Origin: Planctomycetota bacterium
GTDB taxonomy: Bacteria; Planctomycetota; OFTM77
Assembly: GCA_029260795.1 (NCBI GenBank)
Contig: JAJDCO010000015.1
Span: forward strand, 1-64,000
Direction of reading: 5' to 3'
DNA: 64,000 nucleotides
Shown: piece by piece, positions 1-64,000 of the stretch
Numbering within the stretch: the stretch's first letter is position 1
Layout of the letters: the number at the start of each line of letters is the position of its first letter
The notes under the pieces: model-generated
Databases searched by the model: none
What the model was told of the DNA's origin: nothing
The model's input: only the letters and a program-made list of their open reading frames with translations
Position numbers and translations under genes: made by a program

Positions 1-141
1 GTACTCACCGGCCACGCGCTCGCCACGCAAATGCGCTCGGACCGTGTTGCGAGAGATCCCCAGCTCCTTGGCGATCGCTCGAGCTCCAAGACCCCTCGCT
101 GAGAGTCGTTTACAATCTCTGACTTGATCCACCTCGATCAT
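1..141 (-). CDS. istA: IS21-type transposase IstA, N-terminal 47 residues (runs off the left edge)
   Basis: Reading leftward from an ATG at 141 gives an open frame to the window edge with no stop. A purine-rich ribosome site (GGGAGG) sits a few bases upstream. The peptide begins MIEVDQVRDCKRLSARGLGA and continues with a helix-turn-helix of the form IAKELGISRNTVRAHL, at about residues 22-37. That pattern is typical of the start of IstA transposases, whose N-terminus binds the IS ends. IstA is a DDE transposase that works with the ATPase IstB, but the catalytic core and istB would lie outside the window. The IS-end-like repeats just upstream (196-254 and 401-459) fit the assignment. A different HTH regulator is possible from 47 residues alone, but the repeats make an IS more likely. 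Confidence 0.7.
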   Translation of the reverse strand, partial: MIEVDQVRDCKRLSARGLGARAIAKELGISRNTVRAHLRGERVAGEY

Positions 142-195
142 ACTTCCCTCCGGGTGACCGCCGTCTTGTTCAAACAGCAGTCTCCCGGAACGGGG

Positions 196-254
196 GACTC
201 GGGGTGGGTCAGTTTTCAGCAAGCAGGTGGGTCAACTTTGGCGTAGCGCTTCCA
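196..254. repeat. IS21-like terminal repeat, copy 1
   Basis: A 59-base unit here matches 401-459 at 51 of 59 positions with no gaps. Inside it a 9-base word, ggtgggtca, occurs twice (203-211 and 226-234), 23 bases apart. IS21-family elements carry several short internal repeats at each end as transposase binding sites. The position just upstream of the istA start matches such an end. The exact IS boundary and target duplication cannot be fixed because the other end is outside the window. Confidence 0.6.
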
Positions 255-400
255 CGTCATGATCGGCTTCCTCGGAACAACCAATCGCCCTCCTCGGAAT
301 CGGCGATCGGCTTGGCTCGCAATACGCACATCGACAGACTCCTCAAGAACAACGTTCGGGCGTGAGCCACGGATCTGATCCCGGGCTGGCTGAACGCAGT

Positions 401-459
401 GACTCGGGGTGGGTCAATCCTCAACGAGCAGGAGGGTCAACTTTGGTGTAGAGCTTCCA
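401..459. repeat. IS21-like terminal repeat, copy 2
   Basis: This is a direct repeat of 196-254 (51 of 59 bases identical), 205 bases away in the same orientation. It may be a second binding unit of a long IS end, or the remnant of an earlier insertion of a related element. The stretch 255-400 between the copies and 460-597 after them hold no supportable gene. Confidence 0.5.
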
Positions 460-597
460 GCCCCTCCACAAGTCCATGGAAGCACACGGTTTCCCATGTC
501 AACGTCCCGGGTCAGAATGGGGACTTCTCGTTGTCGTCAGTGGGGAGAGATAATTGTCGCTGAGCGCGCCGGTAGGCGACAGAACCGATCAGCCTGT

Positions 598-1953
598 TCA
601 GCCGGCCCGTCGAGGCCAACGCTCCCGGATCGCCAACCAGTCTTCGGCGCGGAGTAGCAGAGTTTCCCGGAGACGACGTCCCGTGATCCGACAGAAGCTG
701 GTGACTAGGATCAGAAACAGCGCGAAGTAGGCGGAAGCGGAGCCGACAGCCGCTCCCAAGTTCCCGAACCTCGGAACCAGCCAAAGTGTCAGTCCAGTAT
801 TGACCACCAGAGCCGCCAGGCCCGCGATGACGTTGAGCCCCGGCCTGCCGCGCATGTTCAAGAAACTGGTGAGGATCTTGGCTCCTCCGGCAAAAATGGC
901 TCCCGGTAGAAGGACTATCAGAGCAGGAACGCTTGCGGCGAAAGGGGAACCGAAAACAAGGGGGATGAGCCAAGGGGAAACCGCGGCTAATCCGGCAGCG
1001 GACAGGAATCCAGCCAACAGGGCGACTCGTACGCTCCGGCAAGTGAGTTCGGCAGCGACTTCCCCGCTGGAGGAGCTGAATCGGGGGGAGAGTATGATCG
1101 AGGCCGCCGTCGGTATGAACAGTAGTAGCCAGCCAACCGACACACTGACGGCATATAGACCGACGGGACTCTTGTCTTCGCCCGCGAAGTAAGAAAGCAG
1201 CAGAGTGTCAATCTGGAGGTTACCCAGAAGGAAAACACCTACAAGTTGTACTTGGACACCGTAGCGCAAGAAGCTTCGGACGAGCTGAGCCTGGATGGAG
1301 AAACGCGGGCGCAGGATCCGCCTGCAACGCCAAAGAACATACGCGACGTGCACCGCCTCGCCCACGATCCAGGCGGATGTAGCCGCAAACAGCCCACCGT
1401 CGGCCACAACGATCAGCATCAGAAGGCCAAACAGCTTGATCGTGGCCGCTATCGCCAAGCCCACGTTGTATTGGCGAAAACGTCCAACTGCGAGAAGTAG
1501 GTTTCCGAGAGAATAAGAGGCCAGCGTCAAGGGAACGGAAAGCCCTACAGCGATCAGACAATTGTGAGGCACTCCCTTGAGAACGGTCGCTTCGAGCGAG
1601 GGCAGCAGGACGCAGTAGCCGCCGAAGCCGAGAGCTCCGACAATTGGAACCGCAAGAATCAGGTGACCAAAGACGCTCTCTCTCGAAAACTTCTTCTTAC
1701 CAAGGAAATGAACCGTAGCAGCACCGAGGCCAAGTTCACTGAACATGAAGACGATCGTCGGCACCATCGTGATGAGGCGATAGGCGCCTTTGCCGTCCAA
1801 ACCGAGCCAACGAGCCGTTATGATCCCTGAGCCGAATGCGGAGGCGTATTGCCAAACTTGAACCAGGGCGTTGGCTATCGTCGCGTCGAAGAGTCGGGCG
1901 CCTCCTATCGAGGCAGAATCCTTTGTTTCCGGAACTCCCTCGCTGCGTCGCAC
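598..1953 (-). CDS. Wzx/MATE-like polysaccharide flippase (oligosaccharide lipid flippase), 451 aa
   Basis: This is a 451-residue integral membrane protein with about twelve hydrophobic segments in pairs, the usual size and layout of Wzx-type flippases that move undecaprenyl-linked oligosaccharides across the inner membrane. The N-terminal region contains the family-like stretch ITARWLGLDGKGAYRL near residues 45-60, followed by alternating membrane helices to a basic C-terminus. The start is GTG at 1953 with AGGA about six bases upstream. It lies 12 bases after the methyltransferase gene on the same strand, so the two are probably cotranscribed. A glycosyltransferase pseudogene lies further upstream, which suggests the remains of a surface-polysaccharide locus. 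The substrate cannot be inferred. Confidence 0.85.
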   Translation of the reverse strand: MRRSEGVPETKDSASIGGARLFDATIANALVQVWQYASAFGSGIITARWLGLDGKGAYRLITMVPTIVFMFSELGLGAATVHFLGKKKFSRESVFGHLILAVPIVGALGFGGYCVLLPSLEATVLKGVPHNCLIAVGLSVPLTLASYSLGNLLLAVGRFRQYNVGLAIAATIKLFGLLMLIVVADGGLFAATSAWIVGEAVHVAYVLWRCRRILRPRFSIQAQLVRSFLRYGVQVQLVGVFLLGNLQIDTLLLSYFAGEDKSPVGLYAVSVSVGWLLLFIPTAASIILSPRFSSSSGEVAAELTCRSVRVALLAGFLSAAGLAAVSPWLIPLVFGSPFAASVPALIVLLPGAIFAGGAKILTSFLNMRGRPGLNVIAGLAALVVNTGLTLWLVPRFGNLGAAVGSASAYFALFLILVTSFCRITGRRLRETLLLRAEDWLAIRERWPRRAG

Positions 1954-1965
1954 TACGTTCCTACT

Positions 1966-2844
1966 TCAACGAGGTCGTCGCATTAACACGACGGCATTAC
2001 CCCGACCATCGTCTTGGAATCGGCCGCCAGTATGAATCAAGAGCTTCAGGAAGGGCCAGATCAAACTGAGTCGCATGTGCTGCCCACGAAATCGGCGAAA
2101 CTCGCCTTGCTTCCATGCCCATTTGGCAAGCCAACCACCATCAGTCTTGCAGGCGATTCTCTCCATCCCGTAGTCTTCGAGAATCTCCGCGAGTTCCGTG
2201 GCGCTGTACGCCTGTCCGATGTGCTCTTCTTCTTCCCAATCCGCCATCTCGGGGCAGAGGGGAAGGAATTCGTGATCATGGTCTTTGCTTGGCATTTGAA
2301 TGTGCAGGTGGCCGCCCGGACGCAAGGCTCGAACGAAGCGCGCCAGGACCTCCGCGTTGTTCTCGATGTGCTCCAGCACATGTATCGACACGATGAGGTC
2401 AAACTCCTCATGGGCATCGAGTTGTCGCAGATCAAGCTGTTCGAAGCGAACGTTTTTCAGGCCAACTCGTCGCTGAATTCTTCGGCAAACCTCGACGTTT
2501 CGGGCAAGCGAATGGAGGTCCGGGCACAGATCCACACCCAGGACCTCAGCTTCTGGAAAGCGCTCGGCTAGATAGAAACTAAACGTACCTTTTCCGCATC
2601 CGGCATCCAGCACTCGGGTCGGCTGGAGCCCACTCAGACACTGATCTAACTGCACCCGGAAGCACTCAGCTGAAGGCGACAAATTGCCGAAAAGAGAGGC
2701 GTAACTGCGCTGCAGGCGCGAAAGATCGAGACGGAAGCGCTGAACGCGACCGAACACGGCGTTCTCTCCTTCGGGGATTACTCGGAAGTCGTCATTATGG
2801 CGGCCGCGACGAGCCCTTGCGAGGGCTTCGCGGAACCGCAGCAT
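1966..2844 (-). CDS. Class I SAM-dependent methyltransferase, 292 aa
   Basis: The protein has a Rossmann SAM-binding core. Motif I reads VLDAGCGKG at residues 78-86, an acidic residue closes the next strand in the stretch VLGVDLCPD, and the post-motif segment is FDLIVSIHVLEHIENN near residue 150. The H-V-L-E-H signature is typical of the Methyltransf_11/UbiE-COQ5 type of small-molecule or sugar methyltransferases. The first 70 residues are a basic helical extension. It sits between the flippase gene and the GT87-type pseudogene, so a role in modifying a surface glycan or its lipid carrier is plausible. The acceptor is not evident from the sequence. Confidence 0.8.
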   Translation of the reverse strand: MLRFREALARARRGRHNDDFRVIPEGENAVFGRVQRFRLDLSRLQRSYASLFGNLSPSAECFRVQLDQCLSGLQPTRVLDAGCGKGTFSFYLAERFPEAEVLGVDLCPDLHSLARNVEVCRRIQRRVGLKNVRFEQLDLRQLDAHEEFDLIVSIHVLEHIENNAEVLARFVRALRPGGHLHIQMPSKDHDHEFLPLCPEMADWEEEEHIGQAYSATELAEILEDYGMERIACKTDGGWLAKWAWKQGEFRRFRGQHMRLSLIWPFLKLLIHTGGRFQDDGRGNAVVLMRRPR

Positions 2845-2865
2845 ACCTGCCGAACCGCAGAAGGG

Positions 2866-3710
2866 TCAAGGTCGGCCGACAACTGCCCCGGGGATCGGGC
2901 GTCCGACGATCCAGACGCCGAAGCCCCGGCCACCACCATCGCTCACACGCAGCCTTCCGCTGAAGGCCAGCCAACCCGAAGACGAGCCCGAGGGCCCTGG
3001 CCGCTTCGGGCCGTTCCCTTTCGTCGGCGCGCCAGATCAGCACCGACATCAGCAATGCGGGAAAGTCTTGTACAATGTCGAGGGATACAGCAACAAGGCC
3101 CAATCACCCCACAACCCGGCGATCGACTCGAAGGGAGCCGACCGTCGAGCCCGAAGTGAGATCCAGACCACTCCGAGTGTCGCCAGCGTCGCGGGTGCGA
3201 GGAATGGCTGGAGAGACCAAGCCTCGACCATTCCGCTGGAGCTCGGCGCACCCCCGAACCATCGATCGCAGCTCGCCAGGAGAGACTAGTTCACGGGCTG
3301 GCCGTAGAAGGCCGCCGGTGCTGCCGCGGGCCCATGCTCGCGATAGTGGTCAAACATACCGGCCGGGAGAATCAAGTAGGCGGCTCCCATTGCTAGCCCG
3401 ACGCCGAGAGCTCCCGGAAGCGCCGCCTTGGCTCGTCGGCCGAAGATCAGGGCTGATGAGCCAAAGGAGCACCAGATGCTTGGCGAAGGTGCCGGCTGTC
3501 AACGCGACGCCCGCCCAGAGGGGTCGTGCCGTGGCCCAGAGGACGGTCAGGGCCGAAACCGGCCCTGATCACGGCCATCCCGAGGATTCCGATCCCCCAC
3601 CGGGCTCGGAGACGGCTCCGCCGGGCCATCCGGGCCTCGAGGGTCGGACGGAACAGGACGCCGAGCGCTGCGATCACACCCAAGATCGCAACGGCTCGCT
3701 GAGACGTCAT
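2866..3710 (-). pseudogene. Decayed GT87/DUF2029-type membrane glycosyltransferase
   Basis: No single frame spans this stretch, but joined minus-strand frames give a coherent multi-spanning membrane protein. The fragments include RPLWAGVALTAGTFAKHLVL, then LIFGRRAKAALPGALGVGLA, then FYGQPVN, a TAG at 3288-3286, and SLLASCDRWFGG in the same frame. The order 'xPxxAGxALxxGxxxKxxxxL', a paired basic segment and then 'GxxxNQSL' is characteristic of GT87 polyprenol-phosphate mannosyltransferase-like proteins. The TAG occupies the Gln of NQSL, so a CAG-to-TAG change explains it. Frame changes are needed near 3565, 3462, 3068 and 2975, and the last frame stops at 2866. The N-terminal third is missing. 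Four shifts plus a nonsense codon in one gene argue for real decay rather than sequencing error. Confidence 0.7.
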
Positions 3711-3746
3711 GCCGGATGCCTACTCGTCTCAGCGAAGCGGTGTCGC

Positions 3747-5030
3747 TCAGATTCCGTCCTGAGCAGCCGTGCGGACGGCCGCGACGAAGTGATCGAGCTC
3801 CCGAAGACTCGTGTAGACGTGCGGCGAGATACGCAGCCCGCTGAACTGGGGATGGTTGATGCCAGTCGTGATGATTTGATGCTTAGTCAGGAGGTACGCG
3901 CCGAGGTCGCGCACGGGCACTCCCACCAGCTCGAAGGTCGCGATGCCCCCCGACAGGCCGGGGTCGCGGGAGGTGTGCAGGCAAAAGCCTTCGAGATCCT
4001 GCAGGCGATCGACCCAGTAGTCTCGGAGAAACCTCAGCCTCGCCTCCTTGCGGGCCGTGCCGATCTGCTCCTGAAACTGGATCGCCTCGCTGATCGCGAG
4101 CGGGATGGGAACGGGATAGGTCCCGATCTGCTCGAGCTTTCGAATGTCGGTACTCGAGGCCTCGGTGTGCGCGAAGAGTGGCCAGAGTGGCCCGATGCGC
4201 TTCGAACGCACCCAGAGTAGCCCGGTCCCGATGGGCGCCGAGAGCCACTTGTGCAGGCTGGCCCCGAAGTAGTCGACACCGAGGTCGGGAATCGCGAAGT
4301 CGATGTGCGCGAAGGAGTGCGCGCCGTCGACGATCACCTGGACGTCACGTCCCCGTACGAGGTCCGCGATCTCCCGCACCGGGAGGAGAGTCCCGGTCAG
4401 GTTGATCATGTGGCAGAGGTGGACGACCTTGGTCCGTTCGCTCAACCCGGCGCGAAAAGCCGACACGATTGCTTCACGGCTGGGGGGCGGAGTCGGGATC
4501 GAGATCTGCCGCAGCACGATTCCGTCTCGCAGCTCGCGCTGACGCCACGCATTGATCATGCGCGGGTAGTCCTGATCGGTCGTCAGGACCTCGTCTCCTG
4601 GCTCGAGATTCAGGCCAAAGATCACCGTATCCAGGGACTCGGTGGCGTTTCGCGTGATCGCGATCTCTTCTGCGGGCGCACCCGCCAACCGAGCGAGCCG
4701 CTGGCGGACGAGCTCCTTGCGAGGCTCGAGATGCCGCCACATCGTGTAGCTCGGTGCCCCATTGGAGTAGGCCAGATCTCGCCGCAAGGCCTCCTGCACG
4801 GTTCTCGGAGATGGACTGACTCCGCCGTTGTTCAGGTTGATGAGAGCGCGATCGACAGGATAGGCCGCCTGGATCACGGCCCAGAAGTCCTCATCGCGAG
4901 CGACATCTTCGACCGAGCGGCCTTCGAGCTCGGGCCAAGGTCCCGGCGCCGCGGAGGCGGGCGAGGCGGTCCAGCCCAGAGCGGTCGCTGCTCCGAAGCT
5001 CTCGATGAATCCTCGGCGCGTCATTCCCAT
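3747..5030 (-). CDS. Class V PLP-dependent aminotransferase-fold enzyme with Tat-like signal, 427 aa
   Basis: The protein has the class V aminotransferase fold (cysteine desulfurase/isopenicillin-N epimerase group). The Schiff-base lysine is K261 in [11 protein letters not shown], and the PLP-ring Asp is D235 in IVDGAHS. An N-terminal NNGGVSPSP segment at about residues 67-75 is typical of the CefD-like group. The first 28 residues, with [10 protein letters not shown] followed by an Ala-rich hydrophobic stretch ending in ASAAP, look like a twin-arginine signal peptide. That would place a cofactor-loaded enzyme outside the cytoplasm. GGAGG lies eight bases before the ATG. The gene is single on its strand, with the truncated pseudogene 36 bases downstream. 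The substrate is unknown; epimerase, desulfurase-like or lyase activity are all possible. Confidence 0.8.
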
Positions 5031-5417
5031 GGATCAGGCCTCCAGCTCGTCGTTTCGTATTGCCGATGCGGCATGATACCAGGCTTCCGGTCCGGAAACA
5101 GGCCCCCTGAAGGGAGTGAGACGCCGTTTGGGGGACCTGAAAGAACCTCGACACCTGCTCTCTCGACAGAGAGGCGGCCTCGTGTTAATCTCACCGAGGT
5201 CTATACTTGGGGTTGCCTACCTGCCCGACCCACACCTGAGAGCTCGAGACGGCGCTGCACGCGGTCTCGGTCAACCGGCAAGAGAAGAAGATCCCGAGCT
5301 TTGCTCGGTGCGATCCCGCACCCTCTCGGCAAAGCAGCTCGGGTCAACGAATACCGAACGGGGAGCGATCGAATCGCCCCTCAGATACTCATCGATTCAT
5401 TCAAGGGAATGGAGTTT
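5031..5417. other. Intergenic region between the aminotransferase and infA
   Basis: 387 bases separate the two divergent genes. I see no credible coding frame. A partly self-complementary segment around 5297-5347 (cccgagctttgc against gcaaagcagctcggg, with a three-base interruption) could form a hairpin in the infA leader, but nothing identifies it as a known regulatory element. Confidence 0.4.
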
Positions 5418-5636
5418 ATGGCAAAAGAAGAAGGCATTCGACTAGAAGGCATCGTTCGCGAGGCGCTCGCGAACACTCGATTTCGGGTGGAGCTACCCGA
5501 GCAGGGTCACATGATCCACGCTCACCTCGCGGGACGCCTCCGAAAGCATTTCATCCGCATTCTTCCCGGTGACAAGGTCACGGTCGAGGTCTCCCCTTAC
5601 GACCTCACGAAGGGTCGCATCGTCTACCGCCAGTGA
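5418..5636 (+). CDS. infA: Translation initiation factor IF-1, 72 aa
   Basis: This is a complete 72-residue IF-1, the normal length. It starts [13 protein letters not shown] and contains the S1/OB-fold segments [39 protein letters not shown] and [18 protein letters not shown]-1 binds the 30S A site during initiation and works with IF-2 and IF-3. I chose ATG 5418 because GGAG lies five bases before it and MAKEE is the conserved start. An in-frame ATG at 5409 would add three residues. The gene stands alone rather than in the ribosomal-protein cluster where infA often sits. Confidence 0.95.
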
Positions 5637-5731
5637 CGAGCACTCTCTTCGTCCTCCCGACGCGCATTCTGCGTGCTCAATGATCGCCTGGCGCCGTGCT
5701 CGCCCGCAGCGGCGCCGCCTTGCTGGACGAA

Positions 5732-7327
5732 TCAGCTCTCGAGCACCTGCTGCCAGCGCTCGACAATGTCTTCCGGCAAGACCTCTCCCTCGTCGATCCA
5801 GATCAGATGGGTCCACGGGAGTGCTCGCTCGCTCAGATCACGACGGCTGACGTTTGAGCGTTGGAAGCGAACCAGAGCTCGAAAGACCTGCTCTTCGATC
5901 TCCCAAAGACGTTCCAGCGGGCCGGGTGGCAGGGCTGCCAAAGCAGCGCGGGCCTCGGATGCCGTCAGATCGATCTCCAGATCGATACCGCGTCGGACCT
6001 CGGCATCTTTGGGTTGATCCAGCGGCCAACGGACGATCCAACGCGCGGGAAGTGATTCCCAGAGTCGATCCCAGGGACCTCGCAGGCGTGCCGCGAGATC
6101 TGCTTCGGGTCTTCGCTGCCATTCGAAGTAGGCCGGGAGGTCCCAGACCCGTCGACCGGTCCTCAGCTCGAGCAGTCGATTGGCGAGTCTGGCGCGAGGT
6201 CCCTCTTCGGTCAGCAAGGACAGCAACGACACATTCGCAAAGTCGGAGTCTCCGAGGAGGCCGCTCGCTTCCGCGGTCAGCCATTGCTCCTGGGTCAGAT
6301 CTCTCACACCGGCCCACCAGGCCCGGGCTAGCTCCCAGTCGGCGAACTCTCGCCCCGCCTCGGAGGCCAGTCTCCGCAGCCATGCGGCCTCGAGAAACTC
6401 CCACGCGACCTCGTCGCCGATCGGCCCGGTCTGCTGCCAGACGAGCATCTGCTCGATCGTCAACGCCCTTCGCTGGTCTCGCGTCAGGGGTGCCTCGGCG
6501 AGAGCTCGGACATGGCCCACGATCTGATCACGCACCGCGGGTCCCAGCCCTCGCGCCTCGGAGAAGATCGGTGCCAGGAAATGGAGATCGAACTCCTCTT
6601 CCCCATGGAGCTCGGGCATGCCCAGACGCCACATGAGCTGCGGCAGACGCCAATGAGCGAGCAAAACGTAGGCGGCGACGTCGCAGACGCGAACCGCCCG
6701 CGCCGGTCGTCGATCATCGAGCAGGGGTGTCCAGGCTTCGACGACAGCCGGATCCTCGCTCTCGAGGGCGAGCCCGGCGACCGCGGCCAAGGCAGATCCG
6801 CTGAGGTCCCAAACGCCCCAGCTCGCCACCGCCTCCGTGGACCGACGGATGGCCTCGGGCCCGCGATCGACCAGGTCGAAGAACGCTTTCCGCGTGTCGT
6901 AGTTCCAACCTCCCGGGTCGCGTGCAATCACGTCCAGACCGAAGCCGATCCGTGCCGAGGCCGGAACGCGCTCGGCCGCCCCCAGTGCATCGAGGACCTC
7001 GACCGTCGGATACCCGAAGCGGCCATCGTCCGTCTCGAGGAGTGCGACGAGATCGTCGACGATCTCGGGCCCCCATTGAATGAGGACATCGCGTGCCACC
7101 GTGCGATCGGCGGTCATCGGCTCGTGGAGGCGGTGGACGAGCTGACGCCACTGAGTACCTTTCACGACGAAATGCTGAATGATCATCCAGGTCGAGATGA
7201 CGACGATCGCGGTGACCGGCAGAATCCAGAGGAGCAGGCGGCGGTGACGCCTTCCTTCCGTCGCTCGGCGTTCGGCTCGGCGAGCGGAGCGCTCCCGGAG
7301 CTTGCTATCGTTCGTGAGGGTCGACAT
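5732..7327 (-). CDS. Membrane-anchored hypothetical protein, 531 aa
   Basis: I do not recognise this family. The chosen ATG gives MSTLTNDSKL, then a very basic cytoplasmic segment rich in Arg at residues 10-27 and a single membrane helix at about residues 28-50 (LLLWILPVTAIVVISTWMII). A long soluble domain of alternating helices follows, with Trp- and Leu-rich stretches such as WDLSGSALAAVAGLAL and MLVWQQTGPIGDEVAWEFL. Repeating helical pairs suggest an alpha-solenoid (HEAT-like) fold, but no repeat consensus is clear. Positive residues before the helix predict the C-terminal domain outside the cytoplasm. The open frame extends further upstream, but that part is Gly/Arg-rich and unlike protein. 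The gene is divergent from the M32 peptidase gene. Confidence 0.6.
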   Translation of the reverse strand: MSTLTNDSKLRERSARRAERRATEGRRHRRLLLWILPVTAIVVISTWMIIQHFVVKGTQWRQLVHRLHEPMTADRTVARDVLIQWGPEIVDDLVALLETDDGRFGYPTVEVLDALGAAERVPASARIGFGLDVIARDPGGWNYDTRKAFFDLVDRGPEAIRRSTEAVASWGVWDLSGSALAAVAGLALESEDPAVVEAWTPLLDDRRPARAVRVCDVAAYVLLAHWRLPQLMWRLGMPELHGEEEFDLHFLAPIFSEARGLGPAVRDQIVGHVRALAEAPLTRDQRRALTIEQMLVWQQTGPIGDEVAWEFLEAAWLRRLASEAGREFADWELARAWWAGVRDLTQEQWLTAEASGLLGDSDFANVSLLSLLTEEGPRARLANRLLELRTGRRVWDLPAYFEWQRRPEADLAARLRGPWDRLWESLPARWIVRWPLDQPKDAEVRRGIDLEIDLTASEARAALAALPPGPLERLWEIEEQVFRALVRFQRSNVSRRDLSERALPWTHLIWIDEGEVLPEDIVERWQQVLES

Positions 7328-7541
7328 GCATCCATGATGACGCCCGATCTCGAGCCGGGCAATGGTTGGCTGAAACCCTCCGCGCTCGCTCCCCGTCTTG
7401 CCAAGGCTCCCAGCCCAGGTCATCATTGGGCCCTCTCGCCCCTCGGATGGACGGCCCGGCCTGCAGTCCCGCCGAAACCGGCCGCTCGAGCGGCCGATCC
7501 CGGGGACGAGCCCGCCCGAATGGGGACCCTGGAAGAGAGAC

Positions 7542-9047
7542 ATGAGCACTCGAGAGATCTACGACCAATTCCACCGACACATCCGTCGGCTCGGCGACCT
7601 GAGAACGGCGAGCCATGTGCTCGAGTGGGATCAGGAGACGTACATGCCTCCCAAGGGGGCCACCGCCCGCGGGCAGGTGCTCGGAACGCTCGCCGGCCTG
7701 GCCCACGACCAACTCACCTCGGATCGCCTCGGGAGATGGATCGACGAGATGCTCGCCGCATCGAGCGAGCTCGACGAACGCCAGCGGGCCAACGTGCGTG
7801 AGGTCCAACGCGACCGCGAGCGCGCGCGCAAGCTACCCCGTGAGCTGGTCGAGCGCCTCTCGCTGGCAGCCTCTCGCGGGCTGGAAGTCTGGAAGCATGC
7901 CCGCGAGACGAATCGCTTCGCCTTGTTTGCCCCCGAGCTCGAGAAGCAGGTCGAGCTGCAACGCGAAGTCGCAGAAGCCTATGGCTACACCGGTCACCCT
8001 TACGATGCCTTGCTCGAAGGCTACGAGCCCGGTGCTCGCGTCGCCGACCTGGACCCACTGTTTCGCGAGCTCGAAGAGGTGCTGGTGCCACTGGTCCGTG
8101 CCATTCAGACCTCCGAGACGCCCATCGACTCGAGCATCCTGCGCGGCGACTTTCCTCCCGAACGCCAGAAGAAGTTCGCCCTGGAGGTAATCGCGGCAAT
8201 CGGGTTCGACTTGGACGCCGGTCGGGTGGACGTCTCCGCGCATCCGTTCTGCAGCGGCTTCGCTCCTCAGGATGTCCGCCTCACGACGCGCTTTTCACCT
8301 CGCGATCTGCGGCCGGCGGTCTTCGGGCTGTTCCACGAGGCCGGCCATGGCCTGTACGAGCAGGGCCTCGAGCCGTCCGAGCGCGGCCTCCCGATCGGTC
8401 AAGCGGTCTCGATGGGCGTTCACGAGTCCCAGTCTCGGCTCTGGGAGAACGTCATCGGTCGCAGCCGACCTTTCTGGCAACGTTTCTTTCCCCGAATCGA
8501 GTCGCTGTTTCCGATGCTCTTCGGCCGCGACATGGAAGACTTCTACCGCGCGATCAATGCCGTCGAGCCTTCCTTCATTCGAGTCGAGGCCGACGAGGTC
8601 ACCTACAATCTCCACATCATCCTGCGGTATCAGATCGAGAAGGCGCTGCTCAGCCGCGAGCTCGCGGTCAAGGACTTGCCAACCGCCTGGAACGAGAAGA
8701 TGCGGACCCTGCTCGGCGTCACTCCTCCCGACGATGCCCAGGGCGTCTTACAAGACGTGCACTGGTCGATGGGAGCATTCGGATACTTTCCGACCTACGC
8801 GCTCGGCAACCTGTATGCTGCGCAGATTCACCGACAAGCCCAGCTCGAGCTGCCCCGGCTCTGGAGTGACATCGCGGCCGGGCGCTTCGCACCGCTGCGC
8901 GAATGGCTCCGAGAAAAGGTTCATCGGAACGGGCGTCGTTGGCTCCCTCGCCAGCTCCTGAAAGAGATCACCGGTGAACCCCCGTCCGCCGAGTTCTTCT
9001 GCGACTACCTGCGCCGCAAGTACGGCGAGCTGTACCGACTGGGCTGA
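7542..9047 (+). CDS. Family M32 metallocarboxypeptidase (carboxypeptidase Taq type), 501 aa
   Basis: This is a zinc carboxypeptidase removing C-terminal residues, probably in cytoplasmic peptide turnover. The HExxH motif is HEAGH at residues 265-269, followed by LYEQG and, about twenty residues on, GVHESQSRLWENVIG, which supplies the third zinc ligand and the conserved Glu of M32. The N-terminal WDQETYMPP and the C-terminal YALGNLYAAQ are also hallmarks of the family. 501 residues is the normal length. I chose ATG 7542 because a GGAAGAGAG purine run precedes it and the peptide starts MSTREIYDQF. The SGNH hydrolase gene begins directly after its stop, so the two are likely cotranscribed. Confidence 0.93.
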   Translation: MSTREIYDQFHRHIRRLGDLRTASHVLEWDQETYMPPKGATARGQVLGTLAGLAHDQLTSDRLGRWIDEMLAASSELDERQRANVREVQRDRERARKLPRELVERLSLAASRGLEVWKHARETNRFALFAPELEKQVELQREVAEAYGYTGHPYDALLEGYEPGARVADLDPLFRELEEVLVPLVRAIQTSETPIDSSILRGDFPPERQKKFALEVIAAIGFDLDAGRVDVSAHPFCSGFAPQDVRLTTRFSPRDLRPAVFGLFHEAGHGLYEQGLEPSERGLPIGQAVSMGVHESQSRLWENVIGRSRPFWQRFFPRIESLFPMLFGRDMEDFYRAINAVEPSFIRVEADEVTYNLHIILRYQIEKALLSRELAVKDLPTAWNEKMRTLLGVTPPDDAQGVLQDVHWSMGAFGYFPTYALGNLYAAQIHRQAQLELPRLWSDIAAGRFAPLREWLREKVHRNGRRWLPRQLLKEITGEPPSAEFFCDYLRRKYGELYRLG

Positions 9048-9050
9048 GTG

Positions 9051-10523
9051 ATGCGATCGATCTTGCGTAAGCTGATGCTCTCGGCCCTCGGGACGATAGT
9101 GGTGCTGGGAGGCATCGAGGTCGTGATCCGCATCTTGGATCTCGCCCCGGCCGGTCCGAGCAGCCCTGGCTTGGCCCGCCTGGAGCGCTTTCACGACCTG
9201 TTCTACGAGCTCGACGAGACTCTGATCTTCCGAATGCCGCCCAACCTCCAAAGCGACTTCTCGGAGTTCTTGGACAATGTCTCCGGCCCCGTGTCGACCA
9301 ACGGCTTCGGCTATCGCGGCCCGATCTGGCAGGTCGAGAAACCGGCCGACACCCTTCGGATCGTTTGCCTCGGCGACTCGATCACCTTCGGCTACGGCGC
9401 CGCCGACGATGAGACCTATCCCGCTCGGCTACGAGACCACCTCCGCTCGAAGATCGAGGCACCGATCGAGGTCCTGAACCTCGGAGTACCCGGATACTCA
9501 AGCTATCAAGGTATCCGAATGATGGAACATGAGGTCGCGGCACTCAACCCGGACATCTTGATCGTCGGCTTCGGCTTCAACGATGCCTTCGTCAAGGAGC
9601 AAACCGAGAGCGTGTACCACGACCAGCTTCTCGCCACTCGGCGTGGCTTCGGCCGCTTCTTCGCCGACGCCGTCGACGTGCTGGGAAACAGCGCCCTCTT
9701 CCGCTTTCTCTCCAAGAGCCTGACGCCCCCGGCCACGGGCACCTCCTTCGACGACCCGAGCAAGCTCACGTCCCGAGTACCGATCGATGAGTATCGCACC
9801 CATCTCGAGAACATCATCGAGCGCGCCGTCGTCGCCGGCACCACCGTCGTGCTGCTCAACACCGACTTCCCGAACGCCTACTCGCTGCAGACCCTCGAGC
9901 AGCTCGCGGCCGACCACCAGCTCACGCTGATCGATCTCCCGGTGCGCTTCGCCGTCACCGCCGGCCCCCAGATCGGAGGCCAGGCACTTCCGCGGCAGGA
10001 CATCCCGGTAGCACCCGACGGAGAGACGACCGTCGTCCTACGCATGCGGGTACCGAAGATCGCCCCGCTCCCCGCCGAAGACGAGAAGAAGTTCGTCGTC
10101 CGAGCGATCGTGGTCGACGATCCTTCTCATCGACTCGACTACCGAATGGTGCGGCTACGGGACAATGGCGAGGCACCGGACCTGAAGGCTCGGGACGGCA
10201 TTTGGACCGGTCTGACCGCCTTGCCGGAAGGGAGTCGCGGCGAGATCGCCTTCCGGCTCGATCCGGAGCTCGGCGCGGCCTTTCGGAGCCCGACCACGTT
10301 TTTCAACTCCATCTTCTTCCATCGCCTGCCGATTCCCGACCTGCCACCCGAGCAGCTGTGGGAGACCGATCTGGTGCCGTTCAACATCTGCCCCTTCAAG
10401 CGCTGGATGCTCGACCACGAGGACATCCACCCGAACGCCGACGGCTATGACTTGCTCGCACGTTTGGTGGCGGACGCCGTTCGCGAGACCGGCGCCTTTC
10501 AGCGGCACGTGCGACAGAACTGA
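9051..10523 (+). CDS. Membrane-anchored SGNH/GDSL-family hydrolase, 490 aa
   Basis: An N-terminal membrane helix (about residues 8-28) anchors a serine esterase domain. Block I is GDSITFGYGA with nucleophile S110, the Asn block is GFGFNDAF, and the C-terminal catalytic pair lies in DIHPNADGY. Between blocks III and V a long insertion, roughly residues 290-420, contains beta-rich sequence (VVLRMRVPKIAPL, RLRDNGEAPDLKARDGIW) resembling an extra immunoglobulin-like or jelly-roll domain, unusual for the minimal SGNH fold. Likely substrates are acyl or acetyl esters on cell-envelope polysaccharide. The start follows the M32 stop as TGAGTGATG, so GTG 9048 is an alternative. It is convergent with doxX, with 9 bases between stops. 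Confidence 0.8.
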   Translation: MRSILRKLMLSALGTIVVLGGIEVVIRILDLAPAGPSSPGLARLERFHDLFYELDETLIFRMPPNLQSDFSEFLDNVSGPVSTNGFGYRGPIWQVEKPADTLRIVCLGDSITFGYGAADDETYPARLRDHLRSKIEAPIEVLNLGVPGYSSYQGIRMMEHEVAALNPDILIVGFGFNDAFVKEQTESVYHDQLLATRRGFGRFFADAVDVLGNSALFRFLSKSLTPPATGTSFDDPSKLTSRVPIDEYRTHLENIIERAVVAGTTVVLLNTDFPNAYSLQTLEQLAADHQLTLIDLPVRFAVTAGPQIGGQALPRQDIPVAPDGETTVVLRMRVPKIAPLPAEDEKKFVVRAIVVDDPSHRLDYRMVRLRDNGEAPDLKARDGIWTGLTALPEGSRGEIAFRLDPELGAAFRSPTTFFNSIFFHRLPIPDLPPEQLWETDLVPFNICPFKRWMLDHEDIHPNADGYDLLARLVADAVRETGAFQRHVRQN

Positions 10524-10532
10524 CGCTCGGCG

Positions 10533-11003
10533 TCAAGCCTCGGACTTCGGCCGCCGGAAACGACGCCACGCGAGCGAGTCGAGCGCAATCGGACCGGCGC
10601 CCGTGAAGACGAGCGCCAAGAACGGAATCAAGTAGAGGAGCGCGGGCTCCTTGCTCGCCCACGACTTGGCCTCTCCCGCCAGGTAGAGCTCCGCCGCTTG
10701 TCCCATGGTCCAAGGATCGGCCCCGTGAGCGACGAACGCCGCCACCCCCATGGCGATGACGACGGAGACCGCGGCGACGCGGGTCGCCAACCCGAGAACG
10801 ACCAGGAAGGCGCCGACGAACTCGGCCCACACGACCAGGATCAAGCTCAGCTCACTGCCCAAACCGATCGGGTCACCGAACAGGTGAAAGTCTCCCGCCG
10901 CGAGCATCAGCACCTTGCCCCAGCCGTGAGTGAGCATGTAGCCACCCAAGCCCAGCCTCAGGATCAGCAACCCGACCGCCGTCATCGCGTCCCGTTTTGG
11001 CAT
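10533..11003 (-). CDS. DoxX-family membrane protein, 156 aa
   Basis: This is a small integral membrane protein with four hydrophobic helices. The first, GLLILRLGLGGYMLTHGWGK at about residues 11-30, carries the G-x-x-x-x-x-H-G-x-x-K pattern of the DoxX/SURF4-like family. Members associate with thiosulfate oxidation or redox enzymes in a few organisms, but most have no known role. It lies 50 bases after dapE on the same strand and might be read with the dap genes, although nothing links their functions. The start is ATG at 11003. Confidence 0.85.
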   Translation of the reverse strand: MPKRDAMTAVGLLILRLGLGGYMLTHGWGKVLMLAAGDFHLFGDPIGLGSELSLILVVWAEFVGAFLVVLGLATRVAAVSVVIAMGVAAFVAHGADPWTMGQAAELYLAGEAKSWASKEPALLYLIPFLALVFTGAGPIALDSLAWRRFRRPKSEA

Positions 11004-11053
11004 CGGTTCAGCTCCGAAATCAGATCTCGAAAAGCAACCCCTGACCGGGGACG

Positions 11054-12085
11054 TTACGCGTCGACGAGCTCACGGGTAAGCGACTCGTAGCGTGCGAGGG
11101 CATGCTCGAGAGCACTCAGCTGAACATGCTCGTCGTCGGTGTGCGCGACATGAATCGAGCCGGGTCCATACAGCACCGGCTTGCCCAAGGCTTGGAGATA
11201 AGGCAGGTCACTCCCGAATCGTGCGATGTCGCTCTCCTCCCCCACCGGCACGTGAAAGCGCATCGGATCGGAGGCGGTCGTCACCTCGACCGAGACCGGC
11301 AGCTCGCCGAGCAAGCTGGTCACTCGCTCAGCGATCTCGGACGCCGGAACGGTCACCCGAAACATCAGCTCGGCCGAAGCGTTCCGCCCGAGGACGTTGA
11401 CCGCATCGCCCCCCTCGATTCGACCGACGTTGACGGTCGTCGGACCGAAGTCCTCGTCATCCGGCCATTCCTCCTGTCGCAAGACGTCGAGAGCATCGAG
11501 CAGGCGATGCACGGCGGACGCGCCTCGCTCGGGATAGGCCGAATGCCCTCCTGTCCCGAGCGTCTCGAGTCGGATGCCGAGCACCCCGAGCGCTCCGCGA
11601 AGGAATCGGTTGTCGGTCGGTTCGCCATCGACGACGTATCGAAGCTCGGGCCAACGGGGCGCCAAACACTGAACGGCGGCTTTCGCACCATCGGAGTGCG
11701 TCTCCTCACCCACCACCGCCAAGACCGCGACTCGTGGCTCACCGGCCTCGACGACACGACGCGCTGCCCAGAGCATCGCGAACAAGATGCCCTTGGCATC
11801 GCAAGTCCCTCGGCCCCAGAGAAGGTCTCCGTCCAGTCGCGGCGGATGGAACGGCGGCACGGTGTCGTAGTGTGTCGTCAGCAGGACCCGTGGCGAGGCT
11901 TCGGTCGACCAGAGCAGGTTGTGCCGATCACCACCGACGGCGAGACGCTCGAGCTGGAGCCGATGATCTTCAGGAAGGAGTCTCGCCAAGACGGCCTCCC
12001 CCGCGTTCTCGTTGCCGGTCGTCGTGTCGACGGCGAGGAGCTGCAAGAGCGGCTCGAGCGGAAAGCTCGTCTTCGGGACGCTCAT
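11054..12085 (-). CDS. dapE: M20-family amidohydrolase, probable succinyl-diaminopimelate desuccinylase, 343 aa
   Basis: M20 metallopeptidase fold with binuclear zinc ligands visible: H72 and D74 in THYDTVPP, D96 in GRGTCDAKG, the catalytic and metal pair E127-E128 in GEETHSDG, and a C-terminal His in VAHTDDEH. A lid domain is inserted after about residue 160 (GTGGHSAYPERGAS). The gene overlaps dapC by four bases and is third in a dapD-dapC-dapE set, so removal of succinate from N-succinyl-LL-diaminopimelate is the natural role. This supplies LL-DAP for lysine and peptidoglycan. At 343 residues it is slightly shorter than the usual ~375. The family also includes N-acetylornithine deacetylase and other amidases, so the specific call rests on context. 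Confidence 0.82.
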   Translation of the reverse strand: MSVPKTSFPLEPLLQLLAVDTTTGNENAGEAVLARLLPEDHRLQLERLAVGGDRHNLLWSTEASPRVLLTTHYDTVPPFHPPRLDGDLLWGRGTCDAKGILFAMLWAARRVVEAGEPRVAVLAVVGEETHSDGAKAAVQCLAPRWPELRYVVDGEPTDNRFLRGALGVLGIRLETLGTGGHSAYPERGASAVHRLLDALDVLRQEEWPDDEDFGPTTVNVGRIEGGDAVNVLGRNASAELMFRVTVPASEIAERVTSLLGELPVSVEVTTASDPMRFHVPVGEESDIARFGSDLPYLQALGKPVLYGPGSIHVAHTDDEHVQLSALEHALARYESLTRELVDA

Positions 12086-13233
12086 GCCGGCCGCACGGCC
12101 TCCCCAGCGGTCTCGAGACCCTTCGCCAACGCGGCGAGCCCTCGCTCGAGCTGGCTTTCTTCGACCGCATACGACAGCCGCAAGTGGCCCTCACCGCCGA
12201 GACCGAAGCCGATGCCCGGGACGGTGATGACCTTCGCTTCGCGCATCAGATGGCGCGCGAGCTCGAGGCTGTCTGGGCAGCCGGGCACGCGAACGAAGCA
12301 ATAGAAGGCGCCGCGAGTGGGAACCGCCTGAAGCTCGGGGATCGCCGCCAGCCGCTCGAGTGCGAGCGCCCGCCGTCTCTCGAAACGCGCGAGATTGGCG
12401 GTGATCTCCTCCGATCCGGCGCCTCGCAAGGCCTCGAGAGCGACCCGTTGCGCCAGGGTCGGGGCGCAGGTGACGGCGTGTTGGTGCAAGGCGACGAGAG
12501 CCGGCACGAACGGTTTCGGTGCCGCGATCCAACCGACTCGCCAGCCCATCAGATTATGCGACTTCGACAAGCTCGTGACCGTCAAGCCCAGCTCGGGCGC
12601 GTAGGCAGCCGGTGAAACGTGGGGCGCCGAGTCGTAGCAGTAGGCCTCGTAGACCTCGTCGGAGACAAAAGGGATTCCTCGACGCTCGAGCTCCGCCACC
12701 ACGACTTTCAGGTCCTCCGGATCGTGAACCCCTCCGGTTGGATTCGACGGCGAGTTGAAGAGAACCAACGACGTCCTGTCGGTGAGCCGATCGAGCACAT
12801 CGGCCGGATCGAGTGCAAAGAGCCTCTCGGCGCGAAGCGAGTAGGGCACGGCACGCGCCCCCAGCAGCCGGGCCAAGTTCGCATAGGCCGGATAGCCCGG
12901 GTCGGGGACCAGGACCTCGCTCTCGGGATCGACGAGCGCCAGGAAGGCGAGGGTGATCGCTTCGGCCGAACCGACCGTGACGACGATGTCGTCCGGGCCG
13001 GATCGAAAGGGATAACGCGCGGCGATCGCCTCACGAAGCTCGACCAAGCCCGGGTTCGAGGAGTAGCCTCCGCCGGCCCGGGCGGCCCGTGCGGCGGCTT
13101 CCTGCAAGGCGACTGGGGGATCGAGATCCGGCTGTCCGATCCCAAGGTCGATGGCACCGGCCGGCGCCTCGTCGTAGATGCGCCGGATCATCGTGCGCTC
13201 GAATCCGGCCGTACGACGGGCGAGCCCGGTCAT
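12082..13233 (-). CDS. dapC: Class I/II aminotransferase, probable succinyldiaminopimelate transaminase, 383 aa
   Basis: Fold-type I PLP enzyme. The Schiff-base lysine is K224 in SLSKSHNLMGWRVGW, SPSNPTGG at residues 161-168 contacts the cofactor, D192 lies in VSDEVYE, and the substrate-carboxylate Arg is in LRLSYA near residue 355. It would convert N-succinyl-2-amino-6-ketopimelate to N-succinyl-LL-DAP with glutamate. The assignment rests on overlaps of four bases with both dapD (upstream) and dapE (downstream). The sequence alone could be an aspartate/alanine-type aminotransferase. Start is ATG 13233, within the dapD stop region (ATGA overlap), indicating translational coupling. Confidence 0.8.
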   Translation of the reverse strand: MTGLARRTAGFERTMIRRIYDEAPAGAIDLGIGQPDLDPPVALQEAAARAARAGGGYSSNPGLVELREAIAARYPFRSGPDDIVVTVGSAEAITLAFLALVDPESEVLVPDPGYPAYANLARLLGARAVPYSLRAERLFALDPADVLDRLTDRTSLVLFNSPSNPTGGVHDPEDLKVVVAELERRGIPFVSDEVYEAYCYDSAPHVSPAAYAPELGLTVTSLSKSHNLMGWRVGWIAAPKPFVPALVALHQHAVTCAPTLAQRVALEALRGAGSEEITANLARFERRRALALERLAAIPELQAVPTRGAFYCFVRVPGCPDSLELARHLMREAKVITVPGIGFGLGGEGHLRLSYAVEESQLERGLAALAKGLETAGEAVRPA

Positions 13234-14057
13234 CGAAGTGCCTCCTCGAGAGCCGTACGATCATCGGTGCCCGAGTCGCGATACTTGACGATCACCGGAC
13301 ACTGCACGTGAATACCTGCGGCCTCGCCCGCCGGAAAGGGACGAGTTCCCGCGACGACGACGGCGTTTTCGGGAATCTCGGGTGCCAGTCCGGGATCGGC
13401 GCTTCGGATCCAGCGCTCGTTCGGAACGTCGTAGATGGGTGTCGAGGCGGTCAAGATGACGCCGGAAGCGATCACGGCTCCGCGCGCCACTCGGACGCCC
13501 TCGAAGATACCGGTCAACGCTCCCACGAAGACATCATCTTCGATGATCACCGGGTACGCTCCGACCGGCTCGAGCACTCCCCCGATCTGGGCACCGGCGC
13601 TGAGGTGGACTCGCTTGCCGATCTGGGCACAGCTTCCGACCAGCACGTGGCTGTCGATCATCGTGCCCTCGTCCACGAAGGCGCCGACGTTCACATACGA
13701 AGGCGGCATGATGACGACGCCGGCCGCGACGTACGAGCCCGACCGAACCGAGGTCCCACCGGGGACGACTCGGACACCATGTTGGGTCACGTCCTGGGGA
13801 GGAAAGGTGCTCTTGTCGCGGAAGCTGAAAAACTCCCCCATCGAGTACCCGACCATCGATCCGATGCGAAACCCCAGCAGGATTCCTTCCTTGACCCAAC
13901 TCCGGACGCGCCATCCATTCACCGTCGGCGTCGCGGCTCGAACGCCCCCTCGCTCGAGCTCTCGCACGAGCTCGTCGAAAACCTGACGGCTCGTCGCGTC
14001 CAGCGAATCGGTCGGTCGCTCGACCTGCTCGAGGATCCGCTCCTTCAGTGTGGTCAT
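13230..14057 (-). CDS. dapD: Tetrahydrodipicolinate N-succinyltransferase, 275 aa
   Basis: Left-handed beta-helix acyltransferase that adds succinyl from succinyl-CoA to tetrahydrodipicolinate. Hexapeptide-repeat turns run through the centre (SYVAAGVVIMPPSYVNVGAF, GTMIDSHVLVGSCAQIGKRV), and the C-terminus has the DapD-type segment RPFPAGEAAGIHVQCPVIVK. I chose the internal ATG at 14057 (MTTLKERILEQ), which gives 275 residues, the normal DapD length. The longer open frame upstream is Arg/Gly-rich and not conserved-looking. dapD is first in the dapD-dapC-dapE set and fixes the pathway as the succinylase branch. Confidence 0.93.
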   Translation of the reverse strand: MTTLKERILEQVERPTDSLDATSRQVFDELVRELERGGVRAATPTVNGWRVRSWVKEGILLGFRIGSMVGYSMGEFFSFRDKSTFPPQDVTQHGVRVVPGGTSVRSGSYVAAGVVIMPPSYVNVGAFVDEGTMIDSHVLVGSCAQIGKRVHLSAGAQIGGVLEPVGAYPVIIEDDVFVGALTGIFEGVRVARGAVIASGVILTASTPIYDVPNERWIRSADPGLAPEIPENAVVVAGTRPFPAGEAAGIHVQCPVIVKYRDSGTDDRTALEEALR

Positions 14058-14216
14058 TCCTTGCCTGACTCCGACTCTCCTCGCCCTCGACACCCGGCGA
14101 ACCGGATCGCCGGTCCCCGTGTCGACGCCGGGAGCGGTCTCGATTGGCTCCTCGGTGGACGTCCAGCCAGAGTAACACAAGAGTCCCGACGTCCAAGCCG
14201 AGGCGTTGGGCTGAGT

Positions 14217-15671
14217 TTAGGCGCCCTCAGCCGCGGAGGGAGGCGGCAGAAGAGCACTCTTCCAATAGCCATTCAGGAACACGAGCAGATAGATGATGGC
14301 GAGGACTCCGTGCACACCGACCAGCGACCAGAACACGGCCTGGGGAGTGCCCCCGTATCGGGCGGCGAGATGGGCAGCCGGAATCTGCACGCCGAAGCAG
14401 ACCAGTGCGTCGATGAAGAGGGGGATGCGCATGCTTCGCGCACCGTTGAGGGCGTAGGCCAGGACGACGGTGATCGCGAGGAAGACGTAGGAAAGACACG
14501 AAATGCGCAGGTAGGCCGTGCCGAGGGCCAACACCTCCGGCTCGGGCTCGGCGATGCACAGGCGAATGAGCCACTGGGCGCTCGTTCCGTAGAAGACGGC
14601 GAGGCCCGCCAGAATGATCGACGCGAAGAAGACTGTCATCCAAGTCGCCCGGAGCGCCCGAGAGAGCTGCCCGGCTCCCAAGCACTGTCCCATGATGGGC
14701 GCGATGGCTGACCCCCAGCCGACGGCCGCGAAGAGCGCCAGCGTATCGAGTCGAAACCCGACTCCGAACGCCGAGACCGCGCTCTCCCCGAAGAAGCGGG
14801 ACAGGATACGAGTCACGACCAAGATCGAGACGATCCGGATGACGAGCTGCGCCGAGTGAGGCAGTCCGTAACGAATGAGGCGCACGATGATCGGTCCGGC
14901 CAGGGGCCACAGCTTACTGAGATGGAGCCGGGCGCTGTGCCTGGCCCGCCACAGCACGATCAGGCCGACGACGGCGCCCAAACCTCGGGCGGCCACGGTC
15001 GCGATCGCCGCCCCGGCCACCTCCCACCGGGGAAAGGGGCCGATGCCGAAGACGAGCAGGTAGTCGAGGATGATGTTGAGGACGTTGGAGCCGACCAGGA
15101 GATACATCGTCCACCGCGAGTCTCCGATCGCGCGGAGCACGCTCGTGACTTGCATGAGCAAGAACATCGCGACCGTGCCGAGCGAGAGGATCTCGAGGTA
15201 GTCGACGGCGGGCTCGGTGATTCCGCCGGTTCCGCCGAACAGGTCGACCAGAGGGCGCGACAGGATCCAGCTGCCGACCCCGATGATGATTCCGAGCAGG
15301 CAGCAAAAGCTCATCGACTGGTTGACGAGATCAGAAACCTTCGAGAGTCGATTCTGTCCGAACTCGAAAGCGATCAAGGCGACCGAGGCGATGCTGACGC
15401 CGTTGTAGATCACCATCGGGATCGTGTTGATGGTGCCACCGATGTACACGGCACCGACGGCTGCCGAGCTCAATCGGCCGACGATCAGAAGGTCGATGAT
15501 GTTGAAGAGCGCGTAGAACACCATTGCGGCGAACAGCGGCAGACCGTATCCGAGCACGGTCTTCCAGAGCGCTCCGCGAGTCAGATCCCGTTCGGTCTCG
15601 GACTCGGGAGTCGGAAGGAGCTCGGCAGCGGCCACGGGCTCGCTCGACGACGGCGCAGAGGGCTCGCTCAT
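14217..15671 (-). CDS. MATE-family multidrug/metabolite efflux transporter, 484 aa
   Basis: Twelve predicted membrane helices in two related halves form a MATE exporter, which expels cationic compounds using a Na+ or H+ gradient. The first half contains GLPLFAAMVFYALFNIIDLL and GRLSSAAVGAVYIGG, and the second half repeats the pattern with RLIRYGLPHSAQLVIRIVS and FGVGFRLDTLALFAAVGWGS. These match the conserved 'P-x-x-x-x-x-x-x-x-x-N-x-x-D' start and the 'G-x-x-x-x-A' turn. The ATG at 15671 (MSEPSAPSS) is preferred over an in-frame TTG at 15719. A roughly 40-residue polar N-terminal tail precedes the first helix. The gene sits 159 bases upstream of dapD on the same strand, with no evident functional link. 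Confidence 0.9.
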   Translation of the reverse strand: MSEPSAPSSSEPVAAAELLPTPESETERDLTRGALWKTVLGYGLPLFAAMVFYALFNIIDLLIVGRLSSAAVGAVYIGGTINTIPMVIYNGVSIASVALIAFEFGQNRLSKVSDLVNQSMSFCCLLGIIIGVGSWILSRPLVDLFGGTGGITEPAVDYLEILSLGTVAMFLLMQVTSVLRAIGDSRWTMYLLVGSNVLNIILDYLLVFGIGPFPRWEVAGAAIATVAARGLGAVVGLIVLWRARHSARLHLSKLWPLAGPIIVRLIRYGLPHSAQLVIRIVSILVVTRILSRFFGESAVSAFGVGFRLDTLALFAAVGWGSAIAPIMGQCLGAGQLSRALRATWMTVFFASIILAGLAVFYGTSAQWLIRLCIAEPEPEVLALGTAYLRISCLSYVFLAITVVLAYALNGARSMRIPLFIDALVCFGVQIPAAHLAARYGGTPQAVFWSLVGVHGVLAIIYLLVFLNGYWKSALLPPPSAAEGA

Positions 15672-15843
15672 CCATTGCTCGCCAGCGGATCGAAGCCAGG
15701 TGTTGGACGCCGATGCCAATCACCGTCGCCCTGAAGCCGGCCACAGAATAGCGAGCTGCCCCGAGAGTCACAAGCGAGACGAATTCGTCGGAGGCACCGA
15801 GGGTCGGGCGATTCGGGCCGAAGCACCGGGAGTCGGAACGCGC

Positions 15844-16233
15844 TCAGTGACTACCGGCACCGGTTCGGCCCTTGGTGATCGTCACCGCCCGCTCGATGAT
15901 CTTGGTCGGACTGAAGGGCTTGGTGATGTACTCGTCGGCTCGACAGGCGAAGGCCTTTTGCTTGTCGGCCTCCTGTCCCTTTGCCGTCAGCATGATGACA
16001 TGAGTCGACGCCAGCTCGGGGTCCGACTTGACCTCCCGACACACGTCGTAGCCATTCTTGCGCGGCATCATGACGTCGAGGAAGACGAGGCTGGGCCGAT
16101 GCGCCCGCAACACCTCCAGCGCCTCTTCACCGTCGTGCGCTTCGAGGACTTCGAACCCGGCCTTGCGCAGCACGAAGGTCAGCGATTTCAGGATGAAGGG
16201 TTCATCATCGACGACGAGGACCTTGGTATCCAT
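15844..16233 (-). CDS. Single-domain response regulator (receiver), 129 aa
   Basis: A stand-alone CheY-like receiver with all key residues: the acidic pair in VLVVDDEP at about residues 5-12, the phosphoacceptor Asp in LVFLDVMMPRKNG, Thr in VIMLTAKGQ and the conserved Lys in YITKPFSP. There is no output domain, so it must act by binding another protein. It directly follows the SpoIIE-type phosphatase gene (34 bases), which makes that enzyme or its regulon the obvious partner. I chose ATG 16233 (MDTKVLVV). A TTG at 16260 would add nine residues. Confidence 0.93.
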   Translation of the reverse strand: MDTKVLVVDDEPFILKSLTFVLRKAGFEVLEAHDGEEALEVLRAHRPSLVFLDVMMPRKNGYDVCREVKSDPELASTHVIMLTAKGQEADKQKAFACRADEYITKPFSPTKIIERAVTITKGRTGAGSH

Positions 16234-16266
16234 GTCAGCTGGCTCTCCGCGCGGGCTCAATCTAGG

Positions 16267-17838
16267 TCAGCGAAACTCGAGGACCACCAGCGTGACGTCG
16301 TCGTCCGGTTCGCGTCCGTCCCGGTGGCTGTCCACGGCGGAGACGAGCGCGTTGTGCCACGCGCTGGCCTCTCGTTGCTCCTTATCGGCAAGAAAGGCTC
16401 GCAACCGTGCCTCTCCAAACAAACATCCATCCGGCGACCGAGCTTCGGTGACACCATCGGTGTACAAGACGAGGGAATCACCGGGCTCCATGGGCGCCCA
16501 TCCCTCCACGAACTCCGCATCCGGCGATAGCCCGATCACCATCCCCCGCGCGTCGAGCGTCCAAACCTCTCCGCCACGCCGTCGCACGAGGGGCGCCGGA
16601 TGGCCGGCCGCCGCGAACCGAACCTGCCTCTCCGACGGGTCCCACACCACGGCCACCAGAGTCAGCAGATGCCCGGCCGCTTGCAGATCCGCATGGAGCT
16701 GACGATTCACTCCAGCCAGGATCTTCTCGAGCGAGTCCGCGCGCTCGGCTTCTCGCCGAAACACCGTCCTCGCCGTTGCCATCATCAGCGCCGAGCCGAA
16801 TCCATGCCCGGACACGTCGCCGACCACGACACCGAACTGACCGCTCGCCGTCTTGAAGAAGTCGTAGTAGTCGCCGCCGACGAGACCTGCAGGAACACAG
16901 CTCGACGCCACCCGAAGATCGGGAAGCTCGGGATCCTGGCCCGGCAAGAGGCTCCTTTGCAGGCGACGTGCAATCTCCATCTCGCGCCCCAGCTCCGCGG
17001 AGCGCAGACCACGCACTAAGGAAGCCACGTGCTGGGCCAGCATCTCGACCAGCTTGCGCTCCGAGGCCGTGAAGGCACCGCCGGCTCGGTCGCTCAGGAC
17101 GATGGCCCCCCTCGGTCCTTCGGCGCGCGACGCCCGAGGCAGAGGTACGATCAGAACCTCCGTGAGCACCGAGGCCTCGAATCCCTCGCGGCCGACCTCC
17201 GTGGATTCGTCGACCGTGAACTGATGCGTGTGCCCTTCGCGGAGCGCTTTCTCAGTCCACGAGCCTTCGAGTGTGATCGATCCGGGAGCCGCCTCACCCC
17301 AGGCGGCGACCACATGCAGACGACCGCTGGCTTCGTCCGCGAGCACGGCTGCCAGGGAGCGTGCGGGAACGATGCGTGCGATCCGCTCGAGCAGCTGATC
17401 CCAGACGCCGTTCGCCTGGGGACGGGTTGCCAGGTCCTCTTCGATCTCGAAGAGCAGATTCAGCTCCTCGTACATCAACGCAAGCTCTGCGGACAGGCTG
17501 TCGACTTCGAGCCGAGCCTTCAAGAGGTGGATCAGGAGACGCTCGAGTTGGTCGGCCAGCCGATCCAGCTCCGCCCCTCCTCCCGATCCTGCGACGAGCT
17601 CGAGCCGACCCAGCGGCTTTCCATAGGCATTGCACGCGCGCTCCAACCGACTCGACTCGCTCCCGGAGCATCCTTCGCCCCGAGGCGATCCGAGCGTTGC
17701 CGTCACGCGCCCGTCTGGCCCGACCCACCGCACCTGAAGATCCGGCAAGCTCGACGCGACCACCGCATCCTCCATCAACCGAAGGATGTCTCGATCGATC
17801 TCTGGGCCTCCGGCCCCCCTGCCTCGCGGAACAGTCAT
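16267..17838 (-). CDS. GAF-domain PP2C-type (SpoIIE/RsbU) serine phosphatase, 523 aa
   Basis: Domain order: an N-terminal sensory-like region (1-95), a coiled coil at about 95-140, a GAF domain at about 140-285 and a SpoIIE phosphatase domain from about 290 to the end. The phosphatase motifs are LQRSLLPG (293-300), GGDYYDFF with metal ligand D323, GDVSGHG (340-346) and a C-terminal GDSLVLYTDGVTEA. These enzymes dephosphorylate STAS anti-anti-sigma proteins and so free a sigma factor in partner-switching systems. Its start overlaps the stop of the RsbW-like gene by four bases (ATGA), and a receiver protein follows. A STAS protein exists at 27305-27610 but is not adjacent. Confidence 0.92.
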   Translation of the reverse strand: MTVPRGRGAGGPEIDRDILRLMEDAVVASSLPDLQVRWVGPDGRVTATLGSPRGEGCSGSESSRLERACNAYGKPLGRLELVAGSGGGAELDRLADQLERLLIHLLKARLEVDSLSAELALMYEELNLLFEIEEDLATRPQANGVWDQLLERIARIVPARSLAAVLADEASGRLHVVAAWGEAAPGSITLEGSWTEKALREGHTHQFTVDESTEVGREGFEASVLTEVLIVPLPRASRAEGPRGAIVLSDRAGGAFTASERKLVEMLAQHVASLVRGLRSAELGREMEIARRLQRSLLPGQDPELPDLRVASSCVPAGLVGGDYYDFFKTASGQFGVVVGDVSGHGFGSALMMATARTVFRREAERADSLEKILAGVNRQLHADLQAAGHLLTLVAVVWDPSERQVRFAAAGHPAPLVRRRGGEVWTLDARGMVIGLSPDAEFVEGWAPMEPGDSLVLYTDGVTEARSPDGCLFGEARLRAFLADKEQREASAWHNALVSAVDSHRDGREPDDDVTLVVLEFR

Positions 17839-18317
17839 TGGACCCCCTCGGCCCGGAGAAGCTCGGAGAGATCGAGAACCAGGGCGATGCGAGTGCCGCG
17901 GCTCAAGGGCGTGATGTCACAGCGGGCGACTCCCAGCGCGGTTTGCGCAAGACGCTTCGCCCAGGTGTCCTCCCGGAGTGGCCCGGGTGGCCCGCCCGCG
18001 CTTCGAGCGGAGATCACGATCCAGGCGCGTCTTTCGGAGCTGGTCAGCCCGAGTCGGAGATCGGTCTGGCCACTCGGCCGCCCGTCCCTCCCCAGGAGGC
18101 CTCGCGTCGCCGTCTCGACGAGCTGCTGCACTCGCCCCAGATCCGGGGACTCCGCCGCCAGCGCGTGGCGCTCGCGAAGGGCACTCCGTACCAGATCCCC
18201 CAGCAGGCGGGGACTCTGGGTATCGGCCGGCAAGCGACAGAAGACCAGGTTCTTCTTGGGCAACGTCCTCTCCGAAGCAGCGAGACTCGACAGCATCCCT
18301 CCAAGCTTTCGGATCAC
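17835..18317 (-). CDS. Degenerate RsbW/SpoIIAB-like (HATPase) protein, 160 aa
   Basis: The layout matches the small anti-sigma kinase family. An N-terminal strand reads LPADTQSPRLLGDLVRSALR (about 31-50), a helix follows where the N-box belongs (LGRVQQLVETATRGLLG), then a strand and G1-like position (RRAWIVISARSAGG), and a C-terminal GTRIALVLDLSELL. In RsbW the helix carries E-A-x-T-N and the G1 motif a D-x-G. Here the Asn is replaced and the Asp is missing, so ATP binding is doubtful. The gene overlaps the SpoIIE-type phosphatase gene by four bases, so the product is probably its partner or a kinase-dead scaffold. The assignment is inferred from pattern, not strong identity. Start GTG 18317; ATG 18296 is an alternative. 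Confidence 0.5.
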   Translation of the reverse strand: MIRKLGGMLSSLAASERTLPKKNLVFCRLPADTQSPRLLGDLVRSALRERHALAAESPDLGRVQQLVETATRGLLGRDGRPSGQTDLRLGLTSSERRAWIVISARSAGGPPGPLREDTWAKRLAQTALGVARCDITPLSRGTRIALVLDLSELLRAEGVQ

Positions 18318-18330
18318 CGCAGGATGATTC

Positions 18331-18359
18331 TTGACCCGCTGCCGAGGGCTAGATACAAG
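18331..18359 (+). promoter_or_regulatory. Candidate sigma-70-type promoter for the amidase lipoprotein gene
   Basis: TTGACC (18331-18336) and TACAAG (18354-18359) are separated by exactly 17 bases, upstream of the amidase ATG at 18456. The -35 matches five of six consensus bases and the -10 four of six. It lies in the 138-base gap between divergent genes. Confidence 0.45.
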
Positions 18360-18455
18360 CTTGTGTGGGCGGGGTCCGGGCGGGACCCCTGGCCGATCAA
18401 CATCTTGCGCGAATCACGGGATTGTTTCGCGCTCACGATTCGGGGAGGTGCTCGC

Positions 18456-19685
18456 ATGCAGGCATGGGCCGCGTGGCGTTGGTTCGCCGTCTTTGGATCC
18501 TTGGCCCTGGGCGCATGCGTCTCGGTCGAGGTACCGCCTTCGAACCCTCAAACGCACCTCGAGGTCGCTCGCGACCTCCGTCGTCAAGAAGACGTCCGTG
18601 GTGCTATCGCGCAGTATCGTCTCGCCCTCGGCAGTGGTCTCGTCGGTGAGCGACGAGCACAGATCGAAGGGGAGCTCGCCGATTGCTTTCGAGAGCTCGG
18701 AAACGATTCGGAAGCTCGCGAGCACTACACGCGAGCCCTCCGAAACGCTCGCAGCCCTCAGCGCCGCGCCGAGTACAGCCTCGCCTTGGCGGAGCTTGGC
18801 TTCGCGGAAGGCAATCTCGGAAGCGCCAGCTACTACCTCACGGAAGCCGAGCGCTTGTCTCCGACGGATCCCGGTCTGAGGGACCGTCTTCAGTTTGGTC
18901 TGGCCGCACTCGCCTACGAGAAGCGCGCCTTGAAGACGGCTCGCTCGCATCTCGACCGAGTGCGAGGCCTCGAGGGTTTCCGCACCGCGAGCCTCTCTCG
19001 CTCGCGGGCGTTCCACGACTTCGTCTATCGTTCCGTCGTCGAGTCGACGCCACCTCGCATCGAGAGCCCGACCGCGGCGGTCTCTTGGCTACCTCGTCGA
19101 TCCTGGGGAGCCCGCGCGCTGGGTGCCAATCACGACCGGATGGAGAAGATCTGGCGAATCACCGTCCACCACACGGCCATGCTGACTTGGGAAACGACAC
19201 GCGCCGCCTCGATCGACGCGCTGCAGCGTATTCAGCGCAATCACCAGGTCACGAACGGCTGGGCAGACATCGGCTACCATTTCCTGATCGACCGGGCCGG
19301 TCGCATCTGGGAAGGCCGCCAGCTCAACGTCCAAGGCGCTCACGCGGGCAACTCCGAGGTCAACCGCGGAAACATCGGGATCGCCCTGCTCGGGAACTTC
19401 GATGCGCAGAAACCTTCCACCGAACAGCTCCAATCGCTGCGTGGCTTGCTGGTGCGGTTTTGCGGCGAGTACGGGGTCCCCGCCAACAACATCATCGGAC
19501 ACCAGCGCATCGCGTCGACGGTCGGCAAGACGACCGATTGTCCCGGTGATCAGCTGCGAGTGATTCTGCCCACTCTGATTCGGGATGTGCGGACAGCTCT
19601 CTCGAAGCAGGCGCCATCCACCGCTTCGCCCGTGCAGCTGGCGGGAACCGCCACCAGCCTGGCAGGTCCCGTGGGTCCCCACTAG
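18456..19685 (+). CDS. Lipoprotein N-acetylmuramoyl-L-alanine amidase (Amidase_2/PGRP) with TPR-like region, 409 aa
   Basis: A signal peptide ends in a lipobox, LALGAC, with lipidated C21. Residues 35-180 form helical repeats of TPR type (ALAYEKRALKTARSHLDRVR and similar). The C-terminal half is an Amidase_2/PGRP domain: zinc ligands H238 or H239 in VHHTA, H349 in IIGHQRI and C362 in TDCPGDQ, with Y274 in GYHFLIDRAG. Such enzymes cleave the amide between muramic acid and the stem peptide, in wall turnover or recycling. GGGGAGGTG ends five bases before the ATG. The TPR arm may dock the enzyme to envelope partners. It is convergent with rmd, with a hairpin between the stops. Confidence 0.9.
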   Translation: MQAWAAWRWFAVFGSLALGACVSVEVPPSNPQTHLEVARDLRRQEDVRGAIAQYRLALGSGLVGERRAQIEGELADCFRELGNDSEAREHYTRALRNARSPQRRAEYSLALAELGFAEGNLGSASYYLTEAERLSPTDPGLRDRLQFGLAALAYEKRALKTARSHLDRVRGLEGFRTASLSRSRAFHDFVYRSVVESTPPRIESPTAAVSWLPRRSWGARALGANHDRMEKIWRITVHHTAMLTWETTRAASIDALQRIQRNHQVTNGWADIGYHFLIDRAGRIWEGRQLNVQGAHAGNSEVNRGNIGIALLGNFDAQKPSTEQLQSLRGLLVRFCGEYGVPANNIIGHQRIASTVGKTTDCPGDQLRVILPTLIRDVRTALSKQAPSTASPVQLAGTATSLAGPVGPH

Positions 19686-19694
19686 CGATTGCCG

Positions 19695-19719
19695 CCCGGT
19701 CGGCTCGAGGCCGGCCGGG
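19695..19719. terminator. Hairpin between convergent amidase and rmd genes
   Basis: A 9-base stem (19695-19703 with 19711-19719, one G-T pair) and a seven-base loop lie ten bases after the amidase stop and six before the rmd stop. There is no clear T-run on either strand, so it may be a weak bidirectional terminator. Confidence 0.5.
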
Positions 19720-19725
19720 TGCTCC

Positions 19726-22689
<2,964 letters not shown>

Positions 22690-22738
22690 TCGCCAGAGCT
22701 CGTCGATGTCGCCCTCCTCCGCGCGTCGGCCGGATCGA

Positions 22739-23857
22739 CTAGAGGACCTGCTCGAGCGGCGTGTGCTCCAGCTCGAACGCTTCGGCCACCGCCCGGTAGG
22801 TCACGGCGCCATCGACGATGTTGACGCCCTGCGCCATCCGCTCGTCATCCTGAGCCGCACGTCTCCATCCGAGGTCCGCGATGCGGCGTGCATAGGGCAG
22901 CGTCGCGTTCGTCAATCCAAAGGTCGAGGTGCGGCTGACGGCACCCGGCATGTTGGCGACGCAGTAGTGGATCACGCCGTCGACCTCGTAGGTCGGCGCA
23001 TCATGGGTGGTCGGATGACAGGTCTCGATGCAGCCACCCTGATCGACCGCGACATCGACGATCACACTGCCCGTCTTCATCGATTGCAGATAGCTGCGCG
23101 GGACCAGCACCGGAGCGCGTGCCCCGTGGCGCAACACCGCCCCGACGATCAAGTCGGCATCTCGCACCTCCTGAAGCACCGAGTACGGGCTCGAGTAGAG
23201 GGTGACGACGTTGGCGGGCATGACCTCGCTGAGAAACCGGAGTCGATCCAGGTTGATGTCGAGGATCTTGACCTGCGCGCCCAGTCCGGCCGCCATCAGG
23301 GCGGCATTGCTCCCGACGATCCCACCTCCCAGGATGACGACCTTGGCCGGCTCGACTCCCGGAATGCCACCCAGCAGCACGCCTCGACCTCCGTGCGTGC
23401 GCTCCAGATAGCAGGCGCCGACTTGGATCGACATGCGACCGGCGACCTCGCTCATGGGTGTCAGCAGTGGCAGGGCGCCACTCTTCTCCTCGATCGTCTC
23501 GTAGGCGATGCACGTCGCCCCGGTCTTCAGCATGCCCTCGGTCAGCTCGCGCGACGCCGCGAAGTGGAAGTACGTAAAGACCGTCTGTCCTGGACGGATC
23601 AACGCATACTCGGTCGGCAGCGGCTCCTTGACCTTGATGATCAGGTCCGATTTGCCGTAGACCTCTTCCGCCGTCCCGACAATGGTGCCACCCGCTTCCG
23701 AGAACTCCTCGTCCGTGAGCTCGCTGCCGACGCCGGCGTTTCGCTCCACGAGCACCTGATGCCCGGAGGACACCAATGCGTGCACGCCACCCGGCACCAA
23801 GCCGACGCGGTGCTCGCTGTTCTTGATCTCCCTGGGAACGCCGATGATGATTCCCAC
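22739..23857 (-). CDS. ald: Alanine dehydrogenase, 372 aa
   Basis: NAD-dependent enzyme interconverting L-alanine and pyruvate plus ammonia. The N-terminal domain begins [20 protein letters not shown], the family signature, and contains the catalytic Lys in [12 protein letters not shown] and His in FTYFHFA. The NAD-binding domain has [14 protein letters not shown] at about residues 168-181, and the segment [11 protein letters not shown] is also diagnostic. 372 residues is standard. The start is GTG 23857 with GGAGGC about six bases upstream. The longer frame to 23893 adds residues not seen in the family. It may serve nitrogen assimilation or alanine supply for peptidoglycan. Confidence 0.95.
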
Positions 23858-23950
23858 GAAACGCCTCCGCAGCCACCGATTCCCCGAGCCCACCTTACTC
23901 GGGCAAAATGCTTAGACAGACTGACTTACGCCCGCCCCGAGCGAGTCACG

Positions 23951-23978
23951 ATTATAGGGAGGACCGACTCGAACACAA
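23951..23978 (-). promoter_or_regulatory. Candidate sigma-70-type promoter for ald
   Basis: On the minus strand TTGTGT (23978-23973) and a perfect TATAAT (23956-23951) are 16 bases apart, about 94 bases before the ald start codon. Confidence 0.5.
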
Positions 23979-24126
23979 CGAAAAAGGAACCACTTCGAAA
24001 CACGCGCCTCCTCGCCGACGAAGCCCCATTGTCAGGCCTTTTCCCCCGCTCACCTCGACCAGCGAACTCCTCTGAGGCATCGTGGTCTCACGTCATTTCC
24101 TCCTTTGTCCCTTCCTCGGAAACACC

Positions 24127-25119
24127 ATGTCGCTCGATTCCCCTCCTCCGCCTCCAGGTGAAGCCGCCCACGAGATTCGAATCGGAATCTCTTCCTGCCT
24201 GTTGGGCGAAGAGGTCCGCTTCGATGGCGGCCACAAGCACGCTCGCTTCCTGACTCAAACGGTGGCCGAGTTCGTCCACTTCGTCCCCGTCTGCCCCGAA
24301 GTGGAGCTCGGCCTCGGGATACCCCGGGAGACGATTCGCCTCGAGCTCGACGAGGGCGGCGACGTCCACCTCCGCGGCACGCGCTCGAAGACGGATCACA
24401 CCGAGGCGATGCGGCGCTACGCCGAAGCACGGGTCGAAGAGATCGAGCGGCTCAGTCTCTGCGGCTACGTCTTGAAGAAGGACTCACCGAGTTGCGGCGC
24501 CTTTCGCGTTCGGCTCTACGACCCGCAAGGCATGCCGAGTCGAGAGGGTCGAGGACTCTTCGCGGAGGTGCTCATGCGGCGTCTGCCGATGTTGCCCGTC
24601 GAGGAAGAAGGTCGCCTCCAAGATCCGAATCTTCGGGAGAACTTCTTCGAGCGGATCTTCGCGTATCGTCGCGTGAAGGATCTGTTCGCGAACCAGCGCT
24701 GGACGGTCGGCGATCTCGTGCGATTCCACACCCACGAGAAGCTCTTTCTGATGTCGCACGACAACGAGATCTACAAGAGCCTCGGCCAGCTCGTCGCAGC
24801 CGCCAAGAAGACACCGCGGGCCGATGTCGAAGCCGAGTATGGGCAGAGCTTCATGAGAGCTCTCGAGGAGAAGGCGACCGTGCGCCGCCACGTCAACGTC
24901 TTGCAGCACATGGCGGGCTACTTCCGAGATGTCGGGACCGACGAGGAGCGCGCCGAGCTGCGCGAGGTGATCAAGGACTACCGTCAACGGCTGGTCCCCC
25001 TGATCGTCCCGATCACTCTCGTTCGGCACTTCGCACGCCGCCATCAGATCGACTACCTGATGGGCCAGACCTACCTCGAGCCCCATCCGCGCGAGCTGAT
25101 GCTGCGGAACCACTGCTGA
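24127..25119 (+). CDS. DUF523-DUF1722 fusion protein, 330 aa
   Basis: Two conserved domains of unknown biochemical function are fused. Residues 18-155 are DUF523, beginning IRIGISSCLLGEEVRFDGGHK and containing a second Cys site in LKKDSPSCGAFRV. From about 180 to the end is DUF1722 (YbgA-like), with NFFERIFAYRRVKDL, LVRFHTHEKLFLMSHDNEIY and a C-terminal QTYLEPHPREL. The paired cysteine sites of DUF523 suggest a metal or thiol chemistry, but no reaction is established. The fusion is common across bacteria, often near photolyase or stress genes; neither is next to it here. I chose ATG 24127 (MSLDSPPP) over an upstream in-frame ATG at 24082. Confidence 0.9.
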   Translation: MSLDSPPPPPGEAAHEIRIGISSCLLGEEVRFDGGHKHARFLTQTVAEFVHFVPVCPEVELGLGIPRETIRLELDEGGDVHLRGTRSKTDHTEAMRRYAEARVEEIERLSLCGYVLKKDSPSCGAFRVRLYDPQGMPSREGRGLFAEVLMRRLPMLPVEEEGRLQDPNLRENFFERIFAYRRVKDLFANQRWTVGDLVRFHTHEKLFLMSHDNEIYKSLGQLVAAAKKTPRADVEAEYGQSFMRALEEKATVRRHVNVLQHMAGYFRDVGTDEERAELREVIKDYRQRLVPLIVPITLVRHFARRHQIDYLMGQTYLEPHPRELMLRNHC

Positions 25120-25134
25120 GGCCCGTCCAACCGA

Positions 25135-27090
25135 TCAGCCGTCGATCGTCGCCGGCACGACCTCGCCCGGCACCGGGCTCCAGGGAACGCTGCCCAAAAC
25201 TCTGCCGCTCCGGTCGTAGAAGATGACCGTCGCCGCCGTGTCGTCCACCGCCAGAGCCCGTGAGCGACCCTCATCCAGCACCTTGCGGCTCGTCGACGAG
25301 CGAGAGCGACGGCGGATGTCGTGAATAATCAGGGTTTCGCCCGCCGCGTCGTGCACTTCAAAGGCGTACGGGATCGGGCCGGTTCCGGGCTCGACCTGCA
25401 CGAAGCAGCGCAGCGAAACGACCACCTCCAGGCCGGCACCGGGAAGCACTTCGGGCACCTCGAACTTCGTGGGCAGAATCGCTTCACCGGCCAGCTCGAG
25501 GAGCAAGTGGCGTCGCGGGACATCCCCGAGCACGAAGCGCCCGCCCTCGTTGGTCACCGTCTCTGAGCCGCTCTCCCAGGTGTGTCCCGTTTCGCTCGCC
25601 ATCGAGATCATGGCGGCCGCTACTGACACGCGAGGCACGGGCACCCCCGTGCGGCTAACGACCCGGCCCTCGAGGCGGTCTCGAACGGCATCGATCGGAA
25701 GCCGCACGATCGCATTCTTCGATCCAGCCTCGATCGGATCACTGTCGTGTCGGATCAAGCGGGTCGGATGCAGAAACCGGAGCTGATACGGACGATCCAG
25801 GAGGCCCTCGATGCGAAAGCGTCCGCCCTCGCCCGTCGTCGCGGGATCGCCGCGATTCCAGCCGGGTGTCTCAACGGTGCGGAACGGGATCGAGAAGTCG
25901 TCGAGAATCGTCGGATCGAGCAACATCACTCGGAAGCCTTCCTGGCCTCGCCCGTCTCCGCTCACGAGCCGACCTTCGATCGCCAAGATCTCACCCAACC
26001 GCAGCTCGACCGGATTCGGCGGGAGATCGGGCCATTGCTCGACATGCTCGCGAAGGCGCTGTCCAAAGCTCTCGAGGACGGCGGGACCGTAGCCCCGCTT
26101 CCAAGCGCAAAGCACCAGATGATCGGGCGCGGTCTCCCCCGCCAGCTCGAAGCGGCCTTGCGGATCGGTGCGGGTCGAGCTCCCGGGCAAGCGAACCTCG
26201 GCATCCGCGACGGGCTGGCCCTCGCCGTCCACCACGCGGCCCGTCACCCGAAGTGGAGTCGGCTCCGAGTCGTCGGCCGCCGAGAGCACGATCTCGACAT
26301 CCGTCGTGTCGACCTGGGGAGCCGTCAGCGAGGCCCGACGACCGTCGTCGGTGAAGGCGCTCAAGCGAGCCGCCGGGGAGACCACGGCGCGAGCGATCCG
26401 GAACCGGCCTTCGGCATCGGTCTCGACTCGCCAGGGCGAATGCGGTGTGAAGGTCTTGTCGAGGGGCACCGTGAGGTGTGTCCAAGCGGCCGGATCGAGG
26501 GCGAATCGAACGGCGGCCTTGGCGACCGGCTGGCGTTCCGAGTCGACGACTTGCCCGGCGAGGGCCAGCGACGGGGCCAGGACCAGAACGTGCTCGAGCT
26601 CGAGGTTGGTGGGACCGAATCGCGTTCCCCGGAGCGCCACCCAACCCTCTTCGACTGCAATGAGCTCCCCTTCGGGGAAGGGGAGCGCCACGGCGAAGCG
26701 GCCGCCTCCATCCGAGCGGCCCAGCGAGCGGACCGGCGCACCACCGACCCGCAGCACGATGTCGACACCGGCCCGAGGCCTCCCTTCGAGATCGAGGACC
26801 ATTCCCCGGAGCTCGGAGGTTGGCACCGACTCGACTCGGTCGGTCTCGACGCGGTCTTCGGCCGCGCTCGGAGGCACCTCCGTCTCGACCGCCTCCTCTC
26901 GATCCTCCGGCAGCGGCTCCATGACGGCCTCGCTGCTCGATTGGCTGCCCGATCCGACGGGCTCGAGAACCTCGGTCGACGACTCACTGAACGGCTTCTC
27001 CGTTCCCGGGACCCAGATCCACACGACAGCGGCCAGAATGAGCACTACGAGCGGCCAAAGGACACTTCGAGCCGAGCCTGTTCCGGTCAT
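25135..27090 (-). CDS. Anchored protein with carboxypeptidase-regulatory-like repeats, 651 aa
   Basis: An N-terminal membrane helix (LWPLVVLILAAVVWIWVP, about residues 11-28) is followed by a Ser/Glu-rich linker to about residue 90 and then five beta-sandwich repeats of the CarboxypepD_reg type. Each opens with a similar strand-turn: LRGMVLDLEGRPRAGV, LAGQVVDSERQPVAKA, VTGRVVDGEGQPVADA, IEGRLVSGDGRGQEGF and LEGRVVSRTGVPVPRV. Several repeats close with a phrase of the form 'T-D-x-x-G-R-F'. These domains act as binding or structural modules on secreted proteins. There is no catalytic domain. Proteins of this build are numerous in some planctomycetes. The gene is convergent with the DUF523 gene. 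Confidence 0.75.
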   Translation of the reverse strand: MTGTGSARSVLWPLVVLILAAVVWIWVPGTEKPFSESSTEVLEPVGSGSQSSSEAVMEPLPEDREEAVETEVPPSAAEDRVETDRVESVPTSELRGMVLDLEGRPRAGVDIVLRVGGAPVRSLGRSDGGGRFAVALPFPEGELIAVEEGWVALRGTRFGPTNLELEHVLVLAPSLALAGQVVDSERQPVAKAAVRFALDPAAWTHLTVPLDKTFTPHSPWRVETDAEGRFRIARAVVSPAARLSAFTDDGRRASLTAPQVDTTDVEIVLSAADDSEPTPLRVTGRVVDGEGQPVADAEVRLPGSSTRTDPQGRFELAGETAPDHLVLCAWKRGYGPAVLESFGQRLREHVEQWPDLPPNPVELRLGEILAIEGRLVSGDGRGQEGFRVMLLDPTILDDFSIPFRTVETPGWNRGDPATTGEGGRFRIEGLLDRPYQLRFLHPTRLIRHDSDPIEAGSKNAIVRLPIDAVRDRLEGRVVSRTGVPVPRVSVAAAMISMASETGHTWESGSETVTNEGGRFVLGDVPRRHLLLELAGEAILPTKFEVPEVLPGAGLEVVVSLRCFVQVEPGTGPIPYAFEVHDAAGETLIIHDIRRRSRSSTSRKVLDEGRSRALAVDDTAATVIFYDRSGRVLGSVPWSPVPGEVVPATIDG

Positions 27091-27304
27091 GCCTTTTCCT
27101 CACCGCTAGAAATGCGTGGCGTACAGCCGCCCCATTGAACACGCCGCTTCGACGGAATCACAGAGACGCGACTTCAAAGCAGCCCACACCTGCTCAAGCT
27201 CAACTCGAGGCGGTGCCGAAGAGAGACTCGCGGGTAACGGCCGTGCCCCTCCCGGGCGTGGCCCCGAGAACCGAGAACCGAAGCGGACTCAGGCCGCGGG
27301 CACC

Positions 27305-27610
27305 ATGCCGACCCAGCTCGACACGATCTTCTCGAACGACACCCTGACGATACAGATCACGGGACCGTTTACATTCGCCGTGCATCACGAGTTCCGGGAT
27401 GCCTATCAGCAGGCCCCCAACGACGTGAGGACGTTCGTCGTCGACTTCGGTGCCACCGAGAATGTGGACAGCTCCGCCCTCGGGATGCTGCTTCAGCTCA
27501 ACGAGCATGCGATCGAGTGCGGCAGCCAGGTCGAGCTGCGCCACCCCAACGAGCGCGTTCGGGGAGCTCTTGCTACGGCCCGCTTCGACAAGCTCTTCAC
27601 GATCCGCTGA
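27305..27610 (+). CDS. STAS-domain protein (anti-sigma factor antagonist type), 101 aa
   Basis: A single STAS domain of normal length. The phosphorylatable region reads DFGATENVDSSALGMLLQL, with the Ser in D-S-S-A-L-G matching the site phosphorylated by RsbW/SpoIIAB kinases in anti-anti-sigma proteins. The C-terminal part (VELRHPNERVRGALATARFD) follows the family. It could be the substrate of the RsbU-type phosphatase at 16267-17838, although it is 9 kb away and has no kinase gene beside it. Start ATG 27305 (MPTQLDTIF) has only a weak ribosome site. Confidence 0.8.
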   Translation: MPTQLDTIFSNDTLTIQITGPFTFAVHHEFRDAYQQAPNDVRTFVVDFGATENVDSSALGMLLQLNEHAIECGSQVELRHPNERVRGALATARFDKLFTIR

Positions 27611-27632
27611 TCGGCGTCGAGTCGGAACGGGG

Positions 27633-28136
27633 TCACCCCCCGAGTCGACGGGAAGATCGGGAGGCCTCCGAGGCTGCGCGGCGGTCGGCTCGATGGTTCG
27701 GATCACGCGCCTCGCACTGCTTCTGAACCAAGCGCAGGTACACGTACGAGATCCAGAGGCTTTGCCCCCGATACCGGCCCGTGGTGGGGACGATCTCGTT
27801 CGTCAAAAGGCCGAGCTCCGGAATCTCGACCTGAGTTCCCGATTCCAATCTCACCCAGGCTCCGCTGGCGAAGAGACGTTCGGTTTCCTTCGGATCTCCA
27901 CCGATGAGGGAGCGATCGGCTTCGAAGGCCCGACAGCTCGTCGCAGCCGGGCAGAGGTCTTCCGCGCCGCCCTGAATCAGGTAGAGCGACGCGCTCCCCG
28001 AGTCCGGACGACACTCTCGCCGGAGGCCGAATCCAAGTCCAAGACTGAGAATCACGAGACAGCCGAGAGCGGCCAGACTCCACGGGGTTCGGATTCGATT
28101 CGGCGGGTGCTCGTCGCACTCTGGGGCAGTCGCCAA
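27633..28136 (-). CDS. Small membrane-anchored hypothetical protein, 167 aa
   Basis: I do not recognise the family. From a TTG start with GAGGAG seven bases upstream, a short polar head is followed by one membrane helix (SLAALGCLVILSLGLGFGL, about residues 19-37). The exported domain of about 110 residues contains four cysteines, several in its N-terminal third (ECRPDSG, EDLCPAATSC), which suggests disulfides. The C-terminal 25 residues are Arg/Ala/Ser-rich. It is convergent with the STAS gene, 22 bases between stops. The call rests on the membrane segment, ribosome site and coding texture. Confidence 0.5.
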   Translation of the reverse strand: MATAPECDEHPPNRIRTPWSLAALGCLVILSLGLGFGLRRECRPDSGSASLYLIQGGAEDLCPAATSCRAFEADRSLIGGDPKETERLFASGAWVRLESGTQVEIPELGLLTNEIVPTTGRYRGQSLWISYVYLRLVQKQCEARDPNHRADRRAASEASRSSRRLGG

Positions 28137-28499
28137 GGAATGGCTCCTCGTCGCGGGTCCGGGATCAGGTCGTGCCCTTCATACGAAGGAGCGCCCGTGG
28201 TGGTCCGTCTCTTTTCCGGTACTTTTCCCGGCGCAAGGTTGCGTGGAGAAAGAGGCTCCGACGAAACGGCCTCGACCGGCGCTCGGGACGGTGGCGGTGT
28301 GGACTCGAGCAGCCCAAGGGCACCGATTCCAGACGTGGCGTCACCGGGTCCAGAGCGGAGCCGGGACGACGTGGCTTGCGCTGGTTGCGGGATCACCGAC
28401 GTCGCCGCTAGGTGTCACGATTCCTCGTTCGGATCACGACACAGGGCGCGCTGGGTGAGCCCAGGTACTTCGCGAAGTCGGAGATGGAGAGAAGGGGAA
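28137..28499. other. Intergenic region downstream of tRNA-Val
   Basis: 363 bases between the hypothetical gene start and the tRNA 3' end. Frames here give Arg/Ser/Gly-rich translations without recognisable features, and I see no clear hairpin or repeat. A promoter for the downstream minus-strand gene should lie near its start but no consensus stands out. Confidence 0.4.
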
Positions 28500-28576
28500 T
28501 GGTGGGCGATACTGGACTCGAACCAGTGACCCCCAGCTTGTCGAGCTGGTGCTCTAGCCAACTGAGCTAATCGCCC
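28500..28576 (-). tRNA. tRNA-Val, anticodon GAC, CCA encoded
   Basis: The minus strand folds into a 77-base cloverleaf. It has a seven-base acceptor stem (GGGCGAT with ATCGCCC), discriminator A and encoded CCA, a D-arm GCTC/GAGC, an anticodon stem CCAGC/GCTGG enclosing the loop TCGACAA, a five-base variable loop GGGTC, and a T-arm ACTGG-TTCGAGT-CCAGT. Anticodon GAC reads valine codons GTC and GTT. The base at position 33 is C rather than the near-universal U. All stems are perfect, so the gene should be functional. Confidence 0.95.
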
Positions 28577-28591
28577 TCGGTGAGGTCGGAA

Positions 28592-28620
28592 AGCTTAGTC
28601 AGAGCGCTTCGGGTTTGCAA
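28592..28620 (-). promoter_or_regulatory. Candidate tRNA-Val promoter
   Basis: On the minus strand TTGCAA (28620-28615) and TAAGCT (28597-28592) are 17 bases apart and end 15 bases before the tRNA 5' end. The -35 is good but the -10 matches only half the consensus. Confidence 0.35.
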
Positions 28621-28710
28621 GTCGGAAAACCGTCCAAGACCCGACTGAAATCGTTCCATCGGATGGCCTTCGGACGGCCGCTTCGAGACGGCTCTCGCGG
28701 TCGTCGCCGG

Positions 28711-29508
28711 TCAGCGGTCCCGGGCGGGCACCGACTTTCGATCGAGGACCTCCCAGCCCTTCGGCCAGGCCCCCGTCAGGCGAGCCGGGACGGCAGCGCC
28801 GGCCGGTAGGCGGAGCAAGGCGACCGCCTGCACGGGGCCGTCGAAAGACGGTGCCGGAACTTCGAAGCGTCCAACCTCATCTCGCGCGAGCGGCGACGCG
28901 TCGATCCTCCAACCATCCCCCACTCGCCAAGCCAGCCGCGCCGTAGCCGGGGCTTTCAACCGCAGGCTTCCGGTCCATCGGTCGGGGCCGAGCATCTCGA
29001 GGCGACCGCCTTCGAGCTCGGGGATGCCTTCCGTTCGACGCACGTCGTCGGGGAGCCGAACGAGCCGTTCCGGATCGAAGGGCTTCGGCAGCACCGTTCG
29101 CGTGCGCTCGTCACCGGCGTAGATCACCGTGAACCGTCGCTCGGATCGCAGGATCTCGGGATCCCAGAACGTGTAGACGATGCAGCTCGTCGACTCGTCA
29201 TTGCACCACTCGTAATGCACGAGAACGTGCTCGTCGAGATGCACCTGGGGATCGAGGGCGCGCACCGGAAAGGTCTCCGCACGGACGGTGAGCTGATATC
29301 CCCAGCTCCGCAACCGGGCGGTGCCGTCCTCCTGCAGCTCTCGGTGCGGCGGATCGAGCAACACCTCACGCAGCTCCCAGCTCGAGATCTTCAAGGGACC
29401 GACCGAGGCGACCTCGGCGGGCGGGATCTCTTGGGCTCCGACGCTGGCACTGAGAAGGAAGCCCAGCGCCACGACGAGTCCGGTCTTCATTGTCTTCTGC
29501 TGAAGCAT
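28711..29508 (-). CDS. Secreted hypothetical protein, 265 aa
   Basis: A signal peptide (LVVALGFLLSASVGAQ, cleavage likely after GAQ or AQE) precedes a beta-rich domain of about 240 residues with no family I recognise. Features include WELREVLLDPPHRELQED near residue 45 and two cysteines in EWCNDESTSCIVYTFWD, which could form a short disulfide loop. It begins eight bases after the large secreted hydrolase gene, so the two are almost certainly cotranscribed and probably work together. Start ATG 29508 has AAGGTAAG upstream. ATG 29490 (MKTGLV) would give a more typical signal peptide. Confidence 0.65.
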   Translation of the reverse strand: MLQQKTMKTGLVVALGFLLSASVGAQEIPPAEVASVGPLKISSWELREVLLDPPHRELQEDGTARLRSWGYQLTVRAETFPVRALDPQVHLDEHVLVHYEWCNDESTSCIVYTFWDPEILRSERRFTVIYAGDERTRTVLPKPFDPERLVRLPDDVRRTEGIPELEGGRLEMLGPDRWTGSLRLKAPATARLAWRVGDGWRIDASPLARDEVGRFEVPAPSFDGPVQAVALLRLPAGAAVPARLTGAWPKGWEVLDRKSVPARDR

Positions 29509-29516
29509 GGGGTCGC

Positions 29517-32402
29517 TTACCTTGTGAACTGAATGTCGTCGATGGCGAAGAGCCCGGTCTTGGGCAGTCGAATCACGATCTTGCGGATCTGAGTCAGGTC
29601 GAGATCGGAGCCGTCCTGCCGAAAGCTGCGCAGCGGAACTCGAACACTGCTGAGCATCGTCTTCCAGCTCGTCCCGGGATGCGGGTACGGGTAGGGAATC
29701 GGGTCGAAGGCCTCACTGCCGAGCTCAACGCTCTGGCGTCGCCCGGCCCCGTCCTCGAGGTTGACCTCGAGTCGACCAGCCCCGAGCACCGGATTCTTGT
29801 CGACGTCATGGATGATCGCGACGCGCAGGGCCAGATGCGAGAAAGCTGAAACGTCCTGCTGCGCGACGGGCACCTCGGTCTCGTAGAACGTCGCCTGCCG
29901 CCAGCCCAGAATCAGACCGAGCGTGTCGTGATAGAAGCTCCCGTCATACGCGCCCGGTCGAAAGCTCGACTCGAGGAAGTCCTCGGGCGGCGGCGCGACC
30001 GTGACGACTCCACCGAGTGAGTTAGTCGACGGATCGGCCGGCCCATTCTGAAAGTCGTCCACGTCGAGGTGATCGGTGGCCTCGTAGGACCAGTAGCTCC
30101 TCACCCCGTCGAGCTCGGGCACGTGCAAGCGATTCTGGTGAATGGCCAGCAGATCCTGCTCGCCCATGCACCAAGCCTTGAGCCAAGCCGTGATGTAAAC
30201 CTTGGCGGCCAGCTGTTGCTTCTCGTCCGAGATTCGGTCGATGCCGACGCCGTCGTCGCCACCGAAGTTCCAGCTGGGATCGATCCAGATCGTGTTCCAG
30301 CTATTGTGATTCGCCCCGTAGATAAAGACCTGAGACTTGTCGGCCTTCTGCCCACCCGGAGCCGCACGATCGAACAGTCGGGCACCTTGCATGTTCGTGA
30401 CGTCACCGTCGCTCGAGCCCATCATGTTGAAGAAGGGCGTGTCCCCGAGCACGAACGAGCGCGGTCCCCCTCCCGGCGGATTCGAAGTGTTCTGATCGGT
30501 GGGCGCGATCGCGACCACACAACGAATGTCCCACCCGAGGTCGACGTTCTGGTTGATGATCTGGGCAGCGACGGCGCCTTCCCCTCCTCGCGAGTGACCG
30601 ATGAGCGCAATGTTGCGCATCTCGACCCGAGCCCGAAAGCGCCCGTTGAACGTCCCATCGATGAAGAATGGCTGGTTCCACTTGTCCCAGCGCTTGAGGT
30701 GCTCGAGGATCACCGCCCCCCTTTCGAGGTAGCGGTTGTTCTTGCACGTCACGTCGAACCCGTCCGCCGACACCGCGATGAACCCGTGGCTCGCCCAGAG
30801 ATCGAGCAGGTAATCGTAGCCCTCGTGGTTGGGGATGCGGTTCGAAGGTGCGCAGTTGCTCGAGCAACCGCTGCCGACGTTGCAGATGGCATGGTTGCCA
30901 TGCAAGATCACGACCAGCGGAAAGCGCTCCTTGCCCGGCGACATCGGGACATCCTCGCCCGCCGTCTCGCCCGGGTACGCCACCACCGCCCGAATGTCGA
31001 CGTTCCGATCCGCGAACGCCCCATAGGCGAGGTCTGCGGCATCGGGAAAATCATAGCGCGCGCGTCCGACCGGAAAGGGACCCGGCTGTGACGGATCGTC
31101 CAGGACTCGCAATCCAGCGACGATAGCACCGTCGAGAATATCGATGCCCGCCGTGTACTGCCCGTCGAACTGCGGAGGGCCGCCCAACGGACGCGCCCCG
31201 AGATCGATCACGACGTCATAGCCGTTCGGACCCGCCGGCGCCGGCTCGGGATTCGACCAAACGGGCCCCGAGTTGACCTCGAGCGTCCCGAACTTCACCG
31301 GCCGGATCTCGACCACCTCGGTCACGTCGTTCAAGGTCGGATCCGCGAGCCACTCGATGGGGTTCTTGTCCTCGACGACGTGGATCGCCGCCCAGCGGAA
31401 CACGGTGGCATCCGGCGATCCGGACTGGCGCAGGTCGCTCGGATCGACTGCCGCCGCGATGACGCCTCCACGCAGAAAGATGGATCGATGCTCGAAGAAC
31501 GGATACTCCGACAAGACCCGCCCGCTGAGCGCGACGTGGCGTTGGGCGGACGCCAGCGAGGTCAGCGCCGGCCGAATCACCAGTCCAGCGTCCAGGCCGT
31601 ACAGCACGATGTCGACATCGCGCAGCCGATTCTCGAGCCGGCGAGCGGGCGCGGGTCGCACGACGACATCATAGCGACCCACTCGCTGCTGCCCGGCGCT
31701 CCAGATCGGACCGATCCGCCCCGTCGTCGCCGAGAAGGTTCGCCGCACGTCCGTGACGTTCTCGAGAAGGTCCCCGGACTTCCAGCTCGATCGGTCGGCA
31801 ACGATCCAAACCTCGAGAGGCATCCCGGGAGCGATGCCATCGGCTTCGAGATACACGGCTTCGCGACCCACTTCGAAGCTCGATCGGAGACGCCCCTGGA
31901 AATCGGTCACTGAGAAGCGTGGGGACTCGGCGCGGCGGACTGGCAGGTCCCAACCGGCCACGAGCTGGCCTGAAGCCGAGACGCCGGCGCGGGTCGCGAC
32001 CCGCCGAAGCTCCAGCTCCCAGCTCGTCGCGAGCAGGTGACGCTCCGCTTCTTCTCGATCTCGGAAGCCGGGTCCCGGCACGCCGTCACCCGCCGGATCG
32101 GTCCCTGTGATCCCGCTGTGATACCAGATCAGCTCGGGCCCCAGTCGGCCCTTGGCGTCGGTGGCCGCTCTCACGAACCCGTGAATCGTGCCGTTCCCAT
32201 CGAGGAGAGTCAGCTCGTAGCCGCGGGCGGCCTCGAGGCCATCCACGGTGACGACGAGTGAGTCACCGGCCGTGAGCGCGGAAACCGGCTCCAGTCGGTC
32301 GTCGAGCAGCTCGAGCCGGGGATTCTCGGCGGCCCGGCCGGAAGATCCCAAGAGGGCGAGAATGAGTGCGGTCAGGACAGACCGGGACAAGGAGGCCAGC
32401 AT
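29517..32402 (-). CDS. Large secreted alpha/beta-hydrolase, 961 aa
   Basis: A signal peptide (LTALILALLGSSGRAAE, residues 9-25) is followed by about 450 residues of beta-sandwich-like sequence and then an alpha/beta-hydrolase core. The oxyanion-loop strand is PLVVILHGNHAICNVG and the nucleophile elbow is IALIGHSRGGEG, with Ser in G-H-S-R-G. Cysteines cluster after the oxyanion strand (CNVGSGCSSNC). The last 150 residues form another beta domain ending in FAIDDIQFTR, like a carbohydrate-binding or CBM11/30-type module. The core resembles PET-hydrolase/dienelactone-like serine esterases. The substrate is probably an extracellular polymer, but this is inference. I chose ATG 32402 with GGAG seven bases upstream; the longer frame adds non-signal sequence. 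Confidence 0.75.
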   Translation of the reverse strand: MLASLSRSVLTALILALLGSSGRAAENPRLELLDDRLEPVSALTAGDSLVVTVDGLEAARGYELTLLDGNGTIHGFVRAATDAKGRLGPELIWYHSGITGTDPAGDGVPGPGFRDREEAERHLLATSWELELRRVATRAGVSASGQLVAGWDLPVRRAESPRFSVTDFQGRLRSSFEVGREAVYLEADGIAPGMPLEVWIVADRSSWKSGDLLENVTDVRRTFSATTGRIGPIWSAGQQRVGRYDVVVRPAPARRLENRLRDVDIVLYGLDAGLVIRPALTSLASAQRHVALSGRVLSEYPFFEHRSIFLRGGVIAAAVDPSDLRQSGSPDATVFRWAAIHVVEDKNPIEWLADPTLNDVTEVVEIRPVKFGTLEVNSGPVWSNPEPAPAGPNGYDVVIDLGARPLGGPPQFDGQYTAGIDILDGAIVAGLRVLDDPSQPGPFPVGRARYDFPDAADLAYGAFADRNVDIRAVVAYPGETAGEDVPMSPGKERFPLVVILHGNHAICNVGSGCSSNCAPSNRIPNHEGYDYLLDLWASHGFIAVSADGFDVTCKNNRYLERGAVILEHLKRWDKWNQPFFIDGTFNGRFRARVEMRNIALIGHSRGGEGAVAAQIINQNVDLGWDIRCVVAIAPTDQNTSNPPGGGPRSFVLGDTPFFNMMGSSDGDVTNMQGARLFDRAAPGGQKADKSQVFIYGANHNSWNTIWIDPSWNFGGDDGVGIDRISDEKQQLAAKVYITAWLKAWCMGEQDLLAIHQNRLHVPELDGVRSYWSYEATDHLDVDDFQNGPADPSTNSLGGVVTVAPPPEDFLESSFRPGAYDGSFYHDTLGLILGWRQATFYETEVPVAQQDVSAFSHLALRVAIIHDVDKNPVLGAGRLEVNLEDGAGRRQSVELGSEAFDPIPYPYPHPGTSWKTMLSSVRVPLRSFRQDGSDLDLTQIRKIVIRLPKTGLFAIDDIQFTR

Positions 32403-32508
32403 CCGAGACTCCAGGAAGAGAGCGATCAGGACCGAATCCTGCCAGTCTGAGAAAAAACACGGCGACCGGCAAGGAGGCGGCGAGACCATTCCCGGGAAGA
32501 GGTCGGCC

Positions 32509-33951
32509 TCAGCCGGGTCGAGGGAGGGGACCCTGCCGAGGGATCATGCGGAGATCCCCTCGCTTCGGGGCCCAAGCGGCCCAGCCCATGCGCTGTCGCA
32601 GGACGTCGGTGAGGATCTCCATCTTGGCCTCCTCGCCATGCACGAGCACGACTTCGGGGCGAGAGGAGCCGAAGTGGGCCAACCATTCGAGCAATCCGTG
32701 CTGGTCGGCGTGCGCGGAGAATCCGCCCAGAGTGTGAATCGCGGCCTCGACCTTTACCTCGTCCCCGAACAGCTTCACGCTGGAGGCCCCATCCACCAGG
32801 ATTCTGCCCAGGGTTCCCTGAGCCTGGAAACCGACGATCACGAGCTGGGTGGACTTCCGCCACAGGTGATGCTTCAAATGATGGCGCATGCGACCGGCGT
32901 CGCACATCCCGCTGCCGGCCAAGATGATCGCGCCCCGGGACTCGTTGAGCGCCATCGACTCCGTCGCGGTCCGGCAGTAGTGAACGCCCAGCTCCCCGAG
33001 CGGATCCAGATCGGATTCGAACTCTTGGCGGATCTCGGGTCGAAGCAGCTCGAGATGGCGGCGGTAGATGGCGGTGGCCGAGATCGCCATTGGGCTGTCC
33101 AAGTAGATCTGCCCCGGCTCCAGCTTGCCTCGCCGCAGAAGCTGATGGAGGTAGTAGAGGACCTCCTGGGCTCGGCCGACGGTGAAGACGGGGATGAGGA
33201 CGTTGTCACGATCAGCTCGAGCGCGGTGGATGATCTCCTCGAACTCGAGAAGAGTCCCCTCGAGGTCTCGATGATTTCGATCGCCGTAGGTGGACTCCAT
33301 GACGACGAGGTCGGCCTGATCCGGCACCTCCGGATCGGGGAGCAGTGGATCACCGCTTCGGCCGATGTCGCCCGAGAAGACGACTCGCCGATCACCGGGC
33401 AGGAGAACCTCGAGCGACGCGGCGCCGAGAATGTGTCCGACCGGCCAGAAGCGAAGCTGAACGTCCTCACCGATCGACACCCACTGGTGAAAGGGCTGCG
33501 GACGGAACTGCTCGAGGCACGCCGCGGCGTCGGCGATACCGTAGAGTGGCTCCCGGGGTGGGTCTCCCCGGCGCTGCCGACGCCGATTGGAACGCTGGGT
33601 GTCTTGCTCCTGGATGTGCGCCGAGTCACGAAGCATGAGATCGCAGAGATCTGCCGTCCCACGGGTCGCGAGCACCGGTCCGGAGAAGCGGTCGCGCGTG
33701 AGCCGTGGCAAGAGTCCCGAGTGATCGATATGGGCGTGGGTCAACACGACGGCATCGAGCTCGGAATAGTCGGCCGGGAACGGGTCGGCATTCCGACGGC
33801 TCGTCTCGGACCTGCCCTGGAGGAGACCGCAATCGATCAAGAACCGCGTGCGTGCCGTCTCGACCAGAGTGCGAGATCCCGTGACCTCCCGTGCAGCACC
33901 GAGCCAGGTGATGCGTGCCGACTCGTCGTCCGACAGGCGAATGCCACTCAT
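32509..33951 (-). CDS. Beta-CASP metallo-beta-lactamase-fold ribonuclease, 480 aa
   Basis: The MBL core has the zinc motif HAHIDH (residues 72-77), GHILGAAS with H173, and SGDIGRSGDPL. The inserted beta-CASP domain carries motif A in ESTYGDR, motif B in AGSGMCDAGR and motif C His near residue 430 in LVHGEEAKM. FSAHADQ, also diagnostic, precedes the C-terminus. This is the CPSF73-like/RNA-processing subfamily of exo- or endoribonucleases. The start ATG 33951 overlaps the stop of the sigma-54 response regulator by four bases (ATGA), so it is the last gene of a USP-kinase-regulator-nuclease operon. A stress-induced RNA-turnover role is an inference from that context. Confidence 0.9.
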   Translation of the reverse strand: MSGIRLSDDESARITWLGAAREVTGSRTLVETARTRFLIDCGLLQGRSETSRRNADPFPADYSELDAVVLTHAHIDHSGLLPRLTRDRFSGPVLATRGTADLCDLMLRDSAHIQEQDTQRSNRRRQRRGDPPREPLYGIADAAACLEQFRPQPFHQWVSIGEDVQLRFWPVGHILGAASLEVLLPGDRRVVFSGDIGRSGDPLLPDPEVPDQADLVVMESTYGDRNHRDLEGTLLEFEEIIHRARADRDNVLIPVFTVGRAQEVLYYLHQLLRRGKLEPGQIYLDSPMAISATAIYRRHLELLRPEIRQEFESDLDPLGELGVHYCRTATESMALNESRGAIILAGSGMCDAGRMRHHLKHHLWRKSTQLVIVGFQAQGTLGRILVDGASSVKLFGDEVKVEAAIHTLGGFSAHADQHGLLEWLAHFGSSRPEVVLVHGEEAKMEILTDVLRQRMGWAAWAPKRGDLRMIPRQGPLPRPG

Positions 33952-35339
33952 GGGCGGAACTCCGAAGCACGCAGGCCGTGGTTCTTCATCAGTCGGTAGC
34001 AAGTCCCTCTGGGAATCTGTGCCTCCTTGGCCGCGGCGGTGACGTCGCCGGAGTGGCGCTGCAGCAAGTCTCGCAAGTAGTCGGCCTCGAAGCGAGCCAT
34101 CTGTCGGTCACGAAGGGGAAAGAACCCCGAGCCTCCCTGTCCCGGCTTCAAGCCACCCGCGGCGACGACCACCTTCTCGGGTAGGTCCTCGAGCTGGATC
34201 TGATCGGTGCGCGTGAGGGCGATACCGCGCCGAATGATGTTCTGAAGCTCACGCACGTTTCCTGGCCAACGATACTCGCGGAAGATCTCGAGCACGTCCT
34301 CATCGATGCCACTCACGGTCTTGCCCATGTCACGGCTGAATCGCTTCACGAAGTCATCGGCGAGCAGTCGCACGTCCTCTCCGCGATCCCGAAGAGGCGG
34401 AAGATCGATCCGAACCACATTGATGCGGAAGAACAGGTCCTCGCGGAAGAGCGCTTGCTGGATCTGGTCCTCGAGATCCTTGGCCGTGGCTGCCACGACG
34501 CGGACATCGGCCGGGATCTCTCGCCGACCACCAATCCGCCGCACCTTTCGCTCCTGCAGCGCACGCAGCAGCTTCGCCTGCAGCAGGAGGGGAAGCTCGG
34601 CGATCTCGTCCAGGAAGAACGTCCCGTGGTGGGCATACTCCATCAAGCCGATGCTCCGAGCGTTGGCCCCCGTGAACGCACCTCGCTCGAAGCCGAAGAA
34701 CTCGCTCTCGATGAGGTTCTCGGGAATGGCTCCACAATCCACCGGCACGAAGGGCGAGCTGACTCGCGCGCTGCGCCGATGAATCGAGCGCGCGACGAGC
34801 TCCTTGCCCGTACCGGTCTCGCCGATGATGAGGACGTCGACATCGGTCTCGGCGACGCGCTCGATCAGGTCGTACACACGTCGCATCTCGGGGCTCTGCC
34901 CGACCAGGTCGTCAAAGGCAAAAGGACGCTCGAGCTGTCGTTGGAGGAGACGGTTCTGCTCCTTCAGGCGGCGATTCTCCAGCAACCGACCCACCGTGGC
35001 GGCCAGCTCGTCCGGATGGAAGGGCTTGGTCACATAGTCGAGCGCCCCGAGCTTCATGCTCTCGACGGCAGTCTCCACGGCCGGAAAAGCCGTCATCATG
35101 ATCACGGGCAGCTCGGAGTCGTGCTCGCGAGCCTTTCGCAGCAGGTCGACGCCCGAAAGGCCCGGCATCCGAATGTCCGTGATCAGAAGATCGAAGCTCT
35201 CCTTGCCCAATCGATCGGCCGCTTCCCGAGGATCCGAGAGCGTCACGATGTCCACGTCCTCGAGTCGACTCAGGGTGTCTTCGCAGACCTCGAGCAAGTC
35301 CTGCTCGTCATCTACGACCAAGATGCGCACTTCGCTCAT
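33948..35339 (-). CDS. Sigma-54-dependent response regulator (NtrC/AtoC type), 463 aa
   Basis: Three domains are visible. The receiver (1-120) has D10-D11, phosphoacceptor D55 in LLITDIRMPG and K105 in VTKPF. The AAA+ activator (about 143-370) has Walker A GETGTGKE (173-180), the sigma-54 contact loop GAFTGA (220-225), Walker B in FFLDEIAELP and the second-region-of-homology Arg in FRINVVRIDLPPLRDR. The Fis-type HTH (about 420-460) includes VTAAAKEAQIPRGTCYRLM. It activates RNA polymerase holding RpoN from enhancer sites. It overlaps the kinase gene by four bases, and two sigma-54-like promoters flank the operon start (37735-37784). Confidence 0.96.
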   Translation of the reverse strand: MSEVRILVVDDEQDLLEVCEDTLSRLEDVDIVTLSDPREAADRLGKESFDLLITDIRMPGLSGVDLLRKAREHDSELPVIMMTAFPAVETAVESMKLGALDYVTKPFHPDELAATVGRLLENRRLKEQNRLLQRQLERPFAFDDLVGQSPEMRRVYDLIERVAETDVDVLIIGETGTGKELVARSIHRRSARVSSPFVPVDCGAIPENLIESEFFGFERGAFTGANARSIGLMEYAHHGTFFLDEIAELPLLLQAKLLRALQERKVRRIGGRREIPADVRVVAATAKDLEDQIQQALFREDLFFRINVVRIDLPPLRDRGEDVRLLADDFVKRFSRDMGKTVSGIDEDVLEIFREYRWPGNVRELQNIIRRGIALTRTDQIQLEDLPEKVVVAAGGLKPGQGGSGFFPLRDRQMARFEADYLRDLLQRHSGDVTAAAKEAQIPRGTCYRLMKNHGLRASEFRP

Positions 35340-37201
35340 GTCTTCGGGGCCTCCTCGGCGCCGCTCTCCGGAACGGGGAGTCGAACTTCGAATCGCGTCC
35401 CCTGGCCGGGGCTCGACTCGACGGTCAGCTCTCCTTCGTGACTTCGGACCAACCCCTGACAGATGGACAAGCCGAGGCCCGTGCCGCGGCCCGGCTCTTT
35501 GGTCGTGAAAAAGGGCTCGAAGATCCGCTGTTGAATCGGCTCATCCATGCCGTCGCCGTCATCCTCGACGCGAATGACGATCCCCTCTCGCCCATCCGAG
35601 AGCGTCCCGGACGCTTCGGTCGTCAGGCAGACTCGACCGCCGACATCGATCGCGTCGATCGCATTCAAGAGCAGGTTCAGAAACACCTGCTCGAGCTCAC
35701 CCGGGTTTCCGTATACCTTGGGAAGCCGCTCCGCGAGCTCGACCACGAACTCACCACCGCCCTGGACGATCCGGTCCCGGACCAGGTCGATCACGCGATG
35801 CAGCGCATCGTGAACGGGAATCACAGAGCGAGTCCCGAGCGACGGCCGCGCGAAGTCCAGCAGCCCTCGAGTCAGCCGCGACAACCGGTCGCACTGATTG
35901 ATGATCTTGCCCAGATCTCGCACCAGACGTGGGCTCAGCTCGGCCCCGAGATCCGAGAGGATCAGCCGCGCCTTGGCACTGATGATCCCCAGCGGGTTGT
36001 TCACCTCGTGCGAGATATGTCCCGCCAGCTCTCCAATGGCCGCCATCTTGGCGGCTTGCACGAGCTGCTCCTGGATGCGCTTTTGCTCCGTCACGTCCGT
36101 TCGAATCGAGACGTACCGACGCTCCCCGGCGCTATCGATCGGGACGATCGTCGTCTCGACCCAGTAGAGAGATCCCTCTTTCGTTCGATTGCAGATCTCG
36201 CCCCGCCAGGTATCGCCGCGCGAGATCGTGGTCCATAGCTCCCGAAAGAAGGACTTGGGATGATGGCCGGAGTTGATGATGCGATGATTCTGTCCCAGGA
36301 GCTCTTCCCGGGAGTACCGGCTGAGCTCGCAGAACTTGTCGTTGGCATACAGGATCCGTCCGGCCCGGTCCGTCACGGCTACGATCGCATGCTGGTCGAA
36401 TGCATTCTCGAGGAGCTGAAGCTCACGCAGGGCCGCGCGCGTCTGAAGCTCGCTGAGGTCCAGCGCCGATTGCAGCCCCCGAAGCGGCGTGACGTCCTGA
36501 ACCAGCAAGACGAACCCTCCTTCGACCGAGGAGCGCCGCGAGACGCGCACCCGGGCCGCGAAGACCTGACCATCCGAACGCTGCCCGACCGCCGGAGCCA
36601 CTCCCGAGCCGGCGAGGTCGGACAGAATCTGAGTCGCCTCCTGAATCCCGAGGGACGATTCGTCGCTCACGGAGTGAAGCAGTGTCGTCCAGGGCCGCCC
36701 CTGGAGCTCGGGACCCTCGACGCCGAAAGTCGCCGCCGCGCCATCGTCTCCCTCCTCGATCCTCCCGGCGGCATCGATCAAGAGGACGGCAGCCGACTGG
36801 GGCGCCGAGACCTCGGCATGGGAGCCCCGCCCCTCTCCGAAGCCTCGCAAGTTTCCAGCGGCAGACCGAACCAACAAGGCGGCCGTGGTCGGCTTCGGTC
36901 CGGCTCGCGGAACGCGGGCCAGCGCCACGCTGACATGACCCGAGGCGATCTTCGGCGAGATGCGCAGTGTGTCGATCTGACTCACACCGGCCGTGAGGGC
37001 TTCGTCGAGAGCCTCCTGGAGCGGGAGGGCTTCGACGTCCGCGAACAGGTCCCTCCAAGAGCGGCCGCGCAGATCGCGGCCGAGAGCGTCGAAGAGCTGA
37101 CGGAAGGCCGGGTTCATGTATCCCAAGCGCCCACTCGGGAGCACTTCCGCGACCGGCTCCCTCGAAGGGTCGAAAACGTGGTGCCAGGGGAACTCCTTCA
37201 C
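35336..37201 (-). CDS. Cytoplasmic PAS sensor histidine kinase, 621 aa
   Basis: No membrane segment is visible. Three PAS-like domains cover about 10-110, 135-240 and 265-375. The third is the clearest, with LYANDKFCELSRYSREELLG, followed by the PAC-type YWVETTIVPI and YVSIRTDVTEQK. The kinase core has H398 in HISHEVNNPLGI, the N-box NLLLNAIDAI, G1 in VEDDGDGMD and G2 in GRGTGLGLSICQG. It should autophosphorylate in response to a cytoplasmic signal (redox, energy or ligand) and phosphorylate the sigma-54 regulator encoded by the overlapping downstream gene. GTG start at 37201 with GAGGGAG upstream. Confidence 0.95.
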   Translation of the reverse strand: MKEFPWHHVFDPSREPVAEVLPSGRLGYMNPAFRQLFDALGRDLRGRSWRDLFADVEALPLQEALDEALTAGVSQIDTLRISPKIASGHVSVALARVPRAGPKPTTAALLVRSAAGNLRGFGEGRGSHAEVSAPQSAAVLLIDAAGRIEEGDDGAAATFGVEGPELQGRPWTTLLHSVSDESSLGIQEATQILSDLAGSGVAPAVGQRSDGQVFAARVRVSRRSSVEGGFVLLVQDVTPLRGLQSALDLSELQTRAALRELQLLENAFDQHAIVAVTDRAGRILYANDKFCELSRYSREELLGQNHRIINSGHHPKSFFRELWTTISRGDTWRGEICNRTKEGSLYWVETTIVPIDSAGERRYVSIRTDVTEQKRIQEQLVQAAKMAAIGELAGHISHEVNNPLGIISAKARLILSDLGAELSPRLVRDLGKIINQCDRLSRLTRGLLDFARPSLGTRSVIPVHDALHRVIDLVRDRIVQGGGEFVVELAERLPKVYGNPGELEQVFLNLLLNAIDAIDVGGRVCLTTEASGTLSDGREGIVIRVEDDGDGMDEPIQQRIFEPFFTTKEPGRGTGLGLSICQGLVRSHEGELTVESSPGQGTRFEVRLPVPESGAEEAPKT

Positions 37202-37232
37202 CGGCTCCCTCGCGATCTCGAACGATCGTGAA

Positions 37233-37682
37233 TCAATGGTGCACGTCCTCGTCTTGACCGACGACCAGCACCGGGCAGGGCGCCATGCGTTGCACTCGGA
37301 GGACCGTCGACCCAGCCACCTGATGTATGGGCCGGTTCTGACCGTGACAGCCGATCACGATCAGATCGGCTCGCTTGGCCCGGGCATGGCCCGGCAGTAC
37401 GGCCGCTGGCTGACCCCGAAGGACCTGGGTGGTGAGTCCCGGACGCTCGCCCAGCTGCTCCCGAACGAGCCACGTCAGCTTCTCCTCGGCCTCCACTTCC
37501 AGCTCCTTTTGAAGCTCGTCGATGGGCCGATCGGTCAGATAGATCCCGGTATAGGCCTCGAGGTCATGGACCACATGGACGACTTCGAGAGAGGCCTCGA
37601 AGCGATCGGCGAGCGTGGAGGCCCAACGCAACACGTCCCCAGAGCTGTCGCAGAAGTCGACCGCCGCTATAATGTTCTTCAC
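37233..37682 (-). CDS. Universal stress protein (UspA family), single domain, 149 aa
   Basis: A single Usp domain starts MKNIIAAVDFCDSSGDVLRW and ends with the nucleotide-binding signature G-x-x-G-x9-G-S/T, seen as IGCHGQNRPIHQVAGSTVLR with the following HxxxPVLVV-like strand. It is probably an ATP-binding type. The gene is first in the operon with the PAS kinase, sigma-54 regulator and beta-CASP nuclease (31 bases before the kinase), and is divergent from the two-domain Usp gene. The GTG start at 37682 has GGAGG five bases upstream. A sigma-54-like promoter lies about 53 bases before the start codon. Confidence 0.93.
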   Translation of the reverse strand: MKNIIAAVDFCDSSGDVLRWASTLADRFEASLEVVHVVHDLEAYTGIYLTDRPIDELQKELEVEAEEKLTWLVREQLGERPGLTTQVLRGQPAAVLPGHARAKRADLIVIGCHGQNRPIHQVAGSTVLRVQRMAPCPVLVVGQDEDVHH

Positions 37683-37734
37683 TGTCGCCTCCGAGGAGTT
37701 CGGCTCGCTTTTCCTGGGTCACGGATCATTATGC

Positions 37735-37750
37735 AGCAACCGCTTTGCCA
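37735..37750 (-). promoter_or_regulatory. Sigma-54-type (-24/-12) promoter for the USP-kinase-regulator-nuclease operon
   Basis: The minus strand reads TGGCAAAGCGGTTGCT, matching TGGCAC-R-N4-TTGCW at all but one of the defined positions and with the required GG-N10-GC spacing. Transcription should start about 12 bases further, leaving a leader of about 40 bases before the GTG at 37682. The third operon gene encodes a sigma-54 activator, so autoregulation is likely. Confidence 0.65.
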
Positions 37751-37768
37751 CCGTCATGGGTCGTTCGG

Positions 37769-37784
37769 TGGAACCGGAGTTGCA
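37769..37784 (+). promoter_or_regulatory. Sigma-54-type (-24/-12) promoter for the two-domain universal stress gene
   Basis: The plus strand reads TGGAACCGGAGTTGCA, with GG-N10-GC spacing and an intact TTGCA -12 element; two of the weaker -24 positions differ from consensus. It lies 18 bases from the divergent sigma-54-like site and about 160 bases before the GTG at 37943. Confidence 0.5.
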
Positions 37785-37942
37785 GTCCAGCTGCGACACC
37801 CGACCTCAGCGGTCTCGCAACCGAGGCGATTGCCAGCGAGCATTCGCGCGAGCGTGATTCGAAGCGAATGGATGTCACTCGATCGAGACTGGAGCCGTGT
37901 CGTCGACATGCCGCTCCCCCTTCCAGCTAGGAGAACTCAAGC

Positions 37943-38785
37943 GTGATTCGGAATGTGCTCGCTGCCCTCGACGGATCGTTGCATGGCGAAGGAGTTCGCG
38001 AAACATCGATCTACCTGGCCCGCCGCCTCAGCGGCCGGGTCACTGGGATCTCGGTGGTCGATTCGCGACGTCTCCGGCTGGCCAGTTGGACGGATGCCCT
38101 GGCCAGCCTGGGCATCCAGCCCCAGACCAACGCCCGGGACACCCTGCACAAGTTTCAGAAAGAGCGAGCGGAAGCGATTCTCGAGAGCTTCCGCAAGAGC
38201 TGCCAACAGGATGGGTTCGAGGTCGAGACCATCCTGGGCGAAGGCGTGCCATCCGAGATCATCGCCGAGCGAGCCACGCACCACGATCTCGTCGTGCTCG
38301 GCCGACTGGGTGAAGATGCGAACGGCAAGCACCACGATGCCATCGGTGAGACGACCGAGGCCGTACTGCGCCACCTCCACCAGCCGATCTTGGTCGTCTC
38401 GGAGTGCTTCCATCCGCCGGACAAGATGGTCGCCGCCTACGATGGCAGCCCGAACTCCGCCGAGGCCCTCGCCCTGGCGGGTGAGCTCGCCGAACGGCTC
38501 ACGCTCCCGCTCGTGATCCTGAACGTGGACGCCCACAAGGAGAGGTCGGATCAGCTTCTCAAAGAGGCCAAGAGCCAGCTTTCTCCGTACAAGGTCGAGG
38601 TGAAGACCGTGGCGCACACCGGCGAACCGGCCAAGGTCATCGCGGCCTACGTCCAGAGCGACGGACCCGGAACTTGGGCTGCCTGTGGTGGCTTCGGCGA
38701 TCGGCAGTTCAAGGAGTACTTGCTCGGCACGGTCGCCGAGTTCCTCTTGCGTCGCGGACGCTTTCCTCTGCTCGTCAAGCGCTGA
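37943..38785 (+). CDS. Tandem universal stress protein (UspE-like), 280 aa
   Basis: Two Usp domains are joined: residues 1-150 (MIRNVLAALDGSLHGEGVRE to HLHQPILVVSE) and 155-280 (DKMVAAYDGSPNSAEALALA to RGRFPLLVKR). The first domain has a glycine region, VLGRLGEDANGKHHDAIGET, close to the ATP-binding signature. The second has WAACGGFGDRQFKEYLLGTV, a poor match, so it probably does not bind nucleotide. Start is GTG 37943 with AGGAG about nine bases upstream. It shares an intergenic region with the single-domain Usp operon and faces a candidate sigma-54 promoter. In E. coli UspE-type proteins act in stress adaptation and aggregation; the role here is inferred. Confidence 0.9.
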   Translation: MIRNVLAALDGSLHGEGVRETSIYLARRLSGRVTGISVVDSRRLRLASWTDALASLGIQPQTNARDTLHKFQKERAEAILESFRKSCQQDGFEVETILGEGVPSEIIAERATHHDLVVLGRLGEDANGKHHDAIGETTEAVLRHLHQPILVVSECFHPPDKMVAAYDGSPNSAEALALAGELAERLTLPLVILNVDAHKERSDQLLKEAKSQLSPYKVEVKTVAHTGEPAKVIAAYVQSDGPGTWAACGGFGDRQFKEYLLGTVAEFLLRRGRFPLLVKR

Positions 38786-38843
38786 CGGGTACGCTCGGTG
38801 GCCCGGCGCGCAGGCGCCGGGCTCACGCTCCCCCGGCCGCCTC

Positions 38844-39923
<1,080 letters not shown>

Positions 39924-39924
39924 C

Positions 39925-40938
39925 TCAGCTCCCTCCGTCGAGGGGGAAGTGACAGCGGACGGGACGCCTGTCGGGTCCTGGGATCAGCTCGGGCTCCTCG
40001 TCGATACAGCGCTGCTCGCGAAGCTCGCACCGATCCTGGAAGCGGCAGCCGTCGGGAAGCTCGGTCAGCGACGGGACGATGCCCTCGATGGCGGGCAAGC
40101 GCTTGCCATGCTCCTTGCGACCCGACTTGGGGATCGAGCGGAGCAACGCGCGTGTGTAGGGATGCCGCGGTCGATGGAAGAGATCGTGCACGGGCCCTTC
40201 CTCGATAACCCGCCCGGCGTACATGACCAGGACTCGGTCACAGACCTGGGCGACCACGCCGAGGTCGTGCGTGATCAGCATGATGGCCGTGTTGAGCTTG
40301 CGCTTGAGGTCCTCCATCAGGCGAAGGATCTGGGCTTGGATCGTCACGTCGAGCGCGGTGGTCGGCTCGTCGGCGATGAGGATGTCCGGCTCGCAGCAGA
40401 GGGCCATGGCGATCATGACGCGCTGGCGCATGCCGCCCGAGAGCTGATGCGGGTACTCCTTGATTCGCTTCTCGGGGTTCGGCATCTCGACCAAGCGCAG
40501 CATCTCGATGGCCCGCTCGCGGCGCTGCTTCTTGTCGAGGTCGAGGTGATACTTGATCGCCTCGTCCAGCTGCCAGCCGATCGTGAAGACAGGATTCAGG
40601 GCCGTCATCGGCTCCTGAAAGATCATGGCGATCTTGTCGCCGCGCACGGTGCGCATCGTCTTCTCGGGTACACGGGCGAGGTTGAGGCCTTGGAACTGGA
40701 TGTCGCTCTTCTCGTCGATGATCGTCACGCGCGGCGGCAGGAGCCGCATGATCGACTTGCTAGTGACAGTCTTGCCGCAACCTGACTCGCCCACGATCCC
40801 GAGCGTCTCGCCGGGAGCGAGATCGAACGAGACGTCGTCCACGGCGGTCACGATGCCGCGGTCCGTCTTGAAGCGCGTGGTCAGGTGCCGCACCTTCAAG
40901 ATCGAGGGCGCGGCAGAGGTGGTGTTCGTCTCAGACAT
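39925..40938 (-). CDS. oppD: Dipeptide/oligopeptide ABC transporter ATP-binding protein, D subunit, 337 aa
   Basis: ABC ATPase with Walker [11 protein letters not shown], signature [10 protein letters not shown], Walker [13 protein letters not shown], switch His in [11 protein letters not shown] and the C-terminal Cys-containing oligo_HPY region ([15 protein letters not shown]). Its Walker A T-V-T ending and 'MRQRVMIA' match the D-type subunit, which pairs with the F subunit on the cytoplasmic face of the permease. Its start overlaps the permease C stop by eight bases. Confidence 0.94.
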
Positions 40939-42100
40939 GCTTGGGATCGAATGCGTCCTGGAGTGCGTCGGTCAGGATGTTGAACGCGAGGACGAGGCCC
41001 ACCATCAAGGCGGTCGCCACGCCGATCTGCCAGAAGAAGCCGTTGAGGACCTCGGCCTGGGATTGGGAGATCATGATGCCCCAGCTCGCGCCGTCCTTGA
41101 TGCCCAGCCCGAGGAAGGTGAGGATCACCTCCGACTTGATCGCCCCGATGAACAGCAGCGAGAAGTTGATGAACATCAGGTGCGAGGTGTTGGGCAGGAT
41201 GTGCTTCCACAAGATCGTGAAGCGCCCGAAGCCCACCGCGGTGGCGGCCTGCACGTACTCGAGCTCCTTGATCTTGAGCGCTTCGCCGCGGATGACGCGG
41301 CAGGGCCCGATCCAGAACGTCAGGCAGAAGGCGACGTAGAGTGGGATCAGGGTCGTCTCGAGGGGATGCCCGAGGAACATGAAGGCCAAGAGCGTCAGCA
41401 AGACGAGGTGCGGGATCGACGAGAAGGTCGAGTAGAGCCAGATCACGAGGTGATCGACCCACCCGCCGAAGAAGGCCGCGGCTGCTCCGAGCACACTGCC
41501 GAACAAGACGGCGATCAGGGCGACGACCACGCCGACTTGGATGGCCACCTTGATCGAGTAGATGCCTCGAATCAGGATCGATCGTCCCTGTCGATCCGTG
41601 CCGAAGAAGAGTCGGAAGTCGTAGACCAGGCTGCTCCAGCCGGTCAGCGGCGTGTAGACGTCGTCGACGAACCCCTCGAGCTGCTCGATGCGTGGCAGGA
41701 CCTCGGGGTTGTCGTTGAGGCTACCGACGGTGTCGGCAATCTCCTCGTAGAGCGCGAGACCGGCTTGCACCTTCTGGGTGAGCTCCTCGATCGAGGCGTC
41801 GCTCACGGAGCGCTCGGCGAACGCGACCTCCGACAGCTCGCCCTCGGTCTCGAGCACGCGCATCACGCGACTGAGGATGACCTCGCAGTTGTCGAGGCGC
41901 TTCTCGGCCGTCTGATGATGCGGATAGCCCGGGTAGCTGTCGGTCCAGACGCGAGCCTCGGTGTCCTTCTCGGTGATGGCGCCCAGGAAGACGGCGAAGC
42001 CGATGCCGGTGTAGAGGCCGATCACTCCCAGGGCAGCGATGGCCAAGCGATTGCTCAGCAGCTTTCGGAGTCCGCGGGAGCGCAGGAACTTCTTGATCAT
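40931..42100 (-). CDS. oppC: Dipeptide/oligopeptide ABC transporter permease, C subunit with extracytoplasmic insert, 389 aa
   Basis: BPD_transp_1 permease with the EAA-type loop in FGRFTILWKHILPNTSHLMF and the entry motif FGTDRQGRSILIRGIYSIKV at about residue 168. Six membrane helices are expected. About 140 residues lie between helix 1 (AIAALGVIGLYTGIGFAVFL) and that motif, against about 60 in ordinary OppC. The insert is acidic and helical (RSVSDASIEELTQKVQAGLA) and would sit outside the membrane, perhaps contacting the binding protein. The gene overlaps the B subunit by four bases and the D subunit by eight. Confidence 0.92.
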   Translation of the reverse strand: MIKKFLRSRGLRKLLSNRLAIAALGVIGLYTGIGFAVFLGAITEKDTEARVWTDSYPGYPHHQTAEKRLDNCEVILSRVMRVLETEGELSEVAFAERSVSDASIEELTQKVQAGLALYEEIADTVGSLNDNPEVLPRIEQLEGFVDDVYTPLTGWSSLVYDFRLFFGTDRQGRSILIRGIYSIKVAIQVGVVVALIAVLFGSVLGAAAAFFGGWVDHLVIWLYSTFSSIPHLVLLTLLAFMFLGHPLETTLIPLYVAFCLTFWIGPCRVIRGEALKIKELEYVQAATAVGFGRFTILWKHILPNTSHLMFINFSLLFIGAIKSEVILTFLGLGIKDGASWGIMISQSQAEVLNGFFWQIGVATALMVGLVLAFNILTDALQDAFDPKHV

Positions 42101-43050
42101 GAGAGCCGCACCCGAGGATCGACCAGCGCGTAGAGCACATCGGTCAGGATGTTCGACAGGATGAACAGCGCGGCGAACATGGCCGTGAAGACCTGGATGA
42201 CCGGAAAGTCCTTGTCGTTGATGGCCGTGATCAAGGTGCGTCCCATGCCCGGAATCGTGAAGTACATCTCGAGGAGAATGGAGCCGGCGATCAAGAACGG
42301 CAGCGTGATCATGATGCGCGTGATGATCGGGATCATCGCGTTCTTGAGCATGTGCACGAACAGGATCTTGCGCCGGCTCGCCCCCTTGGCCTGGGCGGTG
42401 ACGATGTAGTCGCGCGTCGTCTCCTCGACCATCACCGCCCGGTAGAAGCGGGTGTCGTAGCCCATCGCGACGATGACGCTGATCATCACGGGCAGGAGGC
42501 AGTAATGCGCCCAGTTCCCGATGCCGGGTTCATAGCCCGAGATTGCGAACGGCGAGGCGCCCGTCTCCTTGAGGATCTTGTACGCGCCGAAGTACTGGCC
42601 AAGGATGATGTAGACGAGGAACGAGATGCTCATCCCCAACACGGCCAGGATCACGAGCGTCTTGTCCACCTTGCCGCCCCGAAAGAACGACGAGATCAAC
42701 CCGACGCAGATCGAGATGATGCTCGTCAGAAACAAGGCCGGCACCGTGATCGCCAGGCTCGGCTTGATCGAGCTCCCGAGCAGCTCGCCCACCGTCAGCC
42801 CTTCCTGGCCCCAGCTCTTCTGGTCGAAGTTGAGCGTGACCACGTCCCCCAGCAGCTCGAAGTACTGAACCGGGTAGGAGCGGTCGAGTCCAAACTCCTT
42901 CTTCTTGGTCTCGTACTGCTCCTGAGTCGCCCCTTTGCCCAGGTACATCCACACCGGATCGTTCACGCGCAAGGCGGCGAACACGAACAGCAGGATGCCC
43001 AAGAAGACGGGGACGTTGTAGATCAGCCGCCGGAAGATGTAGGCCCACAT
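42097..43050 (-). CDS. oppB: Dipeptide/oligopeptide ABC transporter permease, B subunit, 317 aa
   Basis: Permease with N-terminal helix LIYNVPVFLGILLFVFAALR, the OppB-type first periplasmic region, and the EAA loop in TAQAKGASRRKILFVHMLKN. The last helix region contains LLEMYFTIPGMGRTLITAIN, matching the family's 'F-x-x-P-G-M-G'. Six membrane helices, normal length. It is second in the operon, 42 bases after the binding protein gene, and pairs with the C subunit. Confidence 0.94.
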   Translation of the reverse strand: MWAYIFRRLIYNVPVFLGILLFVFAALRVNDPVWMYLGKGATQEQYETKKKEFGLDRSYPVQYFELLGDVVTLNFDQKSWGQEGLTVGELLGSSIKPSLAITVPALFLTSIISICVGLISSFFRGGKVDKTLVILAVLGMSISFLVYIILGQYFGAYKILKETGASPFAISGYEPGIGNWAHYCLLPVMISVIVAMGYDTRFYRAVMVEETTRDYIVTAQAKGASRRKILFVHMLKNAMIPIITRIMITLPFLIAGSILLEMYFTIPGMGRTLITAINDKDFPVIQVFTAMFAALFILSNILTDVLYALVDPRVRLS

Positions 43051-43092
43051 GTCAGCGATACCCTCTGGAAAGCACGCTCAGAACGCGCGGAC

Positions 43093-44910
43093 TCAGTTCG
43101 AGGCGGCCGGCCGGGCGCTCGGGTCGACGTCGAGGTACTTGACCCAGTTGTAAAAGGTCTCGGTGGGCTTGAAGTTCTTCAGCGAAGGTTGAACGAGGTA
43201 GTGACGTCGGCGAGCCATCGAGCCCGCGTACGGCGCATCGTCGAGCACCATGTCGCGCATCTTCTCGTAGAGGGCCGTTCGTTCCGGTGACGGCACCATC
43301 GTCCGGCACTGCTCGTACAGCTTGTCGTACTCGGCGTTCTTGTAGTTGAAGTGGTTCGACCCGGGCGACTCGTTCGGACCGTAGAACAAGGCGAGGTTGT
43401 TCTCGGCGTCCGGGTAGTCGGAGCTCCAGGCAAACGAGAAGAAGGGCGCCTTCTTCGTGTTGACGGTCTCGATCAAGGTCGAGAAATCGACCAGACGGAC
43501 TTTCACCTCGATACCGAGACGAGAGAGCTGTCGCTTGAGCATCTCGGCCTGCTCGGCGCTGTTGCCGCTGCGGCTGACGTAGTACTCGAGGGCCGGCAGC
43601 CCCTGTCCCCCTGGGTAACCCGCATCGGCGAGCAGCTTCTTCGCCAGCTCGATGTTCGCGTCGCCGTAATCCTGCCCCTTCACCTTGTGGCTGGCCGGAT
43701 GACCGTCCATGTCCGGAGGGATCATGCCGTCGTACACGATGTTCTTGCTGTTGTAGAAGGAGCGGTTCTGCTCCTCCCAGTCGAGCGCAGTGCAGATCGC
43801 CTTGCGCAGCTTGACCTTCTCCTCGGTGTACCCACCCAGGAGCGAATCTTCCATGTTGAAGCCGCGGAAGATGAAGTCGAGCAGCGGCACCTCGTGAGCG
43901 GTGATGCCCCGCGCGGCCCACTCCGGCTTCAGCTCTCGCGTCCGCTTGTTGAAGGCCTCTTCGAAGTTCTCGGCCGGCACCTGCGTGTACTGGATGTTCT
44001 TGCCCGCGTCGAACTGCAGCCACATCGGCTGGTCCTGCTGGAACATCGTGATCACGACGCGATCGGCGATCGGGAGCGCGGTACCGACGGCTTTCGTGAA
44101 GCCTGCCTCGACGTCCCCGGGCATGCTCTCGTCCGGGTAACGATCATCCCAGTAGGTCGGGTTGCGCACGAAGACCATCTTCTTGCGGCGCTCCCACGAG
44201 TCCAACTTGAACGGTCCCGTCCCCACCGGGTGATCGACGAACGCGTCGCCATGATGATCGACCGCTTCGCGCGGAACGACCGCGAGCTGAAACATCGCCA
44301 GCTTCCACATGAACGTGTACACGGGCTCGGTGAGCGTGACCTGGAACTCGTGTTCGCCGAGCAGCTTCAGGCCCGAGACCTCCTGCTTGTAGTCGAACTT
44401 GCCGCCACCATCGACGGCCAAGTTCTGCGCCTCTCGATAGGCATCGAAGCCCTCGATCTGGCCGTCGAGTAGCCACCAGCTCTTGGGGCTGTTCGACTCG
44501 TCCGCCATCCGCTTCCACGAGTAGATCACGTCCGCGGCCACCAGCTCTCGGCCCTTGCCGTCCGGGAAGCACTCGTCGTCCTGGAACCGGATGCCCTTCT
44601 GGAGCTTGAAGGTGTAGACCCGGCCATCGTCGGAGATGCTCGGCATCTCCTCGAGGAGGAGTGGCTCCAGCTCGTAGGGGCGAATCAGGTACTTGTATTG
44701 AAGGAGCGGCTGATAGACCAGGCTGCAGGCGCGGTTGTCGTAGGTCGTCGATCCGCGAACCGGGTCCATCGTCTTGGGTCCGTCGGTCCGCATCGGCAAG
44801 CTCAAGACCTTGGCGCCCGACGAGTCGGTCTCGTCGCCTCCACAGGCCCCGCCGGCCAGGACCAGCAAGGCGGCGACTCCGATGCGTGTGAACCAATCCG
44901 TCCCGGTCAT
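43093..44910 (-). CDS. oppA: Peptide ABC transporter substrate-binding lipoprotein (SBP_bac_5), 605 aa
   Basis: A signal peptide with a lipobox-like end (LLVLAGGAC, Cys about residue 23) precedes a large family-5 binding domain. Diagnostic segments are LSLPMRTDGPKTMDPVRG near residue 40, YTFKLQKGIRFQDDECFPDG at about 121 and AADVIYSWKRMAD. Later ones include YRKAICTALDWEEQ-like helix (KLRKAICTALDWEEQN) and the C-terminal AWSSDYPDAENNLALFYG. It captures peptides (or nickel/oligosaccharide in some members) in the periplasm for the B/C/D/F complex. It is the first gene of the operon. Ligand specificity is unknown. Confidence 0.93.
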   Translation of the reverse strand: MTGTDWFTRIGVAALLVLAGGACGGDETDSSGAKVLSLPMRTDGPKTMDPVRGSTTYDNRACSLVYQPLLQYKYLIRPYELEPLLLEEMPSISDDGRVYTFKLQKGIRFQDDECFPDGKGRELVAADVIYSWKRMADESNSPKSWWLLDGQIEGFDAYREAQNLAVDGGGKFDYKQEVSGLKLLGEHEFQVTLTEPVYTFMWKLAMFQLAVVPREAVDHHGDAFVDHPVGTGPFKLDSWERRKKMVFVRNPTYWDDRYPDESMPGDVEAGFTKAVGTALPIADRVVITMFQQDQPMWLQFDAGKNIQYTQVPAENFEEAFNKRTRELKPEWAARGITAHEVPLLDFIFRGFNMEDSLLGGYTEEKVKLRKAICTALDWEEQNRSFYNSKNIVYDGMIPPDMDGHPASHKVKGQDYGDANIELAKKLLADAGYPGGQGLPALEYYVSRSGNSAEQAEMLKRQLSRLGIEVKVRLVDFSTLIETVNTKKAPFFSFAWSSDYPDAENNLALFYGPNESPGSNHFNYKNAEYDKLYEQCRTMVPSPERTALYEKMRDMVLDDAPYAGSMARRRHYLVQPSLKNFKPTETFYNWVKYLDVDPSARPAASN

Positions 44911-45157
44911 GTTCCTGCTCCGCTCTCTAGATCCGATCCATCGCCCGGCGGATTCCGTTCACGGAGATCCACGGGTCCCTCACACCGGCAAGCCGATCGG
45001 CGTATAGAAACATTTTCGCCGGTCGTTGCCAACCGCCGCGACGCTGCGAGCCTCGGGCGGGGTCGCCCAGGCGCGCTCGACACGGGTCGAAAAGAACGGA
45101 CTGGCAGCGAGCTTCGATCGGTCGACGCAGAGTGCCTGGCCGGTCGAGCGCGTGGGA

Positions 45158-46303
45158 TCAGGCCGGTGTCAGGCCCGGGCCGGAGAAGCGCTCGACGAAC
45201 ACCGCCCGCCGAAGACCGGTCAGACGAGCCTGGCGTCGAAGGCTCTCGATCATCGGAGGCGTCAAGGTGACCCCCGAGGCGAGGAGGAGCGAGCCAGGGC
45301 GCGAGTGAACGTTGACGAGCACGAGGTCACCACTCTGGAGCTCGATGGGATCCACCGACAGCTCTTTTCCCAGGACCAGCTCGCCTCCGTTCTGTGTGAG
45401 CTCGATCTCACATGCCTGCAAGAGCCGAGGATCGAGCCGACCTCTCTCGGCACGCAGCTTTGCAAAGGCCTCAGCGGGCGAGAGCCCGTGACGCTCCAGC
45501 GGCTCGATCGCGAGGAGGATGTGCAGCAAGCGCGCTCCTCTCGGGATCTCCGGACCCGATTTCAAGTTGTCTGGCGGTCCCGATCCATCGAAGTACTTTG
45601 CTTGATAGCGAATCAGCTTGGCGGTCGCCTCGAAGCGAGGCAGGGTCTCCACCAGATCCGCGCCCGGCTCTGCCAGCTCGGCCGCTCTCCATTCATTCCA
45701 GGCCTCGGCATTCTCGTCACCGGGCTCTTCTACTAGCCGGCCGATCTCGCTCAGAAGCGCCGCGACCACGATTTCCGGACGCCCCAGGTCGTGCCGTCGC
45801 GTGATCAGCCGCGCTCGCTTTTGACGTTTTTGAGACCGACGGAATGCGTCGGGGTGCCTGCATCGCAAGAACTCGAGCCACGACTCGATCGCCGCCTTGG
45901 CGGTCGAGTCTCGCAGCGTTCGCTCCGTTTCGAGCCGCTCTCCCTCGAGAAGGCACCGACGGATGGTCTCCCGAAGCGCTCCGATCGAAAGCGGCTTGTA
46001 GACGATTCGGTACACCTTGGCCGCGTTGACCGCCGCCAGGGCCCTCTCGAGAGTCCGCAGCGTCGTGACGACCACGACGACCGCTCGTGGACGGAGCGCG
46101 GCGCAGCGCCGAACGAAATCGGCCGCTGACTGCCGGCGCATGCCCGAGTCGACGAAGACCACTCGAAAGCTCTCTTCAGCCAGTTTCTCGAGGCCAGCCC
46201 GACCGGTCGTAGCGGTGACCACCTCGAACACTCCCGCCAGGCTCCGCTGGTAGGCAAGGAGGTAGCTCTCGTCCTCGTCGACGAAGAGGATGCGCTCTTT
46301 CAT
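45158..46303 (-). CDS. Response regulator with degenerate HD-GYP-like output domain, 381 aa
   Basis: Receiver (1-120): FVDEDES, phosphoacceptor D52 in VVFVDSGM and K103 in VYKPLS are intact. The rest resembles an HD-GYP cyclic-di-GMP phosphodiesterase but with catalytic positions changed. The 'LLHDIGK' site reads ALLSEIGRL, the 'HHExxDGSGYP' site reads YQAKYFDGSGPPDNL, and the following EIPRGARLLHILLAIE keeps the family framework. Loss of the HD pair and GYP tyrosine suggests no hydrolase activity, so it may bind ligand or protein. I chose ATG 46303 (MKERILFVDED). It starts 19 bases after the thioredoxin stop and so is downstream in the same operon. Confidence 0.75.
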   Translation of the reverse strand: MKERILFVDEDESYLLAYQRSLAGVFEVVTATTGRAGLEKLAEESFRVVFVDSGMRRQSAADFVRRCAALRPRAVVVVVTTLRTLERALAAVNAAKVYRIVYKPLSIGALRETIRRCLLEGERLETERTLRDSTAKAAIESWLEFLRCRHPDAFRRSQKRQKRARLITRRHDLGRPEIVVAALLSEIGRLVEEPGDENAEAWNEWRAAELAEPGADLVETLPRFEATAKLIRYQAKYFDGSGPPDNLKSGPEIPRGARLLHILLAIEPLERHGLSPAEAFAKLRAERGRLDPRLLQACEIELTQNGGELVLGKELSVDPIELQSGDLVLVNVHSRPGSLLLASGVTLTPPMIESLRRQARLTGLRRAVFVERFSGPGLTPA

Positions 46304-46322
46304 GCTCACGTTCTCGCTGGCG

Positions 46323-46712
46323 TCAGCGGAGACGTCCGAGGACCTCACGCATCCCCTCGGCGACGAGCTCGCCGCCCTCGTAGAGACGGAGGCTCGGGAG
46401 CGATCGGATCCCGTACTGCTGGGCGACGTCGGATCCCCACTGGTCGATGTCGATCCGCACGAGGTGAGCCTGTTCGTTCTGGTTCACGAAAGCCTCCAAC
46501 TGAGGCCCTACCTGTTGGCAAGCCGGTCACCAATCGGCCGTGAACTCGACGATCGTCACGCCGGCATCCGAAATGTGAGACTCGATGTCCACACGCTCAC
46601 CGCGTGAGATCGTGCGGACTCGTCCATCCCCATCTCCTTCGGTATCTCGCTGCCACAGATAGAAGCCGGCGCCGGCCGCCATCAGAAGGAGAACCCATAC
46701 CTTTCCACTCAT
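46323..46712 (-). CDS. Membrane-anchored thioredoxin, candidate selenoprotein (UxxC active site), 129 aa
   Basis: From ATG 46712 (MSGKVWVLLLM) one membrane helix (about residues 4-20) leads to a thioredoxin fold: GVTIVEFTADW, then an in-frame TGA at codon 62 (46529-46527), then PACQQVGPQLEAFV. The frame then stays open through SDVAQQYGIRSLPSLRLYEG with the cis-Pro P106, to a TGA stop at 46323. The active site is therefore W-(TGA)-P-A-C, with the TGA exactly where the first Cys of CxxC belongs. Selenocysteine is the simplest reading; a TGC-to-TGA nonsense mutation is the alternative. A stable hairpin lies 17 bases after the TGA (separate entry). An automatic caller would truncate it at 46527. 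It is followed by the receiver/HD-GYP gene, 19 bases on. Confidence 0.75.
46489..46509 (-). promoter_or_regulatory. SECIS-like hairpin downstream of the in-frame TGA
   Basis: On the minus strand AGGGCCTC (46509-46502) pairs fully with GAGGCTTT (46496-46489, two G-U pairs) around the loop AGTTG. Bacterial SECIS elements are hairpins inside the coding region just after the UGA, with a small apical loop containing G and U for SelB binding. The distance here (loop about 28 bases after the TGA) is slightly longer than in E. coli fdhF. Confidence 0.45.
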
Positions 46713-46960
46713 TCCTAACGCTCCGCTCGTGTCGGTCTTGTCCTTCGAGCTCCGGCATCGGCACTGGACGAAAGCTCGCCGCCCAAGGCCCAACTTCTTC
46801 ATCGCCCAAGCGGGTGGACGGGCTGAAGTTCCCCAGTCTCCCCGAAAACCACCCAACAATTGCCCCGACCGCCGCAGTATAGGATGGCGAACCCGCGGGC
46901 GAGCGTCCCCCGCCGCGCTCCCCGAAACACAAGACACCCAGAGGATCGAGGCACGAAGCG

Positions 46961-48298
46961 ATGAAGAGAACACTGCTGCTGGGGATCACGATCACGCTGT
47001 TCTCCTTGCCGGTCCGGGGTCAGGAGCCCTTCCAGTTCGATCGGCGGACCCCGGTCGTGCAAGTGGTCGAGCGCTTTGGTGACTGCGTGCTCAGCGTCTC
47101 GACGACTCGCCTCCCGGACCGGAATACCCAAGACCCGTTCTCCCGAATCTTCGGAACGCCCCGGCCCACTGGCGAGCTGGGATCGGGCGTCATCATCGAC
47201 CCCGCAGGCTATGTGATCACCAACGCCCACGTGGTCTACGGTTCCGACGAGATCCGCGTCAAGCTGCTCGACGGCAGCGAGTATGTCGCCAGCCTCCTGA
47301 GCTCCGACGTCGCCAACGACCTCGCCTTGCTCAAGATCGACTCGAACGAGCCTTTCTCCTACGTGCCCCTGGGTCGCTCCGAGGACGTGATGATCGGCGA
47401 GACGGTCATCGCCTTGGGTAACCCATACGGCCTGACGAACACCGTCACGACTGGGGTGTTGAGCGCCAAGGACCGATCGGTGCCGACCGAGGCGAGCCGC
47501 GTCCGATTCGCCGATTTCCTGCAGACCGATGCGTCGATCAACCCGGGTAACAGCGGCGGCGCTCTGCTCAACATCAACGGCGAGCTCATCGGAATCAACA
47601 CCGCCATCACAAGGCAAGGACAAGGCATCGGATTCGCCATCCCCGTGGATCGGGTCCGCAAGGTTCTCCCGGACTTGCTCGACCTTCCTGTCGCGCGGGG
47701 CCTCTCGATCGGAGCCGAGTTCGATACCACCGACGAAGGAACGCCTCCGGCCATCGTCGTGACCTCGGTCGACCCCGATGCTCAGGCGGCCCGATTCGGG
47801 CTACGTCGCGGAGACCAGGTCGAGCGCGTCGACGGACGACGCGTCGAGAGCCTTCTCGATCTCAAGAAGCGACTGCTCGAGAAGCGGGCCGGCGACACCC
47901 TCGCTCTCTCGGTCCGGCGCGGATCTCTGATCGAGGATATCGAGCTGCCCGTCGAACCGATCGAGCAGGTGATGCGTCGACGCTTCCTTCGAAAGCTCGG
48001 ATTCTGGGGCGAACAACGACGCGTCCGGACTCGCGGTGCCGGCATGATCGAGGGTTTCCTGGTCAACGAGGTACGCGAGCACAGCCCCGCGACCCAGCTC
48101 GGGCTGCGCGAGGACGATGTGATCTACAAGATCGCGATCCCGGACGCGCGCCGGGGTCAGCTCGAGATCTCGACCTCGAAGCTCGACCTGTTCCAGGCCG
48201 TCTGCGAGCACAGCCGACCCGGCGACGAGCTGACGATCTACATCCTCCGCCGCGGTGAGCGCGATGCGTTGTTCGGGCCTCTGATCGTTCAAGACTGA
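46961..48298 (+). CDS. Periplasmic serine protease, HtrA/DegP family, with two PDZ domains, 445 aa
   Basis: A signal peptide (LLLGITITLFSLPVRGQ, residues 5-21) precedes a trypsin-like protease domain with the full triad: H90 in ITNAHVV, D120 in VANDLALLK and S198 in NPGNSGGAL. PDZ1 lies at about 250-320 (SVDPDAQAARFGLRRGDQVE) and PDZ2 at about 350-440 (VREHSPATQLGLREDDVIY), ending ILRRGERDALFG. HtrA/DegP proteases degrade or refold misfolded envelope proteins. The order signal-protease-PDZ-PDZ and the length match DegP/DegQ. It is divergent from the selenocysteine-thioredoxin candidate, with 248 bases between starts. Confidence 0.93.
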   Translation: MKRTLLLGITITLFSLPVRGQEPFQFDRRTPVVQVVERFGDCVLSVSTTRLPDRNTQDPFSRIFGTPRPTGELGSGVIIDPAGYVITNAHVVYGSDEIRVKLLDGSEYVASLLSSDVANDLALLKIDSNEPFSYVPLGRSEDVMIGETVIALGNPYGLTNTVTTGVLSAKDRSVPTEASRVRFADFLQTDASINPGNSGGALLNINGELIGINTAITRQGQGIGFAIPVDRVRKVLPDLLDLPVARGLSIGAEFDTTDEGTPPAIVVTSVDPDAQAARFGLRRGDQVERVDGRRVESLLDLKKRLLEKRAGDTLALSVRRGSLIEDIELPVEPIEQVMRRRFLRKLGFWGEQRRVRTRGAGMIEGFLVNEVREHSPATQLGLREDDVIYKIAIPDARRGQLEISTSKLDLFQAVCEHSRPGDELTIYILRRGERDALFGPLIVQD

Positions 48299-48312
48299 AG
48301 CTTCAATCTCGC

Positions 48313-50274
48313 TCACAGCCCCAGGACTGGGGCACACCGCAGTAGCATTGAGATCGGTCTCCCCGATCTCGAATGCTGCTCGAAGGGCGGTCGGAGCGCC
48401 TCCAGCTCGGATCGTGCGTCGTCGACGATTCGGCTCCAGCTCCGAGGACCGCCGTTGGCCAAGCCCCGTTGGAGCGTCGCGGCCAGAAAGGCCGCCTCCA
48501 CGCGACGACGAAGCAAGGCTCCTCGTCGGAGCTCCGAGCCGTCGCGGGGGTACGCAAGAAACACGTGAAAGGCCTCCGAGCGCTTCGACCACGCATCGGA
48601 GGCGATCCACTCGCACAATTCGGCCAACGCGCGGCGTGCTCGGCGATCGTCCAGCTCCCAGGCCGCGCGCGCGAGTCCCTCGCCGAGCACGCCGCCCTGC
48701 ACCCAGGTCGTGACCTCGATTCGCTCGGGGCGGACGGCCTGCTGCTCCCGAGGCAGGTCGAAGCAGCCCCGACCGGGCACCTGCCACCCGAGCACGCGCT
48801 CCAGCTCGAGACGGAGTGCCGCTTCGTACCGCGACTCACCGGTGCCCCGCCAGGCAGCAGCGAGCGAGATGAGCGTCCAACCTGCCCCGCGGACGATGTT
48901 CCGATCCGAAGGGCGACTCGTCAACGCCTCGAGCAGGCCTTCTCCCATCGCCACCGCCGACTCGCGACACCACAGATCACCCGTAATCCAGTGATGGGCC
49001 CAGAGGCCATCCAGCCAGACGTGTCCAAGCTCGATCGGCCCTCGATGATCCCAGCCATGCCGAAACGGGAGCCCGGCCGGCACTCCTGCCGGTGGCACGC
49101 GGGCGACGTCGATTCCGTCGAGATGGCTCAGCATCCAGTCTGCCCAACGCACCCACGTCGCCCGCCGAGCACGGATACCGTGGGCTAGCGTGCCATAGGC
49201 CGTGTCGTACTCGAGGTTGCCCCAAGCCCTCTCACCGACCGGCCAGTCTCCCCGATCCGTCCACGCACGCGCCTCACGCAGCTCTCGACGGAGCGCGGAA
49301 AGGCTCACCTCCAACGAAGACGATCGCGAGATTGGCTTCCAGCCTCGCTCTCCGCTGAACACTCTCCCAAAGGCTCCTGGCGGCGGCAGCGCGATGGGCG
49401 GCCAGGCGCTGAGGTCCCCCCGACACGCCGCTTCGCCGGGTCGTCCGATCAGCAGGACCTGATGCTCTCCCTGGCCCGGTTGCCAGGTTCGCGGCTCGGC
49501 CACGAGATCGAGAGAATGGGCTCTTGGCAGCGGCCCGCTCTCGGGGCGATCTGGACGGGGAATCCGGCGCACGCACCAACGGTCCGCGCCCGACCCGAGG
49601 ATCTCCAGACGGACTCGCCCCGTCTCGACCTCATCCTTCGCGGCGAAAAGAAAGGTCCGAATCTGGATGGGCTGCCGGGGTCCGAAAGAGGTGATCCAGG
49701 CGCGGTATCGTAGTCCGCTCTCTTCGAAGGAGCCCTCGACGGCGACGTCGACGCGTTGAAGCGTGTCACGCAGGACCGCGACGCGATGATCGATGTCACG
49801 CAGCTGGTCGAGTCGACCGTCGACGTCCTCGATCACGAGTCGAACCCGCACGGCTTCGTCGATCGCCATGAGGCCCCCAACCTCGCGCGCGACCGAGACT
49901 CGAGGATCGTCACCCCAGGTGAGTCGATCGCCCTGGCCGCTCTGCACGACCGAGCGAGGCCTGCGTCGCCGACTCCGAAGAGGACGCAGGCTCAGCCGAC
50001 CTCGGCCGCGCGCGTCGAGGCGCGCCGCGGTGTGTACCCAAGCCCAACGAACGCTCCCGTCGCGCCACCTCGCGGCCACCTCGGTGCTGGACTCGAGGCG
50101 AGAACCTCCCGGCCCACTGACGACCAAGTCTCCCGAGTCGAGCACCCCTGGCATCAGCGGGACTCCCACCGTCACTGGCCAGACACCGCCCTCCTGCCTC
50201 GCCGGCCCCTGAACCTCGAACGCCTGACCCGAGAGCGCTGCTCCCAGCACGAGCACACAACATGCGATCGCCAT
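48313..50274 (-). CDS. YetA/PcRGLX-like secreted glycan-processing protein, 653 aa
   Basis: A signal peptide (IACCVLVLGAALSGQAF) is followed by a beta domain opening with VWPVTVGVPLMPGVLDSGDL and ARWRDGSVRWAWVHTA. This is the pattern of the RIFT-barrel N-terminus of the exo-rhamnogalacturonan-lyase-like (PcRGLX/YetA) family. From about residue 330 an all-helical barrel follows, with LEYDTAYGTLAHGIRARRAT, HRGPIELGHVWLDGLWAHHW and ITGDLWCRESAVAMGEGLLE. These match the helical-barrel region of the family (H-x-x-x-H-x-W-x-x-G-L). A role in polysaccharide degradation is likely but no catalytic residue can be assigned with certainty. ATG 50274 is chosen so that the signal peptide is at the N-terminus. 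It is convergent with the htrA gene. Confidence 0.65.
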   Translation of the reverse strand: MAIACCVLVLGAALSGQAFEVQGPARQEGGVWPVTVGVPLMPGVLDSGDLVVSGPGGSRLESSTEVAARWRDGSVRWAWVHTAARLDARGRGRLSLRPLRSRRRRPRSVVQSGQGDRLTWGDDPRVSVAREVGGLMAIDEAVRVRLVIEDVDGRLDQLRDIDHRVAVLRDTLQRVDVAVEGSFEESGLRYRAWITSFGPRQPIQIRTFLFAAKDEVETGRVRLEILGSGADRWCVRRIPRPDRPESGPLPRAHSLDLVAEPRTWQPGQGEHQVLLIGRPGEAACRGDLSAWPPIALPPPGAFGRVFSGERGWKPISRSSSLEVSLSALRRELREARAWTDRGDWPVGERAWGNLEYDTAYGTLAHGIRARRATWVRWADWMLSHLDGIDVARVPPAGVPAGLPFRHGWDHRGPIELGHVWLDGLWAHHWITGDLWCRESAVAMGEGLLEALTSRPSDRNIVRGAGWTLISLAAAWRGTGESRYEAALRLELERVLGWQVPGRGCFDLPREQQAVRPERIEVTTWVQGGVLGEGLARAAWELDDRRARRALAELCEWIASDAWSKRSEAFHVFLAYPRDGSELRRGALLRRRVEAAFLAATLQRGLANGGPRSWSRIVDDARSELEALRPPFEQHSRSGRPISMLLRCAPVLGL

Positions 50275-50370
50275 CGTCCCCCCATCGCTCTTCGACCCTC
50301 GGTCGGCGAGCACACCTCGCCCCTCTTCAGGACGCGAAGTCTGAGGCCTGGTTACGCGATCGAGACGGGA

Positions 50371-52590
50371 TCAGCGCGCCTGACGAGTGAGCTGCTCGTG
50401 CAGCGCTTCGATGACCGGTGCCAAGGTCGGGTCGAGCTCGAGCGGGAGCAGCTGAGAAGACGCGATCACCGAGTAAGGATTTCCGGGGTCCGAGAGGAGA
50501 GCCACGTGCAAGTACACCCAGCGCTCGTCGAGGCCGAAGGCGGACGGCAGGAGGGCCAGCAGCGCATTGCGACCCCACGCCGGCGCCGTGCCGATCCTCA
50601 AGAGGTCGAGCCGACCGGCCGGCAGAATCGCGATACAGGTGCCGAGCGCCGAGAAGGTCGTCACCCGGATCCCAGCGTGCTCGATCGACGGCGACCCTGT
50701 CAGCGGCTTGTCGAAATCTGCGCGCACGACCGAGGAGGCTTCGGCGGAGAGTCGCAACTCGAAGCGCTGGACGTCCGGCTCGAGGGCGAGGCCCCGGAGG
50801 GCACCCGCCGATGGCGAATCCTTCAGGGTGACCTCGACAGCGCGAAGCATGACTTCCTCGGAATCGATCGAAGGACGCTCGAACACGATCGGGATCCGAA
50901 CGAGGTCCACTCGTCCCGGCAGTGGAATCCGACGGTCTTCCTGCCACGTCTGAGCTTCGCTGGCCAAGGTCAGCTGAATCTCGAGTGCGGCCGCCCCCCA
51001 CGCAACCGGAGGCTTCAGGCGGACCGCGAGAGCCCCATTCGCTGGTGCACCGTCGCTCAGCTCCCAGCGCTTTGTGTGACCGGCGACCGACATCTTCAGG
51101 TTCGCGCTCGTGCCATCCGAGATCGCCAGGCGAGCAGCTCGTCGATGGCTTCCCTGCCAGCGGAAGATCGAGGTCGTCTCGAATGGCAAGAAAGCCAGCG
51201 ACGGATCGACCTCGGGTCCGCCTTTGATCGGAAACACCTGGCCGACGCTCTCGGTGAACGGGGGGCGAAATGCCGCGGGCAAGCCCCACGAGAAGACGAA
51301 TGCACCGCGATGATGGTTGGGCACGCGTGCCACCAGGACGGGCGATCGGGGTCCGGACGAGGCCGCGATCGTCTCCAACGATCCGCGGAGATCCGCGGCG
51401 ATCGCACCCGCCTCGCGAAACGCCACCAAACGCGTCCCCAGCAGGCCCCCATGGACCACGAGCAATGCGAGCCCGAGCCAGAGTCGAAGCCGGCGCGCCT
51501 CTGCCAGGGAATCGGCGGCCAGAAGGGGCCCGAGCACCCACGCGATCCCGATCGAAGGCAGGTACCAAAGTCGGAGATGGGTGCCGACCGCCTCGCGCTC
51601 CAAGAGTCCCAAGAGCACGCTGGCGCTCGCGAGAGACCAGAGGATGCCGAGCACGAATGCAGGGCGCGCCACCGGATCGCTGCGTCCCGATAGAAACAGC
51701 AGCCGACCGAGCACCAGCCATACGAGTACCGCAGCCACGAAGGCGAGCGTCTCACCACCGGGCAGGTCGCCGGCCTCCGCCGGGGTCAGCGGCACGATCA
51801 TCCAAACGACATCGAGGAGAAGGTGCCCGGCCAACGAAGGCCACTCGCTCAGGGAAGGCAAGCCGCCATAGCCACCACTCCAGGTGCCCAGTGCACCACG
51901 ACGGACGAGCAGATACGCGAGGGTCAAGGCGAAGTACGGCACGAGCGCCTTGGCTCGTCGCAGGCGGCTCTCGTCGCGCCCACTCGCGAGCCCCAGGAGC
52001 TCGAGCGCACCGATCAGCCCCACGACCGTGATGCCGGCCTCCTTGCTTCCGAGGGCGAGGGCAAACGCCGCCGCGGAGACGCCCGACGCGAGGAGTCGGG
52101 AGGTGCGTCGCGCTCGCAGGTGCGCCAGGATCGCCAGCAAGCCCCAGGCAGTCGCCAAGCCGTCGACACGGCCGACCGTCCAGACGACGGCATCCGGGTG
52201 CGTGGAGAACCATCCGAACGCCAAGGCAGAGACGAGCGCCGCCGCACGTCTCTGAAAGAGCGCCCAGCCGATCAGAAACACGAGCCCGGCGCTCATGCCA
52301 TGGAGCAAGACGTTCGACAGATGGAAGCCGAAGGGGGCGATGCCCCAGATGCAGTGGTCGAGTGCGAGGCTCGCGGACGCGATCGGTCGGTAGAACCGAG
52401 GGTTCTCGAGACCGTACTGGGGCCCGGTGAACTCACCGAGGATTCGCTCGAACCTCAGTCCGGGATCCGCGAAGTGGCTGATCGCGATGTAGTCATCGCT
52501 CTGGAAGGCCACGTCCAGCCCAGCGAAGAAGGGAGCCATCGCAAGAAGGACGACGAGGACGAGACAACGAAATGGAGCCAGGCGGATCAT
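50371..52590 (-). CDS. GT39/TMTC-like multi-pass membrane glycosyltransferase, 739 aa
   Basis: About ten hydrophobic helices occupy residues 1-420, followed by a roughly 300-residue soluble domain. The N-terminal loop reads AFQSDDYIAISHF, with the D-D pair typical of GT-C enzymes, and then FYRPIASASLALDHCIWGI and FHLSNVLLHGMSAG. The order 'DD ... YRP ... S ... H-x-x-N-x-x-L-H' is the signature of the GT39/TMTC O-mannosyltransferase-like group. Substrate is unlikely to be known from sequence; a lipid-linked sugar donor is expected. It lies between the YetA-like gene (96 bases downstream) and the TlpA-type gene. Residues 430-739 show beta-strand-rich sequence of unknown fold. Confidence 0.65.
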   Translation of the reverse strand: MIRLAPFRCLVLVVLLAMAPFFAGLDVAFQSDDYIAISHFADPGLRFERILGEFTGPQYGLENPRFYRPIASASLALDHCIWGIAPFGFHLSNVLLHGMSAGLVFLIGWALFQRRAAALVSALAFGWFSTHPDAVVWTVGRVDGLATAWGLLAILAHLRARRTSRLLASGVSAAAFALALGSKEAGITVVGLIGALELLGLASGRDESRLRRAKALVPYFALTLAYLLVRRGALGTWSGGYGGLPSLSEWPSLAGHLLLDVVWMIVPLTPAEAGDLPGGETLAFVAAVLVWLVLGRLLFLSGRSDPVARPAFVLGILWSLASASVLLGLLEREAVGTHLRLWYLPSIGIAWVLGPLLAADSLAEARRLRLWLGLALLVVHGGLLGTRLVAFREAGAIAADLRGSLETIAASSGPRSPVLVARVPNHHRGAFVFSWGLPAAFRPPFTESVGQVFPIKGGPEVDPSLAFLPFETTSIFRWQGSHRRAARLAISDGTSANLKMSVAGHTKRWELSDGAPANGALAVRLKPPVAWGAAALEIQLTLASEAQTWQEDRRIPLPGRVDLVRIPIVFERPSIDSEEVMLRAVEVTLKDSPSAGALRGLALEPDVQRFELRLSAEASSVVRADFDKPLTGSPSIEHAGIRVTTFSALGTCIAILPAGRLDLLRIGTAPAWGRNALLALLPSAFGLDERWVYLHVALLSDPGNPYSVIASSQLLPLELDPTLAPVIEALHEQLTRQAR

Positions 52591-52713
52591 GGGCAGGGAT
52601 TCTACCGCGGCCCCCTGGAGCCGCGAGCGGACATTCGGAGGGAGCGGCGCTCTCCTCGCGGGCCGTCACCCTCACTGCGCTCGCGAACCGACTCTCGGGC
52701 TACCGCTCGCTCA

Positions 52714-54021
52714 TCACCGGTCGACGAGGTGACGGATGCTCTTGGCGAGGCGAGCTTCGGTCTTGGCGTCGAAGCCGACCTCGACATTCGCGATTCGGCC
52801 TTCGCCGTCGACCAGCACGGCAGTCGGCACGACGCTCAATCCGTAGCGGCTGGCGATGTCATCGCCGGAAAGAAGGAGCTCGAAACCGTAGCCGCGCTCC
52901 TCGAAGAACGAGATCGGATCGCCGAAGTCCCAGGTGCTGATGGCCCACGTGGAGTACTTCTCGTCTTCGAAGCGGTCGTTCAGCTTTTGGATTCGGGGCA
53001 GGGCGTCTTTGCAGGAGACACACCAAGTTGCCCAGAAGAAGAGCAACGTGACTTGTCCGCGACGATCGGAGAGCGCAAGCTTCTCACCGGCCGGTGATCG
53101 AAGCCGAAAATCGGGTGCCGTCTCGCCGACGGTCAGTAGGCGAGGCGTTTCGACCAGGATCTCTTCGAGCTCATAGCCGTTGGGTCGCTTGGGACGAAAC
53201 TCTGCCGGGTCGACTTGATCGAGGATCTCGAGCTGAGTGAGGGTCAGGACCGTGCTCGCCTCAGGCTCACCACCGGGCAGGATGCGCTCCACTCTCCGGG
53301 GAAGGGCGTCTCGATCCGAGAAGGCCCAACGAGCGATTCCGGCGTGGTCTTGGTAGACGACGTGAACGATCGTGCAGGGTTCGCCCGCGATCTCTTCTCG
53401 TCCCACGACTTCCATCTCGAGCGCGCGCAGCTCATCCGCGAAGGGCTCGAGCAACCCGAACTCCCGCATCCACAAGTAGAGGCCGACTCCCAGGAGCTCT
53501 CGAGAGAACGGCTCGCGCGTGACCCGCATCCGACAGGCGTCGTGATCGATCGCGAAGCTCATCTCACGGTCCGAGCCACAGTCGAAAGCGATCTCGCGAT
53601 TCTTGCTCGAAAGACGAGCGACGCCACGAAACGCGATCAGGGACTTACCGGATTGGCCGAACTTCGCGATCTGCGCCTTGCCTTCGATGGCCGGAATCTT
53701 CTTGGCGATCGAACCTCGACCTGCGAACTGGGCCTGGTACTTCACACCGCGTACCGCGCGGGTGGCCTCGTCGGCACGCTTCAAGATGGCTCGCGCATCG
53801 AGCGACTCATGGTCGTCCCGATCCGCATCCTGGCGCGCGTCGACGGCTCGGGCCGCATGCGAGCTCGCCGAAGCCCGGCTCTCGCCCAGCGGCGAAGACC
53901 ACACGGGCTCGTCGAGAGGACGAGAGCCCGCGATCAGGAGAGCGGTGACTGCGAGAGCGAACGAGAGGGCGCTTGCCCGACCGAATCGTCGCAGGGTTGG
54001 TCGAAGGCGAGGTGACTTCAT
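52714..54021 (-). CDS. Secreted protein with DUF2092/LolA-like and TlpA-type thioredoxin domains, 435 aa
   Basis: An N-terminal membrane anchor or signal (SALSFALAVTALLIAGSRP) and an Ala/Ser/Asp-rich linker precede a beta-sheet domain at about 75-285, resembling the LolA/DUF2092 fold (KYQAQFAGRGSIAK, RRVERILPGGEPE). From about 290 is a TlpA/AhpC-TSA thioredoxin with ETAPDFRLRSPAGEKLAL, the active site FFWATWCVSCKDALP and a cis-Pro region in YGLSVVPTAVLVDGEGRIA. Similar fusions occur in planctomycete secretomes, where a lipid- or protein-carrying domain is joined to a periplasmic thiol oxidoreductase. The first codon in frame is TTG 54024; ATG 54021 is used. Confidence 0.75.
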   Translation of the reverse strand: MKSPRLRPTLRRFGRASALSFALAVTALLIAGSRPLDEPVWSSPLGESRASASSHAARAVDARQDADRDDHESLDARAILKRADEATRAVRGVKYQAQFAGRGSIAKKIPAIEGKAQIAKFGQSGKSLIAFRGVARLSSKNREIAFDCGSDREMSFAIDHDACRMRVTREPFSRELLGVGLYLWMREFGLLEPFADELRALEMEVVGREEIAGEPCTIVHVVYQDHAGIARWAFSDRDALPRRVERILPGGEPEASTVLTLTQLEILDQVDPAEFRPKRPNGYELEEILVETPRLLTVGETAPDFRLRSPAGEKLALSDRRGQVTLLFFWATWCVSCKDALPRIQKLNDRFEDEKYSTWAISTWDFGDPISFFEERGYGFELLLSGDDIASRYGLSVVPTAVLVDGEGRIANVEVGFDAKTEARLAKSIRHLVDR

Positions 54022-54141
54022 CAAGACCCGATCTCAGGGATTGCCAAGGGACGGTCGTGCGGCAGTTCGCTTCCGGGATAGCAGCTTGGATTCCTCAGAC
54101 ACTAGCGACCAGGCGCTCGGTCTCCAAGCCGGCTCTTCGAC

Positions 54142-55272
54142 TCATCCCACGTAGACACTTTCGGCGGTCCGCTTCGCGACGGCTCGCCACGAGAGCTCCC
54201 GCCTCGCCTTCACACGCGCCTGACGGGCGCAGCGCCTTGCGAAGGCATCCTCGGTCAATAGACGAACCAAAGCCGCCGCGAGTTGGCTCGAATCTCCCGG
54301 CGGCACGATCAATCCGTGGATTCCGTCCTCGATCATCTCCGGGAGACCACCCACGCGGGTAGCGACGACCGGGCGTCCAAAGGCCAGCGCCAAGGCGGCG
54401 ACGCCCGACTGGCTGGCCTCGAGGTAAGGCAGCGCCACGACCTGGGCCCCCAGGAAGAGGCCCGGAAGCTCCGCGTCGTCGATGCGTCGATTGTGGATCT
54501 CGAAGAGCTCGGGGTCGTCGATTCTTGCCCTGTAGGGCGTGAAGTCTTCGCCGCGACCCGCGATCACGAAGCGGACACCGGGAACCCGGGCCGCGACGAC
54601 GGGCGCTGCTTCGATCAGCACATCGAGACCCTTGTATCGCGAGAGCCGACCGAAGAAGAGCACGCGCGGTCCTCCGCTCCCCGCCTCCTCCGCCTGATGA
54701 CGACTCGCCGCGGCAGCCAAGCCGCTGTAGGCACCGTGGGGTACGACGCGGACGCTCCGGGCTCGCGACTCACCGTGCTCCTGACGATAGTCCTCGAGCA
54801 GCTGGCGGCTGTGCACGATCACACGATCCGACCAGTGCCTGTGGGCGCGCTCCAACACACCCAAGGCGCGAACGGTCCAGTTCTCGTCCCCCGGGTGCGG
54901 CTTGACGTCGTGGACCGTGTAGGCGGTTCGGATCCCGAGCCCTCGGACCGCACGGTGCAGGAGCGCGGAACGCCAGTCCCAGGTTTGTTGGAGGTGCAGC
55001 ACGTCCGAACGCCAGGCCCGAAGCCGTCGTCGCAGGCGAGCCACTTCGAGAAGTCCGCGCGGATCACTGGCTCGAAATCGGAGCCACTCGACCTCGATGC
55101 GTGGATCGAGTCGCTCCCGAAGAAACTGATCCATCGTGAGCTCGGCCTCGTCGGCCGCGATCTCTTCGGTGCCGGGCCGAGCAATGAACAGCACCTCGTG
55201 CTCTCGTGCCAAGGCGTTGGCGAGCTCGCAGGTGTAGTAGACGTGCCAGTTGACGAGCAGCGCGATGCGCAT
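54142..55272 (-). CDS. GT4-family glycosyltransferase, 376 aa
   Basis: GT-B fold. The N-terminal Rossmann half starts MRIALLVNWHVYYTCELANA. The C-terminal half carries VLFFGRLSRYKGLDVLIEAA, VPYLEASQSGVAALALAFGR and PVVATRVGGLPEMIEDG, which match the GT4 donor-nucleotide region (E-x7-E). It transfers a sugar from a nucleotide sugar, likely to a surface glycan. I chose ATG 55272 with GGGAG upstream because it begins the Rossmann strand; the longer frame to 55515 adds unrelated sequence. It stands alone, divergent from the ABC exporter. Confidence 0.85.
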   Translation of the reverse strand: MRIALLVNWHVYYTCELANALAREHEVLFIARPGTEEIAADEAELTMDQFLRERLDPRIEVEWLRFRASDPRGLLEVARLRRRLRAWRSDVLHLQQTWDWRSALLHRAVRGLGIRTAYTVHDVKPHPGDENWTVRALGVLERAHRHWSDRVIVHSRQLLEDYRQEHGESRARSVRVVPHGAYSGLAAAASRHQAEEAGSGGPRVLFFGRLSRYKGLDVLIEAAPVVAARVPGVRFVIAGRGEDFTPYRARIDDPELFEIHNRRIDDAELPGLFLGAQVVALPYLEASQSGVAALALAFGRPVVATRVGGLPEMIEDGIHGLIVPPGDSSQLAAALVRLLTEDAFARRCARQARVKARRELSWRAVAKRTAESVYVG

Positions 55273-55497
55273 GTCGAGGAACTCCCGCCCGAGTCGGGCT
55301 CCGGACGAACGGTGAGGGCCGAGAGGGGTCTCGCAGGATTCATCGACTTCGGAGGCGGAGCTGCTTGAGGGAACCTTCGAGATAGCGTAGCGAAGGTGGG
55401 CCGCTCGGGCGGCATCGGTTCTCGAGAATCCGCGAAGGACCCGGGGGCCGACCGGGCACTGATCGATGGTTCTCCCCCTTCCTTCGACGAGGCGACC

Positions 55498-56346
55498 ATG
55501 CTCGAGCTGGCCCAAGTGAAGAAGAGCTTCGGAAAGACGCTGGCCGTCGATGGCCTGGACCTGACGCTGGGGCCGGGCGAGGTGCTGGGGCTCCTCGGTC
55601 CCAATGGAGCCGGAAAGACGACCACCGTCTCGATGATGACGGGGCTGATCTCACCCGATTCGGGCACCGTCACGATCAACGGCGCCGGCTCGCCGGAGCA
55701 GCCGGAGAATCGTCGCCAGATGGGGGTCGCCCCTCAGACGCTCGCGATCTACGACCAGCTCAACGGGCGAGAGAATCTCGAGTTCTTCGGCCGCCTTCAA
55801 GGGCTTCGGAGACGTTCGCTCCGCGAGCGCGTAACGAGCTGCCTCGAGCTCGTCGGGCTCTCCGACCGAGGCCGGGACCGCGTATCGGGCTACTCCGGTG
55901 GCATGAAGCGCCGGTTGAATCTCGCGATCGCTCTGGTACACGACCCCCCTTGCCTGCTCCTTGACGAACCGACGGCCGGCGTGGATCCGCAGTCCCGAAA
56001 CGTGTTGCTCGAGCGAGTCCAAGCCCTCCGCGATCAGGGGCGGAGCGTGCTCTACACGACCCATTACATGGAGGAGGCGCAGCGCGTCTGCGACCGGGTC
56101 GCGATCATCGATCGAGGTCGCCTGCTCGCCGTGGGAACGGTATCCGAGCTGTTGGCCGCACACGCCGGAAAGGACCTGCTCACGGTCGTCCAACCGGATG
56201 GGCGTGAGGAATCGATCGAGACCGACGACCCGCTGCGAGAGCTCGAGCGCCTCCGCGCACGAGGTTCGATCGATCGGTTTCGGCTCGAGCGTCCTTCGCT
56301 CGAGCAAGTCTTCCTCAACCTCACCGGACGACAGCTGAGGGACTGA
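55498..56346 (+). CDS. ABC transporter ATP-binding protein, 282 aa
   Basis: Single-domain ABC ATPase: Walker A GPNGAGKT (34-41), Q-loop in VAPQTLAIYDQL, signature YSGGMKRRLN near residue 138, Walker B LLLDEPTAGVD and the H-switch in YTTHYMEEA. The 'GxMKRRLN' signature and the last 40 residues, ending SLEQVFLNLTGRQLRD, are typical of ABC-2 type drug and lipid exporters (ABCA/NodI-like). The stop overlaps the permease ATG as TGATG, so the two form one complex. Confidence 0.93.
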   Translation: MLELAQVKKSFGKTLAVDGLDLTLGPGEVLGLLGPNGAGKTTTVSMMTGLISPDSGTVTINGAGSPEQPENRRQMGVAPQTLAIYDQLNGRENLEFFGRLQGLRRRSLRERVTSCLELVGLSDRGRDRVSGYSGGMKRRLNLAIALVHDPPCLLLDEPTAGVDPQSRNVLLERVQALRDQGRSVLYTTHYMEEAQRVCDRVAIIDRGRLLAVGTVSELLAAHAGKDLLTVVQPDGREESIETDDPLRELERLRARGSIDRFRLERPSLEQVFLNLTGRQLRD

Positions 56347-57620
56347 TGAAAGAGATCATCGCGTTGGCCGGGAAAGACCTCCGCCTCCTGCTGCGGGATA
56401 AGGTCGGCTTCTTCTTCACGTTCGGCTTTCCGCTCGTGTTCGCCATCTTCTTCGGCACCATCTTTGGCTCCGAAGGGGAGACGCCCGCCATCGCGATCGC
56501 GGTCGTCGACGAGGACGACACCGAGGCGTCCCGCGCGTTCTTCGCCGATCTGAGCGCCGGCCCCGAGTTGGCCCCCGTGATGCTCGCGACCCGCGAGAGC
56601 GCGATCGAGAAGGTCCGACTCGGTCAGAAGACGGCCTATGTGATCCTGCCGGTCGGCTTCGGCGAGAGCGTCGAGAGCTTGTGGAGCGGTGGAGGCGCGC
56701 CGCTGATCTACGGCATCGACCCCTCCCGTCGAGCCGAAGGAGGAATGCTCGAAGGCCTGCTCACGAGCTATGCCTATCGACGGCTTCAGGCGCTTTTCGA
56801 AGATCCTCAGCGTCTGGTGACGAGCGTCGACGACAGCTTGGCGCAGCTCGAGTCGACGACAGGAATGCCAGGTTTCACGCGAAGCCTGCTACAGCAGTTC
56901 TTCGGTCAATTGAAGACGTTCCTGAGCCAGCTCCCCGCGGAAAGCTCCGAGCAGGCGGCCCAAGCATTCAAGACGATCGACATTCAGAAGGACGAGGTCA
57001 GCGTCAATCGAGTGGCGCCGAAGAACTCGTACGAGATCAGCTTCGCCCAAGGGGCGCTCTGGGCCATCCTCGGCTGTGCGGCCGCCTTCGGCATCTCGCT
57101 CGTCGTCGAGCGAACCCAGGGCACGCTGATCCGCCTGCGATCCGCACCCATCCACCGTTTCCAGATCCTCCTGGGCAAGGCGCTCGCCTGCTTCTTGACG
57201 ACCATGGCCGCGCAGATCGTGCTCTTGCTCTTGGCCGTCGCCTTCTTCGACGTCCGGCCCGATAGCCTGGTCCGACTCCTCTTGGCGATGGGCTTCAGCT
57301 CGATCGCATTCGTCGGGATCATGATGTTCCTGGCGGTACTCGGAAAAACTGAGCAGGCAGCGGGAGGAATCGGCTGGGCGGTTCTCATGGTATTCGCCAT
57401 GATCGGCGGAGGCATGATTCCACAGTTCGTCATGCCGGGTTGGATGGCCTCGATGGCACGTGTCAGCCCCGTGTACTGGGCCATCTATGCGAGCGAAGGC
57501 GCCATTTGGCGTGGGCTCACGTGGGCGCAGATGCTCGTGCCCTACGGAATCTTGCTCGCGATCGGCATCGCGTTCTTCGCCCTGGGCGCCAAGCTCTTCC
57601 AGTGGGAAGAGACCGGCTGA
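56346..57620 (+). CDS. ABC-2 type transporter permease, 424 aa
   Basis: ABC-2 permease. An N-terminal cytoplasmic and membrane region (KEIIALAGKDLRLLLRDKVG) precedes a large extracytoplasmic domain at about 45-225. Five C-terminal helices follow, with LWAILGCAAAFGISLVVERT and GTLIRLRSAPIHRFQILLGK, the conserved ABC-2 stretch, then MIGGGMIPQFVMPGWM. Such transporters export lipids, drugs or glycans. The start overlaps the ATPase stop by one base. Substrate unknown. Confidence 0.9.
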   Translation: MKEIIALAGKDLRLLLRDKVGFFFTFGFPLVFAIFFGTIFGSEGETPAIAIAVVDEDDTEASRAFFADLSAGPELAPVMLATRESAIEKVRLGQKTAYVILPVGFGESVESLWSGGGAPLIYGIDPSRRAEGGMLEGLLTSYAYRRLQALFEDPQRLVTSVDDSLAQLESTTGMPGFTRSLLQQFFGQLKTFLSQLPAESSEQAAQAFKTIDIQKDEVSVNRVAPKNSYEISFAQGALWAILGCAAAFGISLVVERTQGTLIRLRSAPIHRFQILLGKALACFLTTMAAQIVLLLLAVAFFDVRPDSLVRLLLAMGFSSIAFVGIMMFLAVLGKTEQAAGGIGWAVLMVFAMIGGGMIPQFVMPGWMASMARVSPVYWAIYASEGAIWRGLTWAQMLVPYGILLAIGIAFFALGAKLFQWEETG

Positions 57621-57967
57621 CGGGCTCGAAGGGGCAAGAGGACCGAAACGAACGTGCGCGAATCTACGACGATCCACTGTCATTCAGCGTGCCGGGTTTG
57701 CCAATCGATCAGCCACTGAATCCTGCCAGAAACCGTGGGTGTCTCCCGACGCGACCGTCAGACTCGATCACGAATCGTCTCGGCCTTCGAGCACAGCCGA
57801 TCGCAACAAGTGTTCCGCTCGAGCAAACACCCGGCGAGATCGTATCGGGCGCCCTGGAACCCAACGCTTCGGGCCTCTCGATCGATCCGAGAGTGCCCGA
57901 ACACCGTCCGTCCCGCCGAAGCCGCCGGGAAGGCCGAGAAACGGGAGGCACCGATGCGTAACGCCGT
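57621..57967. other. Intergenic region between the ABC permease and nadD
   Basis: 347 bases between convergent genes. Frames give Arg/Ser/Pro-rich translations without recognisable motifs, and no strong hairpin or repeat is visible. Confidence 0.4.
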
Positions 57968-58594
57968 TCATCCCGGCTGACCTTCGTAGAGCCCGTGTTG
58001 GCGGATGTACTCTTCGACAGAAGGTGGAACGAGGCCCGAGATGCTTCGACCCGCCGCTCGGCGCTCGCGAATCTCCGTCGACGAGATGGGCACGGGCTCC
58101 AGCTCGAGGAATCCATCGCGAAAGCTCTTGGCCACCTCGTCTCCGAAATGCTCACGGATCCGCTCGATTCCGGCGACGGCATGCCCCTTTCGAAGCACGA
58201 CGATGAATCGGCATTGCAGCACGATCTCGGCGGCGCGGCGCCAGGTCGGTAGCTCCGGAACGGAGTCCGAGCCGATGATGAAGAAGCGCTCGACCTGAGG
58301 TCTCAATCGGGCGACGGCTGCCAGCGTTTCGATCGTGTAGGACGGCCCTTCTCGGCATACCTCGATGTCAGAAGCCTTCAGGCGAGGCTCTCCCGCCACC
58401 GCCCTTTCGACCATCGCCAGCCGGTGGGCCGCGGTGGCGAGCCCCTGGGAAGACCGGTGCGGCGGCTGCCGGCTCGGAATCAGCCAAACCTGGTCGAGGT
58501 CGAAGCGATCGCGGGCGGACCGAGCGACGTGCAAGTGACCCGAGTGGATCGGGTTGAAGGTGCCGCCGTACAGTCCGAGCCTTTCCTGAGCCAC
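57968..58594 (-). CDS. nadD: Nicotinate-nucleotide adenylyltransferase, 208 aa
   Basis: Nucleotidyltransferase-fold enzyme making deamido-NAD from nicotinate mononucleotide and ATP. The HxGH-type motif is GGTFNPIHSGHLHVA (residues 10-24), IPSRQPPHR follows, and the late ISSTxIR-type motif is PISSTEIRERRAAG near residue 170. The C-terminus VPPSVEEYIRQHGLY is also diagnostic. 208 residues is standard. It follows the DUF5989-like gene by 12 bases on the same strand and is probably cotranscribed with it. Confidence 0.96.
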   Translation of the reverse strand: MAQERLGLYGGTFNPIHSGHLHVARSARDRFDLDQVWLIPSRQPPHRSSQGLATAAHRLAMVERAVAGEPRLKASDIEVCREGPSYTIETLAAVARLRPQVERFFIIGSDSVPELPTWRRAAEIVLQCRFIVVLRKGHAVAGIERIREHFGDEVAKSFRDGFLELEPVPISSTEIRERRAAGRSISGLVPPSVEEYIRQHGLYEGQPG

Positions 58595-58606
58595 GCCGAA
58601 GCGATC

Positions 58607-58753
58607 CTAGTTGAACAGGTCGTAGAAGAGCGGCAGCTTAGTCCCGCCGCCAAAGACGACCAAGAGGATCAAGAGGATCAGGATGATCAGCGGTGGCAAG
58701 AGGAACCAAAGCAGGTTCTTCCGGCCGCGCTTTCCTTCCGCATCATTCTGCAT
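58607..58753 (-). CDS. Small single-pass membrane protein, DUF5989-like, 48 aa
   Basis: A 48-residue peptide with a polar head, one strongly hydrophobic helix (LLWFLLPPLIILILLILLVV) and a conserved-looking tail (KLPLFYDLFN). The layout (helix, then 'PxxYxLF') matches the DUF5989 family of small membrane proteins, for which no function is known. GAGG lies six bases before the ATG, and it is transcribed with nadD. It is divergent from the thioredoxin-like gene, with only 12 bases between the start codons. Confidence 0.65.
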   Translation of the reverse strand: MQNDAEGKRGRKNLLWFLLPPLIILILLILLVVFGGGTKLPLFYDLFN

Positions 58754-58765
58754 GACAATCCTCGT

Positions 58766-59650
58766 ATGGAGCTTCCGTTCGATCCTCGGGCGCGACATTG
58801 TGTCTCGGTGCCCTGGCAGCGTCAACGCGGTCCCTTGCGCCGCTGGCGAGCGGTCAGCAGGATCGGGCTCGTCGCCATCGCCGTTCTCATCAGTCTCGTG
58901 ACCGCCAGGCCATTTCAAGACGTGGACGAAGAGCTGGCGAAACAGCTCGACCGGGAGATCCTCGAGATTCAGGATCGCGCACGCCACGACGCGCGGAGAG
59001 ACCGACCGAATCGCGATACCGTGGAGAAGCTCCGAGAGCTCGAGCGTCGTTATCGCGACCGAGCCGTTTCTCGTGAGCGCTTGGCCTACTTGCTCCACGA
59101 TGCGGCCGATCGGTTGGAGCGCCGGCTGGACGATGTCGAGGCAGCTGCGCTGATCTTTCGCGAGTCGTGGAAGCGCTACTCCGACACTCGCTGGGGCGGG
59201 AAGGAGTGCCTGCGCCGATACCGCGCGTTGACGCTCGAGATCGGAGCCCAATTCCCCTACCTCGAAGGTGTCGATCTGCAAGGCCAGCCCATCGTGTACC
59301 GACCGGAGGTGGCCGACCTCTCGATCATTCTCTTCGTGGAAGTGAAGCAACCCGTTTGCCGACAAGCTCTCGAGAAGATCTCACGAGGGTTGGCCGAGCA
59401 GGAGAATGGGGACGTCCCCATCATCGTCGCGGCCCTCGACGACGTTCCGGACCGCTGGAGGAGCTGGCTCTCGGAGAAAGACCTGAGGGTCCAGACGATG
59501 TCCCCGGCCGCTCCGACGGTCAGCTGGGTGGATCGCTTTGCGCTCAACGCCGTGCCGCGCGGTTTCTTGGTGGATCGTTCGGGTCGAGTGCTCGCTACCG
59601 AGATGGAATTCGAGCGGATTCTCGAAGCGGTTGCTGGACATCGACGCTGA
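58766..59650 (+). CDS. Membrane-anchored thioredoxin-fold protein with a single active-site Cys, 294 aa
   Basis: Residues 1-30 are basic, followed by a membrane helix (IGLVAIAVLISLVTARPF), a long charged coiled-coil-like segment (about 50-130, ELERRYRDRAVSRERLAYLL) and a thioredoxin-like domain from about 165. The active-site position reads KQPVCRQALEKIS, with only one Cys, and the cis-Pro strand is NAVPRGFLVDRSGRVLA. It resembles TlpA/AhpC-like folds that lost the resolving or attacking Cys. GTG codons at 58802 and 58808 are alternative starts, since ATG 58766 has a weak ribosome site and lies 12 bases from the divergent gene. Confidence 0.6.
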   Translation: MELPFDPRARHCVSVPWQRQRGPLRRWRAVSRIGLVAIAVLISLVTARPFQDVDEELAKQLDREILEIQDRARHDARRDRPNRDTVEKLRELERRYRDRAVSRERLAYLLHDAADRLERRLDDVEAAALIFRESWKRYSDTRWGGKECLRRYRALTLEIGAQFPYLEGVDLQGQPIVYRPEVADLSIILFVEVKQPVCRQALEKISRGLAEQENGDVPIIVAALDDVPDRWRSWLSEKDLRVQTMSPAAPTVSWVDRFALNAVPRGFLVDRSGRVLATEMEFERILEAVAGHRR

Positions 59651-59788
59651 GGTCCCCGAAGCACCAAAACTCGGTTGACACACCACGATCGGGCTGATAG
59701 CGTCTGGCGACTACTCGGTGGGTCCGGCGCCTGGAACTGCGTCCGACGCCACTTGGAGCAGAATGGAAGACGCAAGGAGGAGTCTCGC

Positions 59789-59980
59789 ATGCGTAAGAAG
59801 GCGCTGCTCACGCTCGCCGCTCTCGGGCTCTTGGTCCTGGGGGGCTGCACCTCGACGATCGAGTTCTGGAGCCAAAACACGACCGACAAGATCAAGGTCT
59901 GGCGACGCGACCTCCATCAGGTGCACAAGTCGATCGACTATCACTTCTTCAATCATGACTGGGACGATCCCTACATCTAG
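59789..59980 (+). CDS. Small lipoprotein ending at an in-frame TAG that may interrupt a 94-codon gene
   Basis: A strong ribosome site (AAGGAGGAG, seven bases) precedes MRKKALLTLAALGLLVLGGC, a lipoprotein signal with Cys at residue 20. The mature part (STIEFWSQNTTDKIKVWRRD to DWDDPYI) stops at TAG 59978-59980. The frame continues without interruption for 30 protein-like codons (DLLVTSIDEIFEGSTISNFD and on) to TGA 60071-60073, directly followed by a perfect terminator hairpin. I infer the gene was originally 59789-60073, and that the TAG is a nonsense mutation, perhaps from CAG, or a readthrough site. Function unknown. Confidence 0.6.
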   Translation: MRKKALLTLAALGLLVLGGCTSTIEFWSQNTTDKIKVWRRDLHQVHKSIDYHFFNHDWDDPYI

Positions 59981-60072
59981 GATCTCCTCGTCACATCGAT
60001 CGACGAGATCTTCGAAGGATCCACAATCTCGAACTTCGACTTGATCTCGATCGACGTGCGACCGACAGAATG

Positions 60073-60100
60073 AAGGAGAGCCCATGCTGAGGCTCTCCTT
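60073..60100 (+). terminator. Strong hairpin terminator after the lipoprotein gene
   Basis: AAGGAGAGCC (60073-60082) and GGCTCTCCTT (60091-60100) form a perfect 10-base stem with an eight-base loop, followed by a pyrimidine-rich tail (tcgctttggttctc). It begins on the last base of the downstream TGA. Confidence 0.7.
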
Positions 60101-60172
60101 TCGCTTTGGTTCTCGGACGCGCGACGTCGAAGCGCCACGGGAACACCTCCAGGTGCGTGTCGGCCCGAAACG

Positions 60173-63100
60173 ATGGCATCCGAATCCAAGGACCCGAAGC
60201 GGCGCCCGCGCCGCTCACTCCTGCGACGGCTCGCTTGGTGCGCGCTCGTTGCCCTGGTTCTGCTCATCGCGCTGTATCTGACTCGACGGAACACGGTCGC
60301 GCCCCTGCTCGCGATCGCCATCGAGCGGTTGGCCGGAGAGGCCTTGGCGGGTCAGGTCGAGATCGGGGATCTCGAGAGTGATCTCTGGACGCACGTCCGA
60401 TTGCGGAACGTTCGAGTCCGCGGTCGAAAGTCCGGAGGCGGGCCGGTTCGCCTCCTCGAGATCGACGAGTGCGAGGCTCGTTTCTCCCTCCTCGACTTGA
60501 CGCGAGGCCGTTCCGACTGGCTGCAGCGGATCTCGGCTCGTCGGGGTCGCGTCGAGATCGTTCCACCCGAGTCCGAGTCGGAGGGGGACGACTGGGAGAT
60601 CCCGGAACACCTCCCCGAGATCGACCTGAGCTCGATCGATGTCCTCACGACCTTGGGAGACCAGCGACTCTTCTCGCCCGCCACCAGGGTCCAGCTGAGT
60701 GCACGACCGGAGCGCGGATGGGATTGGTCCCTTGGCACCGGCCCCCTCGAGCTCGACTCGGGCACTGAGAAGCTCCGTCCGGGTGCGCTGTCGTTGAGCG
60801 GTACCTTCGATGGCCACGAGCTCGCATTGCAGTCCGGGCAATTGGGTGATGACATCGTCTTGGAGCCCAGTGTCCTCGACCTGGGGGCCGATGCCTGGAG
60901 CTGGGCGGCTTCGGCACAGATCTGGGGCGGACGCATCGAGGGCAAGGGTCATTCGGATTCGACGGGAGATCTCGCCGAGGCGCGATGGTCGGACGTCGCG
61001 CTTCAACGCCTTCTGGAGTGGCTCTCGATCAACGCCGCGACCTGGAATGCCGAGGGGCTTCTCGACGGCCAAATTCGCCACCAGGCCGGGGCGGAAGCGC
61101 GGACGACGGTCGAGGTCAGCGCACGAAAGGCTCAGCTCTTCGGCGTCGCCTGCCACCACCTCGATGCCAGCGGTGAGTTGCACGGAGATCGGGTCGACCT
61201 CGAGCGTTTCTCGGCTCGATCGGGCGACAACCGACTCGAAGCCCGTTCCATTCGGATTCCCTTGTCGGAGCCCGACCCTGTTCGGAGCCTCGCTGGCCAG
61301 TTTGAGCTCATTCTGGCCGACTTGCCCGGTCTACTCTCACAGCTCGGGTGGGCGACGCAGTCCGCTCCGGTCCCTCCCCACGAGATTCGATGCGCTGGAC
61401 GTCTGACGGCCGGCGAGTTGGATCTCACGACGGCTCAGCTCACGACCGACGTCGGCGGGGCGCGCCTCCTCTCTCCCATTCACGCTCGACTCCCTCTCGA
61501 TGGCGGCTGGCGCGACCTCGAGGTCCTGGCGGCCGTCGAGATCGACATCGCGCAGCTCGAGCGCGTTGCCTCGCTCTTTGGATGGCCCGAGCGGACGCTC
61601 GGCGGCCGACTCGACGGAGAGCTCCACTTCGCCGGGAGTCTCGAGGCTCCCCGACTCTTCTGCTGGCTCAGTGGCGAGGGCCTGCAGGTTCAAGGACGGC
61701 CGTTGGGTCGTCTCGAGCTGCGAGCGACGAGCGACGGTGACGAGCTCCGACTCGAGCATCTCGAGATTCGGGATGGAGCCAACCGCATCGACGGGCTCGG
61801 TCGGTTCACGCTTTCGCGCGAGTGGATACGTGAGCTGAGAATCGACATCGACGTGGCCGACCTGACGCCATACCTCCCCCCCGCTCTAACCGGTGGCAAC
61901 GTCCGGGCCCACCTCGAGGCGAGCGGGTCCTGGCGTAATCCCACGGCGGAGTTCTTCGCCGAAGGCACACTGACTCGCGAGGGCAGCAGCGGTCCGGACT
62001 TCCTGCGTCTGGAGGGGCGGAGCCGATCGGGCCAGCTCACGCTCCGCCGGTTGCGTGCGGAGACGGGCGGCGCCCGGCTCGATCTTCGAGGTGTCCTCGA
62101 TCATTCTCGGGTGTTCGAGGGCCGAGGAGAAGCGGAGGTCACCACCTTGCGCTGGTCCGAGGGCCCCCGGACGCTCGTTAACCGCGCACCCTTTTCATTG
62201 CGGTGGACGCCCGCAGGTTGGGGCCTGGAAGACTTCGAGCTCACCGGTCCGTCGAGCAGCATTCAAGGGCGAGCTTCAGGGACGGCCGAGGGTCAGATCG
62301 ACGTGACGGCCGAGCTGGCGGGCTTCGACACCGACTGGTTCGGAAAGCATCGCCCCGCCGACTGGCCCGAAGCCCAAGGGATCGATCTCTCCCTCTCCGC
62401 ACAAGGTGCCGGTCACGATCCAGAGATTCGCGCTCGGGGATCGGTCTCCCGAGTCAGCTGGCGGGACATCCCTCCGATCGCGCTCCGTGTGGACATCGAG
62501 CGGACGCCGGATCACTTGTCCTTGACCGCCCTCGACATCCAAGATCTCGAGGGGATCGGATCGGAGACGGGATGGATCCGCCTCACGGCCTCGGGCGAGC
62601 TTCCGGATCTCTGGACGCGCGGCGCCTCGGGTTGGGAGGACGCCCCGATCCAGCTCGAGATCTCGGCGCGAGCTCCCGACCTGGCTCGCCTCACTCCCGT
62701 CGTTCGAACGCTCCTTCCCGAATCGGTGGACCTTCCGGACCTGAAAGGCCGAGCGACCCTCGAGGCATCGATCGGTGGCCGTGTCGACCAGCCAACTGGC
62801 CGGCTGTGGCTCTCTGGAGAATCGATCGCTATCGAGGCACCCGAGGGCACGTCTTGGCCGGAGTGTCACTCGGGACGCGTGGAGCTTCGCTTGGTTCAGG
62901 ACCGGGATCGATGGCAGATTCAGACGGCACAGCTCTCTGGCTCCCAAGGGCGTCTGCCCGTGGGCCCCTCTGTCCGAGAGACTGACTCTCCCGACTTTCA
63001 AGCGCGGCTTCGTGGGGCCCTGCTCGAGAACATCGACCTGGGGCGGCTGGTGCGCACCGGTGAGCTCGCGCCGCTCGGCCTCGATCTCCACGCGGACCTG

Positions 63101-64000
63101 TCGGTTCCGGACCTGACGTTTCTCGCGGCCGGAATCGCGGCCGTTCGTCGGACCGGCGGCGAGGTCGAGATGCACGTCAACGTGACAGGTCGAACCGACG
63201 ACCCGGTCGTCAAGGGCACGCTCCGTGTGCGCGATGGGAACCTCCGCCTCGAGAGTCGGCTTCCCGGCCTGGACTCGTTGACGGGCCTGATTCGATTCGA
63301 CCGCGATCGCATCTCGATCGAGGATTTCGACGGCGAGATGGGCGCCGGCCAGTTCTCACTCTCGGGCGAGGTCCGCTTCGACGGTCCCGAGCCCGTGCTC
63401 GACGTGGCTCTGATCAACGGCCGCGACCTCTTGCTCTACCGAGGAGAAGGCTTCAAGACGCGTACCAACGCGGATCTGAAGCTGAGCGGACCCTGGAGCG
63501 CCATGAATCTGTCGGGCCGCGTCGAGCTCACCGACAGCCGATACGTCAAGAACTTCGACCTGATCCGGATGCCTCGCCTCGACGTGCTGCTTCAACAAGG
63601 CCAAGCCGAGGTCGTCAACCGGGAAGGGCTCCGCCTCTTCTCGCTTCGTGAAGCCCCCTGGCGCGACCTCACCTTCGACGTCGCGGTGACGAGCCTGCGA
63701 CCGTTTCGCGTCCGCAACAACGTGCTGACGGCTGCCCTCCGCCCCGACCTCCGGCTGCGCGGCAAGGGGGAGCTCCCGCACCTGATCGGCAACGTCTACG
63801 TCGACTCGGCATCGATCTCACTCCCCTCGACGACCTTGGAGTTCGAGCAGGGGCTCATCCAGTTCCTCGACACCAATCCTTTCGTTCCGCAGCTCGGCCT
63901 CGCCGCTCAAACTCGAATGCTGGGCTACGACATCAACGTGTCGGTCTCCGGAAACTACGTCGAGCCCCGGATCGCGATCAGCTCGGTCCCCCCCCTTCCT
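60173..64000 (+). CDS. tamB: TamB-like translocation and assembly protein (runs off the right edge), at least 1276 aa
   Basis: From ATG 60173 a single frame stays open for 1276 codons to the window end. A basic start and one membrane helix (LAWCALVALVLLIALYLTRR, about residues 19-38) anchor a very long beta-rich body made of many short amphipathic strands (for example ALNLSGRVELTD-like and LRVRDGNLRLESRLPG). Near the end comes the TamB/DUF490 signature region: LIGNVYVDSASISLPSTTLE, FEQGLIQFLDTNPFVPQLGL and AAQTRMLGYDINVSVSGN. Such proteins span the periplasm with a hydrophobic groove and help lipid transport or outer-membrane protein assembly. The C-terminus is outside the window. The ribosome site is weak. 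Confidence 0.85.
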   Translation, partial: MASESKDPKRRPRRSLLRRLAWCALVALVLLIALYLTRRNTVAPLLAIAIERLAGEALAGQVEIGDLESDLWTHVRLRNVRVRGRKSGGGPVRLLEIDECEARFSLLDLTRGRSDWLQRISARRGRVEIVPPESESEGDDWEIPEHLPEIDLSSIDVLTTLGDQRLFSPATRVQLSARPERGWDWSLGTGPLELDSGTEKLRPGALSLSGTFDGHELALQSGQLGDDIVLEPSVLDLGADAWSWAASAQIWGGRIEGKGHSDSTGDLAEARWSDVALQRLLEWLSINAATWNAEGLLDGQIRHQAGAEARTTVEVSARKAQLFGVACHHLDASGELHGDRVDLERFSARSGDNRLEARSIRIPLSEPDPVRSLAGQFELILADLPGLLSQLGWATQSAPVPPHEIRCAGRLTAGELDLTTAQLTTDVGGARLLSPIHARLPLDGGWRDLEVLAAVEIDIAQLERVASLFGWPERTLGGRLDGELHFAGSLEAPRLFCWLSGEGLQVQGRPLGRLELRATSDGDELRLEHLEIRDGANRIDGLGRFTLSREWIRELRIDIDVADLTPYLPPALTGGNVRAHLEASGSWRNPTAEFFAEGTLTREGSSGPDFLRLEGRSRSGQLTLRRLRAETGGARLDLRGVLDHSRVFEGRGEAEVTTLRWSEGPRTLVNRAPFSLRWTPAGWGLEDFELTGPSSSIQGRASGTAEGQIDVTAELAGFDTDWFGKHRPADWPEAQGIDLSLSAQGAGHDPEIRARGSVSRVSWRDIPPIALRVDIERTPDHLSLTALDIQDLEGIGSETGWIRLTASGELPDLWTRGASGWEDAPIQLEISARAPDLARLTPVVRTLLPESVDLPDLKGRATLEASIGGRVDQPTGRLWLSGESIAIEAPEGTSWPECHSGRVELRLVQDRDRWQIQTAQLSGSQGRLPVGPSVRETDSPDFQARLRGALLENIDLGRLVRTGELAPLGLDLHADLSVPDLTFLAAGIAAVRRTGGEVEMHVNVTGRTDDPVVKGTLRVRDGNLRLESRLPGLDSLTGLIRFDRDRISIEDFDGEMGAGQFSLSGEVRFDGPEPVLDVALINGRDLLLYRGEGFKTRTNADLKLSGPWSAMNLSGRVELTDSRYVKNFDLIRMPRLDVLLQQGQAEVVNREGLRLFSLREAPWRDLTFDVAVTSLRPFRVRNNVLTAALRPDLRLRGKGELPHLIGNVYVDSASISLPSTTLEFEQGLIQFLDTNPFVPQLGLAAQTRMLGYDINVSVSGNYVEPRIAISSVPPLP

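Follow-up and report, generated by a model that had tools for sequence, protein, structure and literature searches.

A thioredoxin-family gene with TGA at its first active-site cysteine codon and a predicted membrane-anchored selenoprotein subfamily in Planctomycetota

The window analysed here, a stretch of 64,000 nucleotides that is contig C47 in our numbering of an 8.1 Mb draft genome (160 contigs, 94% complete), carries on its minus strand a thioredoxin-family gene of 129 codons plus a stop, which is open along its whole length if one in-frame TGA is read through. From the ATG at 46712 the frame translates as MSGKVWVLLLMAAGAGFYLWQRDTEG...VEFTADW-(TGA)-PACQQVGPQLEAF...IRSLPSLRLYEGG...LGRLR-(TGA); the program-made list of open reading frames contains an upstream GTG start that gives a 148-residue product. 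The internal TGA is codon 62 and coincides exactly with the first cysteine codon of the WCxxC motif, with 61 residues before it, and the second TGA ends the gene (Table 1). With the internal TGA taken as selenocysteine (Sec), the active-site motif becomes WUPAC, a Sec-Cys pair. The original prediction had placed a TGA at this cysteine codon in a thioredoxin frame that resumes at once, and the translation and the PF00085 match confirm the observation; its coordinates were correct, with the strand left unsaid, and the 62-residue truncated product that it foresaw is near enough to the 61 residues counted here. It had also anticipated that a gene caller would cut the protein short, and the protein database indeed holds, for this contig, a C-terminal stub of 54 residues (P0061). 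Four like stubs of 59-66 residues from other contigs (P0057, P0058, P0060 and P0063) begin shortly past the place expected for the TGA, and we infer that these too derive from TGA genes.

Downstream of the gene lies a minus-strand response-regulator/HD-domain protein (45158-46303), whose likely ATG is 19 nt past the thioredoxin stop, and on the other side lies a divergent HtrA-type trypsin/PDZ protease (46961-48298, plus strand). Apart from the thioredoxin gene and the frames antisense to it, the neighbourhood has only one match in common with the loci of relatives, a stretch of 82 residues that pairs the neighbouring response regulator with a fragment in genome G036; the neighbours were therefore not used as functional evidence. 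Among the 120 matches listed for a permease encoded nearby, 12 carry an organism name, of which ten are planctomycetes (the nearest at 86% identity), one is Verrucomicrobiales and one is labelled simply 'bacterium'; the phylum is accordingly very probably Planctomycetota.

Table 1. Positions in the window of the thioredoxin-family gene and of the features assigned to it.
Feature	Position	Strand	Basis
Thioredoxin-family gene, read through TGA	46323..46712	-	translation; PF00085 56.8 bits; AlphaFold pLDDT
Internal TGA (codon 62), predicted to encode selenocysteine at the first position of WUxxC	46527..46529	-	translation; same codon TGA in 17 relatives' genes
Resolving Cys65 codon (TGC)	46518..46520	-	translation
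TGA ending the gene; no model-fitting hairpin after it	46323..46325	-	translation; hairpin scan
Predicted N-terminal membrane anchor, residues 5-20, VWVLLLMAAGAGFYLW	46653..46700	-	by eye; hydrophobic N-termini also in relatives
Predicted bacterial SECIS hairpin, AGGGCCUC-AGUUG-GAGGCUUU	46489..46509	-	-9.6 kcal/mol, spacing 25; conservation tests
Apical loop AGUUG, with its G at 46500 (nucleotide 30, counted from the T of TGA)	46497..46501	-	alignment

When the TGA is read as a residue, the protein scores 56.8 bits against PF00085 (cut-off 23.5) in a single match over residues 45-118 that spans the TGA. Its score against the TrxA equivalog TIGR01068 is 52.9 bits and does not reach the cut-off of 96.8, and the protein is accordingly thioredoxin-like and not filed as TrxA. 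An AlphaFold model built with 52 relatives from the protein database has block mean pLDDT values of 95-98 from residue 31 onward and of 52-60 before it, and the thioredoxin domain is modelled confidently across the TGA; 44 of the 50 PDB matches listed for this model are titled thioredoxin or Trx, the other six titles being silent on the point. The N-terminus carries a hydrophobic stretch of 16 residues, assigned by eye as a predicted membrane anchor, and many of the relatives have, by the same kind of reading, similar anchors or lipobox-like starts, which suggests an extracytoplasmic position for the thioredoxin domain.

One could instead take the TGA for a nonsense mutation, or for a mistake of assembly, in what is otherwise an ordinary cysteine thioredoxin, which would make the gene broken or misread. 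In favour of this are the draft state of the assembly, the commonness of cysteine homologs and the single base that separates TGC from TGA. Relatives were searched for in sets of 99 and 392 genomes of the phylum, the 98 other genomes of the first set all being marked as belonging to the same phylum only, and the best and the TGA-flagged matches of both searches were read at the codon level. Aligning the homologs at the TGA codon, as had been proposed at the outset, shows TGA in 18 genes from 15 genomes, namely our own gene and 17 genes from 14 other genomes (G057, G013, G041, G026, three in G036, G005, G006, G131, G190, G148, G177, two in G106, G160 and G304), and a cysteine codon in 10 related genes (TGC in nine, TGT in one). 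The recurrence of TGA at the same codon accords with the original supposition that its position at the catalytic codon reflects more than chance. In addition, the frame is open and thioredoxin-like up to its stop, and a hairpin follows the TGA as it does in the other TGA forms, whereas the cysteine forms examined have none there or one that does not fit. Against this evidence, mutation or error is a very improbable account of the TGA. The counter-case raised in the original prediction, a single decaying copy among close relatives with TGC, is likewise not what we found, as TGA and hairpin are conserved together in the 18 genes of 15 genomes, among relatives placed at the level of the phylum only.

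Some candidates were excluded from these counts. The TGAs of G037 and G106c were set aside because they lie upstream of an intact WCGPC and not at the active site, and the active-site TGAs of G045 and G080, in genes for more ordinary thioredoxins, were left out of the 18; in both (GAGUPTC in L128 of G045, DDUPVC in L127 of G080) the TGA is at the first active-site codon, and both genomes have SelA. In the protein database, a search with the single sequence as query gave no match at 1e-3, and a search with an alignment as query gave 62 matches at 1e-10. A search of genome contigs kept 80 loci, 75 of them from Streptomyces and one each from Allonocardiopsis, Embleya, Glycomyces, Streptacidiphilus and Kitasatospora.

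Published constraints on the bacterial SECIS element are a loop of 3-9 nt with a G within its first two positions, a stem of 4-16 bp, a spacing of 16-37 nt and an energy of -7.5 kcal/mol or below (PMC13188914). The hairpin after codon 62 lies within every one of these: it starts about 17 nt past the TGA, its loop starts 25 nt past it, and its stem has eight contiguous pairs, counting two G-U pairs and the outer A-U pair. The model passes 69 of the 1567 TGAs in the window at -7.5 kcal/mol by chance, and no model-fitting hairpin follows the normal stop of the gene. An ungapped alignment of the 18 TGA forms has T1, G2, A3, T10, G11, T20, G30 and T32 invariant. The sequence CCTCAGTTGGAG is common to our gene and those of G057, G041, G026, G131, G190a, G148 and G177; in G036b, G106a and G106b the stem is kept with CAGGTTG though Leu is replaced by Val, and in G005, G036c and G160 different bases are paired, with a four-base loop.

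The hairpin separates the TGA forms from the cysteine forms in several tests. Relative to synonymous-codon shuffles (G106c left out, and codon usage roughly estimated at each locus from its three longest stop-free frames), the observed hairpin is stronger in the TGA forms (median p 0.022 over 18 genes, combined 1e-11), whereas nine TGC forms show no effect (median p 0.47, combined 0.60). These and the other hairpin p-values are guides only, given that the region was picked with the data already in view and that the genes share ancestry. The loop G is present in 18 of 18 TGA forms versus 2 of 10 cysteine forms (Fisher 1.4e-5); it occupies a third codon position, and in the TGA forms it stays G across codons for Gln (15), Arg, Pro and Gly (one each). 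Where the following codon encodes Leu, it is TTG in 11 of 13 TGA forms versus none of five cysteine forms, TTG making up 13% of the Leu codons in seven genes of the window. A strict test that demands a contiguous stem at -7.0 kcal/mol or below is passed by 13 of 18 TGA forms and by none of 10 cysteine forms; at the published -7.5 it is passed by 11 of the 18, with seven failing. The forms that fail at -7.0 are G013, G041, G036a, G006 and G106a, four of which contain bulges or mismatches as judged by eye. Among the cysteine forms, one hairpin of -9.1 kcal/mol appears, in that of G117 at a spacing of 33, if the G[G/U] rule (a G followed by G or U) is dropped. Covariation within the stem gives a mixed result, with two of five measures not exceeding the shuffles: changes on both sides of a pair occur in 13 cells versus 6.1 +/- 2.2 after shuffling, and the covariation score lies above all 500 shuffles, but counts of the pairs that change on both sides (4 versus 3.7) and of further pair types (9 versus 7.6) do not stand out, and sliding by one base keeps much of the signal, with 10 of the both-side-change cells.

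The genome has the machinery to use such an element. A tRNA-Sec gene with the anticodon TCA, as called by ARAGORN, lies on contig C101 (18951-19042; 80.2 bits, over its cut-off), with SelA near it (525 bits, cut-off 267.9, and also matched by PF03841) and SelD between the two (368.8 bits, cut-off 125); SelB is on contig C113 (359.9 bits, cut-off 242.25). All four of selA, selB, selC and selD, whose absence would have spoken against the original prediction, are thus present in this 94%-complete genome. Their presence bears on a further alternative, in which the UGA is decoded as one of the ordinary amino acids, such as Cys or Trp, through a changed code or plain suppression, with no selenium involved. 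The frame is open whatever the TGA encodes, and to that extent agrees with such a reading, but the gene's own end is a TGA, the genome holds tRNA-Sec, SelA, SelB and SelD, and a conserved hairpin that fits the SECIS model would be left idle; we consider the chance that an ordinary amino acid is inserted to be slight in the extreme. Taken together, the hairpin, the selABCD genes and the conservation of the TGA lend sequence-based support to the original reading of the gene as a candidate selenoprotein, and the active-site TGA is very probably read as selenocysteine under the direction of the conserved hairpin that follows it.

SelD itself (L010:7079-8125, minus strand, on contig C101) has an in-frame TGA at GUAAK, and UxxK is the motif listed for Sec-containing SelD. 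The hairpin after this TGA fits the SECIS model, with a GUG loop, a spacing of 33 and -10.6 kcal/mol. SelD is thus a probable second selenoprotein, and with the thioredoxin the genome appears to make at least two. A GC3 frame test for further selenoproteins in the window passes two TGAs, both on the plus strand: that at 9045 lies between two long open stretches of the same frame with coding-like GC3, and looks like the end of one gene beside the start of the next, and that at 43895 is antisense to a gene for a substrate-binding protein.

By analogy with established bacterial selenocysteine insertion (reviewed in PMC13188914), the hairpin with its AGUUG loop would be recognised by SelB, which would deliver Sec-tRNA when the ribosome reaches the UGA of codon 62; with selenocysteine inserted, translation would continue and terminate at the ordinary TGA, after which no such hairpin lies. 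Anchored in the membrane by its N-terminal segment, the protein would then expose its thioredoxin domain on the extracytoplasmic side, and there the Sec-Cys pair of WUPAC would reduce or exchange disulfides. A likely electron donor that would re-reduce this pair is the genome's DsbD-like protein (L180:1-2733, plus strand, on contig C83), in which three DsbD_N stretches precede DsbD_TM and a thioredoxin-like end; it scores 154 of the 330 bits set as the NCBIfam DsbD cut-off, and its best NCBIfam match, far below cut-off, is the TsoB rhodanese/DsbD selenoprotein model. The selenium in the protein, its extracytoplasmic place and the part given to DsbD are inferred from the genes described above. 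Selenocysteine might instead be inserted into a protein that is cytoplasmic, or dedicated to a single substrate (a metal-handling protein, for instance), and that is not an exported general disulfide exchanger. The anchor is a reading by eye, distant cysteine relatives fused to a heavy-metal (HMA) domain occur in G117, G163 and G190, and no conserved neighbour gene points to a partner, all of which would suit a protein of that kind; set against these are the hydrophobic or lipobox-like N-termini that recur, by eye, among the relatives, and a DsbD in the genome able to feed an exported protein. We regard a cytoplasmic or specialised role as unlikely, at about one chance in four, and favour the exported selenothioredoxin.

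In all four of the HMA fusions, which are WCGPC thioredoxins with the HMA domain at the N-terminus (L176, L177, L178 and L156, from G117, G190 twice and G163), two in-frame TGAs lie twelve bases apart (GMTUxxGUG, with UxxxU spacing). Three were scanned with NCBIfam NF041115, the model of a UxxU metal-binding selenoprotein, and scored 38.7-53.6 bits (cut-off 95); the fusions may be a variant of that kind.

Across the phylum sample, SelA is matched in 275 of 392 genomes, and it is matched in 15 of the 15 genomes that have a TGA form. No SelA match was found in G028, for which a TGC form was the only one read, and the SelA matches listed do not include G163. Having SelA does not commit a genome to the Sec form, since five genomes that possess it (G050, G051, G071, G088 and G117) show only cysteine forms among those read. 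In a tree of 78 rows and 112 columns, many forks of which are weak, the Sec label changes eight times, and at least six of these changes are forced by well-supported branches; the database rows of the tree are skewed to cysteine forms because callers cut the Sec forms. A broader interpretation joins these results: a distinct membrane-anchored selenothioredoxin subfamily would occur throughout Planctomycetota, with a nearly fixed SECIS (loops AGGUU, AGUU or AGUUG about 25 nt past the UGA, kept where the amino acids change), at least six exchanges between Sec and Cys, a DsbD-fed selenol pathway outside the cytoplasm, and members largely missing from databases as callers cut them at the UGA. We give this combined account an even chance of being right in all its parts.

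Selenoproteins of this kind are already known. UxxC thioredoxins of PF00085 are among the experimentally verified selenoproteins (PMC13188914, PMC9312934), in agreement with what the original prediction had said of them. Our predicted protein shares with the catalogued prokaryotic thioredoxin selenoprotein its domain, Sec in the first position of UxxC and a hairpin of the bacterial SECIS type, but has a predicted anchor and a TrxA score below cut-off. A 2006 survey gives a row of seven, naming Geobacter, Anaeromyxobacter, Carboxydothermus and Treponema denticola (PMC1794560). Metagenomic studies reported 11 thioredoxin selenoprotein sequences from the Sargasso Sea (PMC1088965) and 321 Trx-like 1 UxxC sequences under COG0526 from the Global Ocean Sampling (PMC2398784), which are likewise UxxC thioredoxin-like selenoproteins with many cysteine homologs, but are marine reads assigned to broad families. 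The thiol:disulfide interchange selenoprotein of PF13098 is also a UxxC protein of thioredoxin fold that acts in disulfide exchange, whereas our protein scores 23.5 bits against that family, below the cut-off of 27. Within the phylum, planctomycetes from Porphyra have selenoproteins and, like the genome studied here, a full set of Sec-insertion genes, but among the selenoproteins named in the main text of that report are FdhA and FmdB (PMC4807772). The kind is therefore already known, since UxxC selenoproteins of PF00085 have been catalogued and planctomycete selenoproteins described. The addition made here is a subfamily with a predicted membrane anchor, found in 15 genomes of the phylum and scoring below the TrxA equivalog cut-off; the subfamily is undercounted because gene callers split its members. 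It contributes a well-supported selenoprotein gene to a phylum in which selA is over its cut-off in 238 of the 392 sampled genomes. It also offers a natural experiment on the exchange of Sec and Cys at one catalytic position, with the hairpin in the Sec and not the Cys forms, and, if the protein is exported, would represent a selenol acting in disulfide exchange outside the cytoplasm.
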